A stretch of 43,390 nucleotides of DNA. Source: Anaerolineales bacterium. GTDB lineage: Bacteria; Chloroflexota; Anaerolineae; Anaerolineales; E44-bin32. The notes below the pieces were generated by a model that did no database searches, was not told the DNA's origin, and worked only from the letters and a program-made list of their open reading frames with translations. The position numbers were made by a program, and so were the translations under genes. Position 1 is the stretch's first letter; the number at the start of each line of letters is the position of its first letter. Location: assembly GCA_037382465.1 (NCBI GenBank), contig JARRPX010000052.1:1-43390 (forward strand), in the 5' to 3' direction. Positions 1 to 43,390 of the stretch are shown piece after piece.

Positions 1-2
1 AT

Positions 3-173
3 TGCTTCCTGCTCGCCAGCGCGGGTTTGGCGCTCTCCTTTATCTTCTTGGGGTTGACACGGGAGCAGGATCACACTCCGGCTTATCCTTCCGGGATCGC
101 CACGAAATTATGGCAGGAATCAAGCCGATCAATTCAGGCGAATCGGTCAATTGGCGCACGAAGAGCGGAATGA
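3..173 (+). pseudogene. C-terminal fragment of an MFS-type transporter
   Basis: In the third plus-strand frame the window opens in the middle of a hydrophobic stretch (LLASAGLALSFIFLGL) followed by a charged tail beginning TREQDHTP. This is the typical look of the last transmembrane helix and tail of a major facilitator superfamily permease. The family-like sequence fades near position 110 and the frame stops at 171-173. The remaining part of the gene lies outside the window. The segment from about 110 onward is antisense to the N-terminal MFS fragment on the other strand, so the tail after about 110 is probably not native. The assignment rests on hydropathy and style, not on a diagnostic motif, so confidence is modest. 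Confidence 0.4.
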
Positions 174-294
174 TGGTGGTAAAGGAAGCAAAGCCAAGCG
201 CTACGCCGAAAAAGGCGCCGTCCAGGATATTAACGGTTACGTTGAAACGTACATCGTCCGGTGGGCTGGGTGTAGGTGAAGTCGCTTCGTTCAT
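109..294 (-). pseudogene. N-terminal fragment of an MFS transporter
   Basis: Reading from an ATG at 294 the protein starts MNEATSPTPSPPDD and continues into a first transmembrane helix (NILDGAFFGVALGFAS), then a loop with PLFVRQLTDSPELIGLIPAI. This closely matches the start of small-molecule MFS permeases, where TM1, a short periplasmic loop and TM2 follow each other. After the Ala-Ile at about 109-114 the frame loses all hydrophobic character and stops at 40, so only about 62 codons are transporter-like. No good Shine-Dalgarno sequence precedes the ATG. The break point coincides with the end of the plus-strand MFS tail, which suggests an inversion inside one gene or an assembly chimera. Confidence 0.55.
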
Positions 295-411
295 GGCAAG
301 AGAGCCGGCCGGCCGACTGGGCACGATCGCTTTGGGCCTCGCTCGCCGCTATTATAAAGCAGATAAAGCCATGCATTTGCCCGCTCGTATCAAGCCGCCG
401 GGAATGATAAA

Positions 412-446
412 AAATAAAGAACCCCTACAGACGATGTAGGGGTTCT
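412..446 (-). terminator. Rho-independent terminator of the SIMPL gene
   Basis: A perfect 11-bp stem (AGAACCCCTAC at 418-428 with its complement at 436-446) encloses a 7-nt loop. On the minus strand it is followed by a T-rich run (complement of the A-rich bases at 409-418). It lies about 20 bp beyond the stop codon of the minus-strand SIMPL gene. Confidence 0.85.
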
Positions 447-465
447 CGAACCTCGATCAGCTCGA

Positions 466-1221
466 TCAGGGAAGCAGCTCGAACACGACCGTCACCTGCA
501 TCCCGACCGTCGTCTGTCCCGGGCTCACGGTGCTCGGAACGCCGGCGGCTACCCCGCCTCCCCCTATCCCGATGTCTCCCTTGAGACCGTAGGTGTAGGT
601 CGGCGCAATCCCGCCCACGGAACCCTCGCTGATGGCGATCGGTTTACCCAAGCGCACGCCCATACCCTGCGCCAGCTTCTGGGCGCGGTCCTGAACGTCG
701 AGCATGGCCAGGTCGCGCGCTTCCGCTTCGAGGGCGGATGTGTCGTCGATGGTGAAGTCGATGCCATAAATGTTGGTCACACCGGCATCCAAACCGGCGG
801 AAATCAAACCGCCAATGCCCTGCACATCGTGCACGGTTACGGCCAGTTGGATGTCCACGTGGTAGCGAGTCTCTCCCGTGGGCATGCCCGTTTGCGGATC
901 GTAGACTTCCTCGGTCCAGACGCTGTAATTGGCGGTGCGGATGTCGTCCGAATTTACCCCACGGGCGACGATGGCCTCGGTGATCCGTTCGATGGCCGTG
1001 TTGGCGTCGTAGATCGCCTGGCCGATGTCGGTATTGACGGTCGACACGCCGAGCTGCACGTGCGCCAGGTCGGGCGACCCGCTTGCCTCCCCGTAGCCTG
1101 TTACCGAGATCGACTCGAGTACGCCTGTCGATTTCGTTCCACAGGCGCTGACGACCAAGGCGATGAGTAAGAACATCATCGCGCCGAGTAATGTCCGCGT
1201 ATAACGACTTGCTTTTTTCAC
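466..1221 (-). CDS. SIMPL-domain (DUF541) lipoprotein
   Basis: This 251-residue protein belongs to the SIMPL/DUF541 family (the family of YggE and BP26), periplasmic or surface proteins often linked to oxidative and envelope stress whose biochemical role is not settled. I chose the GTG at 1221 because GGAGGAG sits 4 bp upstream; an in-frame ATG further upstream lacks such a site. The N-terminus (KKASRYTRTLLG, then a hydrophobic core, then VVSAC) is a lipoprotein signal peptide with Cys as acylation site. The SIMPL domain fills the rest: ISVTGYGEASGSPDLAHV, the helix TAIERITEAIVARGVNSDDI, the RYHVDIQLAVTV strand and the ALEAEARDLAMLDVQDRAQKLA helix are all typical. It has its own terminator. 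The next gene upstream is another lipoprotein, 245 bp away. Confidence 0.9.
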   Translation of the reverse strand: MKKASRYTRTLLGAMMFLLIALVVSACGTKSTGVLESISVTGYGEASGSPDLAHVQLGVSTVNTDIGQAIYDANTAIERITEAIVARGVNSDDIRTANYSVWTEEVYDPQTGMPTGETRYHVDIQLAVTVHDVQGIGGLISAGLDAGVTNIYGIDFTIDDTSALEAEARDLAMLDVQDRAQKLAQGMGVRLGKPIAISEGSVGGIAPTYTYGLKGDIGIGGGGVAAGVPSTVSPGQTTVGMQVTVVFELLP

Positions 1222-1466
1222 GATACTCCTCCATTCAGTATTTAGGATTTGATTCATCATTTCTGTTGATCGCGTCTTCTTTCGTTTCATCTGACGGCTT
1301 GAGCGACTTACCAGATGGGACGTCGCTCCTCACCGTGTACACCATCAAGCATAATACCTCAATCGGAACACGGAACCGGGTACGAGAATGGTTTTCCCAT
1401 CGACCACTTGGACCGCAACGCAATCGACCACCTGGCCAGGTCCCAATGGCATTGAATCTCCGCCGT

Positions 1467-2066
1467 CTATCCGCCGAAGCTGAGCGTAGACAGCAGTTGA
1501 TCGTAGAACTGTCGATTGAGTTCGGCGTCGACATCCGTCAGGCGGATTTGGAAGAGCCGGCCAGCGGCCAATACATAGATCTCATCCATCGAAACAGCCA
1601 TGGGCGAGGACGGCGTTGTGATTCGCAGCGCAGGCAGTCCGCCGATCTCGGCATTTACATCCTGCGGGACATCCGGTATCCGTCCCGCAAACGATTCCTG
1701 CATCCATTCCGCCAGGTCCGTGCCGCTTGGCGGATTGTAAAGCGGTGTTTCGTAATGGGCGATGGCCATTCCGGCGAGGGTCAATTCACCCTCGCCCAGG
1801 AAAGCCTGTAGGAACACCTCGTTTGGATTCTCCGCGTTCAAAAAGCACAAGCATTCCGCTGAGCGTTCCTCGGGGGGTTTCTCCTTGCATCCGGGCGGCA
1901 TCGGCCCGAAGGTGCATTCCGCGGGAAAACGCAGGGAATAGCCGAACTCCTCGTTCTCATACACCTGCCAATCATCTTCCGCCTGCACGGCGACCATCGC
2001 ACATGCACTTAAAATGCCCAATCCGACCACGATGAAGATTGCCGGCCACATTTTTATACTGCTCAT
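1467..2066 (-). CDS. Small lipoprotein with a PsbP-like domain
   Basis: The 199-residue product begins with a short signal peptide ending in the lipobox ILSAC, so it should be anchored to the outer face of the membrane. The mature part contains an EFGYSLRFPAECTF stretch near residues 38-52 and a C-terminal block (FYDQLLSTLSF) of the kind seen in PsbP-like and related domains found in many secreted Chloroflexota proteins. Four Cys residues cluster at about residues 51-73, which may form disulfides. AAGGAG sits 6 bp before the ATG. Function is unknown. The same style of domain reappears at the C-terminus of the membrane protein at 16984-18660. Confidence 0.75.
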   Translation of the reverse strand: MSSIKMWPAIFIVVGLGILSACAMVAVQAEDDWQVYENEEFGYSLRFPAECTFGPMPPGCKEKPPEERSAECLCFLNAENPNEVFLQAFLGEGELTLAGMAIAHYETPLYNPPSGTDLAEWMQESFAGRIPDVPQDVNAEIGGLPALRITTPSSPMAVSMDEIYVLAAGRLFQIRLTDVDAELNRQFYDQLLSTLSFGG

Positions 2067-2116
2067 TCGTCATCTCCTTCATATCTCGAGTGAAATAATT
2101 ACCTTAACTGGTCATC

Positions 2117-2182
2117 CTAGTGCAGATCGGCGCTGCGATCATCTGCCGAGCGGCCGGTTTGGGTGGTCGCTGCCGGGCCCAT
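2117..2182 (-). CDS. Possible 21-residue leader ORF
   Basis: An ATG at 2182 sits behind GGAGGAGGTGAAT, one of the strongest ribosome-binding sites in the window, and opens a 21-codon frame (MGPAATTQTGRSADDRSADLH) that ends 50 bp before the lipoprotein start at 2066. The peptide is hydrophilic, with no membrane segment and no recognised motif. It could be a small protein, a leader peptide that sets translation or transcription of the downstream gene, or a remnant of a larger gene. Evidence is the initiation signal alone. Confidence 0.35.
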   Translation of the reverse strand: MGPAATTQTGRSADDRSADLH

Positions 2183-2296
2183 ATTCACCTCCTCCATGTG
2201 GATAGGCCTGGAAGATAAAGTTGCACGAGGCAGAACAACAACTTGGAAAAAGAGGAATAAAATTCGTCTTGATTCAGAACGACGCTGCCCGAGACG

Positions 2297-2325
2297 CGTC
2301 GGGCGGGTTTGAAACCCGCCCGACG
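2297..2325 (-). terminator. Long GC-rich hairpin after the response regulator
   Basis: Fourteen-base arms (CGTCGGGCGGGTTT and its exact complement) flank a single central G at 2311. The hairpin lies about 40 bp past the stop of the minus-strand response regulator. There is no clear T-run on either side, so it may be a weak or Rho-assisted terminator or an RNA-stabilising 3' end. Confidence 0.5.
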
Positions 2326-2365
2326 TCCTCATCTTCGTAATTATGTCGTGGGTATTCGAGGGGAT

Positions 2366-3025
2366 TCAATCGGGGACGATGTTGCCTTTCACCGCCAGCG
2401 CAACGGCTTCCGTCCGGCTGGAGGTGCCCAGCTTGGAGAGAATATTGCGTACGTGATGTTTCACCGTCGAACGGCTGATCACCAGCCGCTCGGCGATCTC
2501 CGGATTGTTCAAGCCCTCCACCATCAAGGCCAACACTTCCAATTCGCGCGGCGTGAGATCGGAACCCAGTTCGGGCGGCTTGGTCGTTGCATGGATCAAG
2601 GCTTGCGCGGCTTCCGGCGCTAACGTCGGCTGGCCTTCATGGGCGTTGCGGATCGCTTCTGCCAATTCCTTGGCGCTGACACTCTTCAACAAATAGCCAA
2701 TGGCGCCCGCTTGAATGGCCTTCTGTACCAGGGCCTCCTCGCGAAAGCTTGTTAACGCGATCACCTGGGTCTGCGGGAATTCCTGGCGAATCGCTTTCGT
2801 CGCTTCGGCGCCGTCCATGCCTTCCATCACCAGATCCATGAGCACGACGTCCGGCCGGTGTTGGCCACAAAGCGTCAGCGCTTGTTTCCCGTTTGCCGCT
2901 TCTCCGACCAGTTCCAGATCATCGTAGGCGAGCAAAAAATCAGCCAAACCACTGCGGACGACGGCGTGATCGTCGACCACCATCACGCGTATCTTGTCTG
3001 ATTCTTCCATTTTTTCCTCATTCAC
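2366..3025 (-). CDS. NarL/LuxR-family response regulator
   Basis: This 219-residue protein is a two-component transcription regulator. The receiver domain covers residues 12-130 with the acidic pair DD at 18-19, the phospho-acceptor Asp at 64 in VVLMD, a Thr in ALTSF and a Lys in YLLKS. A LuxR-type helix-turn-helix follows at about 153-215, shown by LTPRELEVLALMVEG, then IAERLVISRSTVKHHVRNIL. A weaker alternative start is the ATG at 3010. The gene lies 86 bp downstream of the large sensor kinase on the same strand, and NarL-type regulators normally pair with HisKA_3 kinases, so the two almost certainly form one signalling system. Targets are unknown; adjacent lipoprotein genes are candidates. 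Confidence 0.93.
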   Translation of the reverse strand: MNEEKMEESDKIRVMVVDDHAVVRSGLADFLLAYDDLELVGEAANGKQALTLCGQHRPDVVLMDLVMEGMDGAEATKAIRQEFPQTQVIALTSFREEALVQKAIQAGAIGYLLKSVSAKELAEAIRNAHEGQPTLAPEAAQALIHATTKPPELGSDLTPRELEVLALMVEGLNNPEIAERLVISRSTVKHHVRNILSKLGTSSRTEAVALAVKGNIVPD

Positions 3026-3111
3026 TTCCTGCTCCAGGCATGTCTCTTTTCTATTAAAGCATAATCGCAGAAATTATAAATAATTACCACGAAGCAGTGC
3101 GGGTTCGCCCT

Positions 3112-6100
3112 TTAGCGATTCCAGGTAAGCGAAAGGCGGGTGCCCTTTTTCTTTCCCGGTTCGATGCGAAGCCGGGCGCCGACGCTCTCTGCCCGCTCCT
3201 GCATGATGCGTAAACCGAGATGATCCGGTGAAACCGTTTCGGGATCGAAACCAACGCCATCGTCCTCCACAACGAGCTCAGTTCCCGAACCGTCTCTCCG
3301 CAGGCATATGCGAACGTGACTGGCCTGGGCATGTTTGGCCACGTTATTCAACGCCTCCTGCGCCACTCGATAGAAAACGACCTTCGCTTCGGGGCTGATT
3401 TCGCAGCTGCCATCGATCTCCAATTCCACCGGGATGCGCGCACGGCCGATCAAGGAATCCGCCAACTGCCGCATCAGTTCGTCGAGATTCGCTGACGCCA
3501 GAGCGGAGGGACGTAATTCGAAGAGCAACGTGCGCATCTCGGCCAACGCGCCCTTGGTTAGATCGTTCAACACCTTGAGACGGCTGCGGCCGAGTTCGGG
3601 ATCCTTCTCCCAGAGGGTGGGCAGCACTTCGGACACCAAACTTGCAGAAAACAACGTCTGTGTCACCGCGTCGTGTAAATCACGCGCCAAGCGCTGGCGC
3701 TCCTCGTAAACGGCGGACTTTTGCGCCTGGTCCTGCAGTTGTGCCTGCTCGATGGCGATCGCCGCTCGCTGCGCGAGCGCCTCAAACAGACGCTGCTGCT
3801 CTCCGCCAAACTCCTGCAACGTTGTATAGGCCACGGTCAGAACGCCGTACGTTCGATCCTCGCTTTGAATGGGCACACGCATGAGGGACTGAATGCCTTC
3901 CGGCTTCATTAACTTGCGGTTCACCCGGGTGTCGTCCTGAACGTCTCGAATCACGACCGGTTTTCCCGTTTTCATGACGATTTCCGCCGTGCTGCCTTCG
4001 ACCGAATGGTCCAGTTTATCGAGCGTTTTTGTTTTGAAGCCTCTCGAAGCGCGCACTTTCAATCGTCCAGCCGCCTCGTCCCAATAGAGCAGCAGTCCCT
4101 TATCGGCATGCAGGATATCGACGGCGATTTCGACCAACGCCTGAAACACCTGATCCACTTCGAGGTGCCGCATCAATTTCTCGTCCGCAAGGTACAAAGC
4201 GTTGATTTCACTTCTGCGCTGCTCGATTTCCTGCGTTCGTTCACTGACCAGCTTTTCCAGCTCACGACTGCGCGCTTCGATCCTGCGTACATTCCAGCGG
4301 AACCCGGTAAAGACAATCCCAGCCAAAACGAGCACGCCGAGGACCTGGAACCACGCGGTCTCCCAAAACGGCGGGGTCACCGTGATGAGGACCGAGACCC
4401 CCTCCTCGTTCCAGACGCCGTCGCTGTTCGCGCCCCGCACACGGAACACGTACGTTCCACCCGCGAGGTTGGTGTAACTCACGTAGCGGCGCGTACCGGA
4501 CTGCACCCAGTCATCGTCAAAACCCTCCAGCATGTAGGCATACTGGTTGTTCGCTGGTGCGTAATAGTCCAGGGCTGCGAATTCGAATGCGATGAAATTA
4601 TCCCGGTAGGAAAGCTGGATCTGTTCATTGGGAAGCAGGTCGTGTCGTATCGCCTGATTGAATTTGAAGAACGTCGTGATGACGATCGGGGGCACGTGAG
4701 AGTTCCGTTGAATCTCATCGGGGAAGAAGGCGTTAAAGCCTCGAATTCCACCGAAAAACATTTCCCCACTTCCACTCCTGAAGTGCGCTCCCACATTAAA
4801 CTCGTTGTCCTGGAGACCATCGCGGACGTCGTAATTCTCGAAGGTTTCGCTCTCCGGATCGAAGCGTGATAGGCCGCGGTTCGTGCTCATCCATAGGCCG
4901 CCGCTCGCATCGGCCTCGATCCCGTAGATCGTATCGTTGGGCAGGCCATCGCGTTCCGTGAAATGCTCGAATTGGCCCGTCGCCCGGTCGAAGCGGTCCA
5001 AACCCCCACCCCAAGTCCCGATCCACATCGTGCCCTGCGGATTTTCGTAGAAGGTAAAAATCGAATCGGAACTCAGACTGGTCTCGTCTTCGGCATCGAA
5101 ACGGTAATGGATGAAACGATCGCTTCCTGGTTGAAGAACGCTGATGCCGTTGAGCGTCCCCACCCATAAAGCTCCTTCCTCGTCCTCGTACAGCGCCCAG
5201 ATGCGATCATCGCCAAGGCTGGAGGGATCGTACTCGTCGTACCGGTAGCGGGTGAATTTTCCGCTGGCAGGGTCGAGCAGGTTCAAGCCGGAATACCGCG
5301 TGCCCACCCAGATACCGCCCGAACGACTGGCCAGTAAAACGTTAACGCGATTGCCACTCAGGCTGTGTGGATCGGACGCATCCGTAGTGAAGTGAGTGAA
5401 CCGGTCCGATTCAGAATCAAACAGCTCCAGGCCGCCAGCGGTCCCTACCCAGATCCTGCCGGACGGGTCTTCGAGTAAGGCGCGCACGTCATCGCTGAGC
5501 AGGCTGTCGGCGTCGCCCTCATCATGGCGGTACACTACGATTTCGTTCTTCTCTCGATCGAGGACGTTCAGACCGCCGTTAAACGTCCCCACCCACACAT
5601 TTTCGTCCGACGCTTGCATGACCGCCCAAATCATGTTGTCGCTCAGGCTGTCGGGTTGATTGGGATCGTGCTGGTAGAGCTTGAAACGGTCCGTGGAGCG
5701 ATTGTATTTCGACAGCCCACCGCCCCAGGTACCAAACCACATCACGCCCGATTGGTCTTCAAGAATCGACCAGACCGTGCTGCTGCCCAGGCTGGCCGGA
5801 TCGAACGGGTCGTTGTAGTAATGGAGAAACTGAGGTGCGGTGTTCGATGAGTCGAATTCATCCGCAGGCACCAGATTCAAGCCGTTCTGAGTTCCCACCC
5901 AGAAGTTGCCCGGGCGGTCTTGATAGATCGCTCGAACGCGGTCGTGACTCAAACTAAACGGATTGTCTGGATCGTGAACGTAGCGCGTAAACAACCCGCT
6001 GGCCGGATCGAAACGGCTGATTCCACCCGCCTCGGAACCCACCCATAAATTTCCAAATCGATCCTCGTAGATTACGGAAATGTCGTTGACTTCATCATTC

Positions 6101-6777
6101 TCAACATTGCTGGTCGATTTGTACTTCGTGAATTCCCCGTTGGCGCGGTCGAAGCGATACATGCCGTCGTGGGTTCCGATCCACATTTCCCCCTTCGTGT
6201 CCTCGAAAATCACGCGTGCGGCGTTGTCGTGCAGAAGAGGCACATTGCCGGCTTCATCCAGGGAATTGGAAAACGTCCCGTTGGTGCGGTCCAACCGATT
6301 GAGACCTTCCTCTTCCGTTCCCACCCACAGGGTTCCCTGGTGATCTTCATAGAGGCTGATTACCCAGGCGCCCTGAAGATAGGGTTCCGTTTCCAGCTGC
6401 GTGGGGTAATGGACGAAGGAACTTGAGGATGGATCGTAGCGATCGAGGCCGCTGCGCGTGCCGATCCAGATTTCACCGTTTCGATCGACCAGGATCTCAG
6501 ATACATAGTTGTCGATGATCGATGTGGGGTCGTCCGGATCGTGTTTGTAGATCGTAAACTGATATCCGTCGTATTTGTTCAGGCCGTCTTCCGTGCCGAC
6601 CCACAGAAATCCCTGCGTGTCTTGCGCGATGGCCAGAACCGCATTCTGGGACAGGCCCTGTTCGATCCCCAGGCGTTCAAAACGCAGCTTTTGCGTTTGC
6701 GCTGTGGCCCGCATGGGAAAGAGAAAATCAGCCACGATGATTGCGGCGATCAGCATGGTTTTCAGCATCGTTTTCAT
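3112..6777 (-). CDS. Propeller sensor histidine kinase (NarL type)
   Basis: I took the ATG at 6777 because it begins a normal signal peptide (MKTMLKTMLIAAIIV, ending near ATAQ), giving 1221 residues; the frame is open to 6894 without such a signal. Fourteen two_component_regulator_propeller repeats, each with a W(V/I)GT..GL..(F/Y)D core, occupy about residues 30-720 and would build two seven-bladed periplasmic propellers. A Y_Y_Y domain follows, then one membrane helix near 810-830, a GAF domain at about 865-1010, a HisKA_3 dimerisation helix with RDLHDAVTQT (His at about 1035) and a HATPase domain with NNVAKHAQ near 1145 and a GLRIMQERAE G-box region. It thus resembles one-component hybrid-type sensors in ectodomain but not in output: it signals through the separate response regulator next door. 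The ligand is unknown. Confidence 0.93.
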   Translation of the reverse strand: MKTMLKTMLIAAIIVADFLFPMRATAQTQKLRFERLGIEQGLSQNAVLAIAQDTQGFLWVGTEDGLNKYDGYQFTIYKHDPDDPTSIIDNYVSEILVDRNGEIWIGTRSGLDRYDPSSSSFVHYPTQLETEPYLQGAWVISLYEDHQGTLWVGTEEEGLNRLDRTNGTFSNSLDEAGNVPLLHDNAARVIFEDTKGEMWIGTHDGMYRFDRANGEFTKYKSTSNVENDEVNDISVIYEDRFGNLWVGSEAGGISRFDPASGLFTRYVHDPDNPFSLSHDRVRAIYQDRPGNFWVGTQNGLNLVPADEFDSSNTAPQFLHYYNDPFDPASLGSSTVWSILEDQSGVMWFGTWGGGLSKYNRSTDRFKLYQHDPNQPDSLSDNMIWAVMQASDENVWVGTFNGGLNVLDREKNEIVVYRHDEGDADSLLSDDVRALLEDPSGRIWVGTAGGLELFDSESDRFTHFTTDASDPHSLSGNRVNVLLASRSGGIWVGTRYSGLNLLDPASGKFTRYRYDEYDPSSLGDDRIWALYEDEEGALWVGTLNGISVLQPGSDRFIHYRFDAEDETSLSSDSIFTFYENPQGTMWIGTWGGGLDRFDRATGQFEHFTERDGLPNDTIYGIEADASGGLWMSTNRGLSRFDPESETFENYDVRDGLQDNEFNVGAHFRSGSGEMFFGGIRGFNAFFPDEIQRNSHVPPIVITTFFKFNQAIRHDLLPNEQIQLSYRDNFIAFEFAALDYYAPANNQYAYMLEGFDDDWVQSGTRRYVSYTNLAGGTYVFRVRGANSDGVWNEEGVSVLITVTPPFWETAWFQVLGVLVLAGIVFTGFRWNVRRIEARSRELEKLVSERTQEIEQRRSEINALYLADEKLMRHLEVDQVFQALVEIAVDILHADKGLLLYWDEAAGRLKVRASRGFKTKTLDKLDHSVEGSTAEIVMKTGKPVVIRDVQDDTRVNRKLMKPEGIQSLMRVPIQSEDRTYGVLTVAYTTLQEFGGEQQRLFEALAQRAAIAIEQAQLQDQAQKSAVYEERQRLARDLHDAVTQTLFSASLVSEVLPTLWEKDPELGRSRLKVLNDLTKGALAEMRTLLFELRPSALASANLDELMRQLADSLIGRARIPVELEIDGSCEISPEAKVVFYRVAQEALNNVAKHAQASHVRICLRRDGSGTELVVEDDGVGFDPETVSPDHLGLRIMQERAESVGARLRIEPGKKKGTRLSLTWNR

Positions 6778-7186
6778 CGCATTCCGTCTTCTCTGAGGGG
6801 CTAGAATAAAATCATCGCGCTTGAACGCCCGGGCCGAGCCGGACATCCTGAGAATTTCGATAAGTATAAGCAACCCGTTCATTCCGTACAACAAATTCCG
6901 TCATAAAAGATACTTTCCGCCTTCAACGTACCATCCAGAACTCATACGGCCCCGACCGAAGTGGTTTCGTACGATCCGCAACGAGATCGATGAACCAACT
7001 TTATCGCAGCCGTTCGTTTTTTCCATCATCCGACAGGGCCAAACCCGACCTGTCCAGGTGGACGAGGGCGATTTACTTCGCATGGCCCCCGGCAAGTTCG
7101 GTCGCTGGATGGGTGTTTGTACAACGTCTTCCCCGTAGACTTTGAGCATGAACGCATCGATTGATTGTTCGAGGAAGGAGACGAGC
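6778..7186. other. Divergent intergenic region
   Basis: This 409-bp stretch separates the minus-strand sensor kinase from the plus-strand gene at 7187. I see no convincing coding region in it: a frame at 6901-7290 on the minus strand overlaps the better-supported plus-strand gene and has no ribosome-binding site or family resemblance. It must hold the promoters for both directions, but I could not pick a pair of consensus boxes with confidence. Confidence 0.5.
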
Positions 7187-7594
7187 ATGAACCTGTATAG
7201 AGGCGTATCAATAATTTTCCAGACCGCCGCATCGACCGGCGCACTGCTGCCGTTTGCCAGGTCTAACGATATCGTGACCCTGGATAACACTGAGGCAACC
7301 CTGCAGATAAAACGCCGCAGGGATGACCAGCGAGATCAAGTTCGAAAAAGAGCCGCTTCATTGAAGCAAATCGATATCAAACAACTGCCGCTCGTCGCGA
7401 CCGATCGTTCCGCCTTCGAGCGGGCGCTTCACAAAGCTGAGGCAACCACAATCCATTCGGAAACGCCCGTTCGAATAAACGCTCGCAGGAGCGAGCACAA
7501 GTTCGATGCGACAGCCGCAGTCTTTGAACCGCGGCAACCGAATAAGTTCGCTGCTGAATTCCAACTCAATTTCAATATGGAGCGCATACGATGA
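7187..7594 (+). CDS. Unknown 135-residue protein coupled to surface lipoprotein gene
   Basis: I do not recognise this protein. The start at 7187 follows GGAG with a 6-bp spacer, and the stop overlaps the start of the next gene as ATGA at 7591-7594, the classic arrangement for translational coupling. The N-terminus (MNLYRGVSIIFQTAAS, then TGALLPFARS) is mildly hydrophobic; the middle is rich in Arg, Lys and Gln (KRRRDDQRDQVRKRAAS); the end is rich in Phe, Asn and Ala. No Cys is present. The strong initiation signal and the coupling argue for a real gene; the odd composition and lack of family resemblance argue against. Confidence 0.45.
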   Translation: MNLYRGVSIIFQTAASTGALLPFARSNDIVTLDNTEATLQIKRRRDDQRDQVRKRAASLKQIDIKQLPLVATDRSAFERALHKAEATTIHSETPVRINARRSEHKFDATAAVFEPRQPNKFAAEFQLNFNMERIR

Positions 7595-10251
7595 ACGCCA
7601 AATTGCTTTTGAATATGAATGATAAACACGCAACCGTATCCTTTTCTCCCCGCATGAAGATGTGGGGATTGGTCTTCGCTGCCTTCACCGCCCTGATGCT
7701 TGCGGGCTGCAATTACCCCCTTTCGGCAAACACACCGTCCGCAACGCCGACAGAACCATCGACGCCGCTGAACACCGCTTCCATTTCAGGTTACGTTTGG
7801 CACGATCTCTGTGCCAATCTGGAAAAAGATGAGCCGCTTCCCGCTGGCTGTATCGACGATCGAGTCCTGGACGTATATGTGGCCAACGGTGTCTTTGAAG
7901 CCGGTGAGACCGGGCTGGCGAACGTTACCGTCGAATTGGGATTCGGTCTCTGCTCTGCCGACAGTGTTTTATCGACGACGACGGACGCAGCAGGCAGATA
8001 CACCTTCCAGGGCCTGGCGCCGGGCACGTACTGCGTACGTGCCGTCGTTCAGGATGGTTCAGGCCAACCCGCAAAGACGGAAACAGGGGTATGGACCTTT
8101 CCCCTGGGTGTCGACGAAAACACACGCGGCATGCAATCGCTGACGCTGCAGGTCGACGACCAACGCGAAAACGTGAACTTCGGATACGATCCGTTCAACG
8201 TTCCCGAGGACACGAACCCTGCGGCCACACCTTCACCCACGCCTTCGCCGTCATCAGACTGCAGCGATGCGGCAACGTTCGTCAAAGACGTGAGCGTTCC
8301 CGACGGAACATACATCGATGCGGGCAAGTCCTTCTCCAAGGTATGGCGCCTGCGCAACAGCGGCACGTGCACCTGGACGAGCGAATACGCCCTCACCTTT
8401 CAGTCCGGATACCGGATGGGCGCAGCGAGCGTGATTCCCATGCACGGCAGCGTCGAACCGGGCGATACGGTCGATCTGACCATCGATCTCCGTGCGCCTC
8501 AAACTCCGGGAAGCTTTTGGGGTTTCTGGATGCTGCGCAACGCCAACGGCCAACTCTTCGGCACGGGGGATGATGGAAATTCACCGGTCTGGGTGAAAAT
8601 CATCACCGAGCCTGAGATTCGTGAGTGGCGCGGGGTTTACTTCGACAATCAAAATCTCAGCGGAAACCCCGTCCTGGTCCGCAACGACAAATCGATCGAT
8701 TTCAACTGGAAAGCCGCCTCGCCTGCTTCATCCCTGCCGGACGATCACTTCTCGGCACGTTGGACACGAACCCTGAAGTTCGACGAGGCCTTCTATCGCT
8801 TTACCATCCGCGTGGACGATGGCGTACGCTTGTGGGTGGACGATCGCCTGGTCATCGATTCGTGGGCGCCGAATCCGCTCCACAGCGTGAACGTCGTTCT
8901 GCGCATGGCGGAGGGCAAGCACGATCTGAAACTCGAGTACTTCGAGCGTTCCGGAGAGGCGCGCATCCACTTCGACACGGAGATCATACACCCCGACAAC
9001 CAGAATTACTGGGTCGGTAAATACTGGTACAACCGCTCGCTGGACAGTTCGTGGGCCCTGGTCAAACAAGCAGACGAGCTCGACTTCGATTGGGGCAAGA
9101 ATTCCCCGGCGCTCGGCCTGCCGAAGGACGATTTCTCCGCCCGCTGGAGCCGCATCATTAATTTCACCGCGGGGAACTACCGCCTGTGCGCCCGCGCAGA
9201 CGATGGGGTCCGCGTCAAGGTGGACGGCAAGCTCGTACTCAATGAATGGCACGCAAATGACGCCAGCCAGGATTACTGCGTGGATCTCTCTCTTTCCGGA
9301 TCGACGCGCCTGGATGTGGAGTACTACGAACGCAGCGGCGCCGCCGAGGTCGAATTCTGGTGGAAACTTCTCGATCCACCGATCCAGATGCCGGTTGCAA
9401 ACCCAGACGCCTATGAAACTCCTCGCAACGAGACGCTCAGCGTCCCCGCGCCGGGCATCTTGAGCAACGACAAGAGTGGATTGAATTGGGATCCTTCCCA
9501 ACTGACTGCGATGCTCGTCGACAACGTCTCCCACGGAGTCCTATCCTTCAAAACGGACGGTTCATTTACGTATACGCCGGAAACGGACTTCAGCGGAGAG
9601 GACGCATTCACCTACCGCATTTCGGACGGCGAAAACACCTCCAATACCGCCAGGGTGTCCATCTCGGTCGTCGACACGAATTCTCCACCGATCGCCACGG
9701 ACGACTCCTACGAAATACTGGAGGACGAAACCCTGCAGGTCGACGCACCGGGCATTCTCGCCAACGATTACGACCCTGATGGTCAGACGCTGCGAATCAC
9801 GCTCGAAGAAGAACCGCAGTCCGGTGAACTGGTCATGAACGAGGACGGTTCCTTCGAGTACACACCGGCTGCGGATTTCCATGGAGCGGATCGCTTCAGC
9901 TACCGCATCTCCGATGGCTGGCTGCAGTCCGGATTGGCGTTCGTAGAAATCGAGGTGCTCCCCGTAAATGACGTCCCCATCGCCGTGGAAGATCGACTGA
10001 ACGCCGCAGTGAACCAAATCGTGGAGATCACTGTCTTGGGCAACGATCAAGGTCTGGGAGACGCTCCGCTCTCACTCACCATCGAGGAGCTTCCAACCAC
10101 GGGTACGATCGAGATCCAAGATGGCCTGATCATCTACACACCCGAGGAAGGATACACCGGCGAAGTGATCATCACCTACGCCGTCACGGATGGGAATGGA
10201 GAGCGATCGCAGGCGCGTGTGTTTCTCACGATCGGAACGGCAGGTGAATGA
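7591..10251 (+). CDS. Multidomain surface lipoprotein (SdrD_B-NBR1-PA14x2-cadherin-like x3)
   Basis: The 886-residue product carries a lipoprotein signal (MKMWGLVFAAFTALMLAGC, Cys about residue 40) and should be displayed on the cell surface. Domains in order: an SdrD B-like or carboxypeptidase-regulatory-like fold at about 64-203 (ISGYVWHD...AGRYTFQGLAPGTYCVRA); a Thr/Pro/Ser linker; an NBR1-type Ig-like domain at about 221-337 (FSKVWRLRNSGTCTWT); two PA14 domains at about 344-470 and 474-594, each with the DDGVR(L/V)(W/K)VD(D/G)(R/K)LV core; and three cadherin-like/VCBS-type repeats from 600 to the end (PGILSNDKSG, then GSFTYTPETDFSGEDAFTYRISDG pattern). PA14 domains commonly bind carbohydrate, so a role in adhesion or polysaccharide binding is likely. 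The ATG at 7591 has GGAG 8 bp upstream and overlaps the preceding stop. Confidence 0.88.
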   Translation: MNAKLLLNMNDKHATVSFSPRMKMWGLVFAAFTALMLAGCNYPLSANTPSATPTEPSTPLNTASISGYVWHDLCANLEKDEPLPAGCIDDRVLDVYVANGVFEAGETGLANVTVELGFGLCSADSVLSTTTDAAGRYTFQGLAPGTYCVRAVVQDGSGQPAKTETGVWTFPLGVDENTRGMQSLTLQVDDQRENVNFGYDPFNVPEDTNPAATPSPTPSPSSDCSDAATFVKDVSVPDGTYIDAGKSFSKVWRLRNSGTCTWTSEYALTFQSGYRMGAASVIPMHGSVEPGDTVDLTIDLRAPQTPGSFWGFWMLRNANGQLFGTGDDGNSPVWVKIITEPEIREWRGVYFDNQNLSGNPVLVRNDKSIDFNWKAASPASSLPDDHFSARWTRTLKFDEAFYRFTIRVDDGVRLWVDDRLVIDSWAPNPLHSVNVVLRMAEGKHDLKLEYFERSGEARIHFDTEIIHPDNQNYWVGKYWYNRSLDSSWALVKQADELDFDWGKNSPALGLPKDDFSARWSRIINFTAGNYRLCARADDGVRVKVDGKLVLNEWHANDASQDYCVDLSLSGSTRLDVEYYERSGAAEVEFWWKLLDPPIQMPVANPDAYETPRNETLSVPAPGILSNDKSGLNWDPSQLTAMLVDNVSHGVLSFKTDGSFTYTPETDFSGEDAFTYRISDGENTSNTARVSISVVDTNSPPIATDDSYEILEDETLQVDAPGILANDYDPDGQTLRITLEEEPQSGELVMNEDGSFEYTPAADFHGADRFSYRISDGWLQSGLAFVEIEVLPVNDVPIAVEDRLNAAVNQIVEITVLGNDQGLGDAPLSLTIEELPTTGTIEIQDGLIIYTPEEGYTGEVIITYAVTDGNGERSQARVFLTIGTAGE

Positions 10252-10312
10252 CGCCCATCTACGCTTCACCTGCCCATCGACAAAAGTGTACTGGAGAACG
10301 GAGTTTTTAGGC

Positions 10313-10318
10313 TATAAT
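10313..10318 (+). promoter_or_regulatory. Perfect TATAAT -10 element
   Basis: A consensus TATAAT lies 157 bp upstream of the lipoprotein start at 10475 and just before the structured leader candidate. No good -35 hexamer is visible at 16-18 bp. Transcription from here would begin near 10325 and include the whole folded region. Confidence 0.45.
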
Positions 10319-10337
10319 AGGCTTAATTTCTCCAGAA

Positions 10338-10437
10338 TGATGAAAGCACAAGGTATGGCATGAAGTCGTCTCGATCTCGACCAGTAAAGCCATAAAGCAT
10401 CAACGACATCGACCCTCATCGCAGGGTCTTTGTCGTT
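10338..10437 (+). promoter_or_regulatory. Candidate structured 5' leader RNA
   Basis: Downstream of the TATAAT box the transcript can fold into a nested three-helix unit: TGATG (10338-10342) with CATCA (10398-10402), TATGGC (10354-10359) with GCCATA (10389-10394), and GTCG (10365-10368) with CGAC (10378-10381). Purine-rich joints (AAAGCACAAGG and AGTAAA) are left single-stranded. A second strong hairpin follows at once: AACGACA/TGTCGTT plus GACCCT/AGGGTC with loop CATCGC, 10402-10437. The two units share the base at 10402. The layout resembles an aptamer plus expression hairpin. The joints are faintly reminiscent of cyclic-di-GMP-I riboswitches, but the diagnostic GGCAAACC is absent, so I do not assign a class. 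Confidence 0.4.
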
Positions 10438-10474
10438 TCACACCAACTGGCCCCCAAACCCGAGGAGCCCGAAG

Positions 10475-12475
10475 ATGAGAAACGTAACGCGCTGCCTGTT
10501 GATGGTCATCCTTTGCCCGACCCTGCTGATCGCCTGTCAAAACAAGACGGAATCAAAGCCGAGCGAAACTCCGACATCCGTGGTGCCCATCGTGCGTATC
10601 GGGGATATGACCGAAGATATCGCCGGATTCGTCGAAGACGCCATACCCGACCCCCTGGCCTATTCGGCTGACGGTGAATTAATGGTCGTGGTGACGAATT
10701 CTCAGTTTGCAGATATTTACCTTTATACAGGCGCGGTACAGGAGTATTGGTATGAAGGCCTGATCCTGGAGCCGGAGGACGTAACCAACGTCGCCGCATC
10801 CTACGATAAACAGCGAATAGCCGCGGCTTTCGACGACGAACAAATTACGATCTGGGACACCTCACAGCTCAGCACACTCGCGCCGCCGGGAACCCCGACT
10901 GTTTTACTGCAAACGATCGAATCGCCTTCCACTTTGGGTCTGGCATTTTCCCATGACGGCGAACATCTTCTTTCGCTCACCCGGTATTGGCTTTCGATTT
11001 GGGATTGGGAAGCCGGTGAGTTGCTGTCGAACATCGACGGGGAATTCACCATGATGGGAGCCTCCCCAACCGAACCAAAGTTCGTCGTCGCCCACCCCGA
11101 TGGAAAGATTGACGTATGGACGATCGGGGCCGATCAGCCCGATTTGACTTTGGATGGACATCCGGACGGCGTACGCAGCCTGGCCTTCTCCCCCGATGGC
11201 CAAACCCTGCTTTCCGGAGGTGCCGACAATCTGATCCATTTGTGGGACGTTACGAACGGTGATTTGATACGCACCTTCGAGGGCCATCACAGCGCCGTTC
11301 GGCAGATCTCGTTTTTCCCGGAAGGAAACGCCTTCGCCTCTGTGGCAGACGACGCGCTGCGCATCTGGCACACCTTCAGTGGTACGCAAATCCACGTCGA
11401 ACCCCAGGACGCCGCGGATATCCGCATGTTGGCGGTTGCGCCCATCGCTCCAATCGTGTATCTGGGCTACAAAGACGGTTCACTCTTCTCCTGGAACATC
11501 GAAATCGCCGATCCGGATCAACCCACACCGGATCGGACCCAGACCGACGTGGCCAGCCAGAAGACTCTAGCCGTAATGTTCCCCGCAGAAACGTCAGACG
11601 AGGTAGCGGCTGTCGAATCGACGGCCAGTCCCACATTGGAAGGAGTACATCAACAAACTGAGACTCAAGCTCCCTTAACCAAGGCCACGATTTGGCCAAG
11701 TGACTACGTGGACGAATTCGGGGTGCCCATGATACGCATCCCCGCCGGCCCGTTCATCGTGGGTGGTGATCCAGTGCAAGCGGTAGAGATCTGCCGCCTA
11801 TTCCGCGACGAATGCAGCATCTCGTGGTTCCTGGATGAAGAGCCGGCGCACCTGGTGGAATTGGGAGATTACCTCATCGATCAATTCGAGGTGACCAACG
11901 CCCGCTACGCAGAATGCGTCGATGCCGGAGTCTGCGATCCGCCCGATGTAACAAGCTCGGCCACCCGGGAGAGCTACTACGGCAATCCCGAATACGCGGA
12001 TTACCCGGTGATATACGTCAGCTGGGACGACGCCGATACGTACTGCTCCTGGCGGGGTGCACGCTTGCCGACAGAGGCGGAATGGGAGACCGCTGCCCGG
12101 GGCGGCCTGGAGGGATACGCTTTTCCATGGGGCGACGATATTCCGGCTTGCGAAACGAACTCGCTGTTCGGGGCGCGCTTCGACGACAACGGCCTTTGCG
12201 ATGACGCCGATAGCGCCCAAGTCGGCAGCTATTGGCCAAACTTCCTCACGATTTACGACATGAGTGGAAACGTCCTGGAATGGACGGCGGATTGGTATGA
12301 TTTTTACCCGGGTGGTGACCCGGACATTTCAGACGAATTTGGAGAGACGTACCGCGTGGCCCGCGGCGGTTCCTGGTATACGTACGGCGATACGATGCGC
12401 GTGGCGATCCGCTTCCCCGCTTTACCAACGGCATCGTTCGACCACTACGGGTTCCGCTGTGCACGTTCAGAATGA
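10475..12475 (+). CDS. WD40 lipoprotein with C-terminal FGE/sulfatase-modifying-factor fold
   Basis: The start at 10475 has GAGGAG 8 bp upstream and opens a lipoprotein signal ending LLIAC, giving 666 residues. The N-terminal half is a beta-propeller with WD40-like blades, clearest at GVRSLAFSPDGQTLLSGGAD followed by NLIHLWDVTNGDLIRTFEGH. After a Thr/Glu-rich linker the last 260 residues form a formylglycine-generating-enzyme-type domain: MIRIPAGPFIVGG, YPVIYVSWDDADTYCSW, ARLPTEAEWETAARGG, MSGNVLEWTADW, YRVARGGSW and YGFRCAR. The position equal to the first catalytic Cys of true FGE (five residues before the Cys of GFRCAR) is His, so sulfatase-activating activity is doubtful; the fold is often reused as a binding module. 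A folded leader candidate precedes the gene. Confidence 0.88.
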   Translation: MRNVTRCLLMVILCPTLLIACQNKTESKPSETPTSVVPIVRIGDMTEDIAGFVEDAIPDPLAYSADGELMVVVTNSQFADIYLYTGAVQEYWYEGLILEPEDVTNVAASYDKQRIAAAFDDEQITIWDTSQLSTLAPPGTPTVLLQTIESPSTLGLAFSHDGEHLLSLTRYWLSIWDWEAGELLSNIDGEFTMMGASPTEPKFVVAHPDGKIDVWTIGADQPDLTLDGHPDGVRSLAFSPDGQTLLSGGADNLIHLWDVTNGDLIRTFEGHHSAVRQISFFPEGNAFASVADDALRIWHTFSGTQIHVEPQDAADIRMLAVAPIAPIVYLGYKDGSLFSWNIEIADPDQPTPDRTQTDVASQKTLAVMFPAETSDEVAAVESTASPTLEGVHQQTETQAPLTKATIWPSDYVDEFGVPMIRIPAGPFIVGGDPVQAVEICRLFRDECSISWFLDEEPAHLVELGDYLIDQFEVTNARYAECVDAGVCDPPDVTSSATRESYYGNPEYADYPVIYVSWDDADTYCSWRGARLPTEAEWETAARGGLEGYAFPWGDDIPACETNSLFGARFDDNGLCDDADSAQVGSYWPNFLTIYDMSGNVLEWTADWYDFYPGGDPDISDEFGETYRVARGGSWYTYGDTMRVAIRFPALPTASFDHYGFRCARSE

Positions 12476-12513
12476 GCGAAAGGTTGTAAGTAAAACCGCG
12501 CTAATAGGACGAC

Positions 12514-12693
12514 TTACTTGGTTTGATCTTCGATCTCCGCTTTCGCTGCGTTCTTTTTTACAGACTCGATCCCCTTCTTACATCCACTTTTGGATGAATA
12601 TCCTTCGCCCATGGCGATGACCTCGCCGTTCGATGCCCGCAATCTCCAGCGGAATTCGCCCTTATTGTCTTTGTAGATTTCGAACTTACCCAT
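12514..12693 (-). CDS. YegP/DUF1508-family small protein
   Basis: A 59-residue protein starting MGKFEIYKDNKGEFRWRLRA reads through NGEVIAMGEGYSSKSGCKKG and ends IESVKKNAAKAEIEDQTK. This is a single DUF1508 (YegP-like) repeat, a compact alpha-beta domain found alone or in tandem across bacteria; its role is unknown. GGAGG lies 7 bp before the ATG. The family often has two repeats, so this is the single-repeat form. It lies between the lipoprotein gene (convergent, 38 bp away) and the cold shock gene. Confidence 0.9.
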   Translation of the reverse strand: MGKFEIYKDNKGEFRWRLRASNGEVIAMGEGYSSKSGCKKGIESVKKNAAKAEIEDQTK

Positions 12694-12831
12694 GATGCCT
12701 CCTTATTCGGGATTCGGAAGTATCCACTTCACTGATAAGTATACCGCCGATCGCAACCTGTTCCTTCTACGGTCCGTTTCGAGGCGCTCGGATTGGAGGG
12801 GTTTCCTGCCAGGAAAATCGAGTGAACGGGC

Positions 12832-12864
12832 TTAAAAAAAGAGACCCCTGCGAGTGCAGGGGTC
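12832..12864 (-). terminator. Rho-independent terminator of the cold shock gene
   Basis: GACCCCTGC (12843-12851) pairs with GCAGGGGTC (12856-12864) around a GAGT tetraloop, and a run of seven A's on the plus strand just left of it provides the U-tract for minus-strand transcripts. It lies 24 bp after the cold shock stop codon. Confidence 0.92.
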
Positions 12865-12887
12865 GGCAGAATCGTTGTGTGGTAGCC

Positions 12888-13097
12888 TTAAACTATGACG
12901 ACCTGCGCTGCTTGCGGGCCTTTGGCGCCTTGTTCGATCGTGAATTCGACGCGCTGGCCTTCCTCGAGGTTGCGAAAGCCATCACCTTCAATGGCCGAGT
13001 AATGCACGAAGACGTCGTCGCCTTCTTCACGCTCGATGAAGCCGTAGCCCTTGCTGCTGTTGAACCATTTGACCGTTCCAAGAACTCGCTCCGACAT
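12888..13097 (-). CDS. csp: Cold shock protein (CspA family)
   Basis: This 69-residue protein is one cold shock domain with both RNA-binding motifs intact: RNP1 as KGYGFIE and RNP2 as VFVHYSAI. It binds single-stranded RNA or DNA as a chaperone that melts secondary structure, at low temperature or in general growth. The start [17 protein letters not shown] at 13097 is normal for the family and has AAGGAGG about 9 bp upstream. A strong terminator follows, so it is a single-gene unit. The long leader upstream (to about 13250) fits the usual structured csp 5' UTR, although I could not identify a promoter with confidence. Confidence 0.96.
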
Positions 13098-13377
13098 TAG
13101 ACATTGCCTCCTTATGGCAATCGGGTTGAAGGTGCCTGACTCGTTCTCGGAGGTCGATTTGATGGCAGCCATGCGGTACAGTTGAAATTGCCCAGGCCGT
13201 GATCATGCGACTCTCAGACAGAACTTACATGCAACCTATCTAAATTGATTCTATCATCATGCACTTTCTTTGGGTAGGGCCTTACGCACGCCGGGGAATT
13301 CAAGGACCGGGAGATTTCATTCCGCTCAAGTTCGACAAGCATCCTGCCGGCGCCATCCCTGTCCAGCACACACAGGC

Positions 13378-14850
13378 CTAGGAAATGGGAAAAACGGCCA
13401 GCAATACCCAACTCAAGAACATCGCGCCGCTCAGCGCAGCAGGCCAGCCTCCCCGCATCCGGGCCGTTGACAGCTCGATCAATCCCAGAACGACCGGCAG
13501 CAGTGGCAGCACCAGGACCAACACACCCAACCCCGGGATGACGAGCAGCGAAGCGATGAATCCCGCCGCCAGAATCGCACTATGGACCAGCCACGCCAAG
13601 AACCTTTGTATGATTCCCTGCCCGCGCAAGCTCTCACCGACGCACACGAACCAGGGCAAGGTCAACAAGACGGCGATTGGCCAGAGCATCAATCGTTTCC
13701 CGATGGGCAGCCAGGGCACCCACACCAGGTTCCCCAACAACCCCACACCAACCCAGAGAATCAAAAATGCAAAGACTGCGCCGATAATCGAACGCCGGGA
13801 CGGAAGCGAGATACGGAACCTGAGCATGGAGAGGCCTATCAACCCCGCCAACGCAAACCAGGTCAGCAGGTAACCGCCCACGATCAACCCCAAAGTGCGC
13901 CTCGTGTTGACGCCCAATCCGTTTACCAGGGCAAGCAAGGCAGTTGCGGCGAGCGCGCCACCAACAGGGGGCAAAAGCCGCCGCCAAAATGGAAGCAATT
14001 TTCGGTCCACATTCTCACGGACAACGACGAGCGGTGACAGCCCCCAACCCGCCAACAAAGCGGCGAAAATTCCCAACCCGTACCAAAGGATGCGACGATC
14101 GACGTACGGCATGGCGTCGGGCTGGGGTCCGAACACTTCATCCAACCAGGTTCGTGCCGCAGCGTGACTGTCCGGGTCGAAAAGAATGGAGATGTGCTCG
14201 ACCCCGTGGATGACGATCAAAGCGCGCCCCGTTCCGTTCTCCGGATCACCTCCCGCACCACCGGCCTCCGTCAGGAGTTCTTCGGCGGTTTCCACAAATT
14301 CACGTTCCAGACTTCCCGCCAGCAGCAGCAGATTGCGGGGGAAATCCGGGGTAACCTTGCGCCGGATGGGAGAAACGGCGATTGTGGCATTCGTATCCGG
14401 GTGATCGACTCCATAATCGAGCGCGACACCGCTTCCCATCGAGTGACCCAAAATGGCGACCTCCGATCCGCTGGTATATCCCGCGGATTGGGCGATTCGA
14501 AGCGCCGCTTCTGCATTTTCAAGCAACACGTCGCTCGCACGCCGCAGCGGGTACGGTTGCGGGTTGGTTCCGTGGCCGTCGAAATCCCAGGCCACTACCG
14601 TATAACCCGCGTGCGCCAGAGAAAGGGAAAAACCGCGCATGAGTAGTTCCGAACCCGCAAATCCATGACCGACCAGTACCGTGGGTCGCATTTCAGCGTC
14701 ATATTCAGAGAGGGCGAAGACGGTTGTTGGCGGATTTGAATTGGGAAGTTGGATGATCGCAAGGTCACGTTCGGCGTCCTGGATACGAAAGATTGCGAGT
14801 CCGAATAACGCGAAACCCAGCAACAAGAGGATCCAATCGGATCGTTTCAT
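13378..14850 (-). CDS. Alpha/beta hydrolase fused to a polytopic membrane domain
   Basis: The 490-residue protein starts with one membrane segment (WILLLLGFALFGLAIF), then an extracytoplasmic alpha/beta hydrolase domain at about 45-240. The oxyanion motif HGFAGS begins at 62 and the nucleophile elbow GHSMG is at 135-139 with Ser137. DFDGHGTNP and HGVEHISI supply other family-typical turns; the latter probably carries the catalytic His. From about 250 on there are six to eight membrane helices with no recognised domain. The combination suggests an esterase or lipase held at the outer membrane face by its own anchor domain. The start lacks a strong Shine-Dalgarno sequence. The neighbour upstream, 54 bp away on the same strand, may be co-transcribed. 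Confidence 0.82.
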   Translation of the reverse strand: MKRSDWILLLLGFALFGLAIFRIQDAERDLAIIQLPNSNPPTTVFALSEYDAEMRPTVLVGHGFAGSELLMRGFSLSLAHAGYTVVAWDFDGHGTNPQPYPLRRASDVLLENAEAALRIAQSAGYTSGSEVAILGHSMGSGVALDYGVDHPDTNATIAVSPIRRKVTPDFPRNLLLLAGSLEREFVETAEELLTEAGGAGGDPENGTGRALIVIHGVEHISILFDPDSHAAARTWLDEVFGPQPDAMPYVDRRILWYGLGIFAALLAGWGLSPLVVVRENVDRKLLPFWRRLLPPVGGALAATALLALVNGLGVNTRRTLGLIVGGYLLTWFALAGLIGLSMLRFRISLPSRRSIIGAVFAFLILWVGVGLLGNLVWVPWLPIGKRLMLWPIAVLLTLPWFVCVGESLRGQGIIQRFLAWLVHSAILAAGFIASLLVIPGLGVLVLVLPLLPVVLGLIELSTARMRGGWPAALSGAMFLSWVLLAVFPIS

Positions 14851-14904
14851 TTCGATTCACTTTCACCCGGATTCAACGTGCTCATTGTGACCGATCGTTT
14901 TTCC

Positions 14905-16788
14905 CTACACCGCACGTGGTTCGGTGGATCGTTCTGCAAGCGGGTAAATCGAGAACGCGTAACAGATCAACGCAAGCAGGTAGAGGCTGCGAATTCCCAG
15001 CGCAAGCGAGGCGTACTCTGTCAGGCCGCCCAGCACGCCGCCGAACAAGTTGGAGCCCATTACGGCCGGAATCGAAGTCACGTCACGAAAACGAATGGCA
15101 AAGATCATCGCCGCAAAAAACAACGGCGCTGCTTGTTCCAGACTGGCCAGCGTCATACGCAACATCGTTGGCAGTTCCAGGAAATTCCGCAGCGGGATGA
15201 AGTAACTGAGGATCAACGTCAGCCCGAGGAAAACATACAGGGCACGCGTGTCGCTCAGCTTGAAATGTTCGACGATGATGTTGGCCAACACGATCATGAG
15301 TAAAATGGCACTGATCACCACTGCGTTGACCACCCAAGTCGATCCGAACAGCAAAGCCATCTCCGTCACGCTCTTGGTTTCGAGCAAGAAAAAACCCGCA
15401 CCCAGGAAGAAGAAACCGGGCTTGAACTGCCTTAAGCCGGGCAAGTTGCGGAGAATGAGCAGGAAGGCAAGGATGCCAATCCCCAGGATGGCAATGACGT
15501 GCGTGGAAGGGATCGCCTTGTCGGAAATCGCCAGCAGGCCGTCGTCCGTCAATAAATCCCGCACACGGGAGAAGCTCTCGCGAGTGTAGACGAAGTTGTC
15601 CAGTCGTGCGCTTGCATTGGGACTGAAGAGGGCGTGAGAGTCCAGAAACCCGAAGACGATCATGTCGTATTCATCGGTCGCGTTCGTAAAGAACGAACGG
15701 GCGTCTTCGACGACATCCGTGACAGCCGGGTTGGAATACGGCTTTTCCGGATGGAATTCCTTCCCCAGACTCAGAATCAAGGGATCGATTTCAACCGCGA
15801 CCACTTCCTGCGCTCCGGCGCGCAATGCACCGGCCACATCGTTTCCCGTACCCGCGCCGACGATCAATATCCGGGTCAGAGACGGCGCCGCCGTATAGGC
15901 GGCATCATAAATTGCCTGCCTGGAATCGAAATATTCCGGAGCCTTGGCGTAATTTTCGTTAACGAAATCCGGGTCCAGGTTGACCATCTCCTGGTGGAAG
16001 GCCAGATTCACGGAGAGCTCGTATCCCAGGAGCACATCCGGGGATCCTGGTACGCGCTTTTCCTGCACGTCGATACGATAGTATGGAGACCAGATGGTTC
16101 TCATCGACATATTCGGCCATACGAGAACCATCACTGCGGGTATGAATGCCACGATCACGGCCAACCAACGCGATCGGGACGCCATCTGCAGGATGAAGTA
16201 AACAATGCCCGCAGCCGCAAGGAAAAACCAGATCGCCGGCGGCAAGGACATAAACGAGATTCCCGTATAGAGAAGCACACCTGCCACACTGCCGATGACG
16301 TTGATGCTGTATCCTTCAAGCGGACGAAATGCCACGAATTTCGCTGCGACCAACTCGCCGAGCGGGACAAAGACGAGCGCCAACAGCAGAAACATTCCCA
16401 ACAAGAGACCGTGGAGAGCGATCTGCCGCAGCGCCATGATCTGGGAACTTAATTCTTCAATCGATCCCGACCAGAAGTACTCCTGTGCATTGAAACGGTT
16501 GCTGAGCAGAATGTCGCTCAGCAACGTTCGCCCCAGACCCAGCACGATCCCGACGATGAGGATCATCAATGGCAGGTAAATACGGAACAAGGAACGCAGG
16601 CCGCGTTCCTTGCTGTATATGACAAACCCCAAACCCATGCCGAGGTACGCCGCAATCAAGGCGATATTCTTATAAAAGGAAAAGAAACGCAGCTCAGATG
16701 CGACCCAGCGAATGAAGACGAGTTCGACAAAAAGGCCCAGTGCGCTGGCCAAAAAAAGATCGAAAACCAGTCGCTTTCTTTTTGCCAT
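14905..16788 (-). CDS. Membrane spermidine-synthase-like protein, apparently shortened
   Basis: The 627-residue product has a block of membrane helices at the N-terminus (FLASALGLFVELVFIRW is the first), a Rossmann methyltransferase-like domain at about 300-415 and further helices at the C-terminus. The SAM/decarboxy-SAM binding loop is ILIVGAGTGNDVAGAL, followed by EVVAVEIDP and VVEDARSFF as in polyamine aminopropyltransferases. Family members keep a long stretch between the Rossmann domain and the return to the membrane. Here the text runs straight from LLTDDGLLAIS into DKAIPSTHVIAI at about residue 420 (near position 15531), so about 100 residues seem missing in frame. Substrate is unknown; large membrane members of this family are not proven polyamine synthases. 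Confidence 0.8.
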   Translation of the reverse strand: MAKRKRLVFDLFLASALGLFVELVFIRWVASELRFFSFYKNIALIAAYLGMGLGFVIYSKERGLRSLFRIYLPLMILIVGIVLGLGRTLLSDILLSNRFNAQEYFWSGSIEELSSQIMALRQIALHGLLLGMFLLLALVFVPLGELVAAKFVAFRPLEGYSINVIGSVAGVLLYTGISFMSLPPAIWFFLAAAGIVYFILQMASRSRWLAVIVAFIPAVMVLVWPNMSMRTIWSPYYRIDVQEKRVPGSPDVLLGYELSVNLAFHQEMVNLDPDFVNENYAKAPEYFDSRQAIYDAAYTAAPSLTRILIVGAGTGNDVAGALRAGAQEVVAVEIDPLILSLGKEFHPEKPYSNPAVTDVVEDARSFFTNATDEYDMIVFGFLDSHALFSPNASARLDNFVYTRESFSRVRDLLTDDGLLAISDKAIPSTHVIAILGIGILAFLLILRNLPGLRQFKPGFFFLGAGFFLLETKSVTEMALLFGSTWVVNAVVISAILLMIVLANIIVEHFKLSDTRALYVFLGLTLILSYFIPLRNFLELPTMLRMTLASLEQAAPLFFAAMIFAIRFRDVTSIPAVMGSNLFGGVLGGLTEYASLALGIRSLYLLALICYAFSIYPLAERSTEPRAV

Positions 16789-16983
16789 CGAGTGTCATCC
16801 TCCAACGAGCGGACATTGGGAAAGCTCAAATTTCGGCAGGATTATATGGAAAAAAGGGGAAAATTGAAACCATATTACGACACGTTCCGAATTGTCCCCT
16901 GCGCATTTCAAAACAAGTTACTCTCAGAAGGTCGAAATTCTGTAAGCTGGCAGCGACAATTCGCCTTCATCCCGATGAGCAGC

Positions 16984-18660
16984 TCACCCTTCCCCGACCA
17001 AATACGTAAACAACCCAGCCATTTCCGCAAACAAATCGCGGTATTTATTATAATCGGTCTCAGGTGCGGCGAAATCAAGATGGTATTGGAAATCCTGTCC
17101 GACGAAGATGAATTCGATGTGACTCTCAGTTTCCAATTCACCTTTCACCGTACGGTCGTAGAGGAATTCCACCACACCTACGTCACGGCCGTTGATCCTG
17201 CGCGTGGTATAGGCGATCGCTCGATATTCCGGCTGCAGCGATAGATCGTCGCTCAAGTCCTCGGCATACTGCCTGGCTCCTTTGCCTTCGGCAAGATCGT
17301 ACACGCTTACCGTCAATTCAGGACAGGATTGATCCTCGCGGCAAACGGCACTCAGCCCCACGCGCCGTAAATCCTGATTCCAAACTCCTGCGGACCATTC
17401 ACGCGGGTAGCGGACGACGAAAAAGGTTTCGTCCTGTACGTAATCGATCATGGCCGCATTGGTACGGTCCACGCTTCCCAGCACAATCGCCTGATTAAGG
17501 GAAGCTAACAGAGTGGCGCGATCTACGGCAGCGGCCTGAAAATCTCGCACGCGAACCTCGGCGTGAAGACTGCGTTCGGCTCGTCCTAGAGTAAGACTGA
17601 CAAGCCGTCCGCTGTCGGCATCCATCTCTATCACAACACGATCAAGCGCCTGTCCGGTGCTCGTTGCGGTATAACGCCCTTGCCGCTCGTATGCTCGCCA
17701 ACTGGCAGCCTGCAGCTCCGCCGGCAGGCTGAACGCCGCTTCCGGTAGAGCAGAGTCCAGGACGCTGGTCAGGTCTTCACGACTCACCTTGTTCACACGT
17801 CCGTTGTCATAATCCGTGTAATAATTACCGTCGATCACCCAGATGTTACTCTCGCTGCGGATCGGTTCGCCAGGAACGGCGTGCAGATGCACCTCGAGGT
17901 GATAATCATCCCCCACACGCGTCACCGTGTAGTCGCGCACGAGATCGCCGTTGTCGTTCGTCGTCTGGTATTGGTAGTTTACGCGGCTGGCCGATTTTGC
18001 TGCGAGCAGTGCATGATCGGCTTTCTCCGCCACGCCGATTCCCAGACCATCCATGAACCGATCGGTCCCCACGCTGAAGGTTGCGCGTGGGGATAAAAAC
18101 GGCGCCAGAAAACTGATCAGCACGACCAGGATCACCGTCATCAGTAAAAAACCGATCACGTTCGGCATGATGAGTTGCCTCGGTTCAGCGAAGCTATTGG
18201 CAAGCAGCGTTCCCACCAGATACAAACCGACCAGGGCGGCCATGTCCAGGATCACGATGTGAATATAGACCGCATTGGGGTCGTACCCGACCAATACGCT
18301 GAGCATGAGTACAATTGGTGCGGTAACGAGCATGATCATGGCTACAGTCACTATCAGGGTCAACGGGATAGCCGTCACCTGAGACGGCTTTTCCTCGCGA
18401 CCGAGCAAACGGAACGTCACCCAGAAGATGGGGACGGACAACAACAAGCCAAAAGCGACGATCAAGGCGACCTTGAACGCATCTTTCAAGGCCGTGTCCG
18501 TGCCAATGCCGATGCCCATGGCGAATCCATACACCGCCCCACCGAAAAGGGAGAATAGAAAAGCGGCCAGGATAAATCCCTTCAAGGATCGCCCTTCCTT
18601 TATCGTGCTCACCAGGCCGCGTTGGCGAAAAATTCCGAAAAGTGATTTTAAGACATTCAT
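16984..18660 (-). CDS. Membrane protein with extracytoplasmic lipoprotein-like and PsbP-like domains
   Basis: The ATG at 18660 overlaps the stop of the upstream gene (ATGA), so it is translationally coupled and the better start than the in-frame ATG 18 bp earlier. The 558-residue product has five or six membrane helices in the first 200 residues, separated by short loops and resembling a Yip1-type or similar small membrane domain. The rest is soluble: a middle domain at about 215-400 with DYTVTRVGDDYHLEVHL and the repeated pattern IWVIDGNYYTDYD, which looks like an LppX/LolA-like lipid-binding style fold, then a C-terminal PsbP-like region (YVQDETFFVVRYPREWSAG, then RINGRDVGVVEFLYD). I do not recognise the whole protein. 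It is the last gene of a three-gene operon. Confidence 0.75.
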   Translation of the reverse strand: MNVLKSLFGIFRQRGLVSTIKEGRSLKGFILAAFLFSLFGGAVYGFAMGIGIGTDTALKDAFKVALIVAFGLLLSVPIFWVTFRLLGREEKPSQVTAIPLTLIVTVAMIMLVTAPIVLMLSVLVGYDPNAVYIHIVILDMAALVGLYLVGTLLANSFAEPRQLIMPNVIGFLLMTVILVVLISFLAPFLSPRATFSVGTDRFMDGLGIGVAEKADHALLAAKSASRVNYQYQTTNDNGDLVRDYTVTRVGDDYHLEVHLHAVPGEPIRSESNIWVIDGNYYTDYDNGRVNKVSREDLTSVLDSALPEAAFSLPAELQAASWRAYERQGRYTATSTGQALDRVVIEMDADSGRLVSLTLGRAERSLHAEVRVRDFQAAAVDRATLLASLNQAIVLGSVDRTNAAMIDYVQDETFFVVRYPREWSAGVWNQDLRRVGLSAVCREDQSCPELTVSVYDLAEGKGARQYAEDLSDDLSLQPEYRAIAYTTRRINGRDVGVVEFLYDRTVKGELETESHIEFIFVGQDFQYHLDFAAPETDYNKYRDLFAEMAGLFTYLVGEG

Positions 18661-21521
18661 TCTTCCCACTCCCTCCATGTTTTCGTAAACCGTTCACGAG
18701 TGGCAAGCAATTGCTCGCGTTTGGACAAAGCCAGCAACCCGCCTCCGAACAGGATTCCGCCTGTTAATCCGATCTGGACCCAGCGTGATAAATCTACGAA
18801 ACCAGCACCGAGCTGCACGATGACGTTAGCCAGAAACGCAATCGATCCGTAACGCACGTAGTTACGGGAGCGTTTGCGGACGCCCCACACAATCGCCACA
18901 ACACTCTCGATGGCGAGCAACAATGTGTATCCAATTGCGCCGCGCGGCAGGGACTGCAGGAACGTCGATCCCAGTAACAGGATCAACCCCAATCTTGTCA
19001 CCCAATTGTACGTGGTTTGTTTCCCGCGCCTGCGTTCATTCCAACCCCCGAATAAAAGCGCCAACCCGAGCGGCAGGATATACGCCTGCGGTTCATCCAC
19101 CTCGAAAGCCATCAGCACGGACCAAAGCACGAGCAAGAATGACATGCCGCCGACGTACGCTTGGTAGACCGATTTGCGCCTGGCGGCGTCCGCCGAATAG
19201 GTTACCCCGGCGATGGCAAAGGTCGCCGCGGCAATGATCGGCTCGTAATCGTAAACTGCAATCCAGATCGAAGCGGCCACGGGAATCAACATTAAGCCCA
19301 AACCCGTGCGACGAAGTGGATCCGCGTAAATCTTTACGCTCTCTTCACTCCGTAATAACCAGGCCACACCCACGAAGAGTAAACAAACGCCCGCCGTGTA
19401 CATCGGGCCGACTTGGTCGTAGTCCACGTTCAACTCTTCGAGCAGGAAAAAGTGACCGATAAAAACCACCAGGAGACCTAAATAGGTGAGCAAATGCGGC
19501 AGCTTGCGCTTCTGAAATTCGGAGCGTTCCAGCCAGGCGAAGGTCAAGAGCAGAATAGACGACACCAGCGACATTCCTATTGCCATGTAGTAATCATCAA
19601 CCATCGCGGTACCATAGGCCGCCAACAAATCCAACGACGCGACGATGTATAACGGCCATCCCCAGCCCTCATGATCCCTACGCCGTAAAGCGTATCCCAC
19701 CATCACCAGAACGACGCCAAGTGCTGCGTAGGAAATTTCGAACACTTGCGTCGGCGTTTTCCAATCGTAAATCGCATTGTGGGCGGCGTGCAGACAAAGA
19801 TTCGATGCCAGCAGCATGGGATAGAGCAGCCACGGCACCTCGAGCCACAGGGCTACGAGGAAGTACACCACGGCGATAACGGCCAGTGCAATGCTGTTAA
19901 TCACGGGAGTTTCGTAAGTCAGCACGGCGCTGATGATGCTCAGCAGCGCGGCGGCGCTGAGGAAGGGCATGCCGTGCCGCAATTGACGCCTGCCGAGGGC
20001 GTAGCCGATGACGGTGTAATTCAGACCGAGTAAACCCATGATCAAGCCGCTGTCGGATTCATCGCCGACGTACCAGGCGAGCAGCAGCCATACGGGCAAG
20101 ATGAACAACCAGACCGCGCCGTACACCCAGCGAAAATCGCGGTGAACCACAGCCGAAATGGCCAGGATGACCACGTCGACGAAGAGCACGATTGCCAGGT
20201 CCAATTCGTTCCCGGCTGCGGATAACGTAACCACCAGCGCCACCGCATAAGCCGCAGCATAAAGCGGCCAACCCGCGGCGCGCAATCCCTCAGCTTGTTC
20301 CAGGCGATAGCCTATGCCCATGTATGCCAGAGCGAGAATCATCAACGTGGCAGCCATGGCAATATCGCTGGCATTCAACTCTACCAGGAGTAAATACGTC
20401 GTCACCGGGACGAGTACCGCTGCCGCCCAGCGCGCCGCAATCCATTTATAAAGCACGTTACTGATGGCATAGAACAAAGCACCCACAGCGACGCAAATAA
20501 CAGGCAGCCAGGGAACGATAGGCGCACACCGGCTGCAGCCGGAATAATCCGACCAAAGGGCGAGGGCAAATACAATGGCCAAAGGCATACCGATTTGGGA
20601 CACGTATCGAAGCGGATCGTACGTATAACTGGCCGTAGAAGATGATTTTGCGCGATAGGAAAGCAGCATGATCAAGGTCAACAGCAGGCCGGAAGCAAGC
20701 GGCGTAAATGTAATATGGGCATCGAACACTTTCAGCGCCGCAGCCAGCGTGCTCCCCACAGCACCGATACTGATGTAGATAAAAAGATCTGCCTTTGTCC
20801 AGCGGGCAGTGATCACGTAGGCGCAGAAACAAATCGGCGATGCGATCAGCCACATCACGTCATCTCGTAGACCTGCCGGTCCCACCACGTAGTGCTGCAG
20901 CACGGCGAAGTTGAGTGCCAGGAATCCCGAGGCCAAACCAAGCAGGGCGACGCCGGCAATGCGATATGCTTCACTTTGGAATAATACAAAGCCACCGAGA
21001 TACGTCAATCCCGTGATCATCAGCGTAATCGCAAATTTCGCCGGCCCGGGAATGCGGCCCCAATTCACGCCGACGAAAATCGCTCCGGCGATGAAGAGCA
21101 GGAAGCCGCCAATGTAAAGCGCGATCTTGATGTTGCGCTCGCTGAGCAGCCATTGGTCGAAGGGCACGCTCTCCTTGGCGGGTTCAGGTGCAGACACCGA
21201 TGCGGAGGCAGATGTGGAAGCAGCATTTGCTGAAACCATCCGCGCAGGTGCCGCGGCCGCTTTTTCCGACACCGCAGGCGTCGGTTCGACGGCCGGCTCT
21301 TCCATTGGGGCGCCGCGACGCAGCCGTTCACGCAGAGTTTTCAAGCGGTTGACGTACGAGTTGCGATATGTGGCAACCCCCGGCCATCCGCGGGTTCTCT
21401 CCACCAGATACTCCAGCTGGTACAGTTCGAGCAAGTCCTCGGAGGCAAACGCTTCCCCGCAAACGCGGCATTTCTTTACCACCTTTTCCAGACCCGGAGT
21501 TCCGCAGTTCGGGCACTTCAT
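18657..21521 (-). CDS. Zinc-ribbon protein with about two dozen membrane helices
   Basis: The start at 21521 has AAGGAG 6 bp upstream and directly opens a zinc ribbon with two CxxC pairs (CPNC and CRVC, residues 3-21). A helix, a Pro/Ala/Ser linker at about 75-120 and then some 24 hydrophobic segments fill the rest of the 954 residues, with short charged loops (for example RYVSQIGMPLAIVFALALW). The build resembles the SCO7613-type and DUF2157-type giant membrane proteins of Actinobacteria and Chloroflexota, whose role is unknown. The cytoplasmic ribbon could bind protein or nucleic acid. The stop overlaps the next start and the previous stop is 14 bp away, so all three proteins are likely made together and may form a membrane complex. 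Confidence 0.82.
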   Translation of the reverse strand: MKCPNCGTPGLEKVVKKCRVCGEAFASEDLLELYQLEYLVERTRGWPGVATYRNSYVNRLKTLRERLRRGAPMEEPAVEPTPAVSEKAAAAPARMVSANAASTSASASVSAPEPAKESVPFDQWLLSERNIKIALYIGGFLLFIAGAIFVGVNWGRIPGPAKFAITLMITGLTYLGGFVLFQSEAYRIAGVALLGLASGFLALNFAVLQHYVVGPAGLRDDVMWLIASPICFCAYVITARWTKADLFIYISIGAVGSTLAAALKVFDAHITFTPLASGLLLTLIMLLSYRAKSSSTASYTYDPLRYVSQIGMPLAIVFALALWSDYSGCSRCAPIVPWLPVICVAVGALFYAISNVLYKWIAARWAAAVLVPVTTYLLLVELNASDIAMAATLMILALAYMGIGYRLEQAEGLRAAGWPLYAAAYAVALVVTLSAAGNELDLAIVLFVDVVILAISAVVHRDFRWVYGAVWLFILPVWLLLAWYVGDESDSGLIMGLLGLNYTVIGYALGRRQLRHGMPFLSAAALLSIISAVLTYETPVINSIALAVIAVVYFLVALWLEVPWLLYPMLLASNLCLHAAHNAIYDWKTPTQVFEISYAALGVVLVMVGYALRRRDHEGWGWPLYIVASLDLLAAYGTAMVDDYYMAIGMSLVSSILLLTFAWLERSEFQKRKLPHLLTYLGLLVVFIGHFFLLEELNVDYDQVGPMYTAGVCLLFVGVAWLLRSEESVKIYADPLRRTGLGLMLIPVAASIWIAVYDYEPIIAAATFAIAGVTYSADAARRKSVYQAYVGGMSFLLVLWSVLMAFEVDEPQAYILPLGLALLFGGWNERRRGKQTTYNWVTRLGLILLLGSTFLQSLPRGAIGYTLLLAIESVVAIVWGVRKRSRNYVRYGSIAFLANVIVQLGAGFVDLSRWVQIGLTGGILFGGGLLALSKREQLLATRERFTKTWREWEE

Positions 21522-21535
21522 GGCCGACTCCTTCC

Positions 21536-22144
21536 TCAAAGTGTCTCCACCATACCGAGCGCTTCAAGCTCCGCGAGCGCCTTTTTGCGCTGCTCACGTG
21601 ATCGCCCGAAACGGATGGCGTAGACCAGATCCTTCGTTTGTTTGCCAATATCGATTACTTCCTTCTCCCCCTCCACGGCCGTCAGAATCGCCTTGGCTTG
21701 ATCTCGGGTAAACCATCGCAGTGTACTGCAGTCACCGCGGGCAGCCTGCCGCTGACCCCAGATGGTCCCGAAGAGCCACACGACGATCAGGAAGGGAATG
21801 GCGTTTAGCAGCGCGTACTCGTCTGTCATGATGACCGCGATCAATAATGGGATAGCGGTGCGTACTCCAGCGAGCAGTAAAGCCTGCCGGCCGTGCCAGC
21901 GTACGAACGGTCTCTCCTTGTCCAGGGCCGGTTTGAGCAGGATCAAATGCCACATCGCTGAGGCGGCGACGGCGATAACATTCGTCATTTGGGCGACGAT
22001 CCACCAGGTACATCCCTCATAACTTGAGCCGCACACCAATCTATATCCCGGGTCACTGAAGTAAACCCAGAGCAGTGTGGGGATCGTAAGCACGGGTGAC
22101 AACCACAGCCAGCGATACCACATGCGAGCTTCAGGGATTTGCAT
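21536..22144 (-). CDS. Unknown four-helix membrane protein, first gene of operon
   Basis: The 202-residue protein has four membrane helices at about residues 9-28, 45-68, 88-108 and 113-132 (for instance MTNVIAVAASAMWHLIL) and a basic cytoplasmic tail. The first half looks like a DUF4870-type or similar tetraspan protein; the tail includes DQAKAILTAVEGEKEVI and ends in a helix with EQRKKALAELEALGMVETL, like a small helical repeat. Four Cys lie in the first two thirds, two of them in a loop (VCGSSYEGC) that could form a disulfide on the outside. I do not recognise a function. GGAAAGGCGG precedes the ATG. Confidence 0.75.
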   Translation of the reverse strand: MQIPEARMWYRWLWLSPVLTIPTLLWVYFSDPGYRLVCGSSYEGCTWWIVAQMTNVIAVAASAMWHLILLKPALDKERPFVRWHGRQALLLAGVRTAIPLLIAVIMTDEYALLNAIPFLIVVWLFGTIWGQRQAARGDCSTLRWFTRDQAKAILTAVEGEKEVIDIGKQTKDLVYAIRFGRSREQRKKALAELEALGMVETL

Positions 22145-22534
22145 GGCGCCGCCTTTCCGTTGCGAAGCGGAGGTTCTACCGTCCCGTTCAAGTTGTTATT
22201 CAGTAAAGAAAATAAAGCCTCGATCAACGAGCGATTGACCGTAAGACCAACACAGCATAATCAGGGCAAGATACCTTTAGAATCAGATCTAGGTGAACAG
22301 CGATGCAGTTCATCGAGCGGCTGCCGTGGCTGCATCGGCGATGACACGCTTATCGTACTGCCGATAATGGGGAAAATCACACAGCAACTTGCCCTGTAGA
22401 AATCATCCTGTGATTGTTAAAACCCTGCTTCTTCATGAAGGTTTCTACGTTCCCCTCCAAACAGCGAACAATCGGAGAAATGTGTACAATCCCTGCGGAT
22501 CACGCCGGGTCTATCAAAGCGAAAGGGAATCCTT
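22145..22534. other. Divergent intergenic region
   Basis: This 390-bp stretch lies between two divergent genes. I see no credible coding sequence. It contains one imperfectly explained hairpin, CGATGCAG (22301-22308) with CTGCATCG (22330-22337), 200 bp upstream of the plus-strand lipoprotein and with no T-run. Promoters in both directions must lie here but no box pair stands out. Confidence 0.5.
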
Positions 22535-23188
22535 ATGAGCGACAAGCGCAGATCTCGCATATTGCCACTCATTCCAACGATCCTCTTGCTCGCAGCACTC
22601 GCCTGCGACTTTCCCGGAAGCACGCCGACTCAAGCAGAACCGGAAGCCAGCAACACGCAAGCGCCCAACACGGCAACAGCGACCGAAACCGTGGCAGCAG
22701 CGACTGAAACCGCAACGCCCGAACCACCGACCCCGACGGACACTTTGGCGCCTCCCAGCGCCACGTCTACGACCTCCCCCTGGGTGTTTGTCAGCGGCAC
22801 GTGGTCGGGATGCGTCATCTCGTCGGGTCCACCCACCACGACGGGTCCTTGCTCCAGCGCGCTCGGTCCCTTCGTGACACTTTACCTTCAACCCACCTGC
22901 TTGATCGGCCAGCATTGTGGCAATTATGTCAAGGGTGCCTTCGAGAGCGAATTCATCCGGATGAAGTTAACGCTGATCGGCATCGATGGTTCCACGATCT
23001 GGATGCACGCCGACGCGGGGAGTGGCATGTTTTCATGGGCCAGCACCGACGTGAAGATCGAGCGCGTGGGCGCCAACGTTCGCGTCACGGAGATCGCGGG
23101 TTCAGGAGACATCGTGCTGCTCCCTCCGGGCTGCGACTCGAAAATTCAGACACAAACGACCATCGGTTGCTCCGAACACGTACCGTAG
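22535..23188 (+). CDS. Small Thr/Pro-linker lipoprotein
   Basis: The 217-residue product begins with a lipoprotein signal (LIPTILLLAALAC, Cys about residue 24), then a 50-residue linker made almost wholly of Thr, Ala, Pro and Glu, as in many Chloroflexota surface lipoproteins. The mature domain from about 78 on starts WVFVSGTWSGCVISSG and contains six or so Cys residues, so disulfides are likely. It carries a beta-rich end (VKIERVGANVRVTEIAGSG). I know of no family for this domain. AGGGA precedes the ATG by 8 bp. The gene stands alone between divergent and convergent neighbours. Confidence 0.75.
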   Translation: MSDKRRSRILPLIPTILLLAALACDFPGSTPTQAEPEASNTQAPNTATATETVAAATETATPEPPTPTDTLAPPSATSTTSPWVFVSGTWSGCVISSGPPTTTGPCSSALGPFVTLYLQPTCLIGQHCGNYVKGAFESEFIRMKLTLIGIDGSTIWMHADAGSGMFSWASTDVKIERVGANVRVTEIAGSGDIVLLPPGCDSKIQTQTTIGCSEHVP

Positions 23189-23352
23189 CGCATTACCAAA
23201 CGGGGCCAAGAATATGCCGGGGGGCGTGTTGATCGTGGGGGAGAAAAGATTGAACGGACTCGGATGATCCGATTCAGGATTGCCCTCCGATCACTTGTTC
23301 CGGGCGGTTTCCGATCTCAGCGCTCTGCAGCCATACGGCTGCAAATAAAAGC

Positions 23353-23401
23353 GGGCTTCTTCGAAGGCTGCGCCTGACCTGGCGACCTTGAGAAGAAGCC
23401 C
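23353..23401 (-). terminator. Terminator of the GyrI-like gene
   Basis: GGGCTTCTTC (23353-23362) pairs with GAAGAAGCCC (23392-23401); the enclosed 29 bases can form a small inner helix. On the minus strand the hairpin is followed by GCTTTTATTT, a usable U-tract. A second small hairpin (GCAGCC/GGCTGC, 23327-23342) lies just beyond and may serve the plus-strand lipoprotein gene. Confidence 0.75.
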
Positions 23402-23431
23402 ACCCCCCTTTGAGAAACAGCCGCTTAGGCG

Positions 23432-23896
23432 TTATCCGGCCTTCAATGGAAATAGTATTTGCGTTTGAAGCTCTTCTTGCGGTGTTTGCCCGGGATCGGT
23501 CAAATAGAATTCATACGAAACTCCCGTGATCTCTTTCGCCTGCTCTTGAATCCATGCCATGAGCGCATTGTAGGCAGGTTCGATCTCCGCATATGCGCCT
23601 GTGTGAATGCAGGCCGCATATTTTCCGCCCGGGATCTCGTTGGCCTGAATGTCCCCCTCACCCTGCACAGCCTCGCTGACTGGAAAGCCGATCTCGACGT
23701 CCAGGTTTTGCATGTCCATGTTGTAATACGCCGAGTACGGCGGTCCCGCAGGCTGCACGCCGATCTTCCCCAGATACTGCGCCAGCTTGTCGAAAGTTTC
23801 GCCCATCAGGACCGGCAGATCCGAAACGCTGGCTCGAGTGCGGATGGAAGCTGCGGCTTGTGGGGATCGCTCAACTATCTCTATCGGGTAACTCAT
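23432..23896 (-). CDS. GyrI-like / AraC effector-binding domain protein
   Basis: The 154-residue protein is a stand-alone GyrI-like small-molecule binding domain, the fold shared by the ligand-binding part of Rob and BmrR, by SbmC/GyrI and by SOUL-type proteins. Typical features are VERSPQAAASIRTRASVSDL at the start, GPPYSAYYNMD with the conserved YY, VEIGFPVSEAV, the GGKYAACIHTGAYAEIEPAY stretch with the HxGxY motif and an Glu residue in the AWIQE helix, and YEFYLTDPGQTP near the end. Such proteins bind or hydrolyse cationic drug-like molecules or gate a regulator; the exact role here is unknown. GGAG lies 8 bp before the ATG. Its promoter carries an overlapping dyad (see 24006-24050), so it is probably inducible. 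Confidence 0.9.
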   Translation of the reverse strand: MSYPIEIVERSPQAAASIRTRASVSDLPVLMGETFDKLAQYLGKIGVQPAGPPYSAYYNMDMQNLDVEIGFPVSEAVQGEGDIQANEIPGGKYAACIHTGAYAEIEPAYNALMAWIQEQAKEITGVSYEFYLTDPGQTPQEELQTQILFPLKAG

Positions 23897-24005
23897 TTTC
23901 GTTTCTCCTTAATTATGCTCGTCGCGAAATTCGACGAGAAAATGATGAAGGTCGTTTGAATTACGCCGGCGGATGATAACTAACGATATGATCCGATGTC
24001 ATATT

Positions 24006-24050
24006 ATAGAACATTTGTTCTATTGTAGGATGAACAATCCGATCTGTCAA
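24006..24050 (-). promoter_or_regulatory. Sigma70-type promoter with overlapping GAAC-N4-GTTC dyad
   Basis: On the minus strand TTGACA (24045-24050) is followed after exactly 17 bp by TACAAT (24022-24027). The perfect dyad ATAGAACA-TT-TGTTCTAT (24006-24023) begins inside the -10 box and covers the transcription start. The core GAAC-N4-GTTC matches the LexA/DinR box of Gram-positive bacteria, though other repressors have similar sites. The first gene downstream is the GyrI-like protein, leader about 110 nt. Confidence 0.75.
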
Positions 24051-24263
24051 GCTTCAATACAAGGCCAATCTGCCATGAAATCGCCGCCGTCCGATCACCT
24101 GCTCGCCGAAGAAAGGCAACTGGCAGACGCCCGCAGCGGCTACGTAATATTGAGCGCAAAACGCTGATACCTCTCCATCTGGATTTACGGCAGCGTACCT
24201 GATCTCGGAACCAGAACTGCCCAAGCTCCAGCAATTGTTCGAGCCACGGAAGACCTCCACAAC

Positions 24264-24296
24264 GAAAAGAGCCCAATCGCCACAGCATTGGGCTCT
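24264..24296 (-). terminator. Rho-independent terminator
   Basis: AGAGCCCAAT (24268-24277) pairs perfectly with ATTGGGCTCT (24287-24296) around a 9-nt loop; on the minus strand TTTTC follows. It lies 44 bp after the stop of the gene at 24340-24783. Confidence 0.88.
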
Positions 24297-24339
24297 CAAG
24301 TATCGTCAGAAAGCGGATTAAGGAAGGTCGATCTATGAA

Positions 24340-24783
24340 TCAGATCGGAAGGGGACCCGTGTCCGCCATTATACGCAAAGCTCTCGTTTTCCCACCGGTC
24401 TCTTGATCGCTGAGCAGAATTTCCTGCGATTCAAGATAGTCCTCCAACAAGGCACAAAAAATAGAAAAATCCTTCGCTTTGGATTCCGCAAGCGGATTGC
24501 CAGCCAGGTCCTCACGCTGTAGTGAAACGCGGGAGCGCTCCTCAGATATCTTCACCAGGTGGATGCTTCCGATACTGCTTTCCAGTTCCGGAGGGCGATG
24601 GGCGCTAACCAGATTCGGGAAGATCGATACTCGCAGAGCGGCGACATTCGGCATCACACGTAGAGAACCGGGGTCTCCTCGTAAGGACCACAAGAAATAT
24701 CCAAGCTTCTGGCAAGCTTCAAGAACAAGAGCCATTGCCCCCCTTAAATCACATTGGACGTATAGAATCGTCGCTGGCTCCAT
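24340..24783 (-). CDS. Unknown cytoplasmic protein
   Basis: I do not recognise this 147-residue protein. The ATG at 24783 follows GGGGGAGGGGAG; a TTG eight codons earlier is a weaker alternative. No signal or membrane segment is seen. The start (EPATILYVQCDLRGAMALVLEA) and the run LGYFLWSLRGDPGSLRVMP suggest an alpha-beta fold, and the pattern IHLVKISEERSRVSLQRED resembles the beta hairpin of small START- or DUF-type domains. A terminator follows. Its only near neighbours are the inducible GyrI-like gene and the zinc-ribbon protein, each separated by over 400 bp, so context says little. Confidence 0.6.
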   Translation of the reverse strand: MEPATILYVQCDLRGAMALVLEACQKLGYFLWSLRGDPGSLRVMPNVAALRVSIFPNLVSAHRPPELESSIGSIHLVKISEERSRVSLQREDLAGNPLAESKAKDFSIFCALLEDYLESQEILLSDQETGGKTRALRIMADTGPLPI

Positions 24784-25207
24784 CTCCCCTCCCCCGGGCT
24801 GGTTCAATAATTATTCAACATCGATGTGCATCGACAGGGTCAACAGTAGCTAATTCTATCATGTATTGATTTCGAAAGCGATATTCTCCATGTCCTATAT
24901 AGCTCCTCGACCGGTTTGCTTCCAGGGATGCTGTTCTGCTGTTCAGGAGCGTGGTTGAAAAAAAGGCGATTCCGCCAGAAATACCTGCACAAAATCAATA
25001 AAATAACGAACTCCAGCCAAGCCGTGCGGATCACAATCCACGCGACCCATCGCATTCACCGTGTTTGGCTTCAGCCGAAGAAAAGAAACCACGCTGGACG
25101 AATCGCCCAGCGCGATTGGATAAAATCCCTTTACAAATCCCAAACAACCGGTTCCCCGGCTTCTCTGCTGGATCGTTCCGATCTCCTGCCTGCCTGTGTG
25201 CGCGAGA
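24784..25207. other. Intergenic region without a supported gene
   Basis: This 424-bp stretch lies between two minus-strand genes. A 71-codon minus-strand frame (24840-25055) with one hydrophobic segment and a 101-codon plus-strand frame (24916-25221) exist, but both lack a ribosome-binding site and any family resemblance, and the plus-strand one runs into the next gene. Nothing else stands out. Confidence 0.45.
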
Positions 25208-26962
25208 CTATGCCGCCTTGAGATTCAAGTCGTCCTGATCGGTCAAGCCTTCCTTTTCGTCGTCGATATCTTGCAAATCGAGTATCGACGCGGATTCGTC
25301 GATTGAGTCTTCGGATACCCCAACACGTACTTTCCCATTCTCGGGCACGAGGATCGGCTGCATCCACTCGATGAGAGACCATCCTCGCTCCCAATCATCC
25401 TTCTCCATTTCCTCACTCTCTGGAATATGTTCTTCGGGGATGGGAAGCCCGCGATCTTTCAAATTCTGCAGCAAATCCACATAATCGTTGCGAAGTAGAG
25501 CAGCGGCGTAACTGATGTCGGTGGCATCGTCGAACAACTCCTCGACGGCGAACCTATCCCCGCTTTCCATTGCCTCGAGTTGATTCATGAGAATTTCAAT
25601 CTGCTGCTCTCGTTGGACGATGGCTGTTTTTCGGTTGACCAGCAGATCGCGCAACAAGGTGCGGCTCACTTTGTCGATCTCACCCTGTGCATACATGTCC
25701 CCCCAGAGTGAAAGCTCACGCTCCGTCAATTCGATGAATTTCGGCTGCCAGTGTTCGATGTCGCGCTCCCAGACATCCGTGAGCAGCTCGCGATCTTCAG
25801 GGTATTCCGCTTCCTCGACGCTTTCGTAATCGGCAAAGAACGCTTCAAAGGTTTCTTCCCACGTTTGCCAGACTGCGATCAATTCGTCGAGCGTCTCTCG
25901 CCAGACAGGCTCACACTCTTCAAAACCATCGCCCGATTCTTCATCTTCTGCATCCAGGTCGAACGGTCCATCGTATTCCCCGTCGACTTCAACTTCAGAA
26001 AATTCCTCGACTTTCTCAGCCAGGTTTTCTTCGGGATAAACGAGCTTGATTTCCTCGTACGCGCCTTCCTCAGTAGGCTCCAGTGACAACATGGCTTCCG
26101 CGTATCCCCCTACGAACTCATCCATACGCTGTACTTTTTGGGTTTTGTCCTCGCGCAACACTTCATCGATCAGCTTTTCGAGGAACACTTCATTGCCCGC
26201 TTCGGATATATACCGTTCTGAGAAAATCATCAGATTCGAAATCGCAACGACCATCCCGTGCCCAAAATAGCAGGCGGCAAGGACGGGCTGCCCTTTCACC
26301 CACGCCAATGCGAATGCCGGCGCAGTTACGTTCAGCAGGTAGCCTCCGCTGCCGTGAAAATTGCCCAGGCGGAGTTCGCTTACACCTTCCAGAATGGGAT
26401 GTCGGGCCATGTCGGAGCGATGGACGGCAACGTCTCCTACCGTTTCACGAGTGAAAAAGATCCCGAAAGGTTGGGTCAATGCACTCAATCTTGCCGCATC
26501 CGATAGTTTATCTCCCATGACCAACAGGCAACCGCCATCTTTTACGTACTGCTGCATTTGGACGATTTCCTCGTCGTGCCATTGGTCCGCCTTGCGATTA
26601 AGCAACCAGGGTTTCTCGGGGCCTCCGACCACAATCATTTTTACCCCATCCAACTTCGAACCCATGACCGGACCGTCCTTTTCCACGATGACGCTTCCTC
26701 GCTCACGCAAGTATTGCTTGAAAGGCATGAAATCATCCGTCCAGGTTCGCTCCTTGTGCGATTCATCGATCAAGATTTTCGATCGCAATTCAGCCCAGGG
26801 GCGATCCTGAGCGTAGGAAACTCGATCCAGGGATTGATTCCAAGGCGTTACAGGAAGGTCAATGTCTTCCGCCGGTAGAGGTGAAACACCACCCGGCGTA
26901 CCACAAAAAAGGCAGATGTCCGCTTCACTCACGAGCTCTGATCCACACGATTTACATCTCAC
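25208..26962 (-). CDS. Zinc-ribbon / amidotransferase-like fold / acidic coiled-coil protein
   Basis: Translation starts at a GTG (26962) behind GGGAGG and gives 584 residues. The first 20 carry a zinc ribbon (CKSC and CLFC). From about 60 to 270 the pattern fits a class I glutamine-amidotransferase-like fold of the DUF4350 or ThuA kind: MIVVGGPEKPWLL, VQMQQYVKDGGCLLVMGDKL, AARLSALTQPFGIFF and GHGMVVAISN. No catalytic Cys in a nucleophile elbow is seen, so it is likely a binding module. Residues 300-370 are very acidic; 380-500 are long charged helices with coiled-coil character (VNRKTAIVQREQQIEILMNQ); the end is acidic again. It has no membrane segment. The architecture as a whole is unknown to me; a cytoplasmic scaffold or sensor is a guess. 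Confidence 0.7.
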   Translation of the reverse strand: MRCKSCGSELVSEADICLFCGTPGGVSPLPAEDIDLPVTPWNQSLDRVSYAQDRPWAELRSKILIDESHKERTWTDDFMPFKQYLRERGSVIVEKDGPVMGSKLDGVKMIVVGGPEKPWLLNRKADQWHDEEIVQMQQYVKDGGCLLVMGDKLSDAARLSALTQPFGIFFTRETVGDVAVHRSDMARHPILEGVSELRLGNFHGSGGYLLNVTAPAFALAWVKGQPVLAACYFGHGMVVAISNLMIFSERYISEAGNEVFLEKLIDEVLREDKTQKVQRMDEFVGGYAEAMLSLEPTEEGAYEEIKLVYPEENLAEKVEEFSEVEVDGEYDGPFDLDAEDEESGDGFEECEPVWRETLDELIAVWQTWEETFEAFFADYESVEEAEYPEDRELLTDVWERDIEHWQPKFIELTERELSLWGDMYAQGEIDKVSRTLLRDLLVNRKTAIVQREQQIEILMNQLEAMESGDRFAVEELFDDATDISYAAALLRNDYVDLLQNLKDRGLPIPEEHIPESEEMEKDDWERGWSLIEWMQPILVPENGKVRVGVSEDSIDESASILDLQDIDDEKEGLTDQDDLNLKAA

Positions 26963-27171
26963 GGTCTACCTCCCGGGACGACTGGCTTTGGATTTGAATC
27001 GATGGCTGCAGTGAAACCAATCTGGCCCTTCCTCGAGATCTGGAAACCAAACACGAAAACGAAAATGCTGCGTTCCTCCGAATGTGGACCACGCGAAAAT
27101 CACTCGGAAATACGTTTGAAAAGCTGTATTCATTATTGCAGAGGGTAACGAGATTGGGCTTTACAGATGGC

Positions 27172-28041
27172 TTACGAATCAGGTTGGCTTTCGTGATGAT
27201 TCTGCTGTTTCGTTTCCGGAATGACGTCGTAGGACGTAAACAACTGTCCGCCGCCTTCAAGCCCGGCCGGATCGTAGTAGAGGCTGCACAAGCGACATGC
27301 AATTGCGGCATCGAAAAGCGCACCTTCGACGATGCTCGAGAAACGCTCGCCGCCCAGCAACATGCCTGCCAGGGTGAGATACAGGCGATCCAAAACGCCT
27401 GCGGCCAGAAGAAGGCGATGCACCTTGGGCCCCGCCGCGGAATACGCCACCCCATAGCCCCTCGCCGTGAGCGCCGCTTTGAGTTCCCGTCCGTCGACCG
27501 AACTTTCTCCTACGGCAATGACTTCATCCACCCGGGTTTCGACATCCTGGATGAGCGCGGCATCCGCACTCCTGGTCGTGAAGACCAACACCTTCCGGTC
27601 CCCACGCAGCAGCGTCTCCGGCACGGGGAATTTCATACTCCCACTGATCACGGCCAGGTCCGGATACGGCGGCAAATCGCGCTCGATGCGCCAATCCTTT
27701 AGATCGGTCAGATTCGGATCATCGTAGACCCGCAAGATGTCCTGGACCTCCCCGGCAGCATAGTCCCGCAAGTAGCGGCCTGTGGTGAGCAGCAGATCCG
27801 CCTGGATGGCAAGTTCCTGGAACAGCCGCCAATCGCGTGCGTTGACGATTTGATCCGGAATCGTTTCTCGTCCGATATGGGGCTCGATCGAAATGCGGCC
27901 ATCCAAACTGGTGATGAAGTTGGCGAGCAGAAAGGGCCGATTCGAATCAGGTTGATGGCGCAGATCGTGGGCGAGATAAAGACCTTTCAGCGGAACCTTT
28001 CTCGCCGGCAATGGGTAAAGCTGGAGCACCTCATCCGCCAC
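27172..28041 (-). CDS. RibD C-terminal-type (dihydrofolate reductase fold) reductase
   Basis: I chose the GTG at 28041 (AGGAGG 8 bp upstream) rather than in-frame codons further up. The 289-residue protein matches the reductase domain of RibD: FLLANFITSLDGRIS near residue 40, DWRLFQELAIQADLLLTTGRY, PDLAVISGS, VLVFTTRSAD and GGPKVH-like text at SAAGPKVHRLLLAAGVLDRLYLTLAGMLLGG, with the Gly-rich NADPH site near the end. The deaminase half of RibD is absent, so it is either part of a split riboflavin pathway or, more often for such stand-alone genes, a pyrimidine-reductase relative with another substrate. No other rib gene is in the window. A 209-bp gap separates it from the gene downstream. Confidence 0.85.
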   Translation of the reverse strand: MADEVLQLYPLPARKVPLKGLYLAHDLRHQPDSNRPFLLANFITSLDGRISIEPHIGRETIPDQIVNARDWRLFQELAIQADLLLTTGRYLRDYAAGEVQDILRVYDDPNLTDLKDWRIERDLPPYPDLAVISGSMKFPVPETLLRGDRKVLVFTTRSADAALIQDVETRVDEVIAVGESSVDGRELKAALTARGYGVAYSAAGPKVHRLLLAAGVLDRLYLTLAGMLLGGERFSSIVEGALFDAAIACRLCSLYYDPAGLEGGGQLFTSYDVIPETKQQNHHESQPDS

Positions 28042-28144
28042 GCGAAATCCTCCTCTGAAGCACGAAGCGAATACCAGATGCAATCTTAGCATCATTCTTC
28101 TTTTTCGTCTGGAGCGCGATCTCGATCCTTCGCTGACTCTGCGG

Positions 28145-28185
28145 AAGAATAAGAAGAGGATGACGGGATGAAACACCCGTCATCC
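28145..28185 (-). terminator. Rho-independent terminator of the NBR1 lipoprotein gene
   Basis: A perfect 10-bp stem, GGATGACGGG (28158-28167) with CCCGTCATCC (28176-28185), has an 8-nt loop. The minus-strand tail TCTTCTTATTCTT supplies the U-rich tract. It follows the lipoprotein stop by about 30 bp. Confidence 0.85.
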
Positions 28186-28215
28186 ATACTCCCGGCCCCT
28201 ATCGTCGTGCAGATA

Positions 28216-29655
28216 TCATGGTTCGTAGAGCACGAAGTCGAAGGTCATGCCGTTTGCGTTGTAATGGGTCGGATGCAGCCAACCGTATACGGTGTCCCCA
28301 TCGTACACCGCCTCGAAACAGACGTAGACCTCTGTCGCATACGAATCGAGCGTGACGGCCGCTTCGTAAATGTACGCCGAGGTCGAACAACTGACTTTCG
28401 TCGGCTGAGACGTCACCGCCGCGGCAAATTCGATCGCCGGTTTCGCCTCCAGGATCCCACCGTAGTAGCCGTTGTAGTTGTAGCGAAAACTGGCATCCGA
28501 ACTGCCGCACGACACTTCCTGCCCGCTGGTCAGATCATAACAATCCTCGTCCAGCAGCGTAACTCCCTCCATCTGCAGGATGACAAACAAATTGAGGTTG
28601 GGAATTGCGGTTGCTTTCATTATCGGAAATTCAGATTCGGGTTCGAAGGTGATGTAGTTGAAAGTCAATCCACCGGCGTTGAAATCCGTCGGCTGGATCA
28701 TCCCGTAGACCGCATCGCCGTCATACTCGGTATGGAAGCCGTAGAACTTCCCTGCAGATGATTCGGCCGGAAGCGCCAGCTGTAAGCTCAGGCCGTAATA
28801 CGACGCATCCTGACAATCTTCCTGGCTGGGAAGAGATTCCCGTTCACCGGAAAATTCGAACTCGTTCCAGGGCAGAAGATTGCCGCCTTGCTGGCTGGCG
28901 TAGGTGTATTTGAAATCCGCATGCGGATGCCCACAGCTGATCACTTCTCCGGATACCAGATCGAAACACTGGTTGACCGTCATCGTCTCCCCCATTGCCT
29001 TGCTGACCGCATCCACGAACGGATACGGATTCGGGGCAACGTTCCCATCCGTTGGCGACGAATTGGTCGGCGTGGATGTGGGCTCAGCAATGGCCGCCCC
29101 GGTTCCGACGACCTTTATTGAGATGCGCAGGGGTGCATCAGGTGGAGTATCTTGCCCAAAAATCTCACCCGTGCCGCTTTGCAAGCGCCACATCGATGTA
29201 TAGACACCCGCCTGCGAGGGAGCCGTCATCTGGAATGTGATGCTGTGCATCTCACCCGGGGATACGTCAGCGCCCAGAGAAAGGGACGTCGGTGCGCCAA
29301 GCGCTTCTCCGGATACCAGCGTCAGCACGTAATCCGCATCCCAGACGCAAGTACCCGTGTTTTCAAGCGGCCAGACCACATCGAAGGTCTCACCTGCCTG
29401 GAACGACTGGCCGGTGGATATGTTTACCGTTCCCGACAGAGCGAAACGGTTTACGCAATCCGGAAGAGCTTGCTGGACGTTTGCCGATCCCTGCGTCGGT
29501 TGTAAGGTGGGCGTAGGACCGCTGGCGATGGCTGCATCGACTTCATTCGAGCCGTCGACCGGATTTCCGGATTCAAGACTCCAATTGCAGCCCGCCAAAC
29601 ATATCGAGATTAAGATAGCGATTACAAGTACAACGGACCAGTGGATGGGTTTCAT
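28216..29655 (-). CDS. NBR1-type lipoprotein with two tandem unknown domains
   Basis: The ATG at 29655 has GGAGG 6 bp upstream and starts a lipoprotein signal ending ICLAGC (Cys 23). The 479-residue product carries a Thr/Pro linker, then an NBR1-type Ig-like domain at about 60-185 (VVWPLENTGTCVWDADYVLTL). The rest is two copies of a Cys-containing domain of about 130 residues. Each copy has a CxDL(V/T)SG(E/Q)..SCG core (CFDLVSGEVISCG and CYDLTSGQEVSCG), a YDGD(A/T)VYG turn and an end with (T)F/HYNAxGMTF (YGMIQPTDFNAGGLTFNYI and YGWLHPTHYNANGMTFDFV). Half of each copy lies before the other in a clear duplication. I know of no name for this domain. It should face the outside of the cell. Confidence 0.85.
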   Translation of the reverse strand: MKPIHWSVVLVIAILISICLAGCNWSLESGNPVDGSNEVDAAIASGPTPTLQPTQGSANVQQALPDCVNRFALSGTVNISTGQSFQAGETFDVVWPLENTGTCVWDADYVLTLVSGEALGAPTSLSLGADVSPGEMHSITFQMTAPSQAGVYTSMWRLQSGTGEIFGQDTPPDAPLRISIKVVGTGAAIAEPTSTPTNSSPTDGNVAPNPYPFVDAVSKAMGETMTVNQCFDLVSGEVISCGHPHADFKYTYASQQGGNLLPWNEFEFSGERESLPSQEDCQDASYYGLSLQLALPAESSAGKFYGFHTEYDGDAVYGMIQPTDFNAGGLTFNYITFEPESEFPIMKATAIPNLNLFVILQMEGVTLLDEDCYDLTSGQEVSCGSSDASFRYNYNGYYGGILEAKPAIEFAAAVTSQPTKVSCSTSAYIYEAAVTLDSYATEVYVCFEAVYDGDTVYGWLHPTHYNANGMTFDFVLYEP

Positions 29656-29836
29656 TTCATTCCTCCCGGGATCTTCCCCTCTCGATCCCGTTGCATCGGA
29701 TTTGACCAAGACTATCCCGGGGGTGTTAGCAGGTGATTGCCGAAAGGTAAAATGCCTGTAACAGGGTGTTAAATTCTCTCGGAAACGATCTCCAGGACTG
29801 TGATTGAGATTCACTATTCGCCATCGCCGGAATGCA

Positions 29837-29868
29837 AACCATCCACGCCAGAAAATGGGTGGATGGTT
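29837..29868 (-). terminator. Hairpin downstream of bacterioferritin
   Basis: AACCATCCAC (29837-29846) and GTGGATGGTT (29859-29868) form a perfect 10-bp stem with a 12-nt loop about 65 bp after the bacterioferritin stop. The minus-strand tail is TTTGCATTCC, a poor U-tract, so the strength as terminator is uncertain. Confidence 0.5.
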
Positions 29869-29934
29869 GTTGTGCAGGTCGATCCTCGGACCAACCCTGT
29901 GCACTATTTCGATTTCATCGAGGGAAATGGGTTG

Positions 29935-30414
29935 CTATTCCTCTTCCTCACCGATCTGCAGAGAGAGGTAATTTTCGAGGCCCATCTGCTCGATTTGGGC
30001 CAATTGTTTCTCCGCCCAATCGATATGCCCCTCTTCCATCTTGAGGATGGTGACGAGCAAATCTGCGGTGCTCTCGTCGCCCAGCTCGCTGGCCAGCGCA
30101 ATGCCTTCGTTATACGCTTTGACCGCACCAGCTTCCGCTGTCTGGTCGACCTTGATCATCTCGAGTACGGTCTTCCCAAACGACATGGGCAGCAGCTTAT
30201 CAACCACGGGTCTGCCCTCGAGGAACAGGATGCGTTCGATGAGCCATTCGGCGTGGTGCATTTCATCGATGGCCTGACTTTCCTTGGCCTCGTGAAGCTC
30301 CCGATATCCCCAGTTGTTGCACATTTCTGAGTGAACCATGTATTGGCTGATGGCGGTGAGTTCATCCGCCAGAAGTGCATTTAGATTCTGAATGAGTTTC
30401 GGATCGCCCTTCAT
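29935..30414 (-). CDS. bfr: Bacterioferritin
   Basis: This 159-residue protein stores iron in a 24-subunit shell and oxidises Fe(II) at a di-iron centre. Every ferroxidase ligand is at its canonical position: Glu18, Glu51, His54, Glu94, Glu127 and His130, within ADELTAISQY, IDEMHHAEW and KMEEGHIDW. Met52, the axial haem ligand that separates bacterioferritin from plain ferritin, is also present. The gene has AATGGAGGGAG just before the ATG at 30414. It stands alone, with no bacterioferritin-associated ferredoxin nearby. Two iron- or metal-type regulators (Fur and DtxR families) are encoded within 11 kb, but no operator could be picked here. Confidence 0.96.
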   Translation of the reverse strand: MKGDPKLIQNLNALLADELTAISQYMVHSEMCNNWGYRELHEAKESQAIDEMHHAEWLIERILFLEGRPVVDKLLPMSFGKTVLEMIKVDQTAEAGAVKAYNEGIALASELGDESTADLLVTILKMEEGHIDWAEKQLAQIEQMGLENYLSLQIGEEEE

Positions 30415-30668
30415 AATCTCCCTCCATTATTATTCCATATTTGATTGCGATACAGTTCAATTATATGGCCTGCACCGCCAATCGCCTAGAGTACAACCAA
30501 CATCCTGTGAATGATTAATGTCACTAACGGCGTCGACCTGCTCGTATACACTCTGGATCAGCAAGCCCTGCGCTTCATGCTCAACAGGCGCTGCGATCTG
30601 CGATATGATTAACATACGAATCATTCACTCGCACACGGAAGATGCACACCAGAATAGGGAGGATCGAG

Positions 30669-32003
30669 ATGCCCAAAATTACGCATGTTGTCAAGCGGAG
30701 TGGAGCGATCGTCCCATTTAACCCTGACCGGATCACCAACGCCATCTATCGCGCCGCAGTGGCTGTAGGAGGCCGCGATCGAGAGCGAGCCGAGGAACTG
30801 GCGCAGCAAGTCGTCAAGAAACTGGAAGAACAATGTCCCGAAGGGCACAATCCCCACATCGAGGAAATTCAGGACGTCGTCGAAAAAGTGCTCATCGAAA
30901 ACGGCCACGCCAAAGTGGCCAAGGCCTACATCATCTACCGCCTGGAGCGGGCGCGCAGTCGAGACTCCGGCGAGCTGATCAGCCGGCCTTCGGGCAACAT
31001 CCCCTGGGCGAAATTATGGCAATCGCTGGATTGGGCGGTGTCGCACAACGTGCATACGGTCGATGCCCTCAATGATCGCATTCACGATGGCGAGTTCGCA
31101 CAAATCGTCAGCGAATCAGAAGCCGCTTACGAAGGAGACGTCGATATCGCCTCCGAGATGATCGCAGATCGCCGCGAGGAGCTAAAAATGGTCCTGATCA
31201 GCGGCCCGTCCTCTTCGGGTAAAACAACGACGACGCTCAAAATCGAACAGCGCTTGAAGCGCATGGGCATGAAATTCGCTTCCCTCAACGTGGACAATTA
31301 TTTCTTCGATCTTGAAATGCACCCGAAAGACGAATTCGGGGATTACGACTTCGAAACTCCCCAAGCGCTCGATCTTGCTTTGATCAATGAGCACCTCAAA
31401 CGCATCGTCAAAGGGGAGGAGGTACGCATCCCATTCTACGACTTCAAGATTGGAAAACGGTCTCCCGATCACACGCCTTTCAAGCTGCAGCCGGGTGAGA
31501 TCCTGCTCATCGACAGCCTGCACGGTCTTTACCCCGAGATGACCGAACAAATCCCCACCGAGCTCAAGATGAAACTCTACCTCGAACCGCTGCTGCAGAT
31601 GAAGACCCCGGAGGGGAAATACATCCGCTGGACCGATCTGCGCCTGATCCGCAGGATGCTGCGCGACGCGAAACACCGCGCCTACAATCCGCAACAGACG
31701 CTCGAACACTGGCATTACGTTCGCACCAGCGAAATGCGCAACATCATCCCCTACATCAACACCGCCGACCACATCCTCAACAGCAGCATGCCGTACGAGA
31801 TCGCCCTCTATCGTCCGCGGATGCTGGATCGTTTCCTCGAGTGGCGGGACCTTTATAAGGAAGACCCCCTGCGGGAGGACGCATATGTGCGCGCCGAACG
31901 GGTTTGTCACTTTCTCGAAGCCGTCGAACCGATCGAAGATGATTCCGCCGTACCGATGGAATCCGTATTACGAGAATTCATCGGCGGCGGCCTCGTGCAC
32001 TGA
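30669..32003 (+). CDS. ATP-cone domain fused to a uridine kinase-like P-loop kinase
   Basis: The ATG at 30669 follows GGGAGG by 6 bp and gives 444 residues. Residues 3-95 form an ATP cone, the nucleotide-sensing domain of ribonucleotide reductases and NrdR (KRSGAIVPFNPDRITNAIYR, then VEKVLIENGHAKVAKAYIIY). After a linker, a kinase domain of the uridine kinase/phosphoribulokinase superfamily begins with the Walker A motif GPSSSGKT (179-186), then LNVDNYFFD, DFETPQALDL, IPFYDF and LLIDSLHGLYPEM as Walker B. It most likely phosphorylates a nucleoside or a related small molecule, with the ATP cone setting activity according to the adenylate pool; that is inference from the fusion. It is monocistronic and meets rtcA head-on. 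Confidence 0.9.
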   Translation: MPKITHVVKRSGAIVPFNPDRITNAIYRAAVAVGGRDRERAEELAQQVVKKLEEQCPEGHNPHIEEIQDVVEKVLIENGHAKVAKAYIIYRLERARSRDSGELISRPSGNIPWAKLWQSLDWAVSHNVHTVDALNDRIHDGEFAQIVSESEAAYEGDVDIASEMIADRREELKMVLISGPSSSGKTTTTLKIEQRLKRMGMKFASLNVDNYFFDLEMHPKDEFGDYDFETPQALDLALINEHLKRIVKGEEVRIPFYDFKIGKRSPDHTPFKLQPGEILLIDSLHGLYPEMTEQIPTELKMKLYLEPLLQMKTPEGKYIRWTDLRLIRRMLRDAKHRAYNPQQTLEHWHYVRTSEMRNIIPYINTADHILNSSMPYEIALYRPRMLDRFLEWRDLYKEDPLREDAYVRAERVCHFLEAVEPIEDDSAVPMESVLREFIGGGLVH

Positions 32004-32024
32004 ACTCGGAGAACGACGAGTCGC

Positions 32025-32885
32025 CTAATTTGCGGGTTTGATTTTTACCGTGCCCGATTCACCCACTTCGCCCAGCAGTTCGATCTTCGCCGAAGTGAAA
32101 GCACGGATCACGTTCGCGTTGGTCAATAAGTGTTGGCTGATCTGTGAAGTGCGGAGCTCCGATGCCCCTCCGGCAAAGGCCAGCGGGAGCAGGAGCTGGT
32201 CGGCGAGGTATTGATCAACACAGCCGTCGCTTTCGATGAACGCCAGAAGTTGGTCCACGGCATGGTCCGCCACACGTTCCGCCGGTAAACCGCGTTCCCC
32301 CAGGCCGAAGTAGCAGGCGCGGCCGTTTTCGAATTCAGCCAGAAGACACAAGAGCGAACCCTTGTTGAAGGAAGGCATCGTATCAATCTCGATCTCGACA
32401 CCGCATCCCAAAATCTTCAAGCGTCGGAGCGCCTGCCTTCGCTGCCGTTCGGAGACGTGCTGCGGCAGATTGCAGGCAATCGACACGCCGCGTATCCCAC
32501 GGAGTTCGCCACGCTCCATCAAACGAAGGGGCGAGATCTCACCCGCCGGGAAAACGTTCGCCTGGAGACGCCCGCCGCCCTGCGGGAAAAAACCCGCCCG
32601 CTCGAGGGATAAATCGAGGCGGTAACCGCAGCGCGCCAGATAATGTACCCACTGCCAGTCGAGGTACTGGTAGCAAGAACCCAGGTGAGCGCCGTCGACA
32701 GCCGCCGCCGATATCTGCGCCGCCGCGTCGAGGGACTTCAAGTGCTGGGCGCGCAGGCCGGGTTTCGAACGCCGCGCTCGGATCCTGCGCACACACATGG
32801 CCTTTCCGGTCACGATCGATAACGCCAGCGCGCTGCGCAGAATCTGCCCGCCACCCTCTCCCTGAGAACCATCGATTTCGATCAC
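32025..32885 (-). CDS. rtcA: RNA 3'-terminal phosphate cyclase, missing a conserved internal block
   Basis: RtcA converts RNA 3'-phosphate ends to 2',3'-cyclic phosphates using ATP. The start GTG at 32885 is preceded by CAGGAG and gives IEIDGSQGEGGGQILRSALA, the standard N-terminus; 286 residues against about 340 for the family. The adenylated His is kept in QHLLTNANV near the C-terminus, and LERAGFFPQGGG and ADQLLLPLAFAGG are intact. Between GAHLGSC (about residue 71) and YLDWQWVHYLARCGY the region of about 58 residues that in the E. coli enzyme holds the GSAGSCTLVLQT and GGTDNP motifs is absent, with frame retained. Activity is doubtful as written. No RtcB or RtcR gene is near. Confidence 0.85.
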   Translation of the reverse strand: MIEIDGSQGEGGGQILRSALALSIVTGKAMCVRRIRARRSKPGLRAQHLKSLDAAAQISAAAVDGAHLGSCYQYLDWQWVHYLARCGYRLDLSLERAGFFPQGGGRLQANVFPAGEISPLRLMERGELRGIRGVSIACNLPQHVSERQRRQALRRLKILGCGVEIEIDTMPSFNKGSLLCLLAEFENGRACYFGLGERGLPAERVADHAVDQLLAFIESDGCVDQYLADQLLLPLAFAGGASELRTSQISQHLLTNANVIRAFTSAKIELLGEVGESGTVKIKPAN

Positions 32886-33111
32886 CGCCGCTCCTGTAAC
32901 GGACTTCCACACCGGCCGCCGTCATTCTAGCAAACAAGCCTGAAAACCGCCTGTAATATGCAATACCGGCCTCGCAAATTCCAGGCCGGATCGCCTCGAT
33001 ATCCTCCCAATAAGAAACCGATGCGAACGGATGATTTACTTCCGGGCGTTCATGGCTGCCGACGGAGATTTCGTCATTCGCGTGATATGATGTTGGAATG
33101 AGAAAGCAAAG

Positions 33112-34020
33112 ATGCCGAAAAGTGATTTGATACTCTCCCTTGCGAAAGTTCTCGTCGCCGCTGCCTGGGCCGACGAAGAGGTCTCCCACGACGAAATCAA
33201 CGCCCTGAAAGACCTGCTCTTTCACTTGCCCGGTCTGTCGGCCAGGGACTGGGCGGAACTGGACATTTACATCGACTCGCCAATCGACCCATCCGAGAGA
33301 AATCGCTTGCTGCATGACCTGCGGGCAGCGATTCGGACCCGCAAGGATAAGGAGCTCGCCTCTGAAACTCTGGAACGGTTGATCCAGGCGGACGGCACCG
33401 TAACACCCGAGGAGCGAGCCGTTGCCAATGAGATTCAATCCGCGATCGATTCGATCAACACCAACATCTTCAGCCGCATGGGGAAGATGATACTCGCCTC
33501 GGCGAAAAAACGGTCACGGACTGTAGCCGGAACCGCCAATCGGGAACAATATCTGGAAGACTTCATCCGCAACCGCATCTACTACAAGATGAAACGAAAA
33601 CTGGGGGAGAACGAGGCGGAGATTCCGCTTTCCGACGAAGAATTCCGAAAGCTTTGCCTGGCCAGCGGACTGCTCTCGCGCGTCGCCTTCGTAGACAAAG
33701 ACGTTACGACGGAAGAGAGAGCGTCGATCGTGGAAATCCTGCGTAAAAGCTGGGACCTCCGGCAGGAAACGGCGGCGCTGGTAGCCGAGACCGCCATCAG
33801 CGCCTTTGAAGAAGGCGTGGACTACTATCGTCTCTCCCGAGAATTTTTCATCGCCACGGACGAAGGAGAGCGCATCAAATTCGTGCGTGCGCTCTTTCAA
33901 GTTGCAGCCGCCGACGGCGATCTGTCCCACGACGAAACCGAAGAAATCCGTAAGATCGCACAGGTCCTCAAGTTAACCCACAAGCAGTTCATCGACGCCA
34001 AATTGAGCGCCCGCTCCTGA
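33112..34020 (+). CDS. TerB-like protein with four acidic helical motifs
   Basis: The 302-residue protein resembles TerB-type proteins (COG4103; tellurite-resistance-associated helical bundles that bind divalent metal through acidic loops). The acidic D-x-x-(V/L)-(S/T)-x-(D/E)-E element occurs four times: ADEEVSHDE at about 20, ADGTVTPEE at about 93, VDKDVTTEE at about 194 and ADGDLSHDE at about 268. The first and last are the best TerB matches, giving two domains with a basic linker between (ILASAKKRSRTVAG). No membrane segment or signal peptide is present. The gene stands alone. A general stress or metal-linked role is plausible, not shown. The ATG has GAGAAAG about 5 bp upstream. Confidence 0.8.
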   Translation: MPKSDLILSLAKVLVAAAWADEEVSHDEINALKDLLFHLPGLSARDWAELDIYIDSPIDPSERNRLLHDLRAAIRTRKDKELASETLERLIQADGTVTPEERAVANEIQSAIDSINTNIFSRMGKMILASAKKRSRTVAGTANREQYLEDFIRNRIYYKMKRKLGENEAEIPLSDEEFRKLCLASGLLSRVAFVDKDVTTEERASIVEILRKSWDLRQETAALVAETAISAFEEGVDYYRLSREFFIATDEGERIKFVRALFQVAAADGDLSHDETEEIRKIAQVLKLTHKQFIDAKLSARS

Positions 34021-34226
34021 ACGTCCCTTTGAAGACTCCGGCGTAGTGCATTAGACAAACGGCAGTCAGTAAAAAAAGAAGCTCTCTGATGAGCTATCGC
34101 TGGCGATGGATGTGTATCCCTCGCCCGTCGGCTGCGGGTGGATATCTGCAGCCAGCGTCCAACATGATTGGGACAGCGTCTAATAATGACCCCAATCGAA
34201 TGATCTACTGAGTCTTTGACACGTTC

Positions 34227-35627
34227 TTACTTGGAATATCCCGCCCGGTGCAGGTGTTCGGCGGCGGCAGACGTAATCGGGATCGTCACCTGTACGCGCG
34301 TCCCCTTACCTTTGGCGCTATCGATGTGCAGCAACCCGTTGACCAACTCGGCGCGTTCGCGCAGGTTGATCATTCCGAGGGAGCCGCGTTGATTGTAATT
34401 TTCTTCCACCGCAGCAACATCAAAGCCCACGCCGTCGTCCTGTATCTCCAGGAACAACATATCGCCCTTGCGCTTCAAACGAACGTAGATGTGCTCGGCC
34501 TGCGCGTGCTTGCGGGCGTTGTTCACCGCTTCATCCACGATGAAGAAGATTACGCCCTGCTTCCCGACCTCGATGTTTTCGCCCACGCCCTCATCCGCTT
34601 CCACAATCACATTCTGTTTGTGCGCCTCGTGGATCTTTTCCGCCAGCTGCCGGATTGCAGGCACCAGGCCTTCCGATTCCAGCACCAAAGGCCGCAGCGT
34701 AAAGAGCATCTGGCGGATTTCCTTGGTCGTCCGCCGTGCCAATTCTTCGATCTTGAAGAGTTCTTCGGCGGCCGAGTCGGGATCGCGAGAAAGAAGACGG
34801 CGGGCAAAATTCACCCGCATGGCGATGGCGCCGATGGACTGCGTGGGCCCATCGTGCAGGTCGCGCGCCAATTTCTTCTGCGCCTCTTCCTGGATTTCCA
34901 TGATCCGTTCTTTTTCCTGCTCGAGCTCGCGGTAGAGCTGCGCGTTTTGCAGCGCCACCATGGCCTGATTGGCGACAGCGGCGATGATCTCCAAACGATC
35001 CGGAGTGAAATAATCTGGGTGAGGATGGGCAAACAGCAGCAATCCATACGCTTCGATACCGACGATCAAGGGCATACAAACGGCGACCTTGCACGAACGC
35101 ACGCCCACCAGACGCTGGAGCTCCGGATCGCTGCTCGGATTGGAGACCATGCGCGGCGATCCGCTCGACAAAGACTCCTCAAGCATCCCTTGTTCGCCTG
35201 AAAACGTGACCCGCATGTCGGCGTGGGTGAGTCCCCGCGCAGCGGCAATGTACAGCGCATCGTCCGTAAAAAGCAGCAAAGCGCCGACGATCTTGCTCGC
35301 CGGCAAGCCGGGTTCGTCGAGGACTCCATAGGTCAGATCGAGAGTCATTTCCAAAACGCGCTCGTAATTCAACGTGGCGCTCAGTGATGTGGTCATGCTC
35401 AAAAGCGACCGCAGTTGCTGTAGCTGCCGCTGCAGTAAATGCTCGCGATCGGAAACCGACATATTGGATGGTTTCTCGTCTTTGGGACGATCCCGGTTTC
35501 CGAAAAGATCGTTCAGAAAAGCGACGACCGGCAGGAGGGCCAACAACGAGGACGCATCCATACGCTGCCCGAGAATGGAGGATATCTCGGTAATGATCGT
35601 TTGTAGCGATTGATGCCAATCAAGCAT
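34227..35627 (-). CDS. GAF-domain histidine kinase (NarL type), orphan
   Basis: This 466-residue kinase has no membrane segment. A short N-terminal region is followed by a helix (HLLQRQLQQLRSLLSMTTSL), a GAF domain at about 85-232, a HisKA_3 helix with RDLHDGPTQS (His258) and a HATPase domain at about 355-455 with NNARKHAQ, DDGVGFD and GMINLRERAE. It is cytoplasmic and probably senses a small ligand or redox state through GAF. The usual partner, a NarL-type response regulator, is not adjacent; the only one in the window is 31 kb away. GGAG lies 8 bp before the ATG. Convergent with the TerB-like gene; the upstream neighbour is the DtxR-family regulator 219 bp away on the same strand. Confidence 0.93.
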   Translation of the reverse strand: MLDWHQSLQTIITEISSILGQRMDASSLLALLPVVAFLNDLFGNRDRPKDEKPSNMSVSDREHLLQRQLQQLRSLLSMTTSLSATLNYERVLEMTLDLTYGVLDEPGLPASKIVGALLLFTDDALYIAAARGLTHADMRVTFSGEQGMLEESLSSGSPRMVSNPSSDPELQRLVGVRSCKVAVCMPLIVGIEAYGLLLFAHPHPDYFTPDRLEIIAAVANQAMVALQNAQLYRELEQEKERIMEIQEEAQKKLARDLHDGPTQSIGAIAMRVNFARRLLSRDPDSAAEELFKIEELARRTTKEIRQMLFTLRPLVLESEGLVPAIRQLAEKIHEAHKQNVIVEADEGVGENIEVGKQGVIFFIVDEAVNNARKHAQAEHIYVRLKRKGDMLFLEIQDDGVGFDVAAVEENYNQRGSLGMINLRERAELVNGLLHIDSAKGKGTRVQVTIPITSAAAEHLHRAGYSK

Positions 35628-35846
35628 TTACCAATTCTCCGGGCATACCTTCCGCAGCACTTGATCCTCGATCCGCAGCACACGAACGTGGAAATGACAA
35701 GCGGTGAACATCCGCGGATCTCAATTCAACGTTACCTGCACTCTATTCCTACAAGTATGCACCATGAAGACCGCATATCGTGTTTACAATCAACCTACAA
35801 ACTGCGCGCCGGGGCATTCCAGCCCGAACCAATCACCGGTTGACGC

Positions 35847-36533
35847 TTATCTATCAGGGCCCGCCGAGACGTAGACACGATTCGTCAGCTCTCGTTTGAG
35901 TGTGTGGATATCTCCCGTGCCGACGACCCGGATTTCGATCATGTCGGAAAGCGGCAATCGTCCGATGACTTCCACCAATGCACCGAGTTGCAGACCGATT
36001 TTGTATAAATAACGCAAAGCTGCCGGGTCATCGTCCAGAACGCGGGAAACACATGCCTGCCGCCCGACCTTGAGTTCTGTCAATTGGGTTTCGTCGAGCT
36101 GCGGTAGATTTCCCTCCATATCCGGAATGGGGGAACCGTGCGGGTCGAGTTTGGGATCACCCAACATCGCCGCGATGCGTCTTTCGAGATTTTCCGATAT
36201 CACGTGTTCCAAACGGTCGGCTTCGGAGTCCACCTCGTCCCACGAAAAACCGAGCGCCTCGGTCAAGTAGAGTTCGACGAGACGGTGGTGGCGGATGACC
36301 TCCAACGCAATCTTCTCGCCGGCCGGCGTTAGCCGGACCCCGCGGTAACGTTCGTAATGGATCAACTGCGGATCCCAAGTCGAGAGTTTCTTCAGCATGC
36401 CGGTGGCGGAAGCCCGGGTGACCTTCATTTTATCCGCCAACGCAGACGTACTCACCCGCTCGTTGCCTTCTTCGCGCTGGATCTCGTAGATCGTCTTCAG
36501 ATAATCCTCCACGGCGGAGGAAAGCGGCTTCAT
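35847..36533 (-). CDS. DtxR/MntR-family metal-dependent repressor
   Basis: The 228-residue protein has the full three-domain plan of the long DtxR group: winged helix-turn-helix at 1-70 (YLKTIYEIQREEG, then STSALADKMKVTRASATGML), dimerisation/metal domain at 70-140 (RHHRLVELYLTEALGFSWDEVDSEADRLEHVISENLERRI, with the His, Glu and Cys-free ligand pattern of the manganese/iron group) and a C-terminal FeoA/SH3-like domain (LPLSDMIEIRVVGTGD). It represses metal uptake genes when Mn(II) or Fe(II) is abundant. GAGG lies 8 bp before the ATG at 36533. It is on the same strand as the ECF importer genes and follows the Lgt-like gene by 169 bp, so it may be in or beside that transcription unit. Confidence 0.92.
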   Translation of the reverse strand: MKPLSSAVEDYLKTIYEIQREEGNERVSTSALADKMKVTRASATGMLKKLSTWDPQLIHYERYRGVRLTPAGEKIALEVIRHHRLVELYLTEALGFSWDEVDSEADRLEHVISENLERRIAAMLGDPKLDPHGSPIPDMEGNLPQLDETQLTELKVGRQACVSRVLDDDPAALRYLYKIGLQLGALVEVIGRLPLSDMIEIRVVGTGDIHTLKRELTNRVYVSAGPDR

Positions 36534-36702
36534 CGCATGATCCTCAATCGCACACGTCCTTCAGGCTGCATTGTACTGGCGCAATCCAACCTCGTCAACG
36601 CGGCTATTTACAGCTTGCCGACCCGTCAGGACGAGAAGGGCAGATGCCGACTCATCTGCAGCCAATTGCGCTACTACAAGAAGGAGAAAATGGAATGGCG
36701 GG

Positions 36703-37449
36703 TTAAGACTCCGCCTTCATCGTTCGGGCATCCTTTGCCAGGAGGTGCAGCCCGAAAAGACCGAGCAGTAAAACGGTCAATCCCAACAGCTGCACACTGC
36801 GTACGCCGCCGAATACGATCTCGCTGTCTCCCCGAAACGCTTCCAGGAACACACGGCCGGCGGCGGACGCGGCGATGAATGTGAGGAACAGAAACCCGGG
36901 AAAAGGAGCCGCGAGCTTGAGCCGGCTGACGATCCAGAACACCAGCAAGGCGGCCGCGATCTCGTACACCTGTGACGGATGCCGCTCGGCGCCCCACAAC
37001 CGCAGCGCCCAGGGCAGCGAGGTCGGTGCACCGTACGCATCGCCGCTGGCGAGGTGGGATAATCCGACGAAGATAGAAAACAGCGCCAGGCCGGGCGTGA
37101 ATGCATCCAGCGTCGACCACAACGGCAATTCCCTGCGCTGGGCGTAGATCAACGCTGCGATCGAACCGACGAGCAGCCCGTCTCCCAGCGACATCGTGCT
37201 GGTATTCAGTGAGAAAACGTCCGGCAGGGCGTTCACGTAGGCATCGATGTGACTCAAGACGTACCCCAGTCGCGCGCCCAAGACGCCCCCGATCAAGCCG
37301 ATGAAGACCAGATTGTTGAGCGTGCTGGCGGAGAGGCTCCTACGGCCGGCTTCCCGGTCGATGGTCAACGTGGCCAGCCAAACGCCACCGATAAGTAAAA
37401 GCCCCGGCAGCGGTAATGCCAGAGGCCCAAGGTTCACGATCGGAAGCAT
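36703..37449 (-). CDS. Lgt-like membrane protein lacking the catalytic His and Arg motifs
   Basis: The 248-residue product has seven membrane helices and clear relation to prolipoprotein diacylglyceryl transferase: GARLGYVLSH matches GRIGYVLFY of the E. coli enzyme, and ERHPSQVYEIAAAL matches GHPSQLYE. Yet the essential His103 of MSFHGGL is lost (here MSLGDGLLVG), and the signature RIGNFING containing Arg143 reads GLSHLASGDAYG. Arg239 may be kept in EAFRGD. Normal lipoprotein modification by this protein is therefore unlikely, even though six lipoproteins are encoded nearby; a canonical lgt should exist elsewhere. The start overlaps the TlpA stop by one base (TAATG), so the two are translated together. 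Confidence 0.8.
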   Translation of the reverse strand: MLPIVNLGPLALPLPGLLLIGGVWLATLTIDREAGRRSLSASTLNNLVFIGLIGGVLGARLGYVLSHIDAYVNALPDVFSLNTSTMSLGDGLLVGSIAALIYAQRRELPLWSTLDAFTPGLALFSIFVGLSHLASGDAYGAPTSLPWALRLWGAERHPSQVYEIAAALLVFWIVSRLKLAAPFPGFLFLTFIAASAAGRVFLEAFRGDSEIVFGGVRSVQLLGLTVLLLGLFGLHLLAKDARTMKAES

Positions 37450-38051
37450 TACTGCGCCTCCTCGAGCAAGTCCATCACGATGCTTCGAAGCGTGGCCTCG
37501 TTCAACGGCCCACCGATGATCACCCGGCGGATGACGCCGCCCGGATCGACGAAGTAGGTGCTCGGCAAGGCGCGCATCCCGTACGACCTCGCCACCTCAC
37601 CGCTGCGGTCGAAGGCAATGGGAAACGTCAGCCCGAGCTCGTCGGCAAAGTCGATCGCTTCCGCCGCCGAATCCTGATCGGTCATGTTCACTCCGAGCAC
37701 GACCAGATCCTGCGCGGCGAATTCCTCGTAAAGCGCCTGAAGCGCAGGCATCTCCGCACGGCACGGAGGGCACCAGGATGCCCACAAATTGACCACGACG
37801 ACGCGGCCGCGGAGCGCAGCCAGCGATACGGCTGCGCCGTCGAGCGTGTCGAGTTCGAAATCCGGCGCCAAAAAACCTTCCTGCGGACTCGCGATCCCCG
37901 CGCTGGAAATTTCCGCATCGGAGACCATCGATGCGCCTGTCCAGGCCATGCCCAGCAACATCACCAAGGCCGTGAAGGCCGTCCAGCGCTTTCGGTCCCG
38001 CATGAAGGGGACGATGCGCTGCATCGTGGAATGCATGCCTGCTTTTCTCAC
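37449..38051 (-). CDS. TlpA-like membrane-anchored thioredoxin
   Basis: The 200-residue protein has a short cytoplasmic start, one membrane anchor (WTAFTALVMLLGMAW) and an extracytoplasmic thioredoxin-like domain of the TlpA/ResA/redoxin class: PDFELDTLDG, RGRVVVVNLWASWCPPCRAE with the active pair Cys94-Cys97, FPIAFDRSGEVARSYGMRALPSTYFVDPGG with the cis-Pro. It reduces or forms disulfides in exported proteins, often in cytochrome c or copper-centre maturation. The start is a GTG at 38051; an ATG at 38036 is possible. It lies 56 bp after cbiO and overlaps the Lgt-like gene, so it is part of the metal-importer run. A CcdA/DsbD electron donor is not in the window; the Lgt-like protein could be the membrane partner. 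Confidence 0.88.
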   Translation of the reverse strand: MRKAGMHSTMQRIVPFMRDRKRWTAFTALVMLLGMAWTGASMVSDAEISSAGIASPQEGFLAPDFELDTLDGAAVSLAALRGRVVVVNLWASWCPPCRAEMPALQALYEEFAAQDLVVLGVNMTDQDSAAEAIDFADELGLTFPIAFDRSGEVARSYGMRALPSTYFVDPGGVIRRVIIGGPLNEATLRSIVMDLLEEAQ

Positions 38052-38107
38052 CCTCAGAACCGTACCTTCCGTTGAATGGATCTACATCCGTTCGCAGCGG
38101 GATCGGA

Positions 38108-38818
38108 TCAAGGCGCTTCCAGACCATGCTGCGCCAACAAATCTCGATCCGTCATCAGCGATTGGGTCGACCCATCGTAGACGATCTCTCCCTCATCGAT
38201 CACCACGGTGCGCTCGAACAACTCGGCCACCATGGGGATATCGTGCGTAGAAACGAGCATGGTTTGCGGCAGAACATGCAGCAAATGGATCAAACTGCGG
38301 CGAGCGCGCGGATCCAACCCCGCAGTCGGTTCATCGAGCACCAGGATTTCCGGATCCATCGAAAGGACGGTGGCGATGGCCACGCGCTTCTTCTCGCCGC
38401 CGCTGAGATGGTGGCAGACCCGATCACTGTAGCCGCGCAGTTCCACCGCTTCGAGAGCTCGCTGCACGCGCGCCCGCACGTCGGCCTCGGGCAATCCCAT
38501 GTACAGCGGTCCGAAGGCGACGTCGTCGAACACCGTTGGTGAAAACAGCTGATCGTCCGGATCTTGAAAGACCAACCCCACGGAGGATCGAATTTCACCC
38601 AACGTGCGTTCTTCAACGAGCGTCCCGCAGACGCGGACTTCTCCCCGGTCTCTGAGAATGCCGTTGAGATGCAGCATGAGCGTCGATTTGCCCGCGCCGT
38701 TGGGGCCGACGAGTGCGACCTTTTCGCCGGGCGCAATGTAGAAGCTCACGCCGCGCAATGCGGCGCGTCCATCCGGATACGTAAACTGCAGATCACGTAC
38801 TTCGATCGTGTGATGCAT
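38108..38818 (-). CDS. cbiO: ECF cobalt/nickel transporter ATPase CbiO/NikO
   Basis: This 236-residue ABC ATPase energises import by the CbiM/CbiQ membrane parts. Walker A is GPNGAGKST (38-46), the Q-loop FQDPDDQLFSPTV is the form typical of ECF and CbiO ATPases, the signature is LSGGE (138-142), Walker B is ILVLDEP (158-164), followed by STHD. The start at 38818 lies 3 bp after the cbiQ stop with a weak ribosome site, so coupling is likely. ECF ATPases of this subgroup serve Co or Ni; the fused PDGLE domain in the upstream CbiM-like gene and the Nur-like operator favour nickel, but sequence alone does not settle the metal. Confidence 0.94.
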   Translation of the reverse strand: MHHTIEVRDLQFTYPDGRAALRGVSFYIAPGEKVALVGPNGAGKSTLMLHLNGILRDRGEVRVCGTLVEERTLGEIRSSVGLVFQDPDDQLFSPTVFDDVAFGPLYMGLPEADVRARVQRALEAVELRGYSDRVCHHLSGGEKKRVAIATVLSMDPEILVLDEPTAGLDPRARRSLIHLLHVLPQTMLVSTHDIPMVAELFERTVVIDEGEIVYDGSTQSLMTDRDLLAQHGLEAP

Positions 38819-38821
38819 TGC

Positions 38822-39607
38822 TCAAACCATCCAATCTACGCTCAACGGGACGATCAGCAGCAAACCGACCGTCACGAGCGAAATCCAATCCTTGGCGCGC
38901 ATATGAAAATGAGTCAACGAGCGCATCTGACCGTCGTAGCCACGGGACAGCATGGCCGCATAGACCCGCTCACTGCGTTCGATCGCTCGCAGGAAAAGGC
39001 TGCCCACCATGGCGCCGGCGGTCCTTCCCTGCCAGAGAAGCGATCGACGACGACTGCCCGGAACGCGTGCACTGCGAGATGCGCGCGCCCGCATCATGCG
39101 GGTTGCCTCGTCGGCCAAGACGAAGAGATAGCGGTACATGAAGCCGATCGTCGAAACCAATACGCGCGGAAAGCGAAGCGACCCCAATGCCCAGAGGAGA
39201 TCCTGGAATTGGGTAACCGCCGTCAGCAGGATCGCCGCCTGAACGGCCAGCCAACTGCGCGCCAGGATGCTCAGGAAGCGGATCAAACCCGGCTCGCTAA
39301 CCCCCCAGTTCAACCCCGGAATCCGCCAGATCACCTGACCCGGCGAAGTGAACGGCACGGCGAGGGCGGCGAGCACGAAAGGCAGTACGATGAACGACCT
39401 GCGGATCGTGAAGAATATACCCAATCGCGTGAGAAATGTAGCCAGGAGCAAAAGCAGGAAGAAAAAAGCGAACGCCCACCACGTGCCTTCCGGCGTCAGG
39501 CTGACGGCCAGGATGTAACCAAACGCCGCCAGCAGCTTCACGCGCGGATCCAGGCGATGCAGGAAACTCGGCTGCAATCGGTAAAGGTCTGTGAGATGGT
39601 AGTGCAA
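38822..39607 (-). CDS. cbiQ: ECF cobalt/nickel transporter transmembrane protein CbiQ/NikQ
   Basis: The 261-residue protein is the T-component of the importer. It has the HRLDPRVKLLAAFGYI motif near the N-terminus, four to five membrane helices, and the two coupling motifs, best seen as RARASRSARVPG (with the Ala-Arg-Gly type surroundings) and ERSERVYAAMLSRGYDG (the A-R-G motif near residue 215). It starts at a TTG (39607) three bases beyond the cbiM stop, where GGGGATTG serves as ribosome site. Gene order M-Q-O is the common one for nickel and cobalt systems. Confidence 0.93.
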   Translation of the reverse strand: MHYHLTDLYRLQPSFLHRLDPRVKLLAAFGYILAVSLTPEGTWWAFAFFFLLLLLATFLTRLGIFFTIRRSFIVLPFVLAALAVPFTSPGQVIWRIPGLNWGVSEPGLIRFLSILARSWLAVQAAILLTAVTQFQDLLWALGSLRFPRVLVSTIGFMYRYLFVLADEATRMMRARASRSARVPGSRRRSLLWQGRTAGAMVGSLFLRAIERSERVYAAMLSRGYDGQMRSLTHFHMRAKDWISLVTVGLLLIVPLSVDWMV

Positions 39608-39610
39608 GGA

Positions 39611-40570
39611 TCAATCCCCTGCGGCTTCACTCCGTGTGGTGTTCCGTCCCACAAACCATGCTACCATAAATACCAGCAGTGTACCCAAGGCGACCGCTAC
39701 GATCGTCGTCAGAACGGGGTGGGCGATGAAAGGTACGGTGTAATCCGGCAGGATCGAATAAGTCGGATCGAGTGCGCGGTCGAGAAATCCGTTTTGTTCG
39801 GCGACGAATTCGAGGCCATCCGGGGACGCGGAAGCCAGCGGTGAGAACAAGGCCACGATCAGAGCCACGAGCAAACCTGCGGCGATAATGTTGGCGCTGC
39901 GGCGGCCAGGCGCGTTTTCACCTTCTACGAGCAAGCCGTTCGAAGCCTTTTGCAATAAAACCAGCGCCCCGACGGTGATCAAACCCTCACCGACTCCGAT
40001 CAAGGCATGCACGCCCGCCATCGCCGGCAGTCCCAATTGAATCGGCGAGGTGCCTGAGACCGCCAACTGCAGGGCAGTGGCCAGAGCGGCCACTTCCACG
40101 GAAAGCCAGGCGCCGGTAAACGCGGCGGCCAGGCGAGAACGCGTACTGTCCCCCGTCACGCGACGCACGAACGAATACGTCGCGTAACCGACGAAAGCGG
40201 TCAACACACCCATGTTGATGATGTTCCAACCCATCACCAGCAGGCCGCCGTCTTGAAACAGAAGCCCTTGCATGGCGATGACCGCCGTCATGATCAGCGT
40301 CGCGGCCCACGGGCCCAAAAGAATGGCCGCCAACGCACCGCCCAGGAGATGCCCCGATGTGCCTGCGGCGATGGGAAAATTGATCGCCTGTGCGGCGAAA
40401 ATGAACGCCGCCAGGATGCCCATCAGCGGGACCTGCCGGTCGCCCAGTTGATTCTTCGTCTGGCGAATCGCAACCGAAATGAACACGAACGCGAGCGCCC
40501 AGCCGACGACGGCTACAGGCGTAGAAAGGAAACCGTCCGGAATGTGCAGTAGATGGGGTGATAACCACAT
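39611..40570 (-). CDS. cbiM: ECF cobalt/nickel transporter substrate component CbiM/NikM with PDGLE domain
   Basis: The 319-residue S-component begins LLHIPDGFLS, in which the His two before the Pro-Asp is part of the metal-binding N-terminal site (normally MHIPDG at residue 1-2; here there are eight extra residues ahead, MWLSPHLL, so the ATG might lie differently). NFPIAAGTSGHLLGGALAA is the conserved loop with the metal-site His. About seven helices follow, then at residues 225-319 the PDGLE domain (SPDGLEFVAE, plus one helix), as in NikMN-type fusions, replacing a separate CbiN. GAGGAGG precedes the ATG by about 11 bp. The gene is 25 bp after the fur stop. Confidence 0.94.
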   Translation of the reverse strand: MWLSPHLLHIPDGFLSTPVAVVGWALAFVFISVAIRQTKNQLGDRQVPLMGILAAFIFAAQAINFPIAAGTSGHLLGGALAAILLGPWAATLIMTAVIAMQGLLFQDGGLLVMGWNIINMGVLTAFVGYATYSFVRRVTGDSTRSRLAAAFTGAWLSVEVAALATALQLAVSGTSPIQLGLPAMAGVHALIGVGEGLITVGALVLLQKASNGLLVEGENAPGRRSANIIAAGLLVALIVALFSPLASASPDGLEFVAEQNGFLDRALDPTYSILPDYTVPFIAHPVLTTIVAVALGTLLVFMVAWFVGRNTTRSEAAGD

Positions 40571-40595
40571 TGCGCTATGTCCTCCTCATAGGGGA

Positions 40596-41027
40596 TTAAC
40601 CTTCGCCCCGGCAAGCGGCGCAAAGGCCAAACAACGTCAGGTGATTGGGATTGACGGAGAAATCTGTTTCCGCAGAAACGTTCTGAACGATCCGGTCGAG
40701 AACCTCCGGATCGACGTCGAAAACGGCGTGGCATTGTTGACAAACCAGGTGGCCGTGTGGATTGCAGGGATCGCGCAGCGCAAAAAGAGACGGGTTGGAA
40801 CCATCGTTGAAGAGATCGATCATCCCTGCTTCGTGCAGGGACTCGAGCGTACGATATACCGTTGCCAGGTTCAAACCCGGCAATTTTCGCCGCGCATCGG
40901 AGTATATGTCTTGGGCACAAAGATGCCCCGATTTGTGCGCGATGGTCTCCAGGATCACGGTGCGCTGCGGGGTCACCCGATAACCCTTCGATCGAAGATC
41001 GTTCGCCAGCCTCTCACCACACGACAT
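40596..41027 (-). CDS. Fur-family metalloregulator (Nur-like by context)
   Basis: The ATG at 41027 has AAGGA 7 bp upstream; the frame is open further but not supported. The 143-residue protein has the winged helix with GYRVTPQRTVILETIAH and LNLATVYRTLESLHEAG, a metal site region (HGHLVCQQC and HAVFDV) and both structural zinc CxxC pairs (Cys96/99 and Cys136/139). Fur, Zur, Nur, Mur and PerR cannot be told apart by such short reading, but it heads the nickel/cobalt importer genes, and its promoter carries two dyads of the Nur-box type. The likely logic is repression of its own operon by metal-loaded protein. Confidence 0.92.
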   Translation of the reverse strand: MSCGERLANDLRSKGYRVTPQRTVILETIAHKSGHLCAQDIYSDARRKLPGLNLATVYRTLESLHEAGMIDLFNDGSNPSLFALRDPCNPHGHLVCQQCHAVFDVDPEVLDRIVQNVSAETDFSVNPNHLTLFGLCAACRGEG

Positions 41028-41029
41028 AC

Positions 41030-41090
41030 GCAAATCCTTGCAGTTGCAAAAATTTGCATATAGAATATCATCCTCAACCCGGCAGGTCAA
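41030..41090 (-). promoter_or_regulatory. fur-cbiMQO promoter with two GCAA-N4-TTGC dyads
   Basis: On the minus strand TTGACC (41085-41090) and TATTCT (41062-41067) are spaced by 17 bp. Just downstream lie two dyads: GCAAAAATTTGC (41046-41057), part of the longer TGCAAA-AA-TTTGCA at 41045-41058, and GCAAATCCTTGC (41030-41041), centres 16 bp apart. Both fit GCAA-N4-TTGC and cover the start of transcription and the ribosome site of fur. The Nur box of Streptomyces is tTGCaa-N5-ttGCAA, the same arms with one base more between. Confidence 0.75.
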
Positions 41091-41231
41091 GGTCCGGATG
41101 GGTTACTCCGCAGTAAACCAAGACATTGCAGTGTGTTCCACGGTACAATGTATGAATACCGTACGCCCGAGCGTAAGCAAGGCTCATTACAGATCGTTTG
41201 ACTTCAGTTCGCCTCAACAAAGGAGACATCC

Positions 41232-42518
41232 ATGCCGAAAGATACATTGACCATCACCGACAATCGAACGGGTAAGAATTATGAGTTACCCATCAATCAC
41301 GAAACCATACGCGCCATGGACTTGCGCCAAATCAAGGTCAATGAGGACGATTTCGGTATGATGAGCTACGACCCGGCGTTTACCAACACCGCCTCTGCGA
41401 AGAGTGCGATTACGTTCATCGACGGCGCCAGGGGTATTCTGCGCTACCGCGGCTACCCGATCGAGCAACTCGCCGAGCAAAGCACGTATTTGGAAGTTGC
41501 CTATCTCCTCCTGAACGGCGAACTACCCACGCAAGAACAGCTTGATGCCTGGATCTATGAAGTGACTCACCGGACCTTCATCCACGAGAATCTCAGGCGG
41601 CTGATCCAATCCTTCTGCAACAATGCGCATCCGATGCACATGTTCATCAGCACGTTGGCGGCAATGTCCTCCTATTATCCCGATGCCAAACAGGTGGACG
41701 ACCCCGAAGTGCGTCACCATCAAATCCGGCGCATCGTCGCCAAGGTTCCCACGATCATCGCCTACTCCTACCGCCACTTGCAGGGTCTTCCCATCGTGAT
41801 GCCGGACAACGATCTTTCCTACACCGGCAACTTTCTCAACATGCTCTTCAAGATGACCGAGACCAAATACAAACCCAACCCCATCTTCGAGCGCGCCCTG
41901 GACGTGCTCTTCATCCTCCACGCCGACCACGAGCAAAACTGCAGCGCCAGCGTGATGCGCGCCATCGGATCGGGGAAAGCCGATCCCTTCTGCGCCATGA
42001 CGGGCGCCGCAGCATCGCTTTCCGGTCCGCTTCACGGCGGCGCAAATGAAGCCGTACTGCGCATGCTCAAAGAAATCGGCACGGTGGAAAGCGTGCCCGA
42101 ATATATCCAGCACGTCAAAAATGGGGAGTTCCGTTTGATGGGATTCGGGCATCGCGTTTATAAAAACTACGATCCTCGGGCCGTCATCATCAAGAAAATC
42201 GCCGATCAGGTGTTCAAGGTGACCGGACGCAATCCCCTGCTCGACATCGCTCTCGAGCTCGAACGTGTCGCCCTGGAAGACGAATACTTCGTCTCGCGCA
42301 AGCTGTATCCCAACGTCGATTTTTATTCCGGGATCATCTACCAGGCGATGGGGCTGCCGATCGATATGTATACCGTGCTGTTCGCCATGGGCCGCACCGT
42401 CGGTTGGCTGACGCAATGGCAGGAGATGCTCGGCGATCCCGAGCAGCGTATCACCCGACCGCGGCAGGTGTATATCGGCGCCGAAAAGCGGGATTACGTC
42501 CCCATCGAAAAACGCTGA
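41232..42518 (+). CDS. gltA: Citrate synthase (type II, GltA)
   Basis: This 428-residue enzyme condenses acetyl-CoA and oxaloacetate to citrate. The catalytic triad is in place: His268 in GPLHGGANE, His307 in GFGHRVYK and Asp363 in VDFYSGIIY. The N-terminal domain has the small beta part and FIDGARGILRYRGYPIEQLAE typical of the Gram-negative hexameric type, so NADH sensitivity is possible. AAAGGAG sits 6 bp before the ATG. It is divergent from fur with 204 bp between, which hold the fur promoter. A TACAAT at 41144-41149 may be its -10 box; the matching -35 (AAGACA or AGACAT) is poor. Confidence 0.97.
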   Translation: MPKDTLTITDNRTGKNYELPINHETIRAMDLRQIKVNEDDFGMMSYDPAFTNTASAKSAITFIDGARGILRYRGYPIEQLAEQSTYLEVAYLLLNGELPTQEQLDAWIYEVTHRTFIHENLRRLIQSFCNNAHPMHMFISTLAAMSSYYPDAKQVDDPEVRHHQIRRIVAKVPTIIAYSYRHLQGLPIVMPDNDLSYTGNFLNMLFKMTETKYKPNPIFERALDVLFILHADHEQNCSASVMRAIGSGKADPFCAMTGAAASLSGPLHGGANEAVLRMLKEIGTVESVPEYIQHVKNGEFRLMGFGHRVYKNYDPRAVIIKKIADQVFKVTGRNPLLDIALELERVALEDEYFVSRKLYPNVDFYSGIIYQAMGLPIDMYTVLFAMGRTVGWLTQWQEMLGDPEQRITRPRQVYIGAEKRDYVPIEKR

Positions 42519-42610
42519 AGCGCAGCCCGAATTATCCCACCAAACTGAATTCAGCTTCTCCGGGAGTTTCTACCTGCGTATTTTGGATTGAAGCAGGCTT
42601 AAAGTACTCT

Positions 42611-42640
42611 TTGACAGCCCCCCTGCGTCCCGTGTATTAT
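42611..42640 (+). promoter_or_regulatory. Sigma70-type promoter
   Basis: Perfect TTGACA (42611-42616), an 18-bp spacer and TATTAT (42635-42640). It lies 50 bp upstream of the methyltransferase-like gene at 42690, so the leader would be about 45 nt. Confidence 0.75.
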
Positions 42641-42689
42641 CTGATGCAGAAGCGCTTGGTTGCCAGCAATCTAAGTATCTAACGAGCAG

Positions 42690-43253
42690 ATGACATCCAT
42701 CTTCCTGGGCTGCATCGCGTTTGCATTCATTGCCGTATACGATTGGGCGTTGATGCACAAAATCACATGGCTCAAGCCGCTTTTCTTGTTGAGCGGGGGC
42801 ATATTTTTCATCGGACTTCTGGGCGTGTTGTCCACACCGTCCGCGGCCGAGTTCGCAGGCTGGGTGCGTGTGCCGGCCTGGATCGGCCTGGTTATTTTCG
42901 TGTCGCTGATACTGTATTCCGTCCTCATCGAAATTCCGCTCAAGACACCGCGCAATCATCCTGCCGATCACCCCTATCTCGTCGACACCGGAACCTACGC
43001 ACTCAGCCGGCACCCCGGCGTCTTATGGTTCGCCGGCGCCGCGGTGTGTATGCTATTGCTCCACCCTTCCCGGTTTACGCTCAGCGCAGCCATCGCCTGG
43101 ACGCTCATGGATGTTGCACTCGTCTGGGCGGAGGATCGATTCTTCTTTATAAAGACAATACCCGGAGATGAAAAATACAAGATGTCTGTACCTTTTTTAT
43201 TTCCGAATCTAAGGAGTATTCGGAGTTGTATAAAGACTATGATGCAAGATTGA
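42690..43253 (+). CDS. Isoprenylcysteine methyltransferase (ICMT/PEMT)-like membrane protein
   Basis: The 187-residue protein has five hydrophobic segments and the family-defining run VDTGTYALSRHPGVLWF near residue 100, followed by a helix and VWAEDRFFFIKTIPGDEKYK. These match the conserved SAM-binding end of the isoprenylcysteine O-methyltransferase / phospholipid methyltransferase group: GxYxxxRHP and EExxLxxxFGxxYxxY (here with Asp in place of one Glu and a KY end). Bacterial members methylate membrane-bound small molecules; the substrate is unknown. GAGCAG before the ATG is a weak ribosome site, but a consensus promoter lies just upstream. Confidence 0.82.
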   Translation: MTSIFLGCIAFAFIAVYDWALMHKITWLKPLFLLSGGIFFIGLLGVLSTPSAAEFAGWVRVPAWIGLVIFVSLILYSVLIEIPLKTPRNHPADHPYLVDTGTYALSRHPGVLWFAGAAVCMLLLHPSRFTLSAAIAWTLMDVALVWAEDRFFFIKTIPGDEKYKMSVPFLFPNLRSIRSCIKTMMQD

Positions 43254-43310
43254 ACACCATATTTTTGGAACTTATTATCCGGTAACTACATTTATGGAGG
43301 AGGTCATTCA

Positions 43311-43390
43311 ATGATCACCGCGAAAGAACTGCTGAAGCAAGGTCGACATGATGAGATTTGGAGTAGATACTGTGGATTTTTTGATCTGCG
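43311..43390 (+). CDS. Start of a probable GH3-family protein (runs off the window)
   Basis: The ATG at 43311 follows GGAGGAGG by 7 bp and opens MITAKELLKQGRHDEIWSRY, then CGFFDL before the window ends. The pattern KxGRxxExWxxYCGFxDL is the one I know from the N-terminus of bacterial proteins annotated as GH3 auxin-responsive-promoter family (acyl-acid-amido synthetase-like adenylating enzymes). With only 26 codons visible the assignment is tentative. No terminator separates it from the methyltransferase-like gene 57 bp upstream. Confidence 0.5.
   Translation, partial: MITAKELLKQGRHDEIWSRYCGFFDL

Follow-up and report, generated by a model that had tools for sequence, protein, structure and literature searches.

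What do two dyads of the same form do at the promoter of a Fur-family gene, and to which metal would such a switch respond? We addressed these questions for a locus in the contig of an Anaerolineales bacterium analyzed here, the whole 43,390-nucleotide stretch of which is referred to as the window. Our comparisons indicate that the dyads are probably the paired operator of the adjacent Nur-like Fur protein, which would act as a nickel-corepressed autorepressor of a nikMQO-type importer.

The locus and its paired dyad

The features of the locus, with the basis of each assignment in parentheses, are as follows.

41085 to 41090, minus strand: −35 hexamer TTGACC (exact sequence)
41062 to 41067, minus strand: −10 hexamer TATTCT, 17-bp spacer from the −35 hexamer (exact sequence)
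41046 to 41057, no strand assigned: distal operator box GCAA-N4-TTGC, predicted (sequence; conserved in relatives)
41030 to 41041, no strand assigned: proximal operator box GCAA-N4-TTGC, predicted (sequence; 28-bp pair unique in the genome)
41035 to 41039, minus strand: Shine-Dalgarno AAGGA of the Fur gene (sequence; 7 nt before the ATG)
40596 to 41027, minus strand: predicted Fur-family repressor gene, 143 aa, Nur-like (PF01475, residues, 3EYY match)
39611 to 40570, minus strand: CbiM/NikM S-component fused to a PDGLE domain (PF01891, 4e-61, and PF13190)
38822 to 39607, minus strand: CbiQ/NikQ ECF T-component (PF02361; TIGR02454 above cut-off)
38108 to 38818, minus strand: CbiO/NikO ECF ATPase (PF00005; TIGR01166 above cut-off)

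Read along the minus strand, the promoter TTGACC-N17-TATTCT (41090..41062) is followed by 4 bp, the distal dyad, another 4 bp, the proximal dyad, the dinucleotide GT, and the ATG of the Fur gene (41027). The initial annotation had proposed this consensus-spaced promoter and, downstream of it, two GCAA-N4-TTGC dyads 16 bp apart from center to center; the promoter and both dyads proved to be exact. On the plus strand, the proximal dyad (41030-41041) reads GCAAATCCTTGC and the distal dyad (41046-41057) reads GCAAAAATTTGC, while on the minus strand the distal dyad (41057..41046) is GCAAATTTTTGC and the proximal dyad (41041..41030) is GCAAGGATTTGC. The proximal dyad thus ends 2 bp before the ATG, and the AAGGA, the likely ribosome site, falls inside it.

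Pfam and NCBIfam confirmed the gene assignments made beforehand, i.e., Fur, CbiM-PDGLE, CbiQ, and CbiO. Fur heads the operon Fur-CbiM/PDGLE-CbiQ-CbiO, whose genes are tightly spaced, and CbiM, CbiQ, and CbiO together make up an ECF nickel/cobalt importer (Nik/CbiMQO). The CbiM reading frame starts with MWLSPHLLHIPDG (40550-40570), and the usual N-terminal Met-His is absent. This Met-His of NikM/CbiM binds metal; the usual CbiM metal site would require a CTG start or N-terminal processing here. Downstream of cbiO, on the same strand and after a 56-bp gap, a TlpA/ResA-like thioredoxin gene and an Lgt-like gene (36703-38051) may be part of the operon transcript. Control of the divergent citrate synthase gene by the box was also considered and was rejected on position alone, the box lying ~175 bp upstream of its ATG.

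One GCAAN4TTGC alone is not remarkable, as about one is expected per window; the window contains three against an expectation of 0.86, a count equaled in 7 of 100 shuffles. The third copy, which is of the kind expected by chance, is located at 18703-18714 within a minus-strand open reading frame (18657-21539), toward its 3′ end. The spaced 28-bp pair, on the other hand, occurs once without mismatch in the 3.73-Mb genome, where ~0.0015 exact matches are expected (scaled from the counts at up to three mismatches). At up to three mismatches, the whole genome contained 19 matches versus 24 for the reversed-pattern control; the next best copy had two mismatches, and there was no excess over the control. 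Thus, no further regulon genes can be claimed from the pair in this genome.

Recurrence of the box in Chloroflexota

In a first conservation scan of 400 Chloroflexota genomes, carried out with a pattern fixed beforehand, the exact 28-bp pair was present in four genomes, one of which is the window genome. All three exact pairs outside the window genome have a Fur gene on one side and a NicO/NiCoT-like gene on the other (Pfam NicO scores of 324 bits at L002, 48 bits at L004, and a sub-threshold 23 bits at L003). When one mismatch was allowed, the pair was found in 38 of the 400 genomes compared to 8 for the control; seven further sites adjoin Fur genes, several of them also with CbiM or CbiQ. 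We also searched 84,980 species genomes of bacteria and archaea for GCAAN4TTGC-WNNW-GCAAN4TTGC, in which the W positions were derived from the first Chloroflexota sites. The output comprised 72 loci, 13 assigned to Chloroflexota by the title of the record or by an identity already known and 59 in other genomes, and the pair adjoins a Fur gene at 9 of the 13 Chloroflexota loci versus none of the 59 others (Fisher, 8e-9). At the four Chloroflexota loci without an adjoining Fur gene (L103, L116, L120, and L134), the site falls within unrelated coding sequence or at its border, and these were taken as chance occurrences.

An unbiased sample was obtained from the best 30 CbiM loci over 201 Chloroflexota genomes, picked without regard to the box. 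Seventeen of these loci are Fur-linked, and 15 Fur-linked cases with enough upstream sequence, the window being left out, served as the promoter test set. An exact GCAAN4TTGC was present within 150 bp in 8 of the 15 CbiM-linked Fur promoters versus 0.10 expected, and a copy with at most one mismatch was present in 12 of 15 versus 1.6 expected; the remaining three promoters had no box even at one mismatch. Hence GCAA-N4-TTGC, single or paired, recurs in related Chloroflexota near nickel/cobalt importer genes with a Fur gene, the recurrence that the initial annotation had proposed to look for. Operons that keep the proteins and have lost the dyads are not the rule, with some CbiM-linked Fur genes lacking a clear box.

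Among 39 distinct NiCo-linked Furs, a set that includes loci first found by the box, the GCAA-TTGC spacer was N4 in 27 and N5 in 3. Relatives of the same order usually carry a single TTGCAA-N4-TTGCAA directly after the −10 hexamer and running into the Shine-Dalgarno sequence. At loci with a readable promoter, the box either starts 4 to 12 bp after the −10 hexamer or covers the −35 hexamer, which is the geometry of a repressor. Taken together, these comparisons indicate that the dyads are almost certainly a regulatory DNA switch and that it recurs beside nickel/cobalt importers across Chloroflexota. A compact variant, GCAAAGTTTTGCAACTGGTTGC, was observed upstream of Fur and beside CbiM at L018 (genome G506), where two boxes 10 bp apart share a TTGCAA.

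The Fur-family protein and its metal

The protein encoded directly behind the dyads has the hallmarks of the Fur superfamily, namely, a Fur domain (PF01475, 4.4e-25, 88.6 bits versus a cut-off of 23.1) and two CxxC structural-zinc motifs, CQQC and CAAC, with cysteines at the equivalents of positions 93, 96, 133, and 136. For the nickel-responsive Nur of Streptomyces coelicolor (3EYY), the metal-site residue numbers used here rest in part on the review PMC7055735 and the aligned 3EYY sequence. In the window Fur, H129 corresponds to the Ni-site residue His126, which in Nur precedes the conserved Gly of G-x-C-x-x-C by five residues. Reference Fur, Zur, and PerR proteins have their histidine one residue earlier, at 125, where the window protein has Asn. 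His126 is present in 33 of 35 box-Furs and in all 12 other NiCo-linked Furs, compared to 6 of the 27 remaining Furs (7 if one protein with both histidines is counted), and it thus distinguishes the groups independently of any tree.

Two other Ni-site residues of Nur, His70 and His72, are Leu and Asn in the window Fur. Among the box-Furs, His70, His72, and His126 are kept together only in L003, L004, and L064, and no other solved structure comes close to Nur as a match for the L003 protein (7.7e-37 versus 6e-21 for the next one). At the M-site, His33, His88, and His90 are kept (H35, H91, and H93), and His86 is replaced by Asn. As the protein lacks His70, His72, and His86, we did not file it as Nur. 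The initial annotation had called it a Nur-type autoregulator of a nickel importer with a box one base shorter than that of Nur. Its Nur-like character is borne out by His126 and the box arms, and the box does recur with Fur and nickel/cobalt importers, with N4 dominant; the protein is not, however, a clear Nur orthologue, as it lacks two of the three Ni-site histidines and one M-site histidine and has no settled place in the tree.

With regard to the metal, the strongest alternative keeps the same operator and autorepressor and makes cobalt both corepressor and cargo. CbiM and NicO families carry either metal, Pfam and NCBIfam name these genes cobalt transporters, and several genomes with the box (G395, G114) have none of the nickel enzymes searched for. 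Nonetheless, six indirect results favor nickel, and we consider cobalt unlikely. The window genome encodes the large subunit of a NiFe hydrogenase (757 bits) as well as a Ni-CODH (606 bits); PF00374 matches of ~70 bits, found in many genomes and probably complex I subunits, were not counted as NiFe hydrogenases, and urease gave no match over the cut-off. The closest solved structure to the window CbiM is 4M58 (4.5e-27, versus 2e-11 for the CbiM structure 5X3X). 4M58 is titled CbiM in the PDB, and we take it to be the nickel transporter NikM2 and 5X3X to be the cobalt CbiM; the S-component would then be closest to a nickel protein. Besides the six results, His126 is common to Nur and the window Fur.

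CbiC was found neither in the window genome nor in 18 of 20 surveyed genomes that have this box or one closely related to it. These genomes are thus unlikely to make corrins de novo and would have little need of free cobalt for that purpose. Only G029 and G121 depart from this pattern; each encodes an additional CbiM beside cbiC, apart from the box-and-Fur locus, and this copy carries no box but does carry a cobalamin riboswitch (68 and 72 bits). The riboswitch was of use as a sorter of CbiM loci only in these two genomes, since none was detected at the 30 sampled CbiM loci, at box loci, or in the window. Ni-SOD was found in just 3 of the 20 genomes, the same three whose box-Fur keeps His70, His72, and His126. 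In Streptomyces, Nur controls SODs, and the occurrence of Ni-SOD with a full Ni-site box-Fur recalls this control.

A Zur- or Fur-type regulator of zinc or iron with an unusual box is slightly less likely again. The window protein is the only Fur-family gene product found in its genome (G000, 95% complete), and for this reason may respond to a further metal as well; iron and zinc could be under other regulators there. Its best solved match is Fur 9IRE (4.9e-24), slightly above S. coelicolor Nur 3EYY (2.4e-22), and some boxes precede a gene for a ZnuA-like binding protein. Against these points stand, besides the shift of the histidine from 125 to 126, the linkage to CbiMQO where a Zur would show znuABC linkage and His at 125, and the Fur paralogues adjoining ZnuA-type genes in the same genomes, which are Zur-like and have no box. 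Furthermore, in a tree built from 81 proteins, every box-bearing Fur falls on the Nur side, and the Fur, Zur, and PerR references lie opposite with most box-less paralogues, with weak support for the deep branches (26/83). A 43-row clade that contains Nur (support 80/93) leaves out the window protein, which forms a long unplaced branch.

The predicted switch, its precedents, and candidate importers

We infer that the Fur protein binds the boxes with nickel as corepressor and represses transcription, the two dimers acting jointly. When nickel is sufficient, metal-loaded Fur dimers would occupy both boxes immediately after the −10 hexamer, covering the transcription start as well as the ribosome site, and would block initiation of the fur-nikM(cbiM)PDGLE-nikQ-nikO transcript. 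With 16 bp between box centers, the dimers would be offset by roughly one and a half helical turns. When nickel is short, Fur would leave the DNA, and both the nickel importer and the repressor would be produced. The predicted result is negative autoregulation plus a shut-off of import.

The pair could instead act in RNA, as a 16-bp leader hairpin that sequesters the Shine-Dalgarno sequence and controls fur translation, with the DNA symmetry a by-product. Together with its flanks, the pair could indeed fold in this manner over the Shine-Dalgarno sequence (−23.5 kcal/mol, z of −3.9). Across 22 sites, however, there is no co-conservation of the spacer positions needed for a longer stem (30 of 88 Watson-Crick, near chance), whereas the box arms are nearly invariant; several relatives have their best-scoring promoter placed such that the box is over the −35 hexamer, upstream of the transcription start, and relatives of the same order usually carry one box. 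We thus regard an RNA element as very improbable and the DNA operator as the preferred reading. That the dyads are functionless chance occurrences is hardly credible: one GCAAN4TTGC per window is about what chance predicts, but fixed-pattern conservation, Fur adjacency, the unbiased sample, the spacer histogram, and the reversed-pattern control refute chance statistically and, as far as sequence comparison can tell, mark the operator as real.

How does the predicted switch compare with known systems? The consensus of the Nur box is tTGCaa-N5-ttGCAA (PMC3919588), as the initial annotation had it. The window Fur resembles Nur in the Fur fold, the two CxxC motifs, His126, and M-site residues His33, His88, and His90, and the two systems share the TTGCAA/GCAA-TTGC arms, a box over the promoter, and, as predicted here, regulation of nickel import. 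Unlike that of Nur, the box in the window has an N4 rather than an N5 spacer, and in Chloroflexota it is often paired at 16 bp; the window Fur lacks His70, His72, and His86 and lies within its own operon, with an ECF-type NikMQO instead of NikABCDE; and boxes of relatives precede NicO, FmdE-FecBCD, and ZnuA-like systems. NikR-regulated nikMNQO operons likewise place an ECF nickel importer under a repressor, as we predict here, but NikR is a ribbon-helix-helix protein with another box, whereas the protein here belongs to the Fur family. Autoregulated Zur/znuABC loci also have a Fur-family metal-uptake repressor adjoining its importer; they differ in the box and in the His at 125 rather than 126, and Zur-like paralogues of the same genomes are without the window-type box. 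Finally, cobalamin-riboswitch-controlled cbiMNQO operons encode the same transporter family, but the Fur-linked copies have no riboswitch, which is restricted to the cbiC-linked copies of G029 and G121.

One survey of nickel and cobalt utilization, in which Chloroflexi are covered, gives NikR as the nickel regulator and leaves Nur unmentioned (PMC2667541). Within the openly accessible literature, neither a Nur-type regulator nor the present box came to light as described for Chloroflexota, and no nickel-sensing Fur-family member besides Nur, which is characterized in Streptomyces, turned up in the literature searched. Our results put a Nur-like system with a putative operator in several Chloroflexota classes. 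Because His126, as opposed to His125, is tied to the nickel-linked branch, it could serve as an annotation rule by which genes called Fur, PerR, or Zur by default are re-called. The findings also open a route to identifying the nickel importers of uncultured Chloroflexota, Dehalococcoides-like genomes among them, and the natural series in which His126 is kept while His70 and His72 vary makes nickel selection by Fur proteins testable.

A wider proposal, to which we give a little less than an even chance, is a phylum-wide Chloroflexota nickel regulon governed by a Nur-like Fur branch through the one-base-shorter, often doubled box. If true, the regulon would extend beyond NikMQO and NicO permeases to two kinds of importer that are not known to take up nickel, an FmdE/TrmO-linked FecBCD-type ABC system (L125 and L229) and a ZnuA-like ABC system (L051, L052, and L124), as candidate importers of nickel, possibly chelated nickel.

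At L125 and L229, the paired box stands upstream of FmdE-family genes, whose products combine FmdE with a dksA/traR zinc finger. FmdE, TrmO, and FecCD genes follow it at L125 (5823-8000), and genes for FmdE, a binding protein, a permease, and an ATPase follow it at L229 (5465-9170), which belongs to a 1.5-Mb genome (G048) and has a perfect TTGACA-N17-TATAAT directly upstream of the box. The ZnuA-like binding protein (PF01297) is encoded under the box at L051 (2043-2876), L052 (81-971), and L124 (5308-6267). All three proteins have an Asn, within GNWM, at the position of an expected metal ligand that in ZnuA is presumably His, and their sequences suggest that the metal may not be zinc.
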